From positions 1 to 51,479 of the forward strand of contig MTKO01000072.1 of assembly GCA_004028505.1 (NCBI GenBank): a DNA stretch of 51,479 nucleotides, in the 5' to 3' direction. Shown piece after piece: positions 1-51,479 of this stretch (the first letter of the stretch is position 1; every line of letters starts with the position of its first letter). The notes below the pieces were generated by a model that was given only the letters and a program-made list of their open reading frames with translations, was not told where the DNA came from and did not search any database. The translations under genes were made by a program, and so were the position numbers. The stretch is from Candidatus Electrothrix aarhusensis. Lineage in GTDB: Bacteria; Desulfobacterota; Desulfobulbia; Desulfobulbales; Desulfobulbaceae.

Positions 1-1691
1 GTCCTGTCCCAGGGCGATCTGATAATTTATGATTGCCTCTTGGTTGCGCCCAAGCCGTTGTTGGTTCAAGGCAGGTTTGCGTAATCAATAGATGAGACTG
101 GGTTCAGCTGCACAGCCCGCTGGAAATGATGAACAGCCTGTTCAAAGCGGTCTTCCTTAAAATGGCAGACGCCGAGAATATTATGGATGTCCGGGCGTTC
201 TTCATCACAGGCTAGGCCTTGCTCTAGCACCGGTATGGCCTCTTTAAAGAGCTCCTGATCACGGAGGCAGCTACCCATGTACGAATAAATATACGGTTTG
301 TCCTCTTCGTTGGGCTGCATGGTCAGGGCCTGTTCAAAGCATTTTCGGGCTGGTTCCACCATGCCTTGGTCGTAGAAATTGCGTCCCCGGTAAAACTCTA
401 GGTAATAGGCATCAGGAAGATGCTTCTGCATTTCAGTCAGCTTGGTTTCCAGTTCGGCAGGCTCCAGTAGATCCGCAGCCAGCTTGGCCGCAAACAGCGG
501 CGCATCGCCGGAGGCAGCCCGTTCCCGGAAATGGGCCCCAGGGATAATGGTATAGGCTGCTGGGATCTGGAGATCAGGATGGATGGTATTGACCATCAGT
601 ACCTCCATATTAATTTTCTGGAGAGCCTCAAGACAGTTGTGAAGTTCCTGAAGCATATCGTTTGCATCGACTTGGGGAAGTTGGTCGATACTGATGGTCT
701 GCTCTGGGGTGAAGAGGTAGTTGACCTCATCTAGGCTGAGCGGTTTAGGCAGACCCGAGGCCACATAGTTAGACCCGGACTCAAAATCACCGGCCAGCTG
801 CGCGACTTCTGTCAGGGCGCGGATCAGCGCCTTATCAGCTCCGGGAGTGGTGCCAGCGGTGTAGACCAGTTCGCTTTTCTTGGGAAAAGTAGCCGGGTCC
901 CAGGCTAGGGCTGCCACGGTCGGGATGCCGGTATCCAGAGAAAAATCATTGAGCTGTACTTTGATACCGTTATGTCTGAATTTTTCAACCAGGGTACGGG
1001 CTACGGGATCGATCACCGAACTTGGATCAATGGTGGGCGTGCGGATTTTTTTTCGGGCGATTACAGCGCAGACGTGCCGTTCCACCACCTCGGAAATTCC
1101 CTGAATAACCGCCTCTTCAATGGTATTACCTGCACAGGGGCCGTTGAACTCATTGATAGCGTAAAACCAAGAAAAGGGCACCAGCACATCCGCATCCTTG
1201 GTTATATTTCTGGCCCAGGTCCAGCGTAAGGGCAGACCAGTGAGCAGCTGTTCAAGCTCCTCCGAACAGCGCTCTTCATCATGGACAGACTGAAGTAGAG
1301 CTGAAATCGGCAGGATGGGGTACCCGGCTTCCTGCATGGTTGGGTAATCGCCGGTGAGGAAATTCTCTGGATTTTTGAGAAAGGAAAAAAAACTGAAGCG
1401 CTCAGCAAGCTCCATACAGGCACTGGCCCTGGATTGCTCCGGCGTGGAACCCTTGCCCATCTGTTTTTTGGTGCCGATGATATCCAGGGCGTCTTTGCCA
1501 CAGACACTGAAGAAGACCGGGATATCCAGTCGACCGGTGTCAATGCGTTTCACTTCTTTGAGGATATCCAGGCCGGTGGCCTTTAAGCGTTTTTGAAAAC
1601 GTTCTACAGTTTGTTCCGGGGTGCATGCCTTATCCTGGTCATAGGTGTATTCTTTCGGACAGCTGTGCAGGCGGATGGTATTTTTTTTCAT
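1..1691 (-). CDS. YcaO-domain protein with C-terminal TPR repeats (3' end off window, one frameshift)
   Basis: YcaO proteins use ATP to phosphorylate backbone amides, making azolines, thioamides or related groups; E. coli YcaO instead assists RimO. The N-terminal ~400 residues look like a YcaO domain: a conserved Glu-rich helix (ACMELAERFS, about residue 90) and a second one (GISEVVERHV), both in ATP-binding regions of the family. From about residue 430 to the end are TPR helices (YRGRNFYDQG, YMGSCLRDQE, LGVCHFKEDRF). The frame stops at 66, but adding one base near 70-73 (ANLP becomes ANLALNQQRLG) restores another TPR reading off the left edge. The start is ATG at 1691, behind an A-rich stretch. 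No TfuA partner, precursor peptide or RimO is visible on this side, so the substrate is unknown. Confidence 0.85.
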
Positions 1692-1732
1692 TTTTTTATC
1701 AGGGTGCTAGTAGGCGATATACGGTTTGTTCG

Positions 1733-1957
1733 GCTTAACTCACATTGATCGGGTATTAAATATCTGAATTTCAAAGAAAAGCTATTTTTTGAAAAACAAT
1801 ATTTCAAAATATTTTATTTTTCCAGCAGAAGTAAGTCATTGTTTTTAATTCTCTTTATGTTAACCTGTCGGTATAAAAGAAATAGCTACAAGAGCTTGTT
1901 TTTTCAAAGGATTTAATTCAAAAAAGATAATGTCAACCCGCTCAATGTGAGCTTAAC
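1733..1957. repeat. AT-rich intergenic element bounded by an imperfect inverted repeat
   Basis: The gap between the YcaO gene and tsaE (1692-2128) has no convincing gene. It holds two copies of a ~21-base sequence in opposite orientation, at 1733-1753 and 1937-1957. They share the core CTCACATTGATCGGG, with one substitution and one or two indels. The interior is very AT-rich. This could be a small non-autonomous element (MITE-like), or paired regulatory sites upstream of the YcaO gene. No target-site duplication was confirmed. Confidence 0.45.
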
Positions 1958-2128
1958 TAAAAAATGAGGATAAAGAAAAGGGTAGGAATGGGTGGTTATT
2001 CGTATCCTATCGCAATAAGATGTACATAGTAGCATCTTGTCGGCGAAAAAGTCCAGGGTAAATCAGATGGCGAACGCAGAAAAAAAAAGGAAAAGAGCCG
2101 TGTTAAAGATGCGGGCTCTTCGGGTGAG

Positions 2129-2617
2129 TCAAGGAGATAATGCCGCAATACGGGATTGCCACGATTCTCCATAAGGCTGAAGAAGGCAGGTTCTTGTTGT
2201 CTCATTAACCGGTTTCAAAATAAGATCCAGACGCTCTTCGGGTTGCAGACTCCCCAGCCGGTCCGGCCATTCAATAACAGTGAGGCCAGGGCCGCCGATA
2301 TAATCGAGCAGCCCGGCTCCTTCGATATCCTCTTCTCCGGCCAGGCGATAGCAGTCCATATGAAAGAGAGGGAGGCGACCCTGATACTCGTGCATCAGGG
2401 CAAAGGAAGGGCTGGAGACATACTGGTCTTCTGGTACCTCCAGGCCTTGGGCGATGAATTGGGTCAGGGTAGTTTTACCCACACCCAGGTCGCCGTGGAG
2501 AAGGATAGTATCTCCCTCTCGGGCGATGTGACCCAGCTGTCGGCCTAGAGCAGCTGTTGCCGTAATGTCTTGTAAGGTATACTTAATATACTTAAACGAT
2601 GGTGTTGCGGGTGACAT
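2129..2617 (-). CDS. tsaE: tRNA threonylcarbamoyladenosine biosynthesis ATPase TsaE
   Basis: TsaE is the P-loop ATPase that works with TsaB and TsaD to make N6-threonylcarbamoyladenosine at position 37 of ANN-decoding tRNAs. The 162-residue protein has the Walker A motif GDLGVGKTT near residue 42 and the family features SSPSFALMHEY, FHMDCYRL and VIEWPDR. Its length is normal. The ATG start lies 26 bases inside the end of the upstream kinase gene on the same strand, so the two are probably translationally coupled. tsaB and tsaD are not in the window. Confidence 0.95.
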   Translation of the reverse strand: MSPATPSFKYIKYTLQDITATAALGRQLGHIAREGDTILLHGDLGVGKTTLTQFIAQGLEVPEDQYVSSPSFALMHEYQGRLPLFHMDCYRLAGEEDIEGAGLLDYIGGPGLTVIEWPDRLGSLQPEERLDLILKPVNETTRTCLLQPYGESWQSRIAALSP

Positions 2618-3804
2618 TGCTTAATTCTACCTGCTTTTTTTCGGTTTTATTCTGTTTTTCCCTATCAAAATCAAAAGGGATAGTGAAGGATATTGCTGTT
2701 CCTTGGTTGATTATAGATTGAATGGCAATCTTGCCGCCAAGCATCTTAACTCGTTCAGACATGGCTATCAGTCCTATTCCACGCCGACTCTGGGGCCGTA
2801 GTACTTCCTGAACATGAAATCCCTTGCCGTTATCTGCGAGGGTGAGGACGACCTGAGCCTGATTGACCTTGATGGAAAAATCAATATGGCTTGCCTCGGC
2901 GTGATTGCAGATATTATTCAGGCTCTCTTGGACAAGTCGGTAGACTATCCGTTTTCCGTCAGTGGAGGTGATGTCCTGGAGAGAAGCCGGTTTAAAGGAG
3001 CAGGAAATTCCATGTGCTTCAGTAAAAAATTGTCAATAAGCTGTTGAAGAGCGGCATCCAGGCCAAGGTCTTCAATAATGACCGGACTAAGATTTTTTGA
3101 TAACAGGCGTACATCCTCAATGATTTGACTTATGCTGCTGCGGAGTACAGTTGACCAATTCTTTATTTTTTTCTGCTGTGCTGTCTCAGCCGGAAGAAAG
3201 TCGTGTTCCATGATCCGGGTCTGCATTTTTAACGCAGCTAAAGATTGCCCAAGTTCATCATGGAGCTCCATAGCAATTCGGCGCTGTTCCTCCTCTCTTG
3301 CTGTAAAGAGCGATATTGAGAGATTGCGCAGGGTTTGTTTCGAAGTATGCAGATGTTTGTTCGCCTGGGTGAGTAATTCTGGGTCAGGAGCTCTTTTTGT
3401 AATTCTCTGTTTTCTCGTTTTAATTTCCAGGTGTATGTTGCCTGAGAGAGCACCACTCGCATCTGGACAATTTCCCAGGGTTTGACGATGAACTGATAGA
3501 TATGGCCTTTATTGATAGCCGCGATAATATCCGTTGTATTGAGAAAACCAGTTATGATGATGCGGATAACAGATTCATTTTTTTGATAGATATGGGTCAG
3601 GAGTTCTACGCCTGTCATGCCGGGCATGGCTTGGTCCGAGAGCACCATAGCGACATCCTCTTCCTGCTCAAATCGTTCAAGGGCCTCCTCACCGGATGAT
3701 GCGCAGAGGATGTTGTATTCCTTTTGAAAACAGCTCACAAAAAAATCCATGCTTTCCTGATCATCTTCGACCAGAAGGATTTTCAGCTGTTCATGCTCTT
3801 GCAT
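2592..3804 (-). CDS. Response-regulator receiver fused to a HisKA_3-type histidine kinase (two frameshifts)
   Basis: This two-component signalling protein carries its receiver at the N terminus. Residues 1-125 are a receiver: acidic pair VEDD, phospho-acceptor Asp in MVLSDQAMPG, and the conserved Lys in VKPWE. A coiled linker leads to a HisKA_3 dimerisation domain whose phospho-acceptor is the His of MELHDELGQ. A HATPase_c domain follows, with N box QESLNNICNHA, G1 DNGKG and the segment GIGLIAMSERV. Three frames must be joined. One base is missing near 3376-3382 (LLTQ to LLTQANK) and one in the six-base A run at 3024-3029 (T run on the coding strand). With both restored the product is 404 residues and ends at 2592. 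There is no sensor domain or membrane segment, so it probably takes its input by phosphotransfer. The partner is unknown. Confidence 0.8.
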
Positions 3805-3926
3805 AGCGGATACCTTCTGTTGTATGCCGACTTCATAAGGCCGATGTACCAGTCGATTTTTACAGCTATTTTGTCGTGTTGGGATCTATATCCTGCTATT
3901 TAGGGAGATCTGGTTTAGTTTTTCTT

Positions 3927-5777
3927 CTAGAACCACCATGTATAGAGCAATTCATAGGGATTATAATATACCGGAAGCTGCTTGGGTTGCTTGAATTTAG
4001 AAGCAAAGGTCAGGCGATGATAGGCTAGATACCAATTCGGCACCACGTAATACCCATACCAAAGGACGCGATCTAAGGCCTTGCAAGCTGCTGTCAGCTC
4101 TTCTTGGGTTTCGGCATATATGAGTGAATCAACCAGACTGTCCACCACTGGCGATTGAATGCCTGCCAGATTTGAAGAGCCATTATGGGAAGCCGCAGTA
4201 GAAGACCATTTGTCTCGCTGTTCGTTACCCGGTGATTGTGATTGACCGAATACAGTAACGGTCATATCAAAATCAAAATTTTTCAGTCGATCCGTGTACA
4301 GGGCTGCATCAATGGTACGATAGCTTGCCTTTATCCCCAATTTTTCAAGATTTTTCACATAAGGAGCCATGACCCGCTCAAAAGAGGGGCTGACAAGCAG
4401 GATTTCAAACTCAAAACGTTGTTTACCGTCTGCTGAGACCAAAACCCCGTCTTTGACCTTCCAGCCCTGCTGCGTCAAGAGTTTTTGGGCTTGCCGGAGG
4501 TTGCCGCGCAGAGTGTTTGGGGGAGTGGTTGTCGGCGGGGTGATCGGGCTCTTAAAGACTTCAGGCGGGATAGCGCCCGGATATTTTTCTTTGAGCAGAT
4601 TAAGGAGTTTCAGTTCGGCTTCTCCGGGCAGTCCGGTCGCGGCCAGATCTGAGTTGCTGAAATAGGAATTTGCTCGGGTATACTGATTAAAAAAGAGCGC
4701 GTTATTGGTCCATTCAAAATCAAAGGCCAGCCCCAAGGCTTGACGTACTTTCGGGTTATTAAACAGCTCTTTTCTGGTATTAAAAACAAAGCCCTGCATG
4801 CCTTGGTTGTTTTTATGCGGAAAGGTCTGTTTGACCAGTTTGCCCTGATCAAAGGGGCGACCGTCCAGATCGCGTTGCCATTGTTTGGCGATATTCACCC
4901 ACATAAAGTCAAATTCTCCGGCTTTGAAGGCCTCAAGGCTGACGATTTGATCCTTGAAGTATTTAACTGTAATGGTCTTGTAATTGAACGTTCCTTTACG
5001 GGTGGGATGATCTGTGGCCCAATACTCGGGATTGCGTTCATAGGTAATAGATTTTCCGGGATTGACCTCTTTTACAATATAGGGGCCGCTGCCGACTGGA
5101 GGCAACATGGGATCGCCTTTGCTGTCAGCGCCGAAGCCGTGTTCTGTATAGAATTTTTTACTCAGTACGGGCAGGGCCGAGGCTATTATATGGAGCTCCC
5201 TGTTGGGACGACTGAAAAGGAAACGAATTTTCCCTTGAGCTTTATCCTCTATTTCAGCCCCGATGATATCCTGGTAATAGATCTGATACGAAGGATGGGC
5301 CAGATCAGACTTGAGGGTATCCAGGGAGAATTTGACATCTTCTACGGTCACTGGGCTGCCGTCGGAAAAACGGGCCTTCTCGTTCAGAGTAAAGAGAACA
5401 GACTTTTTATCCGCTGCTAGCTCAATATCCTTGGCAATTAGGCCGTATGCCGCAAAGGGCTCATCCAGACTGCCCACAGCCAAAGTTTCAAAGATCAGGC
5501 TTTGTTCGATGCCGAACAGGCCGAAGGCCTCTGTGCCCTTGAGGGTAAAGGGATTCATCTTGTCAAAGCTGCCTATGGCGTGTAAGGTCAGCAGCCCGCC
5601 TTTGTTTGCTTGCGGTTCAACATAATCAAAATGGTCAAACCCGGCAGGGTATTTCAACGAACCGTCAAGAGACACTCCGTGGGCCGCATAGACGCTGTTG
5701 GGAGAGAGGTGAACCAGAAAGGCGGAACACAGGACAAAGGCGAAGAAAAAGTTTTTTGATAAGCACATAATTTGCAT
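3927..5777 (-). CDS. YejA-like family 5 extracellular solute-binding protein
   Basis: This is a periplasmic peptide-binding lipocalin-unrelated SBP_bac_5 protein of an ABC importer, closest in feel to YejA (YejABEF, which imports peptides and microcin C in E. coli). Residues 1-31 are a signal peptide ending at SVYAAHG. The YejA-like stretch FDYVEPQANKGG begins around residue 50, and the family blocks GSFDKMNPF, LVPPVGSG-like (MLPPVGSGPY) and YERNPEYWA follow. The length of 616 residues is usual. A Pro/Thr-rich tract (SPITPPTTTPP) interrupts the C-terminal lobe. The SD-like AAAGGGATT precedes the ATG. No permease or ATPase genes lie next to it, so it either works with a distant transporter or is an orphan binding protein. 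Confidence 0.88.
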   Translation of the reverse strand: MQIMCLSKNFFFAFVLCSAFLVHLSPNSVYAAHGVSLDGSLKYPAGFDHFDYVEPQANKGGLLTLHAIGSFDKMNPFTLKGTEAFGLFGIEQSLIFETLAVGSLDEPFAAYGLIAKDIELAADKKSVLFTLNEKARFSDGSPVTVEDVKFSLDTLKSDLAHPSYQIYYQDIIGAEIEDKAQGKIRFLFSRPNRELHIIASALPVLSKKFYTEHGFGADSKGDPMLPPVGSGPYIVKEVNPGKSITYERNPEYWATDHPTRKGTFNYKTITVKYFKDQIVSLEAFKAGEFDFMWVNIAKQWQRDLDGRPFDQGKLVKQTFPHKNNQGMQGFVFNTRKELFNNPKVRQALGLAFDFEWTNNALFFNQYTRANSYFSNSDLAATGLPGEAELKLLNLLKEKYPGAIPPEVFKSPITPPTTTPPNTLRGNLRQAQKLLTQQGWKVKDGVLVSADGKQRFEFEILLVSPSFERVMAPYVKNLEKLGIKASYRTIDAALYTDRLKNFDFDMTVTVFGQSQSPGNEQRDKWSSTAASHNGSSNLAGIQSPVVDSLVDSLIYAETQEELTAACKALDRVLWYGYYVVPNWYLAYHRLTFASKFKQPKQLPVYYNPYELLYTWWF

Positions 5778-5907
5778 AATCCCTTTGCTGAAAAAAGATA
5801 TTGAGGTTTAATAGAGATCAATGAGCGATCATAATCGAAATCGGTTAAGAGAACAAGTTTTGTACAGCTCTCCTTTTTGCGGGAAAATCTCCTGAACGAA
5901 CGGTGTA

Positions 5908-7481
5908 ATGCAGAACGGTGTGATGCTTTCCCAATCAGTAAAAGAAACACGTTATATTTTTTTGACCTGGCTGGTTCTTGCTGCGGGGCTGGCTGTCCGT
6001 CTGCTTATCAGCGGGCAATTCCTTCTCGTGCCGGATGAGGCCAATTATTGGCAGTGGAGCCGTTATCTTGCTCTTGGTTATTATGACCATCCCCCCATGA
6101 TCGCGTGGGGAATTTGGTTGGCAACCAGTCTTTTTGGTCATACGGAATTCGCTGTTCGCCTACCCACCATCCTTGCTCTTGCTTTCTCCTCAGTCTATCT
6201 CTGTCTGCTCGCAGCACATTGGTTTTCTTGGCGAACAGCCTTGCAGGTTGCCCTGCTCACTCAGGCCGTTTTGTTGATGATTGGGTCTGCCCTGATTGCC
6301 ACGCCGGACGGCATGTTGCTTCTTTGCTGGGCAGCAGCCTGTTATCATGCTGCCCTCTCTGTTGAGCGTGATACCCTGTCACAATGGCTATTTACCGGTA
6401 TCTGGTTTGGCTTGGGTCTGCTTTCCAAGTACACCATGCTGTTTTTTCTGCCTTCGCTCTTTTTTGCGATGATTTTCACCAGAGCGTATCGGAAACGGTT
6501 GCTTAGCTACAGACCTTGGCTGGGACTGGTAACAGGCTTCCTGCTCTTTACCCCGGTCATTCTCTGGAATGCACAAAATAACTGGGTCACCTTTCGCCAT
6601 GTGCTGTTTCAAGGCGGGGTGGATGAATCGACTATCCTGACCTTGGCGTACCTTCCTGATTTTTTCGGCAGTCAGGCTGCTTGATTTCTCCTCTGATTTT
6701 TTTGTTCATTGTTGTTGGTTGGGTCAAAGGATGGTCTGGGGATCGAATTCCACGCCCACGGGCATCTTTCCTTATTTGGATGTCTTTAACCACTTTTCTG
6801 GTTTTTACCCTGCTGGCCCTGCATGTCCGTATCTACGGCAACTGGCCTGCTCCTGCCTACCTAACAGCCTTTGTTCTGATCGCGGCTCTGTATAGTCCGG
6901 GACAGGTAGGGGGAACTGAGAAAACAGCTTCTCGCTACCGTTTATGGCGGTTTGGACTCGGCTTGGCCTTTTTGGTTTCAACGCTTATTTTAGCGCAGCT
7001 TCTTTATCCAATTTTGCCACTCAGGGTTGCTTTGGATCGTACTGCCAGGGAAACCAAGGGCTGGGTTGCTCTGGGGGAGATTGTGGAGAAGGAAGTACAG
7101 GGTATGAAACGGCCTGAGCAAACCTTTATTTTCGGCCTTCGTTACCAGCTTGCCAGTGAACTGGCCTTTTATATGGAAGGACAACCGCGCACGGTGTCTA
7201 TTAACCGCTGGTCCAGGCCTAATGTGTATGATTTCTGGTTTACGGACGAGATGTTGCTTGGCCAGGATGCTGTTGGTGTCTTTGAGCATAAACCGGTTAT
7301 CACGGTGTTGCCCGAGGTGTTTGAACGGGTGGACCCTGTCGTTACAGTAAGGCTCCGCCGTATCGGGCCCTGGTTTGGCGAGGAAACAGTCCAAACCCTG
7401 TACCTGGCACGCTGCTACGGCTTTAAAGGCGGACTGGCCTGGGTACCGAAAAGCTCCGCTGATGTTCGGGCGGTACAATAA
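5908..7481 (+). CDS. Glycosyltransferase family 39 (ArnT/PMT-like) membrane protein (one frameshift)
   Basis: GT39 enzymes move sugars from polyprenyl-phosphate donors to lipid A or protein acceptors on the periplasmic side. The N-terminal half shows the family pattern: a first membrane segment, then an acidic luminal loop VPDEANYWQWSR with the catalytic-type Asp-Glu, the YDHPPMIAW motif, and many hydrophobic helices. The frame stops at 6684 (FFGSQAA, then TGA). Adding one T at 6681-6682 reads straight into the downstream half (AALISPLIFLF), giving 524 residues, normal for the family. The C-terminal half holds two or more membrane helices and a soluble periplasmic domain. The start may be ATG 5908 or 5923. 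It lies just upstream of uppP on the same strand, which fits undecaprenyl-phosphate sugar chemistry. Confidence 0.85.
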
Positions 7482-7561
7482 TATGTTTTCGAACGGCTTA
7501 CCCGTTGCTGAAAATGAAAAAAGAAAACCGGGGAGTCATCCGGTTTGTTGGGAGAGAAAGA

Positions 7562-8374
7562 ATGACTTTTTTGCAGGCAATTATCCTTGGTGTTGTTCAG
7601 GGACTCACGGAGTTTATCCCGGTGTCCAGCTCCGGTCACCTGGTACTGGTACCTCATTTTTTAGGTTGGGAATTTCCAGAAAAACAAGAGTTTATTTTTA
7701 ATGTGTTAGTGCAGTGGGGAACCCTGTTTGCTGTGTTTGTTTATTTTTGGAAAGATTTGACCGAGATTGCAAAGGCCTTCGTGCAGGGGATTATTCGGAG
7801 AGAGCCTTTTTTTGAGCCGAACTCGCGAATGGGCTGGTATCTGATTATAGCAACTCTGCCCGCTGTTGTGTTCGGTTTGCTGGGCAAGGATTTGATTGAG
7901 CATGCCTTTGCCAGTGCGAAGATGACAGGATATTTTCTTTTTTTAACCGCAATTTTGCTGGTCATTGCGGAAACCATTGGTCGGCGGAACCGTCGTATGG
8001 AGGAGATAACTTGGGTGGACAGCCTGTTGATCGGGTTTTCTCAGGTTCTTGCTTTGCTACCTGGTGTCTCTCGTTCTGGTTCGACTATCGCGGGTGGCAT
8101 GACACGACATCTGGATCGATCGGCGGCAGCTCGTTTTTCTTTTTTGATGTCTGTGCCTGTGATGTTGGGTGCTGGGTTACTTGCTCTCAAGGATTTGTCC
8201 GAGCTTCCTGTCCTCAATGATTTTCTCTTTCCTTTGCTAGCAGGGTTTTTAGCTGCTTTAGTGTCCGGCTATATCGCGATTCGTTGGTTGATTGCCTATT
8301 TGGGCAAACATTCTCTCTATCTCTTTGCTGGTTACTGTACCGTACTCGGTTTGATCGTTGTTCTCTCGGTTTGA
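7562..8374 (+). CDS. uppP: Undecaprenyl-diphosphatase UppP (BacA)
   Basis: UppP dephosphorylates undecaprenyl diphosphate to recycle the lipid carrier of peptidoglycan and surface polysaccharides, and overexpression gives bacitracin resistance. The family signatures are present: GLTEFIPVSSSGHL near residue 15 with its catalytic Glu, and LPGVSRSGSTI around residue 165 with the catalytic Arg/Ser region. The rest is hydrophobic helices. The ATG at 7562 follows a GGAGAG ribosome-binding site and gives 270 residues, the usual size; longer upstream starts add a polar tail not seen in the family. A terminator follows at 8406. Confidence 0.97.
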   Translation: MTFLQAIILGVVQGLTEFIPVSSSGHLVLVPHFLGWEFPEKQEFIFNVLVQWGTLFAVFVYFWKDLTEIAKAFVQGIIRREPFFEPNSRMGWYLIIATLPAVVFGLLGKDLIEHAFASAKMTGYFLFLTAILLVIAETIGRRNRRMEEITWVDSLLIGFSQVLALLPGVSRSGSTIAGGMTRHLDRSAAARFSFLMSVPVMLGAGLLALKDLSELPVLNDFLFPLLAGFLAALVSGYIAIRWLIAYLGKHSLYLFAGYCTVLGLIVVLSV

Positions 8375-8405
8375 AGGAATTCTTTTTTAACATTTTTTTC
8401 GGATC

Positions 8406-8434
8406 GGGGCGCTTCCCGCCCCCCCCCTTTTTTA
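8406..8434 (+). terminator. Rho-independent terminator after uppP
   Basis: GGGGCG pairs with CGCCCC across a five-base loop (CTTCC), followed by a C run and then seven T residues. It lies 32 bases after the uppP stop, in the right orientation. Confidence 0.75.
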
Positions 8435-8672
8435 CTTCCCCCTGTTTCCTGTTATCGCTTTTTTTTTTAAATAAAAAAAATTGTACTTTACAGGAAGGAT
8501 ACAGTAAAAGAGGGGGGAGATTTTTTCAAATAGAGGATCTCTTCTATCGTGGATGGACCTATTCTTTATTTTACGATATAGGGCGTAGAATTATAAAAAT
8601 ATTGCAATTCGTTCTGGATGGATATAAAAAATTCTGCGTAAATTTTTTAATTCAGGAAACGAGTTAGATCTT

Positions 8673-9062
8673 ATGAAGAAAAATATTGAACAACGCAGGC
8701 AGCCAAGAATGCGATTAGATGGATATACCGCAAATATCGCTAACGATGGTTTTGTATACACCGCAACGGTTCAAGATGTATCCCTTAAAGGGATGCAATT
8801 ACAGGGCTTGCCAGCCAGATTTACAGCGTTACATGGAGAGCAGTTCAGTGTTGTTGTTTCTGATTTTCAGGAAGTAAGGCATTACAAATTAACGGTGCAT
8901 TCGAAATGGAGGAAAAAGGATGGTCGCTTAGTGGCCGTTGGGTTTCATATTAAAAATGCCCCAGGCAGCTGGAAGCAATTTATTTTTCAAGAGATGCCTG
9001 AGCATACCCATGATTCCTCTGAAGAGGATGTTTGGGATCAGTATGTCGGCGCTCGAGACTAA
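8673..9062 (+). CDS. PilZ domain protein (predicted c-di-GMP binding)
   Basis: PilZ domains bind cyclic di-GMP and pass the signal to motility, exopolysaccharide or other outputs. This 129-residue cytoplasmic protein has the N-terminal arginine motif (RRQPRMRLDG, residues 8-17) and the second motif DVSLKG near residue 45, which together form the ligand site. A short beta-rich body and an acidic tail follow. No other domain is present, so it is a single-domain adaptor. It ends 20 bases before epmA on the same strand, so co-transcription is possible, but no functional link is evident. Confidence 0.85.
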   Translation: MKKNIEQRRQPRMRLDGYTANIANDGFVYTATVQDVSLKGMQLQGLPARFTALHGEQFSVVVSDFQEVRHYKLTVHSKWRKKDGRLVAVGFHIKNAPGSWKQFIFQEMPEHTHDSSEEDVWDQYVGARD

Positions 9063-9082
9063 AAACACCTAAAGCGGATTTT

Positions 9083-9970
9083 ATGTTATCACCTGATGGG
9101 TTTACGCAGCGTTCTCTCATGATGCAGAGAGTTCGCGATTTTTTCTATCACCAGGAATACATAGAGGTGGATACGCCAATCCGTCTTCCGGTCCTGATCC
9201 CGGAAGCAGAAATTCTTCCTCTTGCTTCTGAAATGTGGTTCCTGCAAACCTCTCCTGAACTCTGTATGAAACGAGTACTGGCCCAAGGCTGCCCGCAAAT
9301 TTTTCAGATTTGTCCCTGCTTTCGCAAAGGAGAACGGGGACGGCTTCATCAGGAAGAATTTACCATGCTGGAATGGTACCATGCTGGATGGAGCTATCTG
9401 GAGCTGATGAAAGAGTGTGAGCAGATGATCAGGCAGGTTGCAGGGAAAGATATTGTCTGCCGATCCGGTAAAGAAATTCCCCTACAGGCACCCTGGCAGC
9501 GACTGACAGTAAACGACGCATTTCTGCGTTATGCGGGGATATCTGCTAAAGAGGCGGTGCGTACAGGAGACTTTGACCTGTTACTGGTAGAAAAAGTCGA
9601 GCCGGAGCTTGGCTGGGAATCTCCGGTTTTTCTTTATGATTATCCGGTTGAGTTGGCCTCACTGGCCCGACCTAAGCCGAGATATCCCGAGTTGGCGGAG
9701 CGCTTTGAGCTCTATATCAGTGGTATTGAATTGGCTAATGGCTTTTCTGAGTTAACAAATTCTGTCATACAGAGGCGTCGTTTCGACGAGGAGATCCAAA
9801 AGATTGATAGCAGTGACAATCCTCGAAAGATGCCGGAGAAATTTCTTGCAGCCCTTGAAGAACTGCCGGACTGCGCGGGCATAGCCCTCGGCTTGGATCG
9901 TTTATTCATGCTCTTGTTGGAACAGGACTGTCTTGCCAAAGTGCTCCCCTTTTCTGAGAAGGATTTGTAA
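9083..9970 (+). CDS. epmA: Elongation factor P--(R)-beta-lysine ligase EpmA (PoxA/GenX)
   Basis: EpmA is a lysyl-tRNA synthetase paralogue that attaches (R)-beta-lysine to a conserved Lys of elongation factor P, helping ribosomes through polyproline stretches. The 295-residue protein is a class II synthetase catalytic core without the anticodon-binding domain. Motif 2-like FRKGERGRLHQEEFTMLEWY lies around residue 90-110, and the motif 3 segment GIALGLDRLFML near the C terminus. ANGFSELTN marks the amino-acid pocket. The ATG at 9083 gives the family N terminus; earlier starts run into the PilZ gene. efp and epmB (the lysine aminomutase) are not in the window. Confidence 0.93.
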   Translation: MLSPDGFTQRSLMMQRVRDFFYHQEYIEVDTPIRLPVLIPEAEILPLASEMWFLQTSPELCMKRVLAQGCPQIFQICPCFRKGERGRLHQEEFTMLEWYHAGWSYLELMKECEQMIRQVAGKDIVCRSGKEIPLQAPWQRLTVNDAFLRYAGISAKEAVRTGDFDLLLVEKVEPELGWESPVFLYDYPVELASLARPKPRYPELAERFELYISGIELANGFSELTNSVIQRRRFDEEIQKIDSSDNPRKMPEKFLAALEELPDCAGIALGLDRLFMLLLEQDCLAKVLPFSEKDL

Positions 9971-10109
9971 AGTTATCTTTTTTTGGAAAGACATATTTTT
10001 GTTTGTTTTTGCAATATTTTATGGTTAAATAAGTTCCTTTGCTTGTAGAAACTCCTTCTTCCAAAGAAGGAAGTCAGAAGCTATTTGAAAAGAAGAGAGA
10101 AAGGAGAAC

Positions 10110-10685
10110 ATGTTGATGAATTCAGGAAGGTTATTTCAGTGCCCCCGCTTGGTGACGATTATGCTCTTATTAGGGCTGAGTTTTTCTGGCTCTGCTTTTG
10201 CCCAGTCTGACTATGAACAGCATGAACAGCAGCCCGTTCAATATGTTTTTTCCGTTGCAGGGCGTTTCGGTTTGGGGGGCATGGTGAATTCGGTGAATTA
10301 CGGTGCAGGGCCGACAGCAGAGTACTGGTTTACCGAGCATGTTGGCGCAATGTGTACTCTGGGAGTAACCGGCGATTTTAAAACCACATCACTTCGCGGG
10401 CATTACATGTTTAATTCACTTGTTGTGATGAGCGCCTTTGCCATGAGGCCTTATCTGGGGGTCGGTTATGCACATGTCGAAGCAGATAGGACACATAGGG
10501 GGATTCATTTCGAAGCCGAGGAGGACGGATTTGAAGGATATGCTGGCATTATGCATAATGCGAAGTGGCTTCATGAAAATCTTTTTTTTCGTGGGGAAAT
10601 TGGAGCATCAGCATATGATATGGCGTTGCCCGATGATGATTTAAGCAATTTTACAGCTAATTTTGGGCTTTCCCTGCTTTTTTAA
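10110..10685 (+). CDS. Predicted outer-membrane beta-barrel protein
   Basis: This is a 191-residue secreted protein with a signal peptide cleaved near SGSAFAQ (about residue 32). The mature part alternates polar and hydrophobic residues in short strands, with aromatic girdle residues, and ends in the strand NFGLSLLF, whose terminal Phe is the classic outer-membrane assembly signal. GYAHVEADR and GYAGIMHNAKW resemble strands of small OmpA/OmpW-type barrels. The ribosome-binding site is AAGGAG before ATG. No function can be assigned. A perfect hairpin follows the stop. Confidence 0.7.
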   Translation: MLMNSGRLFQCPRLVTIMLLLGLSFSGSAFAQSDYEQHEQQPVQYVFSVAGRFGLGGMVNSVNYGAGPTAEYWFTEHVGAMCTLGVTGDFKTTSLRGHYMFNSLVVMSAFAMRPYLGVGYAHVEADRTHRGIHFEAEEDGFEGYAGIMHNAKWLHENLFFRGEIGASAYDMALPDDDLSNFTANFGLSLLF

Positions 10686-10702
10686 GGCTCCACGTTGTGT
10701 CT

Positions 10703-10723
10703 CGGCAGAGAATGTCTCTGCCG
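10703..10723 (+). terminator. Perfect hairpin downstream of the OMP gene
   Basis: CGGCAGAGA and TCTCTGCCG form a perfect nine-base-pair stem with an ATG loop, 18 bases past the stop. The T tract is weak (ATTTCAT), so it may terminate inefficiently or act as an mRNA stabiliser. Confidence 0.55.
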
Positions 10724-10900
10724 ATTTCATCAAGAATTTCTGTTTGATTAGAGGGCGTTTCCCAGAGTAGGTGCAGCTAGGGGAATGCGTGCTACTATGA
10801 TATTTCCCTGTAATCCCTCTTCTTTTCTTCGTTATAGATAAAGAGGAAATATTCATTCAGCAGGGCTTGGTGCCTTCATTGCTGAATAAAGAGAGGCGGG

Positions 10901-11416
10901 TTACAGATGGCTTCCCGTTTTTTTAACAGCCGCAGCGTAATCATCTTCGTAATAGGGTTGCCCGTTACATTCTTTTTGCAATTGAGCGGCATTCTTCTTA
11001 TACGGAGCACTCATTTCGTTATACCCTGCTTCCATCTTTTTCAGCTCTTCGAGCTTTTTGTTGTACAGTTCAACCTGCTGATTATATTCACCAACATTTT
11101 TTTTTCCTTCGTCTTCTAGTTTGTCCTTGTTTTCCTTTAAGGATGCCGCAAGGTTACTGACTTCGTTGTTGAGAGTATCAAACTCTTTTTTGGAACCGCT
11201 GATTTTTGCATACTCTTCGTCAATTTTTGATTTGAGTGTTATGCATGCTTCAAGCATTCCCCGGGTTAGGGCTCCTTCACCGGTTTTTGTCTTTCGATAC
11301 TTGCGCTCTGATTTTTTTGTGTCTGCATTTAAGGCTTCAGCTGAGGCGGTGTGGAAGCTCGGGGCTATGATAATCAAGGAGATAACACTAGCGAGTAAGA
11401 GTTGCGTTGTGGACAT
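10901..11416 (-). CDS. Periplasmic coiled-coil protein, paralogue A flanking dut
   Basis: This is a 171-residue exported protein of unknown function. A signal peptide (LLLASVISLIIIAPS, cleaved near TASAEA) is followed by a Lys/Glu-rich body of long helices with heptad-like spacing, about residues 55-150. It has two Cys, one in MLEACITL and one in LQKECNGQPYYEDDY, which could form a disulfide. The paralogue at 12099-12622 shares GALT..M.EAC...K near the N terminus and ECN.QPYYEDDY near the C terminus. It lies on the same strand as dut, 201 bases past dut's stop. I do not recognise a named family. Confidence 0.75.
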   Translation of the reverse strand: MSTTQLLLASVISLIIIAPSFHTASAEALNADTKKSERKYRKTKTGEGALTRGMLEACITLKSKIDEEYAKISGSKKEFDTLNNEVSNLAASLKENKDKLEDEGKKNVGEYNQQVELYNKKLEELKKMEAGYNEMSAPYKKNAAQLQKECNGQPYYEDDYAAAVKKTGSHL

Positions 11417-11617
11417 ATGGGAGGCTCCTTTTTTGTTGTAGAATTGTGATCTAGCCTATAGTTTTGATATCTTTTTAGATTTCTCTTTATTCATTTCCTG
11501 CTGGAGATGCGGAAAAGAGCGAGGGTAAGAAAGCTGATATCTCTACCATAAAGTTTCGTCTCGCATGACCTTTCGGCAGGGAAAATCGTTATGTTACCAA
11601 ATCGAATCGGTTGCTGG

Positions 11618-12073
11618 TTACATGCCAGTATGCCCAAACCCTCCATGTCCTCGCTCTGTTTTCCCCAGCGCCTGCACTTGCTGTAATTGGGCTTGGCATA
11701 CCGGGGCAAGAATCAGTTGGGCAATGCGATCACCCCGTTGAACAGTAAAAGGGGCGTTGCCGAGGTTAATCAGACCAATCTTGACCTCGCCTCGGTAGTC
11801 GGCATCTATAGTGCCCGGCGCATTAACGACTGTGACACCGTGCTTTATTGCCAAGCCGGATCTCGGGCGTACCTGTATTTCAAAACCTTCTGGCAGGGCG
11901 ATAGCAAATCCCGTGGGAAAAAGTTTGATTTCTCCGGGCTGAAGTACGGAGTCTTCAGCTATTGCCGCCGCTGCATCCATACCCGCTGCCTGCTTGGTTG
12001 CGTAGGCTGGTAATGAGAGATCCCGACAACTGTCGGGATCAAGCCAGCAAAACTGTACGTCTATCAATGCCAT
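11618..12073 (-). CDS. dut: Deoxyuridine 5'-triphosphate nucleotidohydrolase (dUTPase)
   Basis: Dut hydrolyses dUTP to dUMP and pyrophosphate, keeping uracil out of DNA and supplying dUMP for thymidylate synthesis. The five trimeric dUTPase motifs are in order: AGMDAAA (motif 1), [11 protein letters not shown] (motif 2), [11 protein letters not shown] with the catalytic Asp (motif 3), [10 protein letters not shown] (motif 4) and the C-terminal [10 protein letters not shown] (motif 5, normally G-x-GG-F-G-S-T-G; here His replaces Ser). The length of 151 residues is normal. A 22-base palindrome lies within the first codons. It is sandwiched between two paralogous coiled-coil genes on the same strand, probably one transcription unit. 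Confidence 0.97.
12019..12040. repeat. Perfect palindrome inside the 5' part of dut
   Basis: GATCCCGACA and TGTCGGGATC form a ten-base-pair stem with a two-base centre. In dut it encodes part of the short N-terminal stretch DPDSCRD before the conserved LPAYAT. It may be a REP-like sequence captured in the coding region, or a hairpin affecting translation. Confidence 0.6.
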
Positions 12074-12098
12074 ATTTTTTTAAGGAATTGTTTTGACC

Positions 12099-12622
12099 TT
12101 ATAAACCACGACCCATTTTTTCTTCAATCGCTTTGTAATCGTCTTCGTAGTAGGGCTGATTATTACACTCCTGCTCAAATTTAACCTCTTTGTCTTTGTA
12201 TGGTTTGATCATGTCTTGGTACTTTTGGGTTCTTTTCTTTAAGATAGGAATTCTGGAGTTATACTCCTTTACCTTGGCCTGATATGCTCTTCGAGCGGCG
12301 CTGTTGTCGTTTTCGTCGAATTGCCCCTTGTTGTTTTTCAGGTAGGCTCCGAGATCTTTTACTTCATTATTCAGTTTCCCCAGCTCTTCCCTGAGGTTGT
12401 CCAAGTTAGCTGCGTCTTTTTCCATATCAATTTTCAGGACAACACAGGCCTCAATCATTTCCTTGGTTAATGCTCCCGGACCGTTATTCGTCTCTCTATA
12501 CTCCCGTGCCATCATGTCTGTGTCAATATCTGCATTTGGTGCTGGTGCAGCTGCGTGAATACCAGATGGTGAGATTATACTGATAAGGCTAGTAGGCCTA
12601 ACTTTAATGAAGTTTTCTGCAT
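12099..12622 (-). CDS. Periplasmic coiled-coil protein, paralogue B flanking dut (frameshift in signal peptide)
   Basis: This is a paralogue of the protein at 10901-11416. The open body (residues from MMAREYRET) has the same GALTKEMIEAC start, long Lys/Glu-rich helices, and the same C-terminal ECNNQPYYEDDY. An upstream ATG at 12622, after an AGAGGAAG ribosome-binding site, opens a signal peptide (MQKTSLKLGLLALSV). It meets a stop unless one base is added near 12576-12583, after which the frame reads IISPSGIHAAAPAPNADID into the body. The restored length is 174 residues, matching paralogue A (171). It ends 25 bases before dut's start and is probably co-transcribed. Function unknown; a periplasmic or envelope role is likely. 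Confidence 0.72.
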
Positions 12623-13027
12623 TTTCTTCCTCTTATATTGAATTCATCTAACTGCGATTCAAATTATTTCCAACGTGTATATTATATAACATAGATTTTG
12701 GTGAGATTCACAGGAAAACATACGGTCGGGCTAACATAGTCATGAGGTCCTTTATGGGAGTAAACTCAAGAGCTGAACATGGTGCCAGGAAAGAGAAATG
12801 CTCTTCTCGTAGATTCAAATGAAAGACTGGACAATTATTATAGATACTTTATATTGCTTGTCTGCTGAGTTTATGCAACTCCTTTCCAAGGAGAGTTAGA
12901 CAGAGTCAGTTTGTCCTTTTTTGGGTGTGAAAAAAATAAAGAAGATTGGTGACGAAAAAGGTGCTGAGAAAATGGCTTTTTTCGATGAAAGAAGAAACGA
13001 GATTCTGTTGCAGCAGAAGAGAACGAT
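12623..13027. other. 405-base divergent intergenic region
   Basis: This lies between the start of coiled-coil gene B (minus) and the zinc-ribbon gene (plus). It is AT-rich near 12660-12720, suited to promoters in both directions. I see no gene with a plausible ribosome-binding site, no strong hairpin and no repeat. Confidence 0.5.
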
Positions 13028-13968
13028 ATGAAATGCCCTGAATGCGGTGTTGAGCAAAAAAAAGATGTCGAACGTCGCTGCCGCTGTGGCTATCAGTTTA
13101 TCTTTCATGCGAGAAACGCTCAGGGGATGACAGATGCGAAATTCTTCAATCTACTTCGGAGGGCCGGAGGGAACGGACAGTTTTATTTTAGCTTTCCTCA
13201 GCTTTACAGTGCTTGGTGTCAACAGGATGCCGAGGAAAGAATTTACTTGTTACGGAAAAAACTCGCAGGTGTCGGAGTTTTTTTGCTCACTCTTTGTATC
13301 TTCTTTTTTCTCTTGTTTGGCTGGATAGGCGGAGTGCTGAGCCTGATCCTGTTGGTTGGCCCTTGGCTGTTGATTCGGCAGTATCGTCGACAGCTACCAC
13401 CTGATTTAGGGACGTTGAAAATACTGCTCAAGCAATGGCAGGCAGGTCATGGAGGGGGGGACGAGATGCTGTTGATTCGTCCGAGCCTGCATGAGCCGCC
13501 ACTTGATTTTTCAGAAAAGGATCTTTTTGACTATGGAGTTGAGCGGATCATTATTGTCGAACGCCCACTTTTGGTGGATTTGCTGGTCAAGAACGGGTTT
13601 CATGCTGATCAAAATGCTCTTATTTTTTCACGGGACGGTTATCCGGCCTATATTGTTCAACGTGCCCAGGAAATACTCAAAGAGAGATCCTTGTTACCTA
13701 TTTACCTGCTGCATGATGCCAGTGAGACGGGGATGGCGATGTCCGAGAAAAATAAATTGTCGGGTCGTACAGTCATTGATCTCGGCATCAGGCCGGAACA
13801 TTTAGAGAAAATGCATTTCTCTATGCATTGCAATTGCAGAGAAACGGCTATAAGGCACCACTGGATATTCTTCCCTATCCTGTTTTAGCGACAATATGTG
13901 GCGAGGCTGTACGAAAAAACAGTACGCTGCTTGAGGTGTTGGAGCAATGGGATACTCAAAGAGTGTGA
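13028..13968 (+). CDS. Zinc-ribbon membrane protein of unknown function (one frameshift)
   Basis: I do not recognise a named family. Residues 1-22 form a zinc ribbon (CPECG, then CRCG, giving four Cys ligands). Residues ~80-120 hold two strongly hydrophobic membrane segments (VGVFLLTLCIFFFLLFGW and GVLSLILLVGPWLLI). The C-terminal ~190 residues are soluble and include VERIIIVERPLLVDLLVKNG, FSRDGYPAYIV and LLPIYLLHDASETG, a toprim- or Rossmann-like pattern of hydrophobic strands and acidic turns. One base missing in the A run at 13808-13811 ends the frame early; adding it reads on through NAFLYALQLQRNGYK to TGA at 13968 (313 residues). It lies 75 bases upstream of the asparagine-synthetase-like gene on the same strand, so the two are probably an operon. 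Confidence 0.7.
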
Positions 13969-14043
13969 AAAAGAGCGGGAGTCCTCTCTTGTGATGCAAC
14001 GAGATAGAGTCGGGAAAAAGACTACACGCAGTTAGGGAGTGCA

Positions 14044-15755
14044 ATGGGAGCAATTTTTGGTTTTTCCGGTTGGAGTGGGAAAAAAAATCGAGCTATGGCA
14101 GATGTTCTGAGTCATCGGGGAACGCCTCCGGCTCGGACCCACGCCTCAATCCGTTCAACGGCCTGTTGGCTTCCTTCCCATTCAAATCACGGAGGTATCA
14201 TTGAGCATCGAGGGCAGGTTGTTGCCCTTGCTGGCCGTCTTTGTGTAGATCAAAAAAAAAACATATGCCACCTCTTCTGCGAAATTACCGGGAGAAAGGC
14301 ATGGGTTTTGTTCGAGATCTGCGAGGTGCCTATGTGCTTGCCGTGCTGGATGGGGACCGTATACATCTTGCACGAGATCCTGCCGGGCTCCGTACGATCT
14401 ATTACGGATTATACAACGATCGGTTTATCTTTGCCGTTGAACCTCAGGGGATTTGGGCTTGGTCTGGTTTTGCTCGTAACCTGCGACCGGCAGCTGTGGC
14501 ACAGTATCTTGCCTATGGCTTTGTGCCTGGCAAGGAGACCATGCTGGAGAATCTCTGGGAATTGCCTCCGGGGCATACCGTGACCTTTGCTCGGGGAAAG
14601 GTGGAGCCACCGCGCTGTTTTTTTGCTCCAGAACAGGTGGGCAAGGAGGAAAGGAGCGAGCAGGAATGGGCAACGGAATTCGCCTCGCTTCACGGGCAGG
14701 TTCTTGCTGATCAGTTGCCTGCCGATGATTCTGTTGGCCTTTTTCTTTCCGGGGGGCTCGGCTCTGCTGCGATCGGTGCAGAAGTTCTTCGTCAAGGGCG
14801 GAAAAAAATATCGAGCTGGTCGATCTGCTTTAACGACGACCAAAGAGGTATGGAGCACGCCGGAGCCGTTGCTGATCATATCGGTACTGATCACCGGAAA
14901 ATTCTGATGCAGCCAAAGGATTTCTTGAAGAGTCTTGGTGAGGCTGTGCTTGTGGCAGATGAGCCTGTTGGTGATCCGTCATCAGTGCTCATGTACATGC
15001 TTTCCGCAATTGCCGCCGAGGAGGTGGAATACGTCCTGAATGGAGCGGGCAGTTCTTTGGTCTTTGGCGGCACGCATATGCTTCCTGTGTTGCTGAAACA
15101 TTGGTACGGGGGAATGAAGCAGGGGCCTTTTTTTCGTGAGCAGGCATACCTTTCTTCCTGTTGTGGAGCCTATGATGATTTGAACGCTTTGCTTACTCCA
15201 GAATGGCGCAGTTTGTATAATACGCATGAGGCTCTTGATGGGGTTTTAACGCCTTTTTTTCAGGCCGGTCGAGCAGGAACTTTTCTCGATATGCTTTCTG
15301 CTGCGAATATTCAGCTGAAGGGCGGACATATGCAGCTTCCGTTGATGGAAAGAATGACCGGCGCACATGGACTGACCTCACTCTCTCCCTTATTTGATGA
15401 ACGGTTGATTGAGATGAGTTTTTGCATGCCTTCTGCTTTAAAAATCAGTCGAGGCATTGAAAAAAGGATTATTCGCCAGGCTTATAACAAGTTTTTGCCG
15501 GAAAATATTATTGAGCAACCCAAGAGTGGGACAGGCTTTCCAGACCATTTTTGGTTGCGTAGAGAGTGTAAGAAATATGCTCGTAAGATACTGAATAGAA
15601 GGGTGATCAAGAAGGTTGGTATCTTTAATCCGGATAGGATCGAAGAGCTGCTTGCGCTTAGACCTGAACATACCTTGCCCCGGCATGAACGTGCTTTGTG
15701 GCTCTTGATAACCTTTGAGTTGTGGCGGCGGAAGGTGCTCAATGAAAAAACATAA
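14044..15755 (+). CDS. Asparagine synthetase-like protein lacking signature catalytic residues (one frameshift)
   Basis: AsnB-type enzymes take ammonia from glutamine with an N-terminal Cys and adenylate a carboxylate in the C-terminal domain. The two-domain fold is recognisable: an N-terminal Ntn domain (IFGFSG, LSHRGTPPA, RDLRGAYVLAVLD, RDPAGLRTIYY) and a synthetase domain (GLFLSGGLGSAA, MLSAIAAEEVEYVLNGAGSS, LSPLFDERLIEMSF). Two key residues are absent. The N terminus is M-G-A-I-F-G instead of M-C-G-I-F-G, so there is no nucleophile. The ATP pyrophosphatase loop is SGGLGS instead of SGGLDS (codon GGC where Asp would be GAC). One base missing in the ten-A run at 14252-14261 splits the frame; restored length is 570 residues. 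The role is unknown. Comparable homologues include beta-lactam and lasso-peptide cyclases, which also lack the Cys but keep the Asp. Confidence 0.8.
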
Positions 15756-15800
15756 ATATTTCTTGCGGTAAAAGAGGGTAGATTGCTGCCGAAAAAAAGG

Positions 15801-15838
15801 CGGATAAGGAGATGCTTTCCTCTTTGTCCGTTTTTTTT
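15801..15838 (+). terminator. Rho-independent terminator after the asparagine synthetase-like gene
   Basis: CGGATAAGGAG pairs imperfectly with CTCTTTGTCCG around a short loop and is followed by eight T residues, 46 bases after the stop. It closes the zinc-ribbon/AsnB-like unit. Confidence 0.8.
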
Positions 15839-15984
15839 ATTGCGTTACAGTTAACTTATTGAATAATCTTTCTTAGTGAAAGTAGATATTGTTTTTCAGG
15901 GAAAAGTGAAGTATAATTTTTTTTTACCATGTTGTATTATTGGTGTCGTAAATTGAACTTTTTCGTTGAGGCAATGTTTGCGTT

Positions 15985-16263
15985 ATGGAAGAAAAAAATA
16001 TAAATTGCTGGGAATTTAAGAAATGTGGAAGAGAACCCGGTGGAGAGAATGTATCTGTGGACGGAGTTTGTCCGGCTGCTATTGAATCCAGAGCAAACGG
16101 TATTCATCAAGGTAAGAATGGCGGACGCTGCTGTTGGGTAATTAGTGATTCTTATTGTACGATTAGTGAGAAAGGTGATCTTACTGGTAAATTTCTTGAA
16201 TGCCGCAATTGTGAATTTTATGGTATAGTTAAAGATTCTAGCAATTTGCTTGTTGTTGCCTAG
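15985..16263 (+). CDS. Two-CW domain cysteine-rich protein, copy 1
   Basis: This is a 92-residue cytoplasmic protein with two Cys-Trp motifs: NCWEFKKCGRE near the start and GRCCWVI in the middle, plus ECRNCEFYGIV near the end. The spacing of nine or so cysteines suggests metal or Fe-S binding, though this has not been shown. A close paralogue lies at 43199-43480, 27 kb away, with the same order (NCWEFKGCGRE, GVCPAA/GLCPAA, GKNGGRCCWV, CHECNFY). Small two-CW proteins are widespread in sulfate reducers and related bacteria; their function is unknown to me. Its stop codon is the first three bases of a hairpin-forming repeat. Confidence 0.82.
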   Translation: MEEKNINCWEFKKCGREPGGENVSVDGVCPAAIESRANGIHQGKNGGRCCWVISDSYCTISEKGDLTGKFLECRNCEFYGIVKDSSNLLVVA

Positions 16264-16368
16264 TGCTTAGTCATAGCTAAGTTTTAGGGTTGTTGTCTTA
16301 AGGTAAGCCCCGAAGACTAATCGGGGGCGACACGTTTAACCCTAAATTTTAGACTTTACTAAGCACTA
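16261..16368. repeat. 108-base hairpin element with 31-base terminal inverted repeats
   Basis: The ends (16261-16291 and 16338-16368) are inverted copies sharing TAGTGCTTAGT at the outside and AACCCTAAA-type sequence at the inside, with a few mismatches. Inside is a second hairpin, GCCCCGA with TCGGGGGC. The left end starts exactly at the TAG stop of the two-CW gene. It could be a MITE-like element or a long terminator stem. Confidence 0.65.
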
Positions 16369-16451
16369 GAGTGTTTTTAAAATGGGACGCAGGTGTTCCC
16401 CTTGGTGTATTTATGTGACAGGTTAATTTGTTATAGGAAAGGGTATTTGAG

Positions 16452-16483
16452 ATCCCGGTGTGAATACACCGGGATTTTTTTTT
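16452..16483 (+). terminator. Rho-independent terminator
   Basis: ATCCCGGTGT and ACACCGGGAT form a perfect ten-base-pair stem with a GAAT loop, followed by nine T residues. It is the nearest strong stop signal after the two-CW gene and isolates the following mltD-like gene. Confidence 0.85.
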
Positions 16484-16594
16484 GCCTGAGCGAGTGATGC
16501 CCTGTTTGCCCGTTTTCAGAAGGGGTGCCCAACTGGCGCAGATGAGCCGGTTGGGTTCTGAGAGTTGATGGAAAAAATACCTTTTTTCCCCTTC

Positions 16595-16624
16595 TTGCCT
16601 TTTTGTATAAAAATATTGTACAAT
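16595..16624 (+). promoter_or_regulatory. Predicted sigma-70 type promoter of the mltD-like gene
   Basis: A TTGCCT box (16595-16600) is separated by 18 bases from TACAAT (16619-16624). The expected start point is about 90 bases upstream of the ATG. Confidence 0.4.
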
Positions 16625-16719
16625 GGGAAATGAGTAGTGGATAGTAGTGGATGTGGGAATAACTGGGGCGCTGTCGCAAGGCTGGACGGCTCTGCTATGG
16701 ATTATAACGCGGTGTACCG

Positions 16720-18252
16720 ATGCCTATCATGATAAGAAAAATAACATGCCTGCTTCTGTTTAGTCTCACTTTTTTGCTGATTGATGGACGCTGTGAGGCT
16801 GGCTCCCGATTTCCGATTTATCAGATTATCGCACCTAATGTGCAGTTTTGGGAAAAAATATACGGCATATATACGAGTAATCAAGGTGTATTGCATGATA
16901 AAAAAGATTTGAGCATTATCTATGCTGTTATAGATTTTGTACCGAGGAGAACCCCAGGAGCAGGCACTATTAATGCGCAGCTTGAAAAGATAGTCCGTAT
17001 GCGTCATGAAAAGATGCTTGAAAAATTTGCTGATGGCAGGACGCCGAGCACAGAAGAAGAAAAAAAAGTTTATACCCTTTTCAAGGGAAAGCAAAGGCCT
17101 GCTGTCTTTCGTGAGGCTTGTGAAAACATGCGGGTACAGACAGGTCTGAAAAATACCTTTCGTAAAGGAGTTATTCGTTCCGGGGCGTACATGCCACTCA
17201 TTAAAAAGATTATGAGGGCCCGAAACTTGCCTGTGGAGCTTGCTTATCTCCCCCATGTTGAATCCTCTTTCAATCTCAGTGCCCATTCCAAGGCCGCAGC
17301 TGTTGGTCTTTGGCAGTTTACCAAGCATACTGGGCGAGAATATATGACAATTAATGAACTGGTTGATGAGCGTTTTGACGTGTACCTCTCCAGTCTGGCG
17401 GCAGCACAGTTTCTTCAAGAAAATTACCGCCAGCTCGGCTCTTGGCCCTTAGCTCTGACTGCCTATAATTATGGTCGGGCCGGGATGGTACGCGCCCAGG
17501 AACAATGGGGTACCTATCCGAGAATTATTGCTAATCATCAGACCGGAATTTTTAAATTTGCTTCAAAGAATTTCTATTCGGAGTTTATAGCAGCTGTTCG
17601 TGTTGCCAGACGTTTGGAAAATGACCGTTCCCTTGTTAAAAATCGCCCTTGGATTAATGTTACCTTTCGTTTGCCTAAGTATGCTCCTGCAACAGAGCTG
17701 AGGAAATACTTTGGGATAAGTGAGGAAGAGTTTGAGCGGCTGAATCCGGCTATTCGAGGCTCGGCCCTTGAAGGGCGGAAATATATCCCGAAAGGGACCT
17801 TGGTTCGTCTACCAGCGACAAAACGTATCCGGAAACAGATAAAGAATATTCCTTCCCGACTGTTATATGCTCAGCAGGTTCGTGATAAAGAATACAAGGT
17901 CAAAAAAGGGGATACTGCTCTGAGTATTGCAATAAAATACAAGGTATCTTTGAAAGAACTTGTTCAGGCTAATGATTTGGGCAAGAAGGCAAAGGTACGC
18001 CTGGGGCAGACATTAAGGATTCCTGTCCCCGCTTCTGCTTCCACTCCCGTTGTTGCAGTGAAGTCCGTTTCCGCGAGCAGCAGCAAGGCAATGGTTACCT
18101 TGGAGGCCACCCCGAAAGAAAAGGTGCAGGTTAAGGGGAAGACGGATCTGCCGGTCCAAAAGGCAGCAAAGGTAAAGGAAGTTTCGCCAGCCCTTGCTGA
18201 CAGCGGTAACAGTATTCTCACCCTTAATAAGTTATCCAAAAGAACCCCGTAA
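16720..18252 (+). CDS. mltD: MltD-like membrane-bound lytic murein transglycosylase with LysM
   Basis: Lytic transglycosylases cleave the glycan strands of peptidoglycan, forming 1,6-anhydro ends. After a signal peptide (LLLFSLTFLLIDGRCEAG, residues ~9-27) comes a lead-in region, then an SLT domain from about residue 155. It contains the catalytic Glu in LPHVESSFN, followed by SKAAAVGLWQFTKHTGREY and ALTAYNYGRAG, all typical of the family. A LysM domain (YKVKKGDTALSIAIKYKV to VRLGQTLRIPVP, about residues 390-435) anchors it to peptidoglycan, and a Lys/Ala/Val-rich tail follows. The length (510 residues) matches MltD. There is no clear lipobox, unlike E. coli MltD. Confidence 0.92.
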   Translation: MPIMIRKITCLLLFSLTFLLIDGRCEAGSRFPIYQIIAPNVQFWEKIYGIYTSNQGVLHDKKDLSIIYAVIDFVPRRTPGAGTINAQLEKIVRMRHEKMLEKFADGRTPSTEEEKKVYTLFKGKQRPAVFREACENMRVQTGLKNTFRKGVIRSGAYMPLIKKIMRARNLPVELAYLPHVESSFNLSAHSKAAAVGLWQFTKHTGREYMTINELVDERFDVYLSSLAAAQFLQENYRQLGSWPLALTAYNYGRAGMVRAQEQWGTYPRIIANHQTGIFKFASKNFYSEFIAAVRVARRLENDRSLVKNRPWINVTFRLPKYAPATELRKYFGISEEEFERLNPAIRGSALEGRKYIPKGTLVRLPATKRIRKQIKNIPSRLLYAQQVRDKEYKVKKGDTALSIAIKYKVSLKELVQANDLGKKAKVRLGQTLRIPVPASASTPVVAVKSVSASSSKAMVTLEATPKEKVQVKGKTDLPVQKAAKVKEVSPALADSGNSILTLNKLSKRTP

Positions 18253-18492
18253 AGACGGTTTTGCTCCCGGAATGATAGCCTGTCCGAACTGGGATCGAAC
18301 CCGGCAGACCTCTCTGCGCCCATCCGGTTATTCCGCTCACCGAAAATATTTTTAACGCAACTTCGTATAATGATGCATTCCTCTGCCCAATCAGGTGCAA
18401 CTGTTACTCCGGCTCTACCACTCGGTACCTTAAAAACAGGAGGACGACTCAGTCGTTGGTCCTTTAGCTACTGCCCTGAAGAAAAGAGAATC

Positions 18493-19938
18493 ATGTCCTT
18501 ATTCCGCAGCCTGCTTCGTATCCTGCTGATTATGGTGCATGAGTTCAATCATACCAATATTGCCCTGCGTGCCTCGGCCCTGACCTTTTCTATTATTCTT
18601 TCTATGGTGCCTCTGCTGGCAATGAGCACCGCCATTCTGAAAGGATTGGGTAATGGCAACCAGATGCGGATCGCCGCGTACCATTTTATAGATCAATTGG
18701 ACCCGGAGGCAGAGCAGGCTTTACCTTCTCTACATCCCGAATTGCCTCCGCCGGTTGATTCGGTTGATTCGGAAATTGTGGTTTCTGAAGATCAACCAGC
18801 TGAATCGGTGAAATCGGCGGAACAGGAAGAACCTATAGGGTCTATAGAGGTGATAGAGGAGGCAATAGAGGCGATAGCAGAGGGACCTCCTCCCTCTCTC
18901 AACCGTCATCTGCATCAGGCCATTGATACCATCTTTGATTATGTGGATAATACCAATTTTGCCGCCTTGGGGGCTTTTGGTATTGCTGGCCTTTTGATTG
19001 TGGTGGTCATGGTGCTCAGTTCCGTGGAAGATGCCATGAACGCTATCTGGCATACTCGACGCGGTCGCTCTCTGTTCCGGAAAATCATGGATTATCTGGC
19101 CTTGCTTGTGCTTTTGCCCATCTCGGTTAATATTGCTCTGGCCGGTGATGCTATTCTGCAATCGCCCAAAATAATGGAGTACATCACCACCTTTATTCCG
19201 TCTGCCTGGGTTGTGCAGATGCTCCTGAAGCTGCTGCCATTCATCTTCATCACCCTGTCCCTGATGATGATGTATCTCTTTTTTCCCAATGTAAAGGTCA
19301 AAACATCAGCGGCCTTTTGCGGGGCCTTGTTCGGTGCGGTCTTTTGGTTCATTGTCCAGCGTGCCTACGTGGTGCTCCAGATCGGCGTGGCAAACTATAA
19401 TGCCATTTACGGCTCTTTTGCCACGGTTCCGCTTTTTCTGGTTTGGATTCAGTTAGGCTGGATGTTCGTTCTTCTCGGTGCGGTCTTGGCCTATGCTATT
19501 CAGCATCGTAATAGCTATCAGCTGTCAGGGACAGAAAGCAGTGCCCGCCAGGATCTCCAGCGGACCTTTGATATTCTGATCACGGTTTATAATAATTTTG
19601 CATTAGGTCGATCCACAGTGCTGGATCAGCTGGTGGAACAATGTCAGGTGGTTAATGAGGCCGAATTGGCCCGCCCTTTAGATGTACTTATCCTGGGCGA
19701 TTTGCTGCATGAAATCGACCAAGGCGGAACAGTTGCCTTTATCCCCTGCCGTCCTCTTGAGCAGGTTGATGCGGCCCGGATTATCCGGCTGATACTTGGT
19801 AAAGAGGGAAAAACAAACTCTGTCGGCGGGCATCTTGCTGATCAGATTGTTCGAGCAGCGGAGGAAGTTTTTCCGGCAGAGGAATTTCTGGATAAATACC
19901 TGACCAGGAGTCTTACGCATCAAGCGAGTGGAGCGTAG
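18493..19938 (+). CDS. YihY/BrkB family membrane protein with acidic insert
   Basis: YihY/BrkB proteins are six-helix inner-membrane proteins of uncertain biochemical function; BrkB was linked to serum resistance in Bordetella, and RNase BN was once misassigned here. The family core is visible: ALRASALTFSIILSMVPLLAMS at the first helix, GAFGIAGLLIVVVMVLSSVEDAMNAIWHTRR, then GALFGAVFWFIVQRAYVVLQ and the conserved YGSFATVPLFLVWIQLGWM. Between the first and second helices is an acidic stretch (residues ~65-130) rich in Glu, Pro and Val, with repeated short EAIEAI-like units, unusual for the family. A ~150-residue cytoplasmic winged-helix-like tail follows. ATG 18493 is chosen because the family N terminus begins there; an ATG at 18370 would add 41 polar residues. 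Confidence 0.85.
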   Translation: MSLFRSLLRILLIMVHEFNHTNIALRASALTFSIILSMVPLLAMSTAILKGLGNGNQMRIAAYHFIDQLDPEAEQALPSLHPELPPPVDSVDSEIVVSEDQPAESVKSAEQEEPIGSIEVIEEAIEAIAEGPPPSLNRHLHQAIDTIFDYVDNTNFAALGAFGIAGLLIVVVMVLSSVEDAMNAIWHTRRGRSLFRKIMDYLALLVLLPISVNIALAGDAILQSPKIMEYITTFIPSAWVVQMLLKLLPFIFITLSLMMMYLFFPNVKVKTSAAFCGALFGAVFWFIVQRAYVVLQIGVANYNAIYGSFATVPLFLVWIQLGWMFVLLGAVLAYAIQHRNSYQLSGTESSARQDLQRTFDILITVYNNFALGRSTVLDQLVEQCQVVNEAELARPLDVLILGDLLHEIDQGGTVAFIPCRPLEQVDAARIIRLILGKEGKTNSVGGHLADQIVRAAEEVFPAEEFLDKYLTRSLTHQASGA

Positions 19939-20337
19939 GCGTAATTCACAACTCTCAAGGCTCAATGAGCTGCGCTGTTGCACAACTTGGTCAGGTTGCA
20001 GCAAGGTCCGAGCCATATATCCCGCTCAGGGGACACTCTGTTGTTTCCCTTTTTCTCCTGTTTATGATAAAGTAGGCAGGATGTAAAATCCCTTCAACCG
20101 TATTCGCCTGTGAGAGAGCAGGCGGAAGCAGCCTTGATATATTTTCCTCCTTCAGTCTCTGTGTTGGCAGGTACTGCGCAGAGCTGAGAAGAAGCGAGAA
20201 GGAAAAAGCGTTTTTTCATGCAGCTTCGGGGCTCGTTCTCCATTTTTACAGGCTGCTTTAACAATCACCCAGGGTGGGCTCCGCCCTCTTTGGAACGGGG
20301 CGATTTAGTTGAGAATGATGATGTGCGGTGTGCGACA
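19939..20337. other. 399-base intergenic region upstream of cinA
   Basis: No gene could be supported. There is a short hairpin at about 20104-20123 (CGCCTG/CAGGCG). A stretch near 20000 contains a GGTCAGG-like string, but it does not match the SRP RNA core in order or spacing. Upstream in-frame codons from ATG 20218 could extend cinA, but the added residues do not resemble the family. Confidence 0.5.
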
Positions 20338-21569
20338 ATGATCGGAGAAATTATAGCGATCGGCAACGAGCTGACCTCGGGCCGGATAACCAATACGACC
20401 AGTGCGTTTGCCGCCCGAGAGCTTTTTCGGGCCGGTCATGAGATCTATGCCATGCACACCATTGGGGATACGCCTACGCTGATTGGCGAAGCCTAAAGCG
20501 AGCGATTCGGCGGGTGGATTTTGTGATTGTTACGGGCGGGCTGGGGCCGACCACGGATGATTTGACCAATGAAGCGGTTGCTGAGGCCTTACAACGTCCG
20601 GCCACCCTGAATGAGGCAATCCTGGAAAAGATACGTTCGCAATTGCAAGACCCGGATGGACACCTTGATGCTTTGGAAAAGCTGGCTTGGTTACCTGAAG
20701 GTGCCGAGGTGTTGAGTGCAGAGGAAAGGATGGCTGGTCATCTGCTTGTGCATGATGATATCCCGATCTTTTTTCTGCCCGGAGTTCCGGTGCAGGCGCA
20801 AAAACTGCTGGTGGATATTGTCCTGCCGCGTTTGTCCGGCTGGAGCGGCTGTAATAAATATCAGCGGCTGCGCTTGTACAAGACCGTGGGGCTGCCTGAA
20901 CACAAGATCAACCAGTTTCTTATGCCGTTAGAGCAGGAACAGCAGGTGGAGGTGGGCTACTATCCTGTGGATTTCGAAGTGCATGTGAGCCTGAGCGTCT
21001 CCGGCAGCAGTGCCGAGGAAGCGGACACTCTGCTCAATGATTCTGAGCAACGGATTCAGGATGTTTTGGGTGATTATATTTATGGCACGGATAGGGAAAC
21101 ATTGGCTGAAGTCGTAGGCAATCTGCTTCGAGAAAAGCGTCTGATGCTCTCTGCCGCAGAATCCTGTACTGGCGGCTTGATCAGCTCACAACTGACCTCT
21201 GTTCCAGGCAGTTCAGAATGGTTTGCTGGTGGAGTGGTGGCCTATTCTAACCATGTCAAGGAGGTTCTGCTCAACGTGGATCAGGATCTGCTTCGTAATT
21301 ACGGGGCGGTCAGCGGGCATGTGGCCAGGGCTATGGCGGCTCGCCTTGCGGCTCGGGTGGGCACAAAGATCTCCCTTTCTGTCACCGGCATTGCTGGACC
21401 GGGTGGCGGTACAGAAGAAAAGCCGGTGGGCACGGTGTATATTGGCCTCTTCTATAAAAATAAGGTCAAGGACACCTTGCATCATTTCTCAGGTGGGCGG
21501 AAAGAGATTCAGGAGATGACCGCTCAGACTGCCTTGGATATGGTACGGCGGGTTTTACTGGAGGACTAA
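20338..21569 (+). CDS. cinA: Competence/damage-inducible protein CinA (nicotinamide-nucleotide amidase; one frameshift)
   Basis: CinA combines an N-terminal molybdopterin-binding-like domain (NMN/ADP-ribose pyrophosphatase activity) with a C-terminal amidase that converts NMN to nicotinate mononucleotide. The start MIGEIIAIGNELTSGR is canonical. The frame stops at GEA (20496). Adding one C at 20492-20493 reads GEALKRAIRR into DFVIVTGGLGPTTDD, giving 410 residues, the normal length. The C-terminal amidase shows AAESCTGGLISSQLTSVPGSS and TGIAGPGGGTEEKPVGTVYI, with the Ser-Lys type catalytic region. It begins a tight unit: the next ATG follows two bases after the stop. A cinA-recA arrangement is common, but here an HNH gene separates them. 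Confidence 0.92.
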
Positions 21570-21571
21570 GC

Positions 21572-22504
21572 ATGGCCGGGAAACGAGACGATTTTACCGA
21601 AAAAACAAAAAGAATTTTGGGGTACAGAGCAGGGAACAGGTGCTCCAATCCTCATTGCAGAGTTCCGACTCATGGCCCATCCAATGAAGGGCCGGATAAA
21701 ATAAATAACATTGGTAACGCCGCGCATATTACAGCTGCTGCTCCTGGACCCGGAGCCCGACGTTACAACAGAGCGTTAAAACCTGAGCAGAGGCGATCTA
21801 TAACAAATGGGATATGGCTATGCACAAGTTGTGCAACTCTAATTGATAACGATGACAAAACATATACTGTAGCCCTCTTGAACGAATGGAAGAAGAAAGC
21901 GGAGGATCAGGCAAAGCGTGAGCAGGGTAAGAAACTACCCGGCGAACATGATGCTATCAATACCTTGGTAGCTGCCGCATCTGGGCAGACAGCAGTATTT
22001 CTTCCCAACTTGATGTCCAATGCAAGTAAGGCTACATCAGGTTATTTGGAAGGGTTGGATCAACGCTTTATCGTTGAAACAAGTTTTCATAAGGGGATTA
22101 CGCATCATATTATTCATCCGAAAGATCCTGTTGACGTTAAGTTTAAAATTAAATCGGATTTTTCAAGGGAATTTGGTTCAAAGTATAAGGCGCTGGTCGA
22201 GCAGGGAAAAAAACTTGTTATCGACAGTTCTGCTGTTGAGCTTAGAGGTTCTGCTTTATTAGAAAAAATAGCCGAGGATTGTGAAGGTACATTCGAACTT
22301 CATTCATTATTAAAAAAAGATGCTGTTATTCGAACATGGTTAGTTTCACCAGATGAAAAAAGTAAGGTGAATTTTTATGATCTGCCTGGAAGTGCGGTTG
22401 CTGGCACAAAATCAATGACAGCAACAAGCCGTGCATTAGGTGGACTGCTGTCGATGGGTATAAGTTTTTCTGTTGATAACTTTTTAACCCCTATAGGAGG
22501 TTAA
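21572..22504 (+). CDS. HNH-domain protein, N-terminal part (in-frame TAA)
   Basis: This is a putative metal-dependent nuclease inserted between cinA and recA. Residues ~15-105 match HNH domains used in defence effectors: CSNPHC, a Gly-Asn-Ala-Ala-His block (IGNAAHITAAAPGPGARRYN) carrying the general-base type His, RSITNGIWLCTSCATLID with Cys pair and Asn, then WKKKAEDQA. HNH domains of this pattern occur in effectors such as the HNH-SAVED proteins of CBASS. The remaining ~200 residues match nothing I recognise. The frame ends at TAA 22502-22504, but the same frame stays open for 220 more codons to the recA start, so this may be the N-terminal half of one 531-residue protein. ATG 21572 lies two bases after the cinA stop. 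Confidence 0.65.
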   Translation: MAGKRDDFTEKTKRILGYRAGNRCSNPHCRVPTHGPSNEGPDKINNIGNAAHITAAAPGPGARRYNRALKPEQRRSITNGIWLCTSCATLIDNDDKTYTVALLNEWKKKAEDQAKREQGKKLPGEHDAINTLVAAASGQTAVFLPNLMSNASKATSGYLEGLDQRFIVETSFHKGITHHIIHPKDPVDVKFKIKSDFSREFGSKYKALVEQGKKLVIDSSAVELRGSALLEKIAEDCEGTFELHSLLKKDAVIRTWLVSPDEKSKVNFYDLPGSAVAGTKSMTATSRALGGLLSMGISFSVDNFLTPIGG

Positions 22505-23167
22505 TTTTCCCTCAATTTAACCTGTAATGAGTGGGATAAAAAGCCGCTGAATTATCTTCCATATTTCGATAAAATTTATAACTTATATAGTAAGATTCAC
22601 GAAGGATGGATACTTAATTTCTCTTTAGAAATTGAAGGAATGCATTTATTATCCGCTCACTCTAATGACATTGCGGAAGGCCAACCTTTTTTGTACGAAT
22701 TTGAGTTGTTAGATTTTATTCATGATGTACGTGAGGTCGCCAGAATTCTTGGATATACAATTTATTATGACCCCTCATTTGAGTACAATTCTGTATTGTA
22801 CTCAAGGGTGAAAGAGGTCTATGAGGTTCTAGCCAAAGGGGCTTTCAATGCCCCTGTAACAGATATTAATTTAAAGTCGGTACAAGGAAAGCTAGAAGCA
22901 TTTGAAGATTTATCGAACATAGAACGTCTTCGTAAAGCCGATTTAATTGTATTTCGCTTTGATCAAGCAGAGCAAGATGAGATAGAATTGTTTGGTCAAA
23001 AAATTATTCTTCCTTTACTTTCTTTTGGTTTAACGAAAGTAAAGCCAAAAATTTTAGTCAATAATCTGGATACAATCGTTGGTGGAGAGAATATAGATGT
23101 TCAATTTATTCCTGTCGATGATTGTCAATACACGATTGAAAAATTATCAGACGCAAGGAGCAACTAA
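22505..23167 (+). pseudogene. In-frame C-terminal continuation of the HNH-domain protein
   Basis: Codons directly after the TAA at 22502, in the same frame, encode FSLNLTCNEWDKKPLNYLPY and continue without a stop for 220 residues, ending in TAA at 23165-23167. That stop overlaps recA's ATG by one base. The first internal ATG is at 22640, which would leave only 175 residues and no good ribosome-binding site. The segment has alternating hydrophobic and acidic content (YEFELLDFIHDVREVARILGY) and no known domain. It is best read as the C-terminal half of a single gene disrupted by a nonsense mutation, with base composition lower in GC than recA. It might instead be a separate gene with an unusual start. 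Confidence 0.55.
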
Positions 23168-24264
23168 TGGCAGCAGCACAGGATAAACAGACGGAAGGAA
23201 GGCTGAAGAGCGTTGATAATGCCATCAGTCAGATAGAGCGGCAATTCGGTAAAGGGGCCATTATGCGCCTCGGTGAGCATGAACGGGAAAACATCCCGGC
23301 TATTTCCACCGGCACCTTGGGGATTGACATCGCCCTTGGTGTGGGCGGCTTGCCCAGAGGCCGGATGACCGAGATCTACGGACCGGAATCTTCGGGCAAA
23401 ACCACCTTGGCCCTGCATGTTATCGCAGAGGCCCAGCGGGCAGGTGGTAATGCAGCCTTTATTGATGCGGAGCATGCTCTGGACGTCGACTATGCGGAAC
23501 GACTGGGAGTAGACGTGGAAAACCTGTTGGTCTCCCAGCCGGATTTTGGCGAGCAGGCCCTGGAAATTTGCGAGGTATTGATGCGCAGCGGCGGGCTGGA
23601 TGTCATCGTTATCGACTCCGTGGCTGCCCTGGTCCCGAGAGCGGAGATCGACGGTAATGTGGGTGATCAACATGTGGGGCTCCAGGCTCGACTTATGTCC
23701 CATGCCATGCGAAAGTTCACCAGTGTGCTGCAACGGACCAATACAGTGCTGATCTTTATCAACCAAATCAGGATGAAGATCGGAGTAATGTTTGGTAACC
23801 CAGAAACCACCCCCGGTGGTAATGCCCTCAAGTTTTACAGCTCCATCCGCATCGATATTCGTCGGATGACCCAGATCAAGGACGGTCAGGAGGTTATCGG
23901 AAACCGTACCAAGGTCAAAGTGGTGAAGAACAAAGTGGCTCCTCCCTTTAGGATTGCTGAGTTTGACATGATTTACGGCGAAGGAATCTCCAAGACCGGA
24001 GATTTGCTGGATCTCGGGGTGGAGCAGGAGATCATTGATAAGAGCGGGGCTTGGTATTCCTATAATGATGAGCGTATCGGGCAAGGCCGTGAGAATGCCA
24101 AGACCTTTCTTAAAGAACACCCCGATATGCTGGCGGAGATTGACCGTAAGGTACGGCTGGGATTCGGCCTGCCGATATCGGATGCTAGCGATGCGGTGAT
24201 CTCTCCTTCCTCTCCCGCCCCCAAAGAGCCCAAGGCTAAGGGTAAGAAAAACGAGGAAGCGTAG
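23167..24264 (+). CDS. recA: DNA recombinase RecA
   Basis: RecA coats single-stranded DNA, drives strand exchange and triggers LexA self-cleavage. The 365-residue protein has Walker [10 protein letters not shown] (about residue 70), Walker B region [18 protein letters not shown], the [17 protein letters not shown] loop and [11 protein letters not shown] of loop L2, all canonical. It has a Lys-rich C-terminal tail ([13 protein letters not shown]) where E. coli has acidic residues. Its ATG overlaps the stop of the preceding HNH gene remnant, so it relies on translational coupling or its own upstream signal. folA follows directly with a GTG start. Confidence 0.99.
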
Positions 24265-24765
24265 GTGGAGATTGTTCTCATAGCCGCTATGGCGGCCAAT
24301 CGGGTCATCGGTCGGGGCAAGACCATCCCCTGGGATATTCCAGGGGAACAGACTCGGTTCAAGGAGATCACCATGGACCATAGCCTGATCATGGGGCGCA
24401 AGACTTGGGAATCCATCGGGCAGCCTTTACCCGGACGACAGAATATCGTTGTAACGAGAAATCCTGAGTTTCAGGCTCCGGGCGCTAAGGTTGTTCATTC
24501 GCTGGAGCAGGGGTTTGCGCTGACTGAGGGTGAAAAAAAGGTTTTTGTTATTGGCGGAGCCCAGTTGTATCAGCTTGCTTTGGAGCGGGCTGATACGCTG
24601 ATCCTGACCGAACTTGAGCAGGAGATTGCAGGCGATGCCTTTTTCCCGGCATTCTCCTGCCCGCCCTTTGTGCTGGTACGGACAGAAGAAGTGGAAGAGC
24701 CGATTCGCTATAGTATCCGAACCTATCAGCGAAGCAAGGGTGCAGGAAAGGGACAGGCAGGGTGA
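24265..24765 (+). CDS. folA: Dihydrofolate reductase
   Basis: FolA reduces dihydrofolate to tetrahydrofolate with NADPH. The 166-residue protein has AAMAANRVIGRGKTIPWDIPGEQ with the active-site region (WDIP: Asp in the catalytic position), RKTWESIG with the cofactor-binding region, and VIGGAQLYQLAL. Length is typical. The GTG start directly abuts recA's TAG stop (24262-24264), so recA and folA are co-transcribed and probably coupled. The nearest internal ATG would remove the first conserved strand. Confidence 0.95.
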   Translation: MEIVLIAAMAANRVIGRGKTIPWDIPGEQTRFKEITMDHSLIMGRKTWESIGQPLPGRQNIVVTRNPEFQAPGAKVVHSLEQGFALTEGEKKVFVIGGAQLYQLALERADTLILTELEQEIAGDAFFPAFSCPPFVLVRTEEVEEPIRYSIRTYQRSKGAGKGQAG

Positions 24766-24785
24766 GAACGTTCTGCAGGGTGTGT

Positions 24786-24810
24786 AGGGACAACGGCATG
24801 CCGTGTCCCT
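24786..24810. repeat. REP-like palindrome after folA
   Basis: AGGGAC and GTCCCT flank ACGGCATGCCGT, giving a nearly perfect hairpin 21 bases after the folA stop. Short palindromes of this form are often dispersed in bacterial genomes. It has no T tract, so it may be a repeat rather than a terminator. Confidence 0.55.
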
Positions 24811-24824
24811 GCATGAGATTCGAT

Positions 24825-25760
24825 TCAGCGAGTCTCCCGTACCACCCGAAAACCCAGGGAGTCGCTACGATGGGTCGGAACATTTAGACCACGAAAGGCT
24901 GAGCGGAGGTTCGTGGCTGAACCGTACCAGCTTCCTCCTCGGAAGCAGCGAAGTGCTCCTGCTTCGGGTCCGGTCGGATCTACATTAGGGCTGTTCTGGT
25001 AATAGGTTGCACTGTATTTATCATTGACCCATTCCCACACATTTCCAGCCATGTCATATAATCCCCAGGCATTGGGCTTTTTCAGGCCCACCGGATGAGA
25101 GAAATTTTCCTTTTTGTTAAACTCACCTTCTGGAAACCAGATAAGTAGATCTGCATGTTCCATATTAAACCAAGAATACTTCGGTGCTTTTTCCAGAGTG
25201 TCTCCCCAGAAATAAATAGTCTTACTTCCTGCACGGGCGGCATATTCCCATTCTGCTTCTGTGGGAAGGCGATATTTTTCCCCGCCTTCTTTTTGGTTGA
25301 GCCATTCTATAAAGGTTTGTGCATCCTCCCAAGAAACTGCTGCTACTGCTGCTTCGTCGCCATGCGTATTAATATTTTCAAATTCTTCAGTCTCTATTTT
25401 ACTTCGTTCCTGATCGTTGAGAGCCGCCAGGAAAAGTTTAAATTGACCCAAGGTAACTTCATGTATTCCTAGTTGAAAGCCTTTGCGAATTTTAACCTTA
25501 TGTTGGGGAGCTTCTTCCTCAAGTGCATTTTTATCCTCCGGGACTTGAGCCGGGCAAGTAGGCCCTTGAGGGGGTAAGCCTTTTTGTTCCAAGTCGTTAT
25601 CACGTTCTTTGTCGGCTCTGCTATATAGACAGCTTCCCATGAAGAATTTGCCCGGGGCGATGCTTTTGAACTCCATGCCGATGGAGTTTGTATAATCTGC
25701 AGCTTGCGTCACCGAAACAAGAAGGATGGCCGAGAGGAACAGGCTCCTAGAAGGATACAT
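24825..25760 (-). CDS. Formylglycine-generating-enzyme (SUMF1) family exported protein
   Basis: This protein has the FGE-sulfatase fold shared by formylglycine-generating enzymes and other secreted proteins. A signal peptide (LFLSAILLVSVTQA, cleaved near residue 20) precedes MEFKSIAPGKFFMGS and HEVTLGQFKLFL, then LPTEAEWEYAARAGSK, AWGLYDMAGNVWEWVND, CFRGGSW and the C-terminal FRVVRE, the hallmark order of the family. The 311-residue length includes an insert with polar, Pro-rich residues (KGLPPQGPTCPAQVPEDK). The Cys pair used by true aerobic FGE is not evident in the C-terminal region, so it is more likely a relative of the ergothioneine/hydroxylase/structural branch than a sulfatase-modifying enzyme. 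It points towards folA (convergent). Confidence 0.85.
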   Translation of the reverse strand: MYPSRSLFLSAILLVSVTQAADYTNSIGMEFKSIAPGKFFMGSCLYSRADKERDNDLEQKGLPPQGPTCPAQVPEDKNALEEEAPQHKVKIRKGFQLGIHEVTLGQFKLFLAALNDQERSKIETEEFENINTHGDEAAVAAVSWEDAQTFIEWLNQKEGGEKYRLPTEAEWEYAARAGSKTIYFWGDTLEKAPKYSWFNMEHADLLIWFPEGEFNKKENFSHPVGLKKPNAWGLYDMAGNVWEWVNDKYSATYYQNSPNVDPTGPEAGALRCFRGGSWYGSATNLRSAFRGLNVPTHRSDSLGFRVVRETR

Positions 25761-25841
25761 CTGGTTTTCATTATTGTCTCCTGGTTATTATTTCCTGAAT
25801 TAAAGGCCTCTCCTGCAATGCAGAAACAAGGCTATAGATTC

Positions 25842-25866
25842 AGATAAGTTTACTTATCTTTTTTTT
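25842..25866 (+). terminator. Isolated terminator-like hairpin
   Basis: AGATAAG and CTTATCT form a seven-base-pair stem with a TTTA loop and run into about eight T residues. No plus-strand gene lies directly upstream, so it may end an antisense or leader transcript, or be fortuitous. The 290-base gap holding it has nothing else of note. Confidence 0.4.
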
Positions 25867-26050
25867 CTTGTCAATCAAATTTACAGTTGCTTCTACCTGG
25901 GCTCAGGATAGAATGATTTTGCTTATATAGCACATTACCTTAGATCGTCCTAAGTAAATACCTTCGTTTCTCTGACACCGACAGTTTTCTATCTTAATTT
26001 TTATAGCTGTCAGGATACGGAGTAATGAATATCTCAGAATCTAACGAATT

Positions 26051-26980
26051 ATGAAAATAACAATTATCGGTGCCGGTGCTATGGGTTGCTTGTTTGGAGG
26101 GCTTCTCAGCGAACAGGGGATGGATGTTCATCTGCTTGACGTGCGAGAAGAACAAGTTGTGGCCCTGAACGATCACGGACTGACAATTCTTCATCAGGGT
26201 GTGGAAAGGATTGTCAAAGTACGGGCTGTGACGGAACCGGCTGCAATTCCCAGAACAGATTTGGCTGTGATTTTTGTTAAACATGCCCAAACCGAGGCTG
26301 CTGCCCGGATAGCGGCCCACCTACTGGGAGGTAATGGTTATAATGGTCATGCCCTGACACTCCAGAACGGCATGGGCAACGCTGAAATTATTGCTGATGT
26401 CCTTGGAGAAGAGCAAGTGCTTTGCGGTACCACGGCGCAGGGCGCTATGGTTCTCGGTTCAGGGAAGATTCAACACTCAGGAGTGGGGGAGACAGTTATC
26501 GGCATGTGGCGGCCCGGAAGAGGGGAGATTGCGACTGAGGTGACTGAAGTTTTCACGGCGGCAGGTATAAGCTGTCGGGAAGTCGATGATATTGAACCAG
26601 TTCTCTGGAAAAAGCTCTTTGTCAATGTGGGGATAAATGCCATTACCGCTCTGACCGGTCTTCGTAATGGCCAACTTCTTGACCTAGAGAGCACTAGGCG
26701 GTTGATGCAGGATGTTGTCTCGGAGGCACTGGCTGTCGCCGAGGCGCATTCTATAAAGGTCCCTTCTGATATACTGAAGCATGTTGAGCAGGTGGCCCAA
26801 GCCACGGCGTCAAATCGTTCATCTATGGGACAGGATGTTGACGATCAGCGTCCCACGGAAATTGATGCTATTAACGGCTATATTGTCCGTAAAGCCAAGG
26901 AACGAGGGATTGCTGCTCCGGTGAATCAGACCTTGGTACGATTGGTGCAAACTGTACAGGGGAAGTACGCCGCTTCTTGA
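26051..26980 (+). CDS. panE: 2-dehydropantoate 2-reductase (ketopantoate reductase)
   Basis: PanE reduces ketopantoate to pantoate with NADPH on the way to pantothenate and coenzyme A. The N-terminal Rossmann motif IIGAGAMGCLFGGLLSEQG and the family blocks VKHAQTEAAA (catalytic Lys), LQNGMGNAE and LWKKLFVNVGINAITAL (catalytic Lys/Asn), then SSMGQDVDDQRPTEIDAINGYI, are all present. Its 309 residues are standard. It converges with bioA, with two bases between the stops. Confidence 0.93.
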   Translation: MKITIIGAGAMGCLFGGLLSEQGMDVHLLDVREEQVVALNDHGLTILHQGVERIVKVRAVTEPAAIPRTDLAVIFVKHAQTEAAARIAAHLLGGNGYNGHALTLQNGMGNAEIIADVLGEEQVLCGTTAQGAMVLGSGKIQHSGVGETVIGMWRPGRGEIATEVTEVFTAAGISCREVDDIEPVLWKKLFVNVGINAITALTGLRNGQLLDLESTRRLMQDVVSEALAVAEAHSIKVPSDILKHVEQVAQATASNRSSMGQDVDDQRPTEIDAINGYIVRKAKERGIAAPVNQTLVRLVQTVQGKYAAS

Positions 26981-26982
26981 TT

Positions 26983-28293
26983 TTAGGCGGAAAGGTCAAC
27001 AGCCTTGAGTAGTGCATCGGTGAGCCTACTTAAATCTTCGCTATTTATTGTATAGGGAGGCATCAGATAGATGAGCTTGTTAAAAGGACGAATCCAGACG
27101 CCCTGGTCAAGAAAGAATTTCTGCAATGATGCCATGTCAACCGGGGCTCGCATTTCCAAGACGCCGATGGCACCGAGGACCCGGACATCGGCAACAGACG
27201 CTGCATTTTTTGCCGGTTCGAGTTCTCGCCGTAGTTGTTGTTCAATATCCTTTATCTTTTTTTGCCAATTATTTTGCTTAAGGAGTTGAACAGAGGCCAC
27301 CGCAACTGCACAGGCCAAGGGATTGCCCATAAAGGTGGGACCGTGCATGAACAGACCTGGGGTCCCCTGAGAGATAGTTTGAGCAATTTGATCGGAACAG
27401 AGGGTGGCGGCCAAAGTCATATACCCGCCGGTGAGGGCTTTGCCGAGGCAGCATATATCAGGGCTGATTCCTGCGTGTTCTGCAGCAAAGAGCTTACCTG
27501 TTCGCCCAAATCCGGTGGCAATTTCATCAAAGATCAGGAGAACATCATAACTGTTGCAGAGTACACGTAGCTCTCGCAGGTACTGAGGATGGTAGAACCA
27601 CATTCCCCCAGCCCCTTGGACGATCGGTTCCAGGATGATTGCAGCGATTTCTTCGTGATGCTCAGCCAATAATTGGCTTATGGGGGTTATGTCGTCCTGT
27701 TGCCAGTCTTTGACGAGCTTGCTGAACCTGCATTGCGGGCGAGGAGCAAAGAGTTGCTCAGGCAAGGCCCCTGAGAAAATAGTATGCATTCCTGTAGTCG
27801 GATCGCAGACCGACATAGCGTGAAAGGTGTCACCGTGATACCCCCCGCGTACAGTCAAGAATCGTTTTTTCTTCTTCATCCCTCTGGCTTGCTGGTACTG
27901 CAGAGCCATTTTCAGGGCCACCTCCACGGATACTGAACCGGAGTCACAAAGAAATACCTTGTCCAGTCCGGTTGGAGTCAGCTCGACCAACAAGCGGCAT
28001 AATTCTACTGCTGGCTCATGAGTGAGCCCTCCGAACATGACATGAGCAACTTTGCTTGCCTGCTCGCTGAGTGCAGTATTGAGTACAGGGTGGTTATATC
28101 CATGAATAGCTGCCCACCAAGAGGACATGCCATCGATGAGCTCTCGCCCGTCCTCTAATATGATGCGAACACCGGCTGCTTCTTTGACCGGGAAGACTGG
28201 CAGTGGGGTATGCATGGAGGTGTAGGGATGCCAGATGTGTTGTCGGTCAAAGGCGAGCTGCGTGCTCACATTGTTTTTTTCTTCAGGAGACAT
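26983..28293 (-). CDS. bioA: Adenosylmethionine--8-amino-7-oxononanoate aminotransferase
   Basis: BioA makes 7,8-diaminopelargonate from KAPA using S-adenosylmethionine, in biotin synthesis. The 436-residue PLP enzyme has HIWHPYTSM at the N terminus, [33 protein letters not shown], the Asp region [14 protein letters not shown], and the PLP-binding Lys in [10 protein letters not shown]. The [13 protein letters not shown] stretch is characteristic. No other bio genes are next to it. Confidence 0.96.
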
Positions 28294-28440
28294 TTATTTC
28301 AGGAAGTCGTTTTGTCGGGGAGGTAACTGCAAAACATCAATGGGGGAGTACGCATAAAAAAGACGAGGATAGTCAAAGCAGGGTTATCTTCGTCTTGATC
28401 AGTGGGTGGGATTTTCTACAGGAGTCGAGTAAGGCAGTAG

Positions 28441-28929
28441 CTACTTTTCCCCAGGCTCGTTTTTCTGGAGAGATTCGTTTACTTCGTTATCTTTTTTTGG
28501 GGGTTGTGAATTGCTCACACCCTGTTTACGAGAGCTGGAATGGATTTCGCCTTCAAGGGAGGCTCCCGACTCAACAGTGAGATTCTGTGATTTTAGAATA
28601 CCGTGTATCTCTGAAGTTGCGTGAGCCGTCACGACCTCTGCGATAACATTCCCTTCAACTTTTCCGTGGCAGACCAAGGTCGTGACAGTGATATTACCCG
28701 TCACTTGAGCTGTATCACTGAGAATGAGATATTCTCCGGTAATGTTTCCTTCTACCGCTCCGTCAAAGCGAGCTTTTCCTTTGAAATTAATCTCACCTGT
28801 AATAGCCATTTCTTTGGCAAGAACGCTCGCTATAGGGTCTTTCTCATTTTTCACTACTCTTCTCTCCTGAGGTACGCTTATTTCAATTTTGGTCGGCTCG
28901 TTTTTTTCTTCTTTTTTAAATAAGGCCAT
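28441..28929 (-). CDS. Bactofilin-family polymer-forming protein
   Basis: Bactofilins are right-handed beta-helix proteins that self-assemble into filaments and scaffold envelope and cytoskeletal processes. The 162-residue protein has the core of short repeated strands (GEINFKGKARFDGAVEGNITG, DTAQVTGNITVTTLVCHGKVEGNV, LTVESGASLEGEI) flanked by polar N- and C-terminal tails rich in Lys/Glu and Ser/Asn. It lies 25 bases past the stop of the M23 peptidase gene on the same strand, a pairing widely seen in bacteria where the bactofilin positions or regulates the hydrolase. Confidence 0.9.
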   Translation of the reverse strand: MALFKKEEKNEPTKIEISVPQERRVVKNEKDPIASVLAKEMAITGEINFKGKARFDGAVEGNITGEYLILSDTAQVTGNITVTTLVCHGKVEGNVIAEVVTAHATSEIHGILKSQNLTVESGASLEGEIHSSSRKQGVSNSQPPKKDNEVNESLQKNEPGEK

Positions 28930-28954
28930 CGGTGCAACGTCTCCTCATCGCCTG

Positions 28955-30055
28955 TTATTCAGGTACGGTAAATGACAGTTTGGCTACTGATAGATATTTT
29001 TTCGGATCGATGGGTTTTCCTTTATAATGAACCTCGTAATGCAGATGAGGACCTGTGGAGCGTCCGGTATTTCCCATCAGGCCTATCAGTTGCCCGCGCT
29101 GGATTCTTTCGCCCTGTTTAACCAGCCTTTTGCTCATATGTCCAAATACGGTTTCATAACCGTTGCCATGCCGCAGAATCACAAAATTGCCGAATCCATT
29201 TTTATCATAGGAAGAGGTCGTTACTATTCCATCTGCGGTTGCTTTAATTTGTTGCCCTATTTTTCCTTTAAGATCAATACCTGCATGAAATGCTGGACGG
29301 TTATTGAACGGGTCAGATCGACGACCAAAACCACTGGTTAATCTTCCCTGCATGGGATATCCCAGAGGCATTCTTCTGATAGTTTTTATATATTTATCGC
29401 TTCGTGTCAGCAAGCTCTCGCTATATTTTTCATCAATAGCTATGAAGGGCCCACCGCTGTTCGCTGTATTTTTTTTGCCGACTTTTACATCCACCCCGAT
29501 TCGGCTCATGACTGACTCGATCATTCGGCTGCGTTCATCAAGACGCACGGCAGTTTTTTCAAGGAGCTCTTGTTTTTCTTGTTTTTCCTGTTCAAGCTCT
29601 GCCAGTAAGCCAGAAATTTTTCTGGCTATCGATATATCGCCTGAAGCGATCTCTTCTTCATAGCGACAAATAACGCCCTCTTTTTCTTCCTTGAGGTTTT
29701 GAATTTGAGCCTGATATGCACCCTCCTTGGCCTGCCACGCATTTTTTTGCGCCGAAAGCTGTTCTTTTAGTTTCTGTTCAAAATTTTCTGATAATTCTCT
29801 GAGTGCATCAGTCTGAAGTGTGGTTTTGAGGGCGAGAGAAGTTCTTTCTTGAAAGAAGCCGATTCCTAGCCAAGTACCGACAGCCAAGGCTGTCAGAGTG
29901 GAGAGAGTAACAGCAAGAATTATAGCGACATGATCTCGACGCACAACAAAGGACAAACCAGCTCCTGTTTCACCAGTGATGACGAGATGGAGCTGCTTGG
30001 GAATCATTGAATATGCTATCTTTTTCATGAGATGCGTGGGTTTTATTTTGATCAC
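28955..30055 (-). CDS. M23-family metallopeptidase with N-terminal membrane helix and coiled coil
   Basis: This is a peptidoglycan endopeptidase of the LytM/Lysostaphin type. A single membrane helix (AIILAVTLSTLTALAVGTWLG, about residues 48-69) leaves the rest periplasmic. A long coiled coil (about residues 85-180) leads to the M23 domain, whose Zn-binding motifs are visible: HAGIDLKG (H-x-G-x-D) and HLHYEV. The upstream start is a GTG at 30055; the ATG at 30028 is an alternative that removes nine residues. A TCACAAAG-type inverted repeat spans the GTG, hinting that the true start is the ATG. The bactofilin gene follows, 25 bases away. Confidence 0.9.
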   Translation of the reverse strand: MIKIKPTHLMKKIAYSMIPKQLHLVITGETGAGLSFVVRRDHVAIILAVTLSTLTALAVGTWLGIGFFQERTSLALKTTLQTDALRELSENFEQKLKEQLSAQKNAWQAKEGAYQAQIQNLKEEKEGVICRYEEEIASGDISIARKISGLLAELEQEKQEKQELLEKTAVRLDERSRMIESVMSRIGVDVKVGKKNTANSGGPFIAIDEKYSESLLTRSDKYIKTIRRMPLGYPMQGRLTSGFGRRSDPFNNRPAFHAGIDLKGKIGQQIKATADGIVTTSSYDKNGFGNFVILRHGNGYETVFGHMSKRLVKQGERIQRGQLIGLMGNTGRSTGPHLHYEVHYKGKPIDPKKYLSVAKLSFTVPE

Positions 30056-30070
30056 AAAGTATCTTTGTGA
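30052..30070. promoter_or_regulatory. Inverted repeat at the start of the M23 gene
   Basis: TCACAAAG and CTTTGTGA flank a TAT centre (30052-30070) and overlap the GTG start codon of the M23 gene. It could be an operator or a hairpin controlling translation of the M23/bactofilin pair. Confidence 0.4.
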
Positions 30071-30200
30071 AAGCCGATCCTACTACTACTATGTAGTTTA
30101 TACGAAGAACCTGTCCGGGGGCAACTCAAAAAGGGAAAAACTCTGGGCGACAACGAAATTATTTTGTGCCCCAGTTCATAACATAAGTTGATCTGTAAGA

Positions 30201-30455
30201 TTATAGATCAAGAACCCATTCTGGTATTCGGTGCAAAATATAGTTCGTTACCTGCTCTCTCCCCTCCTCTCCCTTTGTCGGTTTTACATCTTGTACAACC
30301 TCATCAAAATCAAACCAGCACAGTTCCCTGTCATCATTAGAGTATACCGTGAAAATTCGATGGTTAGGGTCATCAACATCCTCTTCCTCCTGAATCGCAC
30401 CCACTACATTTACAGCTTCTTCAAAAGGAAGAAAACGAACTTCGTCATTGTTCAC
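30201..30455 (-). CDS. Small acidic hypothetical protein (84 aa)
   Basis: I do not recognise this family. It is an acidic cytoplasmic protein with no signal peptide, Cys motif or membrane segment. Its middle (HRIFTVYSNDDRELCWFDF) has the alternating hydrophobic pattern of a small beta sheet. The ATG follows an AGGAGAAT ribosome-binding site about ten bases upstream, which supports the start. It sits alone between the M23 gene and rpmB on the same strand. Confidence 0.6.
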   Translation of the reverse strand: MNNDEVRFLPFEEAVNVVGAIQEEEDVDDPNHRIFTVYSNDDRELCWFDFDEVVQDVKPTKGEEGREQVTNYILHRIPEWVLDL

Positions 30456-30552
30456 AATATTCTCCTGTCAGTATAGAACACAATACAAACGCAGCCTGAT
30501 TTTTCAACCTTCAAGAAATGGGAAAAGATAGAGGCTGGATTTTCCTCATAAC

Positions 30553-30588
30553 AAAAAAAGGGCGGAAGAAAAAGTTTCTTCTCGCCCC
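30553..30588 (-). terminator. Rho-independent terminator after rpmB
   Basis: Read on the minus strand, GGGGCGAGAAGAAA pairs with TTCTTCCGCCC around a four-base loop and ends in seven T residues, 22 bases after the rpmB stop. The stem is long with one mismatch. Confidence 0.85.
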
Positions 30589-30609
30589 GGAAAATGATCG
30601 GTAGGTAAC

Positions 30610-30804
30610 TCAAGCTGGCTTGATAATGGCCCCGGAACGAATGCAGCGAGTGCATACAAGCAATCGAGCTGTCTGGCCGCCATCAGTTACGGTTCTGACT
30701 TTTTGCAGATTTGGCAGCCAACGTCGTTTGGTTTTGTTATGGGCATGGCTGACATTATTGCCAGTTACCGGCCCTTTTCCACAGATTTCACATTTACGCG
30801 CCAT
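30610..30804 (-). CDS. rpmB: 50S ribosomal protein L28
   Basis: L28 is a small structural protein of the large subunit. The 64-residue sequence begins [25 protein letters not shown] and continues [11 protein letters not shown] and CTRCIRSG. The two Cys pairs (CEICG and CTRCI) mark the zinc-binding C+ form. The ATG follows AAGGAG on the minus strand. Confidence 0.97.
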
Positions 30805-31168
30805 GATATATATACTCCTTACAACGGGTTATTTGTTAAGAGTATTATTATACATGCCGGCTCAGAAAAGGCAATGTTTTTTCTATATTTCAGCCTATTT
30901 CTCAACTCAGCCGGATCTCCTTCTGTTTACGAGGAAAATACGCTGAAATTGACCGGAAAGATCGCTGGTATTTTCAGCGGCATGGCTGAAGGGATGATTT
31001 GTTAGGGTATTATCTTCCAAATAACAGGCTTATAACATATAGTATGAAGATGTATTCTGTTTTTCTGAAAGTTTTTTGAAGTTCGGACACAATTGACAGA
31101 GAAGCTGCATGGTGGACACGGTTAGATAGCACAGGTGTTCCAGGAAATGCTTTTGATGAGGTGCGAGT
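30805..31168. promoter_or_regulatory. Divergent rpmB/cheB-like intergenic region with rpmB promoter
   Basis: On the minus strand a TTGCCT box (30869-30874) and a perfect TATAAT (30847-30852) with a 16-base spacer sit about 43 bases upstream of rpmB, a plausible strong promoter. The remaining ~290 bases toward the methylesterase gene hold no supported gene; its own ribosome-binding site (GAGGTGCGAG) is moderate. Confidence 0.55.
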
Positions 31169-31768
31169 ATGAAATATCGAGCGATTGTTGTCGGTGCCTC
31201 GGCAGGAGGGGTAGAGGCTTTTGTTCATATCTTCAGCAAACTGCCTGCTCTGTTTTCTTTGCCGATAATTTTTGTCCAACATCTGCATAAGGATCAGGAG
31301 AATACCTTAGCCCAATTTTATAATGATCGCGCTCTGCTCAAGGTTGAGGAGGCCGAGGAAAAGGAGAGGATCCTGCCTGGACATATTTATATTGCCCCGC
31401 CTGATTACCATCTCCTTATTGAGCGAGATGAAACCTTCTCTCTCTCTGTTGATGAAAAGGTCAATTACTCTCGACCTTCAATAGATGTCCTTTTTGAGAG
31501 TGCGGCAGAGGTCTACGGTGCCGAGTTGGTGGGCGTTCTTTTGACCGGTGCCAACCATGACGGTTCTTGCGGTCTGCAAAAAATCAAGGAACATGGTGGG
31601 CTGACCTTGGTCGAAGATCCGACAACGGCTAAGTTTCCTGAGATGCCCAGGAGTGCCTTGGCCTGCACAGACGTTGATTATATATTACCCTTGGAGGAGC
31701 TGGGAGAATTTTTACTCACCCTTGCTGACGGTTGCCTTGGCAAGCAGGAAAAGAGTCCTGTTCAGTAG
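31169..31768 (+). CDS. CheB-type chemoreceptor methylesterase domain protein (no receiver)
   Basis: CheB demethylates glutamates of chemoreceptors. This 199-residue protein is only the catalytic domain; the N-terminal response-regulator domain of canonical CheB is absent. The catalytic triad is placed as expected: Ser in GASAGGVEA, His in VQHLHKDQ, Asp in LTGANHDGSCG. The sequence FPEMPRSAL near the C terminus also matches the family. With no receiver it cannot be activated by CheA phosphorylation in the usual way. No che operon lies nearby in the window. Confidence 0.87.
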   Translation: MKYRAIVVGASAGGVEAFVHIFSKLPALFSLPIIFVQHLHKDQENTLAQFYNDRALLKVEEAEEKERILPGHIYIAPPDYHLLIERDETFSLSVDEKVNYSRPSIDVLFESAAEVYGAELVGVLLTGANHDGSCGLQKIKEHGGLTLVEDPTTAKFPEMPRSALACTDVDYILPLEELGEFLLTLADGCLGKQEKSPVQ

Positions 31769-31801
31769 CACAAACACAGCTGAGTTTTTGAGGTTTTTGA
31801 T

Positions 31802-33937
31802 ATGCAACACGAAACAACAAATCGTCTGGCTAGGGAAAAGAGCCCATACCTGCTCCAGCATGCTGCCAACCCCGTGGATTGGTATCCTTGGGGAGAGGAG
31901 GCGTTTCAGCAGGCACGGGAGGAGGGCAAGCCGATTTTTCTTTCCATCGGATATTCGACCTGTCATTGGTGTCATGTCATGGCGCGTGAATCCTTTGCAG
32001 ACCAGAAGATTGCTGAGCTTTTGAATGCAGGATTTATCAATATCAAGGTGGATCGGGAAGAACGACCGGACATTGATCAGATGTATATGGCTGCGGCCAT
32101 GACTTTGAACAGTTCCGGCGGCTGGCCCTTATCGATTTTTCTCACGCATAAGGGCGCTCCCTTTTACGTTGCCACCTATATTCCGCCAAGATCACGAGAT
32201 GGACGAACAGGATTCCCAGATATTTTGCATGCGATACATACTGCTTGGCTTAATCGTCGTGAAGAACTGGAACAGTCCGCATTAGGGGTGATTAAGGCCT
32301 TGCAAAAGGGTGCTTCATCAGCAAGGGTAGGGCAGGGTAGACAACCCGCTCAGAGCGATGCTCTTGCCCGTGCAGTTGTTGCCTTGGCGGATTCCTTTGA
32401 TCAGCGCTATGGAGGCTTTGGTAGCGCACCTAAATTTCCTCGACCGGCAGTTTTTTCTCTGCTTTTCCAAGCTTGTTTTTTTGAGAAAAGCGAGCAGGCT
32501 CTTGAGATGGGGCTTGCTACGCTCAGGGCTATGGCCCGAGGCGGCATTCATGATCATCTTGGAGGTGGTTTTCATCGTTATGCGGTGGACAGGCAATGGC
32601 GGATCCCCCATTTTGAAAAGATGCTTTATGATCAGGCCCAGCTGGCTGATGCCTATCTCGTTGCTGGCCAGATCACCGGGGAGAGGCAGTATGCTAAAGT
32701 TGCTCAGCAAATTCTCCAGTATGTGCTTACGGTTCTTCAGGCCCCAGCAGGGGGATTTTATGCTGCTGAAGACGCAGATAGTGAAGACCCTTATAGTCCG
32801 GGACGGCATGGCGAAGGAGCCTGTTATCTCTGGATCGAGGAGGAGATTGTCCAAACCGTGGGTGTTGCTGATGCCAATATTTTTACGTATTGCTATGGCG
32901 TGGAGTTTGACGGTAATGCTTTGGCTGATCCCTTGCACGAGTTCACAGGGCGCAATATTCTTTATTTGAAGCATCATCCTGAAGAGGCCGCAGCGCAATT
33001 CAACAAGGATTTGTCTCAGATTGAGGCTGTCTTAGCAAGGGCCTCCCAAAAACTTGTTGAGAAACGACAGCAGCGTAACGGCCCTCATCGTGATGAAAAG
33101 ATTTTGACGGCCTGGAATGGTCTGATGATCAAAGCCTTGGCCAAAGCCAGTGCTGTTGTACAGGATCCCCAACTGCTTGATGCGGCTCAACGTGCTGCTG
33201 TTTTTCTGCGTACTACCCTGTATAATCGAAAAAATCGAACTCTGTGCCGTCGCTTTTGCGAGGGCGAGAGTGGGATCAAGGGGCAGCTGGATGATTATGC
33301 CTTTCTTGTTGCCGGACTTTTTGAGCTTTATCAGGTGACCCAGGAATCGCAATGGCTGCAATGGGCTCTGGAACTGACGGAAACGCAGATTCGTTTGTTT
33401 TGGGATGAACAGGGGGATGGATTCTTTGACAGTCTGCCCGATCCTCTGGTGGCAGTGCGCCTGAAAAACGATTATGACGGGGCTGAACCAGCAGCAAATT
33501 CCCTTGCGGCGGCAAATCTTGTTCGACTCGGGCGGCTGACCGATAACAGCCAATGGCTGGATTTGGCTGATAGGACGATCAGGAGCTTTGATGAGCAATT
33601 GCATCACAATCCCCAAGCCTTGCCTGTTCTACTTACTGCTCAGCAGGAACTCCTGTCAGCTCCGTCACTGGTGGTGGTCGCAGGGAGACGGGACGCGGAG
33701 GATACAAAGAAAATGCTAGGTATTGTCCAGCGTTCTTGGAGCCCTGCTCGTCTTCTTCTGCTGGCTGATGGCGGGGAAAATCAGGAATTTTTGGGCAAGT
33801 TGCTCCCCTTCGTGAGGACCGCGAGTATGGTGAATAATCAGGCAACAGCCTATTTTTGCCGGGATTATACCTGTCAGATGCCTATGACGGATCCAGAGGC
33901 GTTAGAGGAGATGTTGGGGAGAGAGACCGAGGTGTAG
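31802..33937 (+). CDS. DUF255 thioredoxin-domain protein (YyaL/Spata20 family)
   Basis: YyaL-type proteins join an N-terminal thioredoxin fold to an (alpha/alpha)6 barrel resembling N-acylglucosamine 2-epimerases. Their biochemical role is unclear. The signature N terminus [28 protein letters not shown] starts at residue 6, and the redox site [14 protein letters not shown] follows. [31 protein letters not shown] and [17 protein letters not shown] are the family barrel motifs, and DAENIL-like [15 protein letters not shown] lies later. 711 residues is the usual size. It starts 33 bases after the methylesterase gene, so it may be co-transcribed. Confidence 0.93.
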
Positions 33938-34095
33938 CAGCCTATTTTTTTGGAATTACTCAGAACTGTCAGCTTGGTTTTGAAAAAGAATCTATATTTC
34001 TTTTCTGCTGCGGATCATCACTGTCAGGATAATGGAATGGAGCGGGAGCTGGTTCCATCAAGATCTGAATTGCATAAGAATGAATAAATTGTTAT

Positions 34096-34154
34096 TTGTA
34101 CAATACGTTATTTATTTGTTATGCTAATTCGGTAAAGTAACGATACGTTACAAT
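34096..34154 (+). promoter_or_regulatory. Predicted promoter with adjacent inverted-repeat operator
   Basis: TTGTAC (34096-34101) and TATGCT (34120-34125) are spaced 18 bases. Immediately downstream is GTAACGATACGTTAC (34137-34151), an inverted repeat with an ATA centre, overlapping a second possible -10 (TACAAT). The arrangement suggests a repressor site over the transcription start. Confidence 0.45.
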
Positions 34155-34180
34155 GTCAATCCATCCTTTAGGAGGCGCTT

Positions 34181-34369
34181 ATGTGTTCAGGTTTAAATTT
34201 TACCAAGATTAATCGGAAGAGGAAAGAGCTGATAACATCGATTTTTGCACGATTCGGCTCTGTAGATGCCCAAAAAGAGCGCGTTGCCGCTGTCCGAAGA
34301 AACGACGGCCTGAATAGAGGTCAGAGTGAAAAAAATGATCAAGTCGTGCATTGCGCACGCACCCGATAA
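34181..34369 (+). CDS. Small basic hypothetical protein (62 aa)
   Basis: I do not recognise this protein. It starts at an ATG seven bases after a perfect AGGAGG, and has its own predicted promoter, operator-like repeat and downstream hairpin, so the unit looks real even though the sequence is short. The product is strongly basic (many Lys/Arg, KINRKRKELI near the start) with one Cys at residue 2 and another near the end, and no membrane segment. It could bind nucleic acid, or the transcript could be a regulatory RNA with a small coding region. Confidence 0.45.
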   Translation: MCSGLNFTKINRKRKELITSIFARFGSVDAQKERVAAVRRNDGLNRGQSEKNDQVVHCARTR

Positions 34370-34404
34370 AGAGATCAGACGAATATAACGAACATAAGTT
34401 ATGG

Positions 34405-34432
34405 AGGGCCGCAATGTTGCGACCCTTTCATT
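34405..34432 (+). terminator. Hairpin after the small basic ORF
   Basis: AGGGCCGCAA and TTGCGACCCT pair with one mismatch, followed by TTCATT, about 36 bases after the stop. Likely terminator of the small unit; it is close to the end of the OMP gene on the other strand. Confidence 0.55.
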
Positions 34433-34448
34433 ATATGACGTGCTGCTT

Positions 34449-35144
34449 TTAAAAGAAGTACTTAACACCTACGTTTAATTCATAACGATCCAGAGAGCCT
34501 TCATCCTCAATCTCTATTGTTGTTCCCAACGGCGTTTGTCCAGACCCTGTCATGTCCGCATCACCGATAGTATACTGTCCTGCCAGAAAGAGAGTATATG
34601 TATCACTGATAGGATACTCAACACCAGCTGTTAGGTAGTAAAACATACTATCGTCCATCTCTGCACTCATCCCCTGAGCACGGATAAAATCACTTGTCGA
34701 GGAATCGTTAAAGGAATAGCCGATTCCCGCTCCGATATAGGGGTTGACGACATTCGTGTAAAAATGATAGTTCACGCCCAGAGAAATCGGAACATGGCTG
34801 TGCTCCGCAAGTACATTATCCTTCTCGTCCGTTACTTCGACTTCTTGTATGAACTCTATACCGAGGTTGAAAGAAAAGTCGTTGTAATATTTACTGAGGA
34901 TAACACCAAACTTGAACGCTTCGTCAGAGTTCATTTCGTGAGACAGGCCCGGCTGGTATGGATCCGGCTTTTCTTCGCCATCAAAATCCGCCATGCCGAT
35001 ATATCCGCTGATTGCACAGTTACGGTGTGACGTTTGCTGTGTCTGTTGACCTTCTTTCTGTTCAACTTTCCGGTTTCCCGCATAGGACAGTTGAGCGCTG
35101 CTGGCCAGCAGAAGTACGGCGCCTGCTGCTATCACTTTTTTCAT
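34449..35144 (-). CDS. OmpW-like outer-membrane beta-barrel protein
   Basis: This is a 231-residue exported protein with a clear signal peptide (VIAAGAVLLLASSAQLSYAG). The mature protein alternates strands and loops with aromatic edges (FSFNLGIEFIQEVEV, HVPISLGVNYHFYTNVVNPYIGAGIGYSF, FYYLTAGVEYP) and ends in YELNVGVKYFF, with a terminal Phe. The VVNPYIGAGIGYSF block resembles OmpW/OmpA-like small barrels. Unlike lipoproteins it has no lipobox. The ligand is unknown; no transporter neighbours are present. Confidence 0.78.
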   Translation of the reverse strand: MKKVIAAGAVLLLASSAQLSYAGNRKVEQKEGQQTQQTSHRNCAISGYIGMADFDGEEKPDPYQPGLSHEMNSDEAFKFGVILSKYYNDFSFNLGIEFIQEVEVTDEKDNVLAEHSHVPISLGVNYHFYTNVVNPYIGAGIGYSFNDSSTSDFIRAQGMSAEMDDSMFYYLTAGVEYPISDTYTLFLAGQYTIGDADMTGSGQTPLGTTIEIEDEGSLDRYELNVGVKYFF

Positions 35145-35437
35145 TTCTTTCTCCTGTGTTGAGTTTCCGCATTGATCAAATCGTAATATAATTAATTCAA
35201 TATAATGAACTTAAGGGGGAGAGTAAATAGAAAAAGAATCTTGGAAGATGAGTTGTGCATGTAGAGCGGTTCAATTACGACCTGCCTCACTGTAGGATAA
35301 CCCCCTTGAGAAAGCTCAGGAGAGCCGGAAGCGGAGTATTGCTTTTCTGTTTGGTATCCATGTTGGAATGGAGTATATATTGAATGATCTATTGCACCGT
35401 CTGCTTACTCGTGTGTAATGCATTATAATTCAACAGG

Positions 35438-36046
35438 ATGACAGATCGTATGCCGACGAGGCTTCTTCTTCTCCGTCATGGCCCCACCTCTGCGCCGCCG
35501 GGCTGTTTTGCTGGCAGCAGTGACGTTCCCCTGTCCGGCAAAGGGCTTGCCCGTTTAGATAACATAAGAGCACGGTTGAAGGATATTGATTGCTGGTATT
35601 GCAGTCCCATGCTGCGTACGAGACAGACTCTGGAGTCTTTGCAGCAGAAAGGATGTTCAGCGAGAGAACCTCTCTATGATGAGCGGTTGCGAGAGATTGA
35701 CTTCGGACGCTGGGAGCTCCAAACCTTTGCTGATATTGCTGCCCAGGATGAGGAGCTGCTCCCGGCCTGGAATCAATATTTGGACTTTACCTTTCCTGAA
35801 GGAGAAGCAGTCACTGCGTTTATCCAACGGGTGGGGTCCATGCTTACGGTCTTCAGTGGGATGGAAACCAGCACCGGTACCAACACCGTTGCTGTTGTGA
35901 CTCATGGTGGCGTGATTCGGACCATGATCTGTATTGCCTTGGGGATTTCCCCCCGCAATTATCTTCTGTTCGATGTCCAGCCTGCTTCGTTGACCGTCTT
36001 GGAGTTGTTTTCCGAGGGAGGGGTCCTGCGCGGGCTGAATCTTTGA
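35438..36046 (+). CDS. Histidine phosphatase family protein (CobC/phosphoglycerate mutase-like)
   Basis: Histidine phosphatases form a phospho-His intermediate; members include alpha-ribazole phosphatase and phosphoglycerate mutase. The 202-residue protein has the RHG motif (LLLRHGPTSAPP), SPMLRTRQTL, REIDFGRWE with the acid region, and VVTHGGVIRTM with the second active-site His. CobC is one candidate by length and style (FAGSSDVPLS is typical), but no cobalamin genes adjoin it. ATG 35438 is the only good start. Confidence 0.86.
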   Translation: MTDRMPTRLLLLRHGPTSAPPGCFAGSSDVPLSGKGLARLDNIRARLKDIDCWYCSPMLRTRQTLESLQQKGCSAREPLYDERLREIDFGRWELQTFADIAAQDEELLPAWNQYLDFTFPEGEAVTAFIQRVGSMLTVFSGMETSTGTNTVAVVTHGGVIRTMICIALGISPRNYLLFDVQPASLTVLELFSEGGVLRGLNL

Positions 36047-36118
36047 GTCTCTTTGAATTCTCAGCATATCCCGATATATCCCGATAAAACTTTTCCACCG
36101 TTCATGAGAGGTGAGGTT

Positions 36119-39100
36119 ATGAGTAATCAGCAATTATCCGGTTTTACATCCAAGGCCTGGGAGGCAAATAAAGAGGAAACTGCCAGTATTGTAGAAATTC
36201 CAGAGCGTTTTAGGGTCCTCCAAGAGGTCGTGGCCCGATATCAGGGGGTGGCAAAGAAGCTGGAACATCTGCTCTATGAAATCAGCCATCCCTATCGTAA
36301 CTGGCAGATGATTATTCCGGAACTGCGTCCCTTTGTCCTGAAGAATTTCAATCAGTATCGCAGGCATGAGCAGGGGCCTGCCTGCTTTTCTCTATTTACA
36401 GAGATTTTTCTTGATGCCCTCAGCGAATCGAAAAAAAACGGTAAGGTCGTCTCGATGGCTATGGAGGCCATGTTAGCCTATGCAGATAAACTCATAGCCT
36501 CCTTGCACACCGATTCCCTGGCTCTGTATCGGGAGCAACTGGATAGTTTTTTTGATAGGCTGGTTTGCCTGGATGAAATTGATGAAACCGTGATGATGTA
36601 CATGGTCCAGGGCCATCATCCGATGAAGAAAATGGCCTTGCACCTGATAAAAATCGGTCGTGGCAATGAGGATATCTTTTTTTCTTGCGCCCCCCTTGCC
36701 CGGCTGATGAAAAAAATTTTCCAGCTTAATTATAACTATTGGTTGAGTGAAGAGAATCCACAGCCTTGGTTTGAATCTCAATGCGGTTCGTTTTGCGGTA
36801 GATGGCAGGCAGGATCCTTGTTAGCGACCATCTCACATGATCGTTTTCAGGAGCATCTGGCTGCCCTTGACTTGATTGATATTGAGGAGGATTCTTATCA
36901 GGCGCTCAGTGAACTCATGGAACTGCCTGCCCATATCGATATTGTTCGTCTGTATCGGGAAATTCCCAAGCAGTTGACCCCAGATACCGACGATGAACAG
37001 GAGGCTTCTTTTTCGGAAAATCGAAAGCTCTTTTTTCTCTTCCGGATCATGGATACCTCGGGCCTTTCTTTGATTCATGAGGAAAGTCTGCGTGAGATCA
37101 ACCGATCTTTGATCCAGCTTATTCGTAAACAGAGTTTTGAGGAGATAGAGCAATTTTTTGTCACAACCTTCCACCTCCTCAAGGCCAATGTGCGCAAGTA
37201 TCCGCATACCTCGCTGCAATGTATCCAGGTGATCGGCGGTGAAGTATTCAGGAGGAATAATTCCAAGCTGGTGGAGGCCTTTCTCTTTGAGACAGTCCGC
37301 TTCGGGTTCCAGTATGCCAATGTCATGGGCGTGGATGAGGATTGGCAGCCCATCACTAATCCGGCCCATCTTGCCAATATTCGCGTTTGGCTGAGCCTGA
37401 TTATGCAGGAACCGAAATGGTGTTCCACCCTTTTTTCTGCCCTGATCATCAATATCAAGCTTTCCGGAACCTGTGTCAAGGACACCGATCTCTTTCAGCG
37501 CGATATCACAGATCTGCTCAATCACCCCATTATGCCCATTTATAATCTGGCCAAGCAGTTCTCTAAGCTGATGCCGGTCTTTTTTAACGAGATCGGGGCG
37601 GAAGGGGAACTGCGCGATGTTTCGACAGAGCTTGACGAGATGCATAAACGGCATGATGTCCTTGTCCATTTTCTTCGCAAGCAATCTCATGTGGAATCCT
37701 CAAATCTAATTGTCGATTTTATCAAGGGAATTTTTGTTTTTTGGATAACTCTGGACAAAGAACATTTGCGCCCCTTTCTCCCGGATGAAATTTTGAGTCA
37801 GGTGGCTACGGAAGGTTCGTTTATTGATGAACTGCATGTTCTGACAGAACGGATCAGCCAAGAGTTGGAGATCCATTCCATGGACGAAGTTCTGGATTGG
37901 AAAAAGGAAGAGCGTAATGCTTGGCTTGCCCGACAGGAGGATATTTCAGCAGGAGAGAGGAAGCGCTTTAGTCTTTTGGTCAGGATGTTTAAGTTGCTGT
38001 ATCATAAGTACAGCCTTGGCATGCAGGAGTTGCGTCATCAACTGCACCATGCCGCCCAGAGCGGTTTTCCGGAGATGGAGGGCCTGTTGGAGGTTTTGGA
38101 ACAGGGAGATGCCTTTGCTTGCCTTGATGCTCTGCTTACTCAGCTGGAACGCCTTAAGGAGATTATTCTCAGTGAGGAAAAATTCGAGCCCAAGGAAGAA
38201 ATCTATTATAAAAGGCATATCGCAGTTGATATTCCCTCGGTCTATGGTCGTTATTCCGAGCGCAAATTTGATGCCCTCGGCCTGAGCTTTCGCCTGGAAA
38301 GTCTTGCTAATATCTATATTGAACGTCTGACCCGATCAATCAATCTGGGCTTTATCACTCAGGCTACCTTTATCCGAATTTCTAGATGCCTGCTTTTGTT
38401 TTTGCGGGCACTTAAGGTGGACGGTATCACCAGTCGACGATTGGATACCTACACGAGTCTGCTCAGTTCCTCAATCACCATGAAGCGATTCACCTACACC
38501 CAGCATCTGGATATCGTCCGTGGCTTGTCTGAAGGAGTTAAGGATGTAATCTATGCCTATTACACCAATGTTCATCAAAATAATCTTTCCATGATTATTC
38601 CTCAGATCGGGCAAGAGAACCTGCTGATCAAGTATCGTTCGCTCTGGGAAGATTCGGACATGACTTCCACGATTGATCGTTTGTCCGAGTCCTTTTTTCG
38701 AGATCTTATTGCCACTACCTTTGGTTTACAGCATTTGGATAATTTTATTACCCGGATTATCCATACCCTGGAGGCGCAAAAGGATATCCTGGATGCTAAG
38801 ACTATTGATCTGCTCATGACCTATAATCCGGAGAAGACGATCTCTTCGTTGTATAATGAAAATTTGCGGACTCATAATCTGATTCATCTCGGTAATAAGG
38901 GCTTCAATCTGATGATATTGGCCGGGGATGGTAAACCGGTTCCGCCAGCCTTTATTATTACCACAGAGATTTTTCGCTGCTGGCGGGCGGTACAGAGCTT
39001 TAAACGGGCCAGGGACGAGTTCATGCAGCGGGTGCGGGCAGCGATCACCAGCCTGGAAGAGCGGACCGATCGGATCTTTGGTTCGCCGAGAAAGCCTCTA

Positions 39101-40372
39101 CTGCTTTCAGTACGTTCCGGTTCGGCCATGTCCATGCCCGGTATGATGACGACGATTCATAATGTAGGTCTGAATGAAGACCTGGTGGAAGAGCTTGTGG
39201 CTCATCATCCTGAGAAAAAATATTTTCTTTGGGATAATTATCGTCGTTTTCTCCAATCTTGGGCCATGGCCGGTGGTATGGAGCGGGAGGAGTTTCAGGA
39301 GGTGATGAATGCGCATAAAAAACAGCACGGAGTGAGCCTGAAGCGGCAGTTTACCCCGGATCAGATGCGTGAGCTGGCCCTGGATTATCAGGCAGCCTTG
39401 CGCAAGCGCGGTCGCAGTGCTCCAGAGGACCCCTGGTTGCAATTGATCGGAGCGGTAGAAATGGTGCTTTCTTCCTGGAATACCGCTAAAGCTATGCAAT
39501 ATCGTAATCTTATGGATGTGTCTGACGATTGGGGAACCGCCGTAATTGTTCAGTCCATGGTCTACGGCAATATGAGTGAGCAGGCGGGCAGCGGAGTTTT
39601 GTTTACAGCCCATCCTTATCGCAAGGTCCGACGAGTAGCCTTGTGGGGTGATTATGCATCAGGTGATCAGGGGGAGGATATTGTTTCCGGCCTAGTGAAC
39701 AGCTATCCTGTGTCTGTAGAACAGGCTGAACTTGACGGCAGACCTGTTGATTGCACCCTGGAACGGAAATTCCCGGCCATTTATGCCCGTTTGCTGCGGA
39801 TTTCACGGGATTTAGTCTATACCAAGGAGTGGAACCCACAAGAAATAGAATTCACCTTTGAAGGTCCACGAGCCAAGGATCTCTATATCCTGCAGACTCG
39901 TGATATGATCACGGTGAAAAAGAAGGAGCGGTTTAATGTCTTTATAGAATCAGAGGCCTTGCAGGATAATATTCTCGGTAAGGGGATCGGTGTGAGCGGT
40001 TCTGCCTTGTCCGGTTTAGCTGTTTTTACCGAAGAAAATATTCAGCAGCTGCGGCGGGAGCAGCCGGATGTACCTCTGATTCTCATCCGTCAGGATACCG
40101 TGCCGGAGGATATCCGAGAAATTTCTATGGCTGACGGTCTCCTCACAGCTCGGGGTGGTCAGACCTCCCATGCCTCGGTGGTGGCTACCCGGCTGGAAAA
40201 AACGTGCGTGGTGGGGTGCCGCGATCTTCAGGTTTTTGAGAGCGGTGAATATGCCATGAATAACGGCGTGCGGATCAGTTTCAGCGACCCTGTCTCTATA
40301 GACGGGCGCAAAGGATTGTTTCTGAAGGGGATACATGGTTACGAAGAGGAGGTGCATATTCTGCCGCTTTGA
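36119..40372 (+). CDS. Large PEP/pyruvate-binding domain protein (PPDK-like, 1417 aa)
   Basis: The C-terminal part resembles enzymes that phosphorylate via a swivelling His domain, such as pyruvate phosphate dikinase and PEP synthase. An ATP-grasp region lies at about residues 920-1260 (LSVRSGSAMSMPGMMTTIHNVGLN, VQSMVYGNMSEQAGSGVLFTAHPY, LYILQTRDM). The phosphohistidine domain ends the protein (TARGGQTSHASVVATRL with the catalytic His, then CVVGC). The PEP/pyruvate TIM barrel of PPDK is absent. The first ~900 residues are long amphipathic helices without recognisable motifs. ATG 36119 is preferred over TTG 36053: it has a GAGGTG ribosome-binding site and starts at the first well-behaved sequence. 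It follows the phosphatase gene by 72 bases. The substrate is unknown. Confidence 0.85.
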   Translation: MSNQQLSGFTSKAWEANKEETASIVEIPERFRVLQEVVARYQGVAKKLEHLLYEISHPYRNWQMIIPELRPFVLKNFNQYRRHEQGPACFSLFTEIFLDALSESKKNGKVVSMAMEAMLAYADKLIASLHTDSLALYREQLDSFFDRLVCLDEIDETVMMYMVQGHHPMKKMALHLIKIGRGNEDIFFSCAPLARLMKKIFQLNYNYWLSEENPQPWFESQCGSFCGRWQAGSLLATISHDRFQEHLAALDLIDIEEDSYQALSELMELPAHIDIVRLYREIPKQLTPDTDDEQEASFSENRKLFFLFRIMDTSGLSLIHEESLREINRSLIQLIRKQSFEEIEQFFVTTFHLLKANVRKYPHTSLQCIQVIGGEVFRRNNSKLVEAFLFETVRFGFQYANVMGVDEDWQPITNPAHLANIRVWLSLIMQEPKWCSTLFSALIINIKLSGTCVKDTDLFQRDITDLLNHPIMPIYNLAKQFSKLMPVFFNEIGAEGELRDVSTELDEMHKRHDVLVHFLRKQSHVESSNLIVDFIKGIFVFWITLDKEHLRPFLPDEILSQVATEGSFIDELHVLTERISQELEIHSMDEVLDWKKEERNAWLARQEDISAGERKRFSLLVRMFKLLYHKYSLGMQELRHQLHHAAQSGFPEMEGLLEVLEQGDAFACLDALLTQLERLKEIILSEEKFEPKEEIYYKRHIAVDIPSVYGRYSERKFDALGLSFRLESLANIYIERLTRSINLGFITQATFIRISRCLLLFLRALKVDGITSRRLDTYTSLLSSSITMKRFTYTQHLDIVRGLSEGVKDVIYAYYTNVHQNNLSMIIPQIGQENLLIKYRSLWEDSDMTSTIDRLSESFFRDLIATTFGLQHLDNFITRIIHTLEAQKDILDAKTIDLLMTYNPEKTISSLYNENLRTHNLIHLGNKGFNLMILAGDGKPVPPAFIITTEIFRCWRAVQSFKRARDEFMQRVRAAITSLEERTDRIFGSPRKPLLLSVRSGSAMSMPGMMTTIHNVGLNEDLVEELVAHHPEKKYFLWDNYRRFLQSWAMAGGMEREEFQEVMNAHKKQHGVSLKRQFTPDQMRELALDYQAALRKRGRSAPEDPWLQLIGAVEMVLSSWNTAKAMQYRNLMDVSDDWGTAVIVQSMVYGNMSEQAGSGVLFTAHPYRKVRRVALWGDYASGDQGEDIVSGLVNSYPVSVEQAELDGRPVDCTLERKFPAIYARLLRISRDLVYTKEWNPQEIEFTFEGPRAKDLYILQTRDMITVKKKERFNVFIESEALQDNILGKGIGVSGSALSGLAVFTEENIQQLRREQPDVPLILIRQDTVPEDIREISMADGLLTARGGQTSHASVVATRLEKTCVVGCRDLQVFESGEYAMNNGVRISFSDPVSIDGRKGLFLKGIHGYEEEVHILPL

Positions 40373-40534
40373 GTGGGTGGTGTGTATATGCTTATTATCT
40401 ATGAAGATTTTTTTTTCAAAAAAAATTTGTACCTTTTTGAGGGATTGACCTATAATTGTTTTTAACAACAAAGGATGTTTCTGAATAACAATGGGTGCTT
40501 GTTTAACCTTAACGAACAAAGAAAAGGAGGAGTA

Positions 40535-42448
40535 ATGAAACGCAAATACATAGGCTTGGTGATGGGGTTAGCAGCCGGGTTGGTTGTAACTGCCGCATCG
40601 AGTTTTGCGCAAGACGCCAAGAAGCCTGAGCTGCTTTCTTTTAAACCGTCAAACCTGCAATGGGAAAAAACTAAGGCTGATTTTGTCGCGCCGAAAATTT
40701 CAACCTGTGCCGGATGTCATCCGAAACAGTATGAAGAGTGGCAGGGCTCAATGCACTCTATGGCTTTTCAGGATCCGATTTATCTTGGTGAGTTGAATCT
40801 GGCTGTTAAGGCGGTGGGTAAAGAGATTACCAAACAGTGTGAAGGCTGTCATACTGCGGCTGCCTTTGTTATGGGCGAAACAGAAACCCTTGATTTCAAA
40901 AACCTCAGTCCATTGGCCGCAGCCGGTGTGTCCTGTGACGTGTGTCATTCTATCAAGAAAACGACCCATTGGGAGACGCCTTCCCATGAGCCGGAAAACG
41001 GCTCTTATGTCCTTTCTCCGGGCAGAAATGACGACAAAGACCCGAAAGGTTTTGTCCGCACAAAATACGGTCCGTTCCCCGACTACGAGGGCTGCGGCGG
41101 CGGTTTTCATGAATGCGTTGAATCTCCCAAGCATCTGACTGCGGAACTCTGTGCGGGCTGTCATCATGTTTACCATTATGACAAACACACTCCATATGAG
41201 TATACTTATGGCGAGTGGAAGAAGAGCTTATACGCTCTGAACGGTATCCAGTGTCAGGACTGCCATATGGTGGATATCGAGACCTTCAAGCGTTCCGCTG
41301 ATGAGTTCATCAAACCGAAACGCAGTGATTATCACCATTACTTCAACGGAGCCAACTTCCTGATGTACTTCCTTGGCGAACTCAGGGCCAAGAAAGAGGG
41401 TAATGAAAAATTGGCGACCAATTTGCAGAATAAATACCAGATGGCGGTAGCGCGTTTGCAGGCTGCTGCTGAGATTGAGATCGACCCGATGTACAATGAG
41501 AAGGGTGACCTATATAAGGTCAGAGTTCGGGTTCACAACCGGCGAGCCGGACATAGCCTGCCGACTTCATTGACTGCTGTTCGCGAGATGTGGCTTGAAG
41601 TCTTGATTACTGATGAGAACGGCAAAGAGCTGATCAAGAGCGGTTATCTGGATAAAGACGGTGAGCTGGACGGCAATACCCATGTCTTTAACTCCGAGGG
41701 TATGGATATGCATCAGGTATTCCAGGTTGATCCCTGGAAAGTCGTGTCCTTTGCCAAGAATAACCTTATTCCGGCCAAGGGATATAGTGATATCGTTTAC
41801 ACTATCCTCTATCCGCCCGGAAAAGGACATCAACTTAATGTTCATGCGAAACTTCGTTTCCGTCAGGCCGGTCAGGCCCTTGCCGAAAAGCTGCTGACCA
41901 ATCTGCCGGATGGGGTTGACCTGAATGACTGGTACGGCTTAACCGAAATTCCGGCTGTCCCGATTGTTGATATGACTGAGAATAATGTAACGGTTGACAC
42001 GACCGGTGAGCCGACTAAGTTGCCGGGTCTTATGGAAAGGTTAAAGGGAAATATTACACATGCACCGCCCAAGAAAGAAGAGGGGCTTAGTCTTTATGAA
42101 CAGCTTGGTGGAGAAAAGGCAGTCGATGCAGCGGTTGATCTTTTTTACAAAAAAGTCTTGGCAGATTCAAGGGTTAACGGTTTTTTCAAAGGGGTTGACA
42201 TGGAGCGCCAACTCAGGATGCAGAAAGGATTTCTCTCCTTTGTCTTTGGCGGACCGATTCATTACTCAGGTAAAAATTTGAGAGCTGCTCATGCGCATCT
42301 TGTGGCAAAAGGACTAAATGGCACCCATTTTAGCATTATTGTTGAACATCTAGGGGCCACTCTGAAGGAGCTTGGCGTCAAGGACGAGCTTGTTCAGCAG
42401 GCAGCCAAGGTGGCCAACAGTGTCAGGAATGATATACTTGGTCACTAA
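40535..42448 (+). CDS. Multiheme cytochrome c fused to a truncated hemoglobin
   Basis: This is a 637-residue exported electron-transfer protein. The start is ATG 40535, after an AAGGAGGAG ribosome-binding site, giving a signal peptide (LVMGLAAGLVVTAASSFAQ). The cytochrome part holds five CXXCH heme sites: CAGCH, CEGCH, CDVCH, CAGCHH and CQDCH, in the first ~250 residues, in the style of the cytochrome c554-like family. A middle domain follows with His and beta-rich sequence (VRVHNRRAGHSLPTSL). The last ~120 residues are a group I truncated hemoglobin: LYEQLGGEKAVDAAVDLFY with Phe-Tyr at the B9-B10 positions, and proximal-type His in LRAAHAHLVAKGLN, then HFSIIVEHLGATLKELGV. Fusion of c-type hemes to an O2/NO-binding globin fits periplasmic reduction or detoxification of O2 or NO. 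I recall such fusions in cable bacteria genomes but could not check. Confidence 0.92.
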   Translation: MKRKYIGLVMGLAAGLVVTAASSFAQDAKKPELLSFKPSNLQWEKTKADFVAPKISTCAGCHPKQYEEWQGSMHSMAFQDPIYLGELNLAVKAVGKEITKQCEGCHTAAAFVMGETETLDFKNLSPLAAAGVSCDVCHSIKKTTHWETPSHEPENGSYVLSPGRNDDKDPKGFVRTKYGPFPDYEGCGGGFHECVESPKHLTAELCAGCHHVYHYDKHTPYEYTYGEWKKSLYALNGIQCQDCHMVDIETFKRSADEFIKPKRSDYHHYFNGANFLMYFLGELRAKKEGNEKLATNLQNKYQMAVARLQAAAEIEIDPMYNEKGDLYKVRVRVHNRRAGHSLPTSLTAVREMWLEVLITDENGKELIKSGYLDKDGELDGNTHVFNSEGMDMHQVFQVDPWKVVSFAKNNLIPAKGYSDIVYTILYPPGKGHQLNVHAKLRFRQAGQALAEKLLTNLPDGVDLNDWYGLTEIPAVPIVDMTENNVTVDTTGEPTKLPGLMERLKGNITHAPPKKEEGLSLYEQLGGEKAVDAAVDLFYKKVLADSRVNGFFKGVDMERQLRMQKGFLSFVFGGPIHYSGKNLRAAHAHLVAKGLNGTHFSIIVEHLGATLKELGVKDELVQQAAKVANSVRNDILGH

Positions 42449-42485
42449 AGGCTACTGAGTAATCAGTTGACGTTGTTGTATCCAA

Positions 42486-42517
42486 ATCCGGCATTCCTCT
42501 CGGGATGCCGGATTTTT
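42486..42517 (+). terminator. Rho-independent terminator after the cytochrome-hemoglobin gene
   Basis: ATCCGGCATTCC and GGGATGCCGGAT pair with one wobble and a TCTC loop, followed by seven T residues, 37 bases after the stop. Confidence 0.9.
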
Positions 42518-42601
42518 TTATGCCTTCATTCAGAAGTCTGCTAGAATACTTTTATTGATGGATAGAGCTGTAGAAGACGCTATTTATTATGAGCTTTGGA
42601 T

Positions 42602-42655
42602 GTTCAACCGGCAAAGCCGTTGAACTCTGACCACCCCCAGAGGGGGTGGTTTTCT
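42602..42655 (+). repeat. Tandem hairpins resembling an IS200/IS605-type element end
   Basis: Two hairpins in a row: GTTCAAC-C-GGC with GCC-GTTGAAC (42602-42623, AAA loop), then CCACCCCC with GGGGGTGG (42631-42649, AGA loop), then TTTT. No transposase is beside them. It lies upstream of the DsrE-like gene; it could instead be an attenuator or a remnant element end. Confidence 0.5.
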
Positions 42656-42685
42656 ACGACGAAATAAAAAAAATGGAGTGAAATT

Positions 42686-43033
42686 ATGCAGAAAACGGTT
42701 ATCTTCGCCTTTCAGGGCAATCCCATGTGTTTTATTCATGTACTGCTTAATGCTTTAAATATGGCTGAACAGGGAATGGAGGGAAAAATTATTTTGGAAG
42801 GAGAAGCCGTCAAATTAGTGCCGGAAATGGCAAAATCAGATCATTTTCTCCATAAACTGTATATAAAGGCTAAGGAAGGGGGGCTTATTCTTGGGGCTTG
42901 TCGGGTCTGTTCCAATAAAATGGGCGTTGCAGAAGCGGTGGCAGCTGAGAGCATTCCGTTGATCGGGGAGATGACCGGGCATCCGGCAATGGCCGAATAT
43001 ATAAAAGAAGGGTATACGATTATCACCTTGTAG
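42686..43033 (+). CDS. DsrE-family small protein
   Basis: DsrE-like proteins are small alpha/beta folds that in sulfur-oxidising bacteria carry sulfane sulfur on conserved cysteines; many in anaerobes have no known role. The 115-residue protein starts MQKTVIFAFQGNPMCFIHVLLNALNMAEQG, typical of the fold, and has a Cys pair in ILGACRVCSNKMGVAEA. IPLIGEMTGHPAMAEYIKEGY completes the family pattern. GGAG precedes ATG by seven bases. There are no dsr genes in the window, so a sulfur-handling role is inference from family only. Confidence 0.82.
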   Translation: MQKTVIFAFQGNPMCFIHVLLNALNMAEQGMEGKIILEGEAVKLVPEMAKSDHFLHKLYIKAKEGGLILGACRVCSNKMGVAEAVAAESIPLIGEMTGHPAMAEYIKEGYTIITL

Positions 43034-43198
43034 ATAGAAATTTGCTAAAATTTGCAAATGGAGAATGCGGAGCATCTTACGATGCTTTAGCCTCCTTTGC
43101 AAATATCAATGTGCCTGTTGGTGTTCGTCTCGGACCTTAGCCTGCACCGGTTTTCCTTGGATAACATAAACCTCGCTACTTTTCAAAAGAGTTTTATC

Positions 43199-43480
43199 GT
43201 GAAAGAGAAAACAGTCAACTGTTGGGAATTTAAGGGATGTGGCAGAGAGTTAGATGGGAAAAATGTGTCATTATATGGCCTCTGTCCTGCTGCAGTTGAC
43301 TCCACTCTTGATGGTATACACGGCGGGAAGAATGGCGGTCGCTGCTGTTGGGTGGTCAAGGCTGTGTATAATAAGAACAAAAAGTTTGGCTGCCGCTGCA
43401 CAGTCGATTATACAGAATGCCATGAGTGTAATTTTTATACATTGGTACAGGAGACAACCAAGCTGATCGTCACGGCCTAG
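43199..43480 (+). CDS. Two-CW domain cysteine-rich protein, copy 2
   Basis: This is the 93-residue paralogue of the protein at 15985-16263, with the same Cys-Trp motifs (NCWEFKGCGREL and GGRCCWVV) and the same CHECNFYTLV end. It differs in an insert between the second CW and the C-terminal Cys pair (YNKNKKFGCRCTVDYTEC). GTG 43199 is preferred: it gives the same N terminus as copy 1. The upstream ATG at 43097 would add 34 residues that copy 1 lacks. It sits between a DsrE-like gene and a CZB-domain gene. Confidence 0.8.
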   Translation: MKEKTVNCWEFKGCGRELDGKNVSLYGLCPAAVDSTLDGIHGGKNGGRCCWVVKAVYNKNKKFGCRCTVDYTECHECNFYTLVQETTKLIVTA

Positions 43481-43490
43481 CTGTCGCAAC

Positions 43491-43517
43491 GGCCTTTCAT
43501 GAGGGTCTTTTTTTTAT
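43491..43517 (+). terminator. Probable Rho-independent terminator after two-CW copy 2
   Basis: GGCCT pairs with AGGGTC (one wobble) around TTCATG and runs into eight or more T residues, 11 bases past the stop. Confidence 0.6.
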
Positions 43518-43819
43518 TTCAGTTGTCGTTCGCCTCCTTTTTTTGTTATCTCATTACGGCGCTCATATCCCACCTCACGGCAAACGCATGACTTTTGCTC
43601 TAAATGAGCAAAAAAATGATATTATCATTTTTCTATGACATTATTGTATAACTATTTTGTTACATTGTATTTGTTATGAAATTGTAGTGCCACCTTGTGT
43701 TCTTTCTCAGGAGCACGGTGTGGTGTTAATTGTTTAAAAGGTTGACAATTGGTTGTATTATGGGTACTTTTTCAGTATTAAGATTTTATTAAGCCAAGCA
43801 AAATATGAGAGGTGATACG
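43518..43819. other. AT-rich leader region of the CZB gene
   Basis: No gene could be supported here. It contains a perfect palindrome, AAAAATGATATTATCATTTTT (about 43613-43634), and AT-rich stretches suited to a promoter for the CZB-domain gene. The palindrome could be an operator or a hairpin. Confidence 0.45.
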
Positions 43820-44185
43820 ATGGATGTAACACATATACAGGTAGCTATCATAGGCCATTTGCAATGGAAATCAAAACTGTCTGATTTCTTTTACGGAGTG
43901 GACACGCTCAGTGTTTCGCAGGTTCCTGACCATGCAGGATGTGATTTCGGCAAGTGGTTGTACAGTTCAGGCTTGCAGGAATTTTCCGGCTATTCGGAAA
44001 TGAAGTCTGTGGAAGCTCTTCATAAGACATTTCATGAAAAAATTAAACATCTAGTGCAGATGCCCGAAGAAAAAAGAAAGAGCCCAGAGGGTAAGCAAGC
44101 GTTGGAAGATTTTAAAATAGATTGCGATACTTTTGTCAATTTGCTCGAAACTGTTCAGGCAAAGGCTGAGAGGAAAAGTATTTAA
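43820..44185 (+). CDS. Free-standing CZB (chemoreceptor zinc-binding) domain protein
   Basis: CZB domains bind zinc and, in chemoreceptors and cyclases, sense zinc or hypochlorous acid. This 121-residue cytoplasmic protein is only the domain: His in IIGHLQWKSKL, the hallmark Cys-containing motif VPDHAGCDFGKWLYS, and the third His pair in ALHKTFHEKIKHL. It has no membrane segment, so it would act as a soluble sensor or partner. ATG 43820 follows GAGAGGTG; the upstream ATG at 43805 overlaps that site. Confidence 0.87.
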   Translation: MDVTHIQVAIIGHLQWKSKLSDFFYGVDTLSVSQVPDHAGCDFGKWLYSSGLQEFSGYSEMKSVEALHKTFHEKIKHLVQMPEEKRKSPEGKQALEDFKIDCDTFVNLLETVQAKAERKSI

Positions 44186-44216
44186 AAAATATTGGAAATT
44201 TTTTGAATTGGTTATT

Positions 44217-44251
44217 CCGGGTGCGTGTGTTGCGCGTGACCCGGTTTTTTT
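44217..44251 (+). terminator. Rho-independent terminator after the CZB gene
   Basis: CCGGGT pairs with ACCCGG around a GC-rich loop, then seven T residues, 31 bases after the stop. Confidence 0.85.
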
Positions 44252-44329
44252 GTTTTAGGCGAAAACTTTTCGCCCACCCCGTCCCAGCCTGCTTGGATAA
44301 TAAGAAGTAATTATCATGCCTCCTCCTGT

Positions 44330-45004
44330 TCAGCAGGGGATCAATTCTTCCACGCCTCCAACGCCTGCAAGCGGACACCTCTCACAGTGCGGTTTTGATT
44401 TTTTACAGAACTGCTTACCAACCTGCACCAGCAGAGCGTGGTATTCGTTAAAGAGGGCTGCGTCTTCATTGAGGTTATCCATGAACATTTCCTGAATCTG
44501 AAAGTAATCATAGTCCTCGGAAATAATCTCATGGCGCATCAGAATACGATGGGTGTAGGTGTCCACTACAAATATCGGCTGTTCGGCAGCGTAGAGCACT
44601 ATAGCGTCTGCCGTTTCTGGTCCAATCCCTTTAACCGAGAGTAGTTGCTCCCGTAGGGTATAAAGAGGTTGTTGCAGCAGATAATCCAAATCATTATCCC
44701 AGTGTTTCTCAATCATGCTGAAGAGGTTCTGTAACCGCCCGGCCTTGATATTATAATAGCCAGCAGGACGGATGTGCTCAGCTAGCTCCTCCATGCTAAG
44801 GGCCGCCAGAGCTGAAAGAGAGAGCAGGCCTGCCTCTCTCAAATTGGCAATGGCCTTTTCCACATTCTGCCAATTGGTATTCTGGGTCAGGACTGCACCC
44901 ACCATCACCTCGAAAGGTGTCTCGCCGGGCCACCAGTGCTGGTGCCCGAAATGCGCCAGCAGGCGGCGAAAAATTTCTTCCAGTTCATCCGATACGATGC
45001 TCAT
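44330..45004 (-). CDS. Endonuclease III-like (HhH-GPD) DNA glycosylase
   Basis: These base-excision repair enzymes remove damaged bases through an HhH fold and often carry a 4Fe-4S cluster. The 224-residue protein has the catalytic Asp in FVVDTYTHRIL. The HhH hairpin is LLSVKGIGPETADAIV, with Glu-Thr where Nth has its catalytic Lys, which resembles the MagIII/COG2231 branch that handles 3-methyladenine. Three Cys of the iron-sulfur loop are in order (FCKKSKPHCERC), but the fourth is displaced to the C terminus (LIPC). ATG at 45004 follows AAGGAG, 10 bases upstream; the earlier ATG adds eight residues. It lies seven bases downstream of pfk on the same strand. Confidence 0.85.
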   Translation of the reverse strand: MSIVSDELEEIFRRLLAHFGHQHWWPGETPFEVMVGAVLTQNTNWQNVEKAIANLREAGLLSLSALAALSMEELAEHIRPAGYYNIKAGRLQNLFSMIEKHWDNDLDYLLQQPLYTLREQLLSVKGIGPETADAIVLYAAEQPIFVVDTYTHRILMRHEIISEDYDYFQIQEMFMDNLNEDAALFNEYHALLVQVGKQFCKKSKPHCERCPLAGVGGVEELIPC

Positions 45005-45011
45005 CAGATAG

Positions 45012-46103
45012 CTACTCCTTGTCACCAAGGCAGATGCCGATGGAACGGGCAGTTAGAACCTTATCACTTTTCAGATCTACCTGTTTCCGACAACGGATAG
45101 CATCTGCTAATAAAACAGCTGACATGGTAGGCGGGGTCCAGGCCACCATCCGATCAAACAAACCTTCCGCAGCCATACGTACCGCAGCTGAACCGAAACG
45201 AAGGGCCAGCAGACGGTCAAAGGTGGTGGGGGAACCGCCCCTTTGCAGATGACCGAGCACCAGCGACCGAGTATCCTTGCCGATTCTCCTTCTGATTTCT
45301 TCAGCCACCCATTCTCCGATACCGCCGAGTACAACCTCGGCCCGTCCGGCTTCTCCCTTGCCCCGATTTCTTACCTCGCCGCCTTCTTCCTTTGCACCTT
45401 CTGCAACCACAACGATGGAATAATGTTTACCGTGCAGCTCATTTTCGCTGATTTTGGCACAAACCGTTTCCATATCAAAGGGGATTTCTGGGAGAAGAAT
45501 CACATCAGCATCGCCTGAAATCCCAGAATAGAGTGCTATCCAGCCGGAATCCCGACCCATAACCTCAACAACCATGACCCGATCATGGGATTTTGCTGTG
45601 GAATGGAGTTTATCCAGGGCCTCGGTAGCCGTGGAAACCGCTGTGTCAAAACCAAAGGTACGGTCTGTAGCCTCTAGATCATTATCAATAGTTTTGGGTA
45701 CCCCAACAACCGGCATGCCCATTTCTGCAAAACGATGAGCTATTTCCAAGCTCCCGTCACCGCCAACAGCAATATGGCAACCAAAACCCATCCGTTTAAA
45801 CCCGTCCATGACCTTCCCTGAGACGTCAACCAGCATTTCCTCATCGGCAAAATTTTTCACCGGCATAGAAAAGGGATTTCCCTTGTTTGTCGTGCCAAGA
45901 ATCGTGCCGCCGGTAGATGTTATTCCTTCAACATCCGAGGGCATCAGTCGGACCAGTTCATCTCTGTCCAGAAAGCCCATATAGCCGTGCCGACTCCCGT
46001 AGACTTCCCAGCCGAGTTTGGTTGCGGATTTCACTACCGCAAAGATAACCGCGTTCAGGCCTGGCGCATCGCCTCCGCCTGTGGAAATCACTATTTTACC
46101 CAT
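45012..46103 (-). CDS. pfkA: 6-phosphofructokinase
   Basis: PFK phosphorylates fructose 6-phosphate in glycolysis. The 363-residue protein has the substrate and Mg/phosphoryl-donor blocks: GGGDAPGLNAVI, AVGGDGSLEIAHRF, PKTIDNDLEATDRTFGFDTA and EVMGRDSGWIALYSG. GGDGS (Gly where PPi enzymes have Asp) argues for ATP as the phosphate donor, while the Lys in PKTIDND is shared with the PPi/mixed group, so the donor is probably ATP but not certain. An AAGGGG ribosome-binding site precedes ATG 46103. The endonuclease III-like gene follows directly. Confidence 0.93.
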   Translation of the reverse strand: MGKIVISTGGGDAPGLNAVIFAVVKSATKLGWEVYGSRHGYMGFLDRDELVRLMPSDVEGITSTGGTILGTTNKGNPFSMPVKNFADEEMLVDVSGKVMDGFKRMGFGCHIAVGGDGSLEIAHRFAEMGMPVVGVPKTIDNDLEATDRTFGFDTAVSTATEALDKLHSTAKSHDRVMVVEVMGRDSGWIALYSGISGDADVILLPEIPFDMETVCAKISENELHGKHYSIVVVAEGAKEEGGEVRNRGKGEAGRAEVVLGGIGEWVAEEIRRRIGKDTRSLVLGHLQRGGSPTTFDRLLALRFGSAAVRMAAEGLFDRMVAWTPPTMSAVLLADAIRCRKQVDLKSDKVLTARSIGICLGDKE

Positions 46104-46512
46104 TGTATTCCCCTTGTTACATGAATATCATTATCTTGATTAATCGACACCGTTTAAAAGTCAACAATTTAATAATACTAAGAAAGGAGAGAAGGATTTG
46201 CAACTTCTTTCCCTGTTGAGCAGTGATTAATTTTATCGACTGCTTTTCTTTTTTCGTTCAGCGCCGTAGATTAAATGATATTAAATCCCATTAAATGTTT
46301 TTTTCAGGCGTTGACTTATCAAATAAACTGCCGTACCATAGAGGTAATCTGAACATTTTTATTTTTTTATTTTCCCCACCCTACTTGCTCCTCTGCGGGG
46401 CTGCTTAGGTCGGAGAAAATTGAGAAGCAAAAAAGAGGATCAAAAAAGTAAAAGTTTGATTTGATATTCTGGATAGATATCAAATTTTGTTTTAAACAAC
46501 CTGGAGGTTATT
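46104..46512. promoter_or_regulatory. Divergent intergenic region of pfk and the Sec-HesB gene
   Basis: On the plus strand TTGACT (46311-46316) and TACCAT (46334-46339) are spaced 17 bases, a plausible promoter for the selenoprotein gene with a leader of about 165 bases. The leader contains a TTTGATAT/ATATCAAA inverted repeat. The rest is AT-rich and no other gene is visible. Confidence 0.45.
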
Positions 46513-46854
46513 ATGCTGGAAGTAACGAGTTCAGCGGTTGAGAATCTTAAAACATATCTCGCCGACAATAATATTGAATCCGCGATCCGCATCTCGCTGA
46601 TGCAGGGCGGCTGAGCAGGCCCCTCGCTGGGATTGGCTCTGGATGAGTCAAAAGAAAATGATGAGACTTTTGAAGAAGGTGGTGTTCAGTTTTTGGTTGA
46701 GCAAGGACTGCTCAAAACCTGTGGTACCATTAAAGTGGACTTCCTGGAAGCCGGATACCGTTCAGGTTTTTCCATCACTTCCGAAAACCCTGTAGGTGGA
46801 GGTGGTGGCGGTTGTAGTTCCGGCTCCTGCAGCACCGGCAGCTGCGGCAGTTGA
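46513..46854 (+). CDS. HesB/IscA-like selenoprotein (Sec at codon 34, TGA)
   Basis: HesB/IscA-family proteins bind iron or Fe-S clusters; a HesB-like branch with selenocysteine is known in delta-type bacteria. From ATG 46513 the frame has TGA at 46612-46614 (codon 34) and stays open to 46854, giving 113 residues. Across the TGA it reads SLMQGG-U-AGPSLGLALDES, the family's metal-binding block with Sec in the Cys position. LLKTCGTIKVDF and the terminal GGCSSGSCSTGSCGS supply further Cys, the latter as a repeat tail. An AGGTTATT region precedes the ATG after GGAGG. A short SECIS-like stem (GAGC/GCTC with inner CCC/GGG) follows the TGA at 46613-46639. Without Sec insertion only a 33-residue peptide would be made. 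Confidence 0.88.
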
Positions 46855-46885
46855 TATTTGCCGAAAAATTCTTTTTAGCTGTACA

Positions 46886-46921
46886 GCCTCTGTCTTAACG
46901 CACTGGGACAGAGGCTTTTTT
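46886..46921 (+). terminator. Rho-independent terminator after the selenoprotein gene
   Basis: GCCTCTGTC and GACAGAGGC form a perfect nine-base-pair stem with a 12-base loop and six T residues, 31 bases after the stop and two bases before the end of the convergent PBP4-like gene. Confidence 0.92.
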
Positions 46922-46922
46922 A

Positions 46923-48158
46923 TTACCTTCCCTTCTTTTTTGCTACGTATTTGCCGCTCCCTGAATATTGCCCCTTTTTAAGAAGCCCTAACACCGCTCT
47001 GCGCTGATTACGCTGCTGATTAAGCAGTATAACATACGCCCTCCCGTCCTTGAGATAGCCGGCATAGTTATAAATCCCCTTCATAGTGCCGGATTTTGTC
47101 GGTACGCCCATGTAGTTACGGAGCAGAGATGCATGAGGCCTAAAGGCTTTAAGCAGTTTGAGCATTGCCCTCACAGTCACTCGATTTCCGCGAAACAGAC
47201 CAGCCCCTTCTTTCTGAACAATGGCGGCAGCAGTTTTTTTACCAAGTCGCTTGACCAGCACTTCATTGACAGCTCGTTCTGCCTTGGCCCAGGTGGCTGG
47301 ATAGCCAAATTTTTTTGCGCCACAGGTCAAGTAAACCAAGTTGGAGATATAGTTGGATGAATATTTCAGAAAAGAAGTTGCCAGCTCTTTGAGATTGTTA
47401 CTGCTTTGGTGCGTATAAATGAGTTGAGCATTTTGAGGAACAGAGCCGATTCCCATCTTGCCTTGTCCGGCTATGCCTGCCTCTTCTTGCAGGGCGCGGA
47501 ACAGCTCGGTTGTATAACAGGCTATCTGCCCATCGGCTGGCTTCCCTCCCCGGCAAATATTGATTCTATGTTTGCCCGCAGGGTACCCCTTGGCCAGTCC
47601 TTGCATAATGGGCAACAGCGGAGTTTCCTCTTCCCCTGAAAGAATTTCTCCCTTCTTGGTTACCCGAACAGCAACGCTGTTAAAATTAACCGAAACCGCA
47701 CCTATCGGTGCATCATAGGGGTTATCACTGTCTTCTCGTCCCGGTACCCGGTGCTCCAGAGCAAAGGCCGAAGGATCAATATAAATTGCATTGATTTTCT
47801 TCACGCCTTTGTCCCGTAATATCTTAAAAATATTACGAATTTCTTCAGAGACCAACATGGGATCGCCAGTCCCTTTTATATAGAGATTCTTTTTTTTATC
47901 CGTATAAAAAGTCGTGGTAAAGCGGTACTCCGGTCCGAGGATATCAAAGGCGGCAAGAGCGGTGGCAAGCTTGATAACGCTGGCTGGCACATAGGCCTTA
48001 TCAGGATTACAGGAAGAGATAAGCTTTCCCTGTGCATTGCTGACCCCGTAGCCACCATTTCGGATGAGCTTGGAAAATGGCGGGGAACAGGCTGCGCTGG
48101 CTGATTCGGCGATAAAAAATAAAATACTTACGAGCGCCAGCAGACGAAACATTTTCAT
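46923..48158 (-). CDS. dacB: PBP4-type D-alanyl-D-alanine carboxypeptidase/endopeptidase (S13)
   Basis: S13 peptidases trim or cleave peptide cross-links of peptidoglycan in the periplasm. The 411-residue protein has a signal peptide (LLALVSILFFIAESASAA), the catalytic SXXK as PASVIKLATA, SXN as HQSSNNLKELA and the KTG box as VPTKSGTMKGI. It has two or more Cys (ACSPP, ISSCN) that could form disulfides. This is shorter than E. coli DacB (477), lacking part of domains II/III. The symbol is tentative. Confidence 0.87.
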   Translation of the reverse strand: MKMFRLLALVSILFFIAESASAACSPPFSKLIRNGGYGVSNAQGKLISSCNPDKAYVPASVIKLATALAAFDILGPEYRFTTTFYTDKKKNLYIKGTGDPMLVSEEIRNIFKILRDKGVKKINAIYIDPSAFALEHRVPGREDSDNPYDAPIGAVSVNFNSVAVRVTKKGEILSGEEETPLLPIMQGLAKGYPAGKHRINICRGGKPADGQIACYTTELFRALQEEAGIAGQGKMGIGSVPQNAQLIYTHQSSNNLKELATSFLKYSSNYISNLVYLTCGAKKFGYPATWAKAERAVNEVLVKRLGKKTAAAIVQKEGAGLFRGNRVTVRAMLKLLKAFRPHASLLRNYMGVPTKSGTMKGIYNYAGYLKDGRAYVILLNQQRNQRRAVLGLLKKGQYSGSGKYVAKKKGR

Positions 48159-48619
48159 ACTTACACTCCTGATGGGTTTGTTGTAATTATTGTCAGAGGC
48201 GCTCCCGCCTCATTTTTTTACTTATAAGATAACGTATCGAATTTTATAGCAGACTTCAAGGGCGTTCGTAAAAAACAACAAAAACCGGAAAGGTCGCCTT
48301 GTTTATCCTTGATTATCAGTCGAATGTATCGCTGCAAAAGTGCTGCCGGGCCGGTGCGCCTCCCGTTTGCTAGCCCAAGCTGCACGGAGGGTTGATCAGA
48401 TGGAAGAAGGAAGATGGGGTATTTCCCGAAATACTGTTTACTTTTTAATTCGACATGATTAAAAAATGTTATCATCGGAACAACTCTTCAGCTTTTCATG
48501 TTCAGTGTCTGAAGAACAGCAGGGGTAAAAAATGAAATAATATTAGCGTATTCGCTATCATTGAAAAATTCAAAAGCCACCATGATAAAAAGACGAATTT
48601 CAGAAATTAGGAGCACAAG
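48159..48619. other. 461-base intergenic region
   Basis: This separates the PBP4-like gene from the antiporter gene. A minus-strand open frame at 48218-48475 (85 residues) has no ribosome-binding site or family resemblance and is not called as a gene. The stretch at 48330-48410 is more GC-rich than its surroundings, which could be a small remnant, but nothing further is supported. Confidence 0.45.
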
Positions 48620-50578
48620 ATGGGTGTAGCCGCAGATATTGTTATTATTGTCGTTGCCGCCTTGATTGGCGCACTTATTGCGCAACGGGCCAAACAACCG
48701 TTGATTTTAGGGTATATTATTGCCGGTATTGTTGTGGGGCCATACACCGGCGGAGTTACTGTTGGAGATATCCATGAGATCGAGCTTCTGGCGGAGATCG
48801 GCGTGGCCCTTCTTCTCTTTGCTCTGGGGTTGGAATTTTCCCTCAAAGAATTAAGGCCGGTTCGAAATATCGCCCTGTTAGGAACACCAATCCAAATTTT
48901 TCTCACCATTGGCTTCGGCTTTATGCTTGGCAGGTATTTAGGATTCTCTTCAGCGCACGCAATATGGTTTGGTGCCTTGATCTCACTTTCCAGCACTATG
49001 GTAACCTTGAAAACCCTTATGAGCAGGGGGCTTTTAGGAACACTTTCCAGCCGGGTCATGATCGGGATGCTTATTATTCAGGATTTAGCCATTATCCCGA
49101 TGATGATTATTCTCCCGCAACTCAGCAATCCCGAGGCAGGTTTGCCTATTCTCGCCATAGCCATTGTTAAATCTGTCGTCTTCCTGGTATTGATGTTTTA
49201 TTTTGGCAGAAAGCTGTTGCCTTGGCTGATGGAGCATGTAGCGCAGTGGAATTCGCGAGAGCTTTTCATTTTATCTATTACCGCCATAGGTCTCGGTATA
49301 GGCTATGCCACCTACCTCTTTGGCCTGTCTTTTGCTTTTGGTGCCTTTGTTGCCGGAATGGTGTTGAGTGAGTCTGATTATGGGCACCAGGCCCTGAGCG
49401 ATATTATTCCTCTTAGGGATATTTTTGGTCTTTTGTTTTTTACATCGGTCGGCATGCTGCTTGACCCGGTATATTTACTTGAAAACTGGGTGAAAATAAT
49501 CTCCCTGTGTCTAGCCATTGCGATTTTCAAAGGGATAATTTTTTCCGTGCTGGCCAAACTGTTCCGCTATGGCAATATTGTTCCCCTTGCCATTGGATTC
49601 GGCTTGTTTCAGGTGGGTGAATTTTCCTTTGTGCTTGCACGATTAGGGCTTGAAACAAAATCCATTAACCAGGATATGTATTCTCTCGTGCTTGCCGTGT
49701 CAGTCTTGAGCATGGTGCTGACCCCTTTTGCTTCGGCTCTGGCAGCCCCTCTCTACAAACTCAAAAAAAGCCGGTTTAAGCATGAACCGCTGCAAACAGA
49801 AAACCTTCCTGATTCCGGCTTTAAGAACCATATCGTCATTGCCGGAGGTGGGAGGGTAGGGCAACACACCGCTCAGGTACTGATGGAACTCAGTATTCCT
49901 TTTGTCATCATTGAGATGAACCATCAGCGAATGCTTGAATGTAAGGCAGCAAAATATCCGGTCATTTATGGAGACATAAGCCACTCAACAGTTCTTGAGC
50001 TTGCCAAGGTGGATGCAGCCAAACTTTTGCTCATTACCACTCCCGAGGTCACGACCTCGCAATCCATTGTCAAGCAATCACTTCGGCATAATCCTGAACT
50101 CCACATCATCGCCAGGGCGGATGGTATTGAGCAAACCCGGGCATTATATGAAAGTGGAATATATATGGCTGTGTTGCCTGAAATGGAAGCGGGTTTAGAA
50201 ATTGCACGGCAGGCACTTTTGCACCTGGATGTCCCTGTGAATGTTATTCAGCAATATACTGATGATGTACGGCAAAACTTATATTCGCCAATTCATCAGG
50301 CCCAGGATGGGCATGATCTTTTGGCAAAACTTGGCAATATAAAGAATATGCTGGAAATTTCATGGGTGACTATTTCTTCTGAAAGCCTTCTTGCTCATAA
50401 AAACATCGGGGAAGCAGCTGTTCGTTCTAAGACGGGAGTGTCAATTGTGGGGATTATCCACGGGAAAGAATTTTATTCTAATCCTAAAGTGGATTATACG
50501 TTTCAAAGCGGTGATTTGGTCGCGGTTGTCGGTAATGCGGATGAAAGAAATGAGTTTAATAAACTGGCAGGAGCTTGA
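48620..50578 (+). CDS. KefB/YbaL-type cation:proton antiporter with RCK domains
   Basis: CPA2-family antiporters exchange Na+ or K+ for protons; the cytoplasmic RCK domains gate them. The N-terminal ~400 residues are hydrophobic helices with the family blocks [31 protein letters not shown] and [17 protein letters not shown], then [14 protein letters not shown]. At about residue 405 begins an RCK_N/TrkA_N domain ([18 protein letters not shown], with GGGRVG, and [15 protein letters not shown]), followed by an RCK_C domain ([19 protein letters not shown] to [15 protein letters not shown]). 652 residues is normal. K+/glutathione-gated efflux or Na+/H+ exchange cannot be told apart from sequence. 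Confidence 0.93.
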
Positions 50579-50742
50579 GGGTTTTTTCTGAATGTTGTTT
50601 TGAGCTGCCGGTTATTCCGGCAGCTACCCGGAAAGTGGATCAGATGGAAAAACAACAATAGGAGTCTGACCCCATTTTTTTGCTACAACGCCCCCTGTAC
50701 GGGCAGGTTGCACAATTCCGCAAAAACGGTTATATTTTCCGT

Positions 50743-51479
50743 ATGAGTACAATGGATAACCCTCATGACAGCGTGGTCAGGCAGACTTTGGGACGACCGG
50801 AGGTGGCAATCGGATATTTCCGGCACAACCTGCCGAAAGATCTGCTGGATCATCTTGATCTCGCGACCCTTGAGCGCGTGCAGGATAGCTTTGTCGATCC
50901 TGAGCTGCACCCGTCGCATCGGATCTTCTCTTTACCGTCGATTACCTTGCCGAAGGTGATGCTAAGGGCGAGCAGGAAAAGCTTCTGCTTTATCTGCTGA
51001 TTGAACACAAAAGTTATCCCGACCGACTGACCTTGTTTCAGTTGCTCCGCTACATGGTGCGGATTTGGGAACGGCATTGCACGGAGAATCGGAAGAGTTC
51101 CATGTTACCGCCCGTGTACCCGATGATCCTGTATCACGGCGGACGGCCCTGGCCGTATCCCCTGAATTTCCAGTCGCTGTTCAGCGTACAGGATCAGACG
51201 GTGTTGCGGCATCTGCCTGAATTCTCGCCTGTACTGCACGACGTGGCCCGGTGTGATGATCAAGAAATCACCGGTGAAACAGCGGCCCGTACCCTGCTGC
51301 TTGTGCTCAAGTATATTTTTCGCCCAGATCTGGCGGAACGGTTGCCCGACCTGCTGGTTCAGGCGCAGACGCTGCTGACGGATGAAAACGGTCGCGAAAT
51401 TATGTTCACCCTGCTGTACTATCTCACTGAAGGCACGGGCAGGTGGATGAAACAACACTTGCGGCAGCCCTTGATCGGG
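50743..51479 (+). CDS. Rpn-family recombination-promoting nuclease/putative transposase (frameshifted, right end off window)
   Basis: Rpn proteins are PD-(D/E)XK nucleases that raise recombination and were first annotated as transposases. From ATG 50743 the sequence MDNPHDSVVRQTLGRPEVA and AIGYFRHNLP match the family N terminus. The frame shifts near 50915-50920: one base restored reads ELHPSH-SDLLFTVDYL, then the metal-binding Asp of SDLLF and the ExK-type LLYLLIEHKSYPDRLTLFQL. The second part is open to the window edge (MILYHGGRPWPYP, ending in the REIMFTLLYYLTEG region). It is preceded by GGAGTCTGACCCC, a motif often seen near mobile genes. Partial: the C terminus is missing. Confidence 0.82.

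Follow-up and report, generated by a model that had tools for sequence, protein, structure and literature searches.

The closest described relatives of the protein treated here are the large pentaheme cytochromes (PHC; large form, lPHC) of cable bacteria, in which, according to the accessible text of PMC11976967, a truncated hemoglobin (trHb) is absent or sits at the N-terminal end, the C-terminal end or both. The same text names an immunoglobulin-like domain for the lPHC family and counts lPHC as one of the cytochromes in which at least one heme is pentacoordinate. It also relates that Kjeldsen et al. 2019 found the fusion only in cable bacteria and regarded it as maybe an alternative periplasmic terminal oxidase. 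Under the name tHgb-PHC it has again been put forward for O2 reduction (PMC13047784, accessible part). Fibre skeletons are reportedly active in O2 reduction, with the fusion as a named candidate (PMC11976967, PMC13047784), and in strain YB6, which has neither Cox nor bd oxidase, O2 reduction was ascribed to a periplasmic truncated hemoglobin (PMC12093952). Some Electrothrix species carry an aa3 oxidase (PMC10030654, PMC10926707) and one species a bd oxidase (PMC11247825); these statements, too, come from the accessible portions of the articles.

Both the fusion architecture and the proposal of O2 reduction are already published for cable bacteria, and the terminal-acceptor role guessed for this gene in a first-pass annotation coincides with that hypothesis as worded in the accessible parts of PMC11976967 and PMC13047784. 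Activity data for the fusion or any other large pentaheme cytochrome with terminal trHb (lPHCtX) were not found in the literature searched, and literature on GSU2801, the Tetrahymena trHb, Thermochromatium tepidum c552, a multiheme selenoprotein and skeleton electrocatalysis held nothing further on its function. Most of the genomes examined contain no complete terminal oxidase, and the fusion is the published lead on how the current of cable bacteria reaches O2. What makes the locus described here of interest is less its architecture than the way it varies, open to testing, between closely related genomes.

The window, which is the whole stretch of 51,479 nucleotides analyzed, is contig C58 of a 3.73 Mb genome (G000) that is 89.8% complete. 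This genome shares the genus g1 (Electrothrix, eight genomes) with G005 and G002, stretches of which are 100% identical to Ca. Electrothrix marina A5 and Ca. Electrothrix gigas AU1_5; the cable-bacterium host, at first only a supposition, is hereby confirmed as Candidatus Electrothrix. The sister genus g10 (Electronema) comprises five genomes; for two of these, G026 and G034, the stretches compared are the same, letter for letter, as Ca. Electronema aureum GS and Electronema KV, respectively.

The gene is a single open reading frame of 637 aa at positions 40535–42448 of the forward strand, on which its parts, its ribosome-binding site and the hairpin behind it are also located. It begins with an ATG at 40535, preceded at a distance of 4 bases by the ribosome-binding site AAGGAGG (40524–40530), and its TAA ends at 42448; open reading frame, Pfam and PDB matches and a structural model agree in describing an lPHC with a C-terminal globin that is predicted to be exported. 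An alternative longer frame is possible from an ATG at 40475, but the frames of G002, G003, G004 and G007 start at the equivalent of 40535. By inspection, residues 1–25 (40535–40609) form a signal peptide, MKRKYIGLVMGLAAGLVVTAASSFA, predicted to be cleaved after SFA and in front of Q and containing no lipobox Cys; a modelled N-terminal helix covers residues 2–25. The five heme c motifs, supported by sequence and alignment, are CAGCH (residues 58–62, 40706–40720), CEGCH (102–106, 40838–40852), CDVCH (134–138, 40934–40948), CAGCH (206–210, 41150–41164) and CQDCH (240–244, 41252–41266). The gene coordinates given in the first pass are exact, and the signal peptide, the five motifs and the ribosome-binding site noticed there are present.

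The same annotation had taken the gene to be monocistronic with its own terminator, which to it suggested high and separately controlled expression. A terminator scan found an intrinsic-terminator-like hairpin of 14 pairs at 42484–42515, one of three such sites in the region, a number not above the 2.5 expected by chance, although the other two have stems of 6 pairs. The hairpin is a candidate terminator, but the monocistronic reading is not established: a PPDK-like gene on the same strand ends 162 bases 5' of the fusion gene, and co-transcription with it is possible because the scan found no terminator in this gap. High and separately controlled expression is not established.

Downstream, a DsrE/DsrF-like protein with a score at the Pfam cut-off is encoded at 42686–43033 and is the next gene in all eight Electrothrix genomes. 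It is followed by a small protein (43097–43480) that is rich in Cys, matches nothing in Pfam and has counterparts in G003 and G006, and by a stand-alone chemoreceptor zinc-binding (CZB) domain protein (43805–44185), matched in G006 alone among the lPHC loci compared.

What does the chain look like in three dimensions? A structure prediction had been suggested as a check, and an AlphaFold2 model of the protein alone, free of heme, recovered the cytochrome part, a linker and the globin with a mean pLDDT of 87.6 and a pTM of 0.73. It was built from an alignment of 40 rows (A1) that used 38 hand-chosen members of 80 named lPHC loci or their paralogues, these 80 having been kept of 173 found in named genomes. 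In the model, helices surround the heme motifs of the cytochrome part, whose second half, at residues ~312–490 (41468–42004), is rich in beta structure. The linker follows at residues 491–518 (42005–42088), and the globin appears to hang on it flexibly, because residues 500–516 have a pLDDT below 50. Pfam places Cytochrome_C554 (PF13435) at residues 57–139 (4.9e-12), and a profile search of the PDB with A1 returned, among others, MccSep (9wt9, 2.6e-7), 4qo5 (1.8e-4), MccA (4.9e-4) and c554 (0.0013). All five CXXCH motifs are invariant in the 40 sequences, as are His192, His268 and His340, while His74, His200 and His214 are nearly so; these six histidines are possible distal heme ligands.

Pfam, PDB, Foldseek and alignments likewise describe residues 519–636 (42089–42442) as a group I truncated hemoglobin domain. 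The profile search, in which a globin identity proposed from the letters alone could have failed, matched Bac_globin (PF01152) at residues 519–634 with 5e-15 and 56.2 bits, above the cut-off of 21. The best PDB sequence matches of this part are group 1 truncated hemoglobins and their relatives, with 3aq5 at the top (6.6e-34). Sequence family, fold, His-F8 and Phe-B9/Tyr-B10 all agree with group I (N), as the first reading of the domain had claimed.

With the register taken from HMMER alignments against the trHb of Tetrahymena and the cyanoglobin 2hz2, the heme pocket consists of F537 (B9), Y538 (B10), Q559 (E7), M562 (E10), Q563 (E11) and H586 (F8), and the Phe-Tyr pair and the proximal-type His recognized earlier fall on exactly these positions. 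All six residues are identical in 23 of 23 aligned globin domains, namely the matches to the window's globin at E 1e-4 or better within 30 chosen loci. These rows comprise 21 from cable bacteria (G101 and UBA5173 being one locus) as well as G053 and G219 from other Desulfobulbales; nine of the 30 loci contributed nothing at this threshold, their globins being more distant, and distant globins across the phylum mostly have different pockets. The fused globin is under purifying selection, with a dN/dS of 0.155 against G006 and 0.207 against G003. Position E10 is Met in the fusion globin and His in cyanoglobin 2hz2, the latter an iron ligand. Uniqueness of Met-E10 to cable bacteria was considered and rejected, the residue being present in G053, G219 and G569 (locus L166) too.

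Going by its residues, the pocket is of the kind associated with tight O2 binding: the trio Tyr/Gln/Gln at B10/E7/E11 tends toward a high O2 affinity fit for enzymatic activity (PMC11904497, accessible text). The same text allows residue E10 a possible part in binding the iron and in helping electrons across; it reports that Met is bound in the ferrous state of the THB1 K(E10)M variant, and that Shewanella HbN, with its native Met-E10, has a ferrous spectrum like that of five-coordinate TrHbNs. In the fusion globin, Met-E10 is a possible iron ligand.

How far does the domain pairing extend? Among 257 genomes of the order, PF01152 globins are present in 24, and frames of at least 500 aa around such a globin are confined to the two cable genera; in the host's family the PF01152 globins themselves are confined to these genera. 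A search for the pairing elsewhere in Desulfobulbales, which the first pass had recommended, gave the fusion in 7 of 13 cable-bacterium genomes and no globin match in a fusion-length frame in the 244 other genomes of the order. The globin is C-terminal in Electrothrix G000, G003 and G006 and in Electronema G034, occupies both ends in Electronema G026 and G016, and is found at the N-terminal end only in G101/UBA5173. Of 395 genomes sampled from the phylum, the window's own is the single one with a long globin frame, all others reaching at most 221 aa. The uniqueness of the fusion rests on these two sets of genomes and the 80 lPHC loci, and other phyla are covered via the lPHC loci only. Judged by genome titles, five-heme lPHC relatives also occur in Methanosarcinales archaea, Thermoleophilia and Planctomycetota (L099, L105, L107, L088, L097 and others).

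Within Electrothrix, the presence of the globin varies at one locus. The gene order PPDK-like gene, lPHC, DsrE-like gene is kept in all eight genomes, and the C-terminal globin is present at this syntenic lPHC in three of them (G000, G003, G006) and absent in five. In those five (G001, G002, G004, G005, G007) the lPHC stops near the start of the window's globin and the next gene lies 114–266 bases further on; a tblastn search 3' of the shortened genes found no remnant of a globin (best E 2.1). A cytochrome tree unites the five in one clade (100/99) with G003 as its sister (97/93), and G000 and G006 fall outside, weakly (82/63). This pattern fits one gain and one loss of the globin inside Electrothrix. 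The G006 gene (L119:5773-7679) is split over two frames, likely by an indel error in the assembly, because the PPDK-like gene just upstream is split too.

The two genera may even have acquired their C-terminal globins independently, because in the cytochrome tree the Electrothrix lPHC joins an unfused Electronema paralogue (93/90) and not the fused one. In the globin tree, the Electronema C-terminal globins form a separate, divergent clade (100/99). AU tests on this tree did not reject a single clade of all C-terminal globins (p 0.256, or 0.128 when the long G003 branch is left out), nor a single clade of the three Electrothrix globins (p 0.361).

Fusion is not the only way in which cable bacteria keep an lPHC and an exported globin. 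A related stand-alone trHb with a signal peptide, as recognized by inspection, occurs in six of eight Electrothrix genomes (G000, G001, G003, G004, G006, G007) and four of five Electronema genomes (G016, G026, G034, G100); it was not found in G005 and G101, which are both less than 80% complete. The stand-alone trHb of G002, Ca. Electrothrix gigas (L126:3804-4223), starts with MQKSDTQP behind a ribosome-binding site, and it may stay cytoplasmic because it lacks the hydrophobic core that the signal has in other species. A second, different trHb without an evident signal is present in G002, G004 and G007. As predicted from these genes, the common cable-bacterium set is an lPHC plus, in most, an exported globin, and the covalent tether is optional.

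COX1 was found in three of the 13 cable genomes (G004, G006, G007) and in none of the other ten, among them the window's own, CydB in none of the 13, and a partial CydA homologue in all. In Electrothrix, COX1 and the fusion coexist in G006; G000 and G003 have the fusion only, G004 and G007 COX1 only, and G001, G002 and G005 neither, the absences being weak in G000 (89.8% complete) and G005 (69%). As a clean rule, a fusion that stands in for an absent oxidase was rejected, COX1 and the fusion not being mutually exclusive. Neither is the fusion essential to Electrothrix, because G001 (97% complete) and G002 (93% complete) are without fusion, COX1 and CydB alike.

NapA scores above its cut-off in nine of the 13 genomes; in the window's genome it appears as a pair of fragments that overlap and contain stops, close to where a contig begins (G000:C79:94-586). 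That NapA tracks the fusion was rejected as well: G001, G004 and G007 have such a NapA without the fusion, and the fusion-bearing G034 (93% complete) has no NapA above the cut-off. A 1385-aa frame at G000:C1:12710-14734 matches the NapA model piecewise and reads through one TGA; we take it to be possibly a selenocysteine formate dehydrogenase. Similar one-TGA frames exist in G001, G002, G003, G004, G006 and G007.

What, then, might the fusion do? The gene predicts an lPHC that is soluble in the periplasm and carries a single globin at its C-terminal end, and we favor, at a probability of about 0.42, the reading that the fusion reduces O2 at its globin, whether for respiration or for protection. 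All steps of electron transfer and catalysis are ones that we infer: the five c-hemes would take electrons from a periplasmic network made up of small cytochromes and conductive fibres, the flexible linker would allow docking of the globin on one of the cytochrome hemes, which would reduce the globin's heme b, and the ferrous globin would bind O2 tightly until further electrons reduce it. The affinity-favoring trio in all 23 domains (PMC11904497, accessible text), the purifying selection and the restriction of globin and fusion to the cable genera within family and order, respectively, argue for such a role, as does the lack of CydB in all 13 genomes and of COX1 in ten, which implies that an O2-reducing step is still to be found. 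Published skeleton activity, the naming of the fusion as candidate and the analogy to YB6 point the same way, as far as the accessible texts go (PMC11976967, PMC13047784, PMC12093952). On the other side stand the five of eight Electrothrix orthologues without a globin at the same locus, the two near-complete genomes with neither fusion, COX1 nor CydB, the co-occurrence of fusion and COX1 in G006, and the partial CydA homologue in all genomes as another candidate. Free globins, too, are slow to reduce O2, and superoxide or peroxide may escape from them. Moreover, two group N subgroups release O2 faster, which fits storage or transport (PMC4720485, accessible part).

The same pocket can be read differently, and the main rival to O2 turnover is NO dioxygenation: a periplasmic oxy-globin may convert NO to nitrate, with the tethered c-hemes re-reducing the ferric heme, and so shield heme and nickel cofactors from the NO of nitrate reduction. 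The closest solved relative, the Tetrahymena trHb, has the same B10-E7-E11 residues, which the title of Igarashi 2011 calls critical for the stability of bound O2 and NO detoxification, and NO detoxification is thought likely for one group N subgroup (accessible part of PMC4720485). The frequent presence of NapA, fragmentary in the window's genome, would supply a context, but it does not follow the fusion, and the adjoining PPDK-like and DsrE-like genes have no evident NO link; we hold this rival possible though unlikely. A decidedly doubtful option is that the globin does no more than raise the O2 concentration around a different reductase, perhaps a pentacoordinate lPHC heme, such as those listed in the accessible text of PMC11976967, or the CydA homologue. 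The signal-bearing stand-alone trHbs do suggest that cable bacteria retain exported globins to which no cytochrome is covalently joined, but a Tyr/Gln/Gln pocket goes with a high affinity for O2 and its slow release, which would suit delivery badly (PMC11904497, PMC4720485, accessible portions). One peroxidase trHb is mentioned in the accessible part of PMC4720485, but for a peroxidase or a hydroxylamine- or nitrite-reducing globin supplied by the c-hemes there is no pointer among the residues or neighbours examined, and we hold this highly improbable. Peroxidase and hydroxylamine- or nitrite-reducing activities have been reported for some trHbs.

Returning to the O2 reductase, a bolder version is a long shot: a globin joined to the pentaheme cytochrome more than once and droppable, whose Met-E10 would give the ferrous heme His/Met ligation, speed electron entry and yield to O2. 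If true, a modular outlet would end a centimetre-scale wire on a globin, an O2 reductase unlike the known heme-copper and bd oxidases. The invariant Met-E10 provides a concrete spectroscopic prediction, and close Electrothrix relatives, some having and some lacking the globin at one locus, offer a natural experiment that bears on the role of the tether in O2 consumption. No counterpart to this gain and loss comparison was found in the accessible portions of published accounts of cable bacteria.

How does the protein compare with known systems? Its globin shares 52% identity with the Tetrahymena pyriformis trHb (3aq5) in a structural alignment (TM 0.88 by target length), including the B9, B10, E7, E11 and F8 residues; the latter is a free protein, however, with Gln instead of Met at E10. 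The cytochrome part has the fold of the Thermochromatium tepidum pentaheme cytochrome c552 (5ze8; Foldseek E 6.9e-17, TM 0.70 by target length, profile E 3.3e-19 with A1), but identity in the fold alignment is 18% and no globin is listed for c552. Unfused lPHC relatives from Desulfobulbales, Nitrospirota, Shewanella, Planctomycetota and others share the five CXXCH motifs at 77 of 80 loci, whereas the DNA fetched at 76 of the 80 holds no globin ORF (at least 100 aa, BLASTP 1e-5), the remaining four being cable bacteria. Finally, an export signal seen by inspection, a large PHC domain with its five c-heme motifs, a truncated hemoglobin at a terminus of the same chain and a cable-bacterium host make the 637-aa protein almost certainly a member of the published lPHCtX/tHgb-PHC family. 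As far as the accessible texts describe that family (PMC11976967, PMC13047784), the two have in common the five-heme large PHC, the terminal trHb, the periplasmic location and the host group, and do not differ in kind; the window's member carries a C-terminal globin alone.
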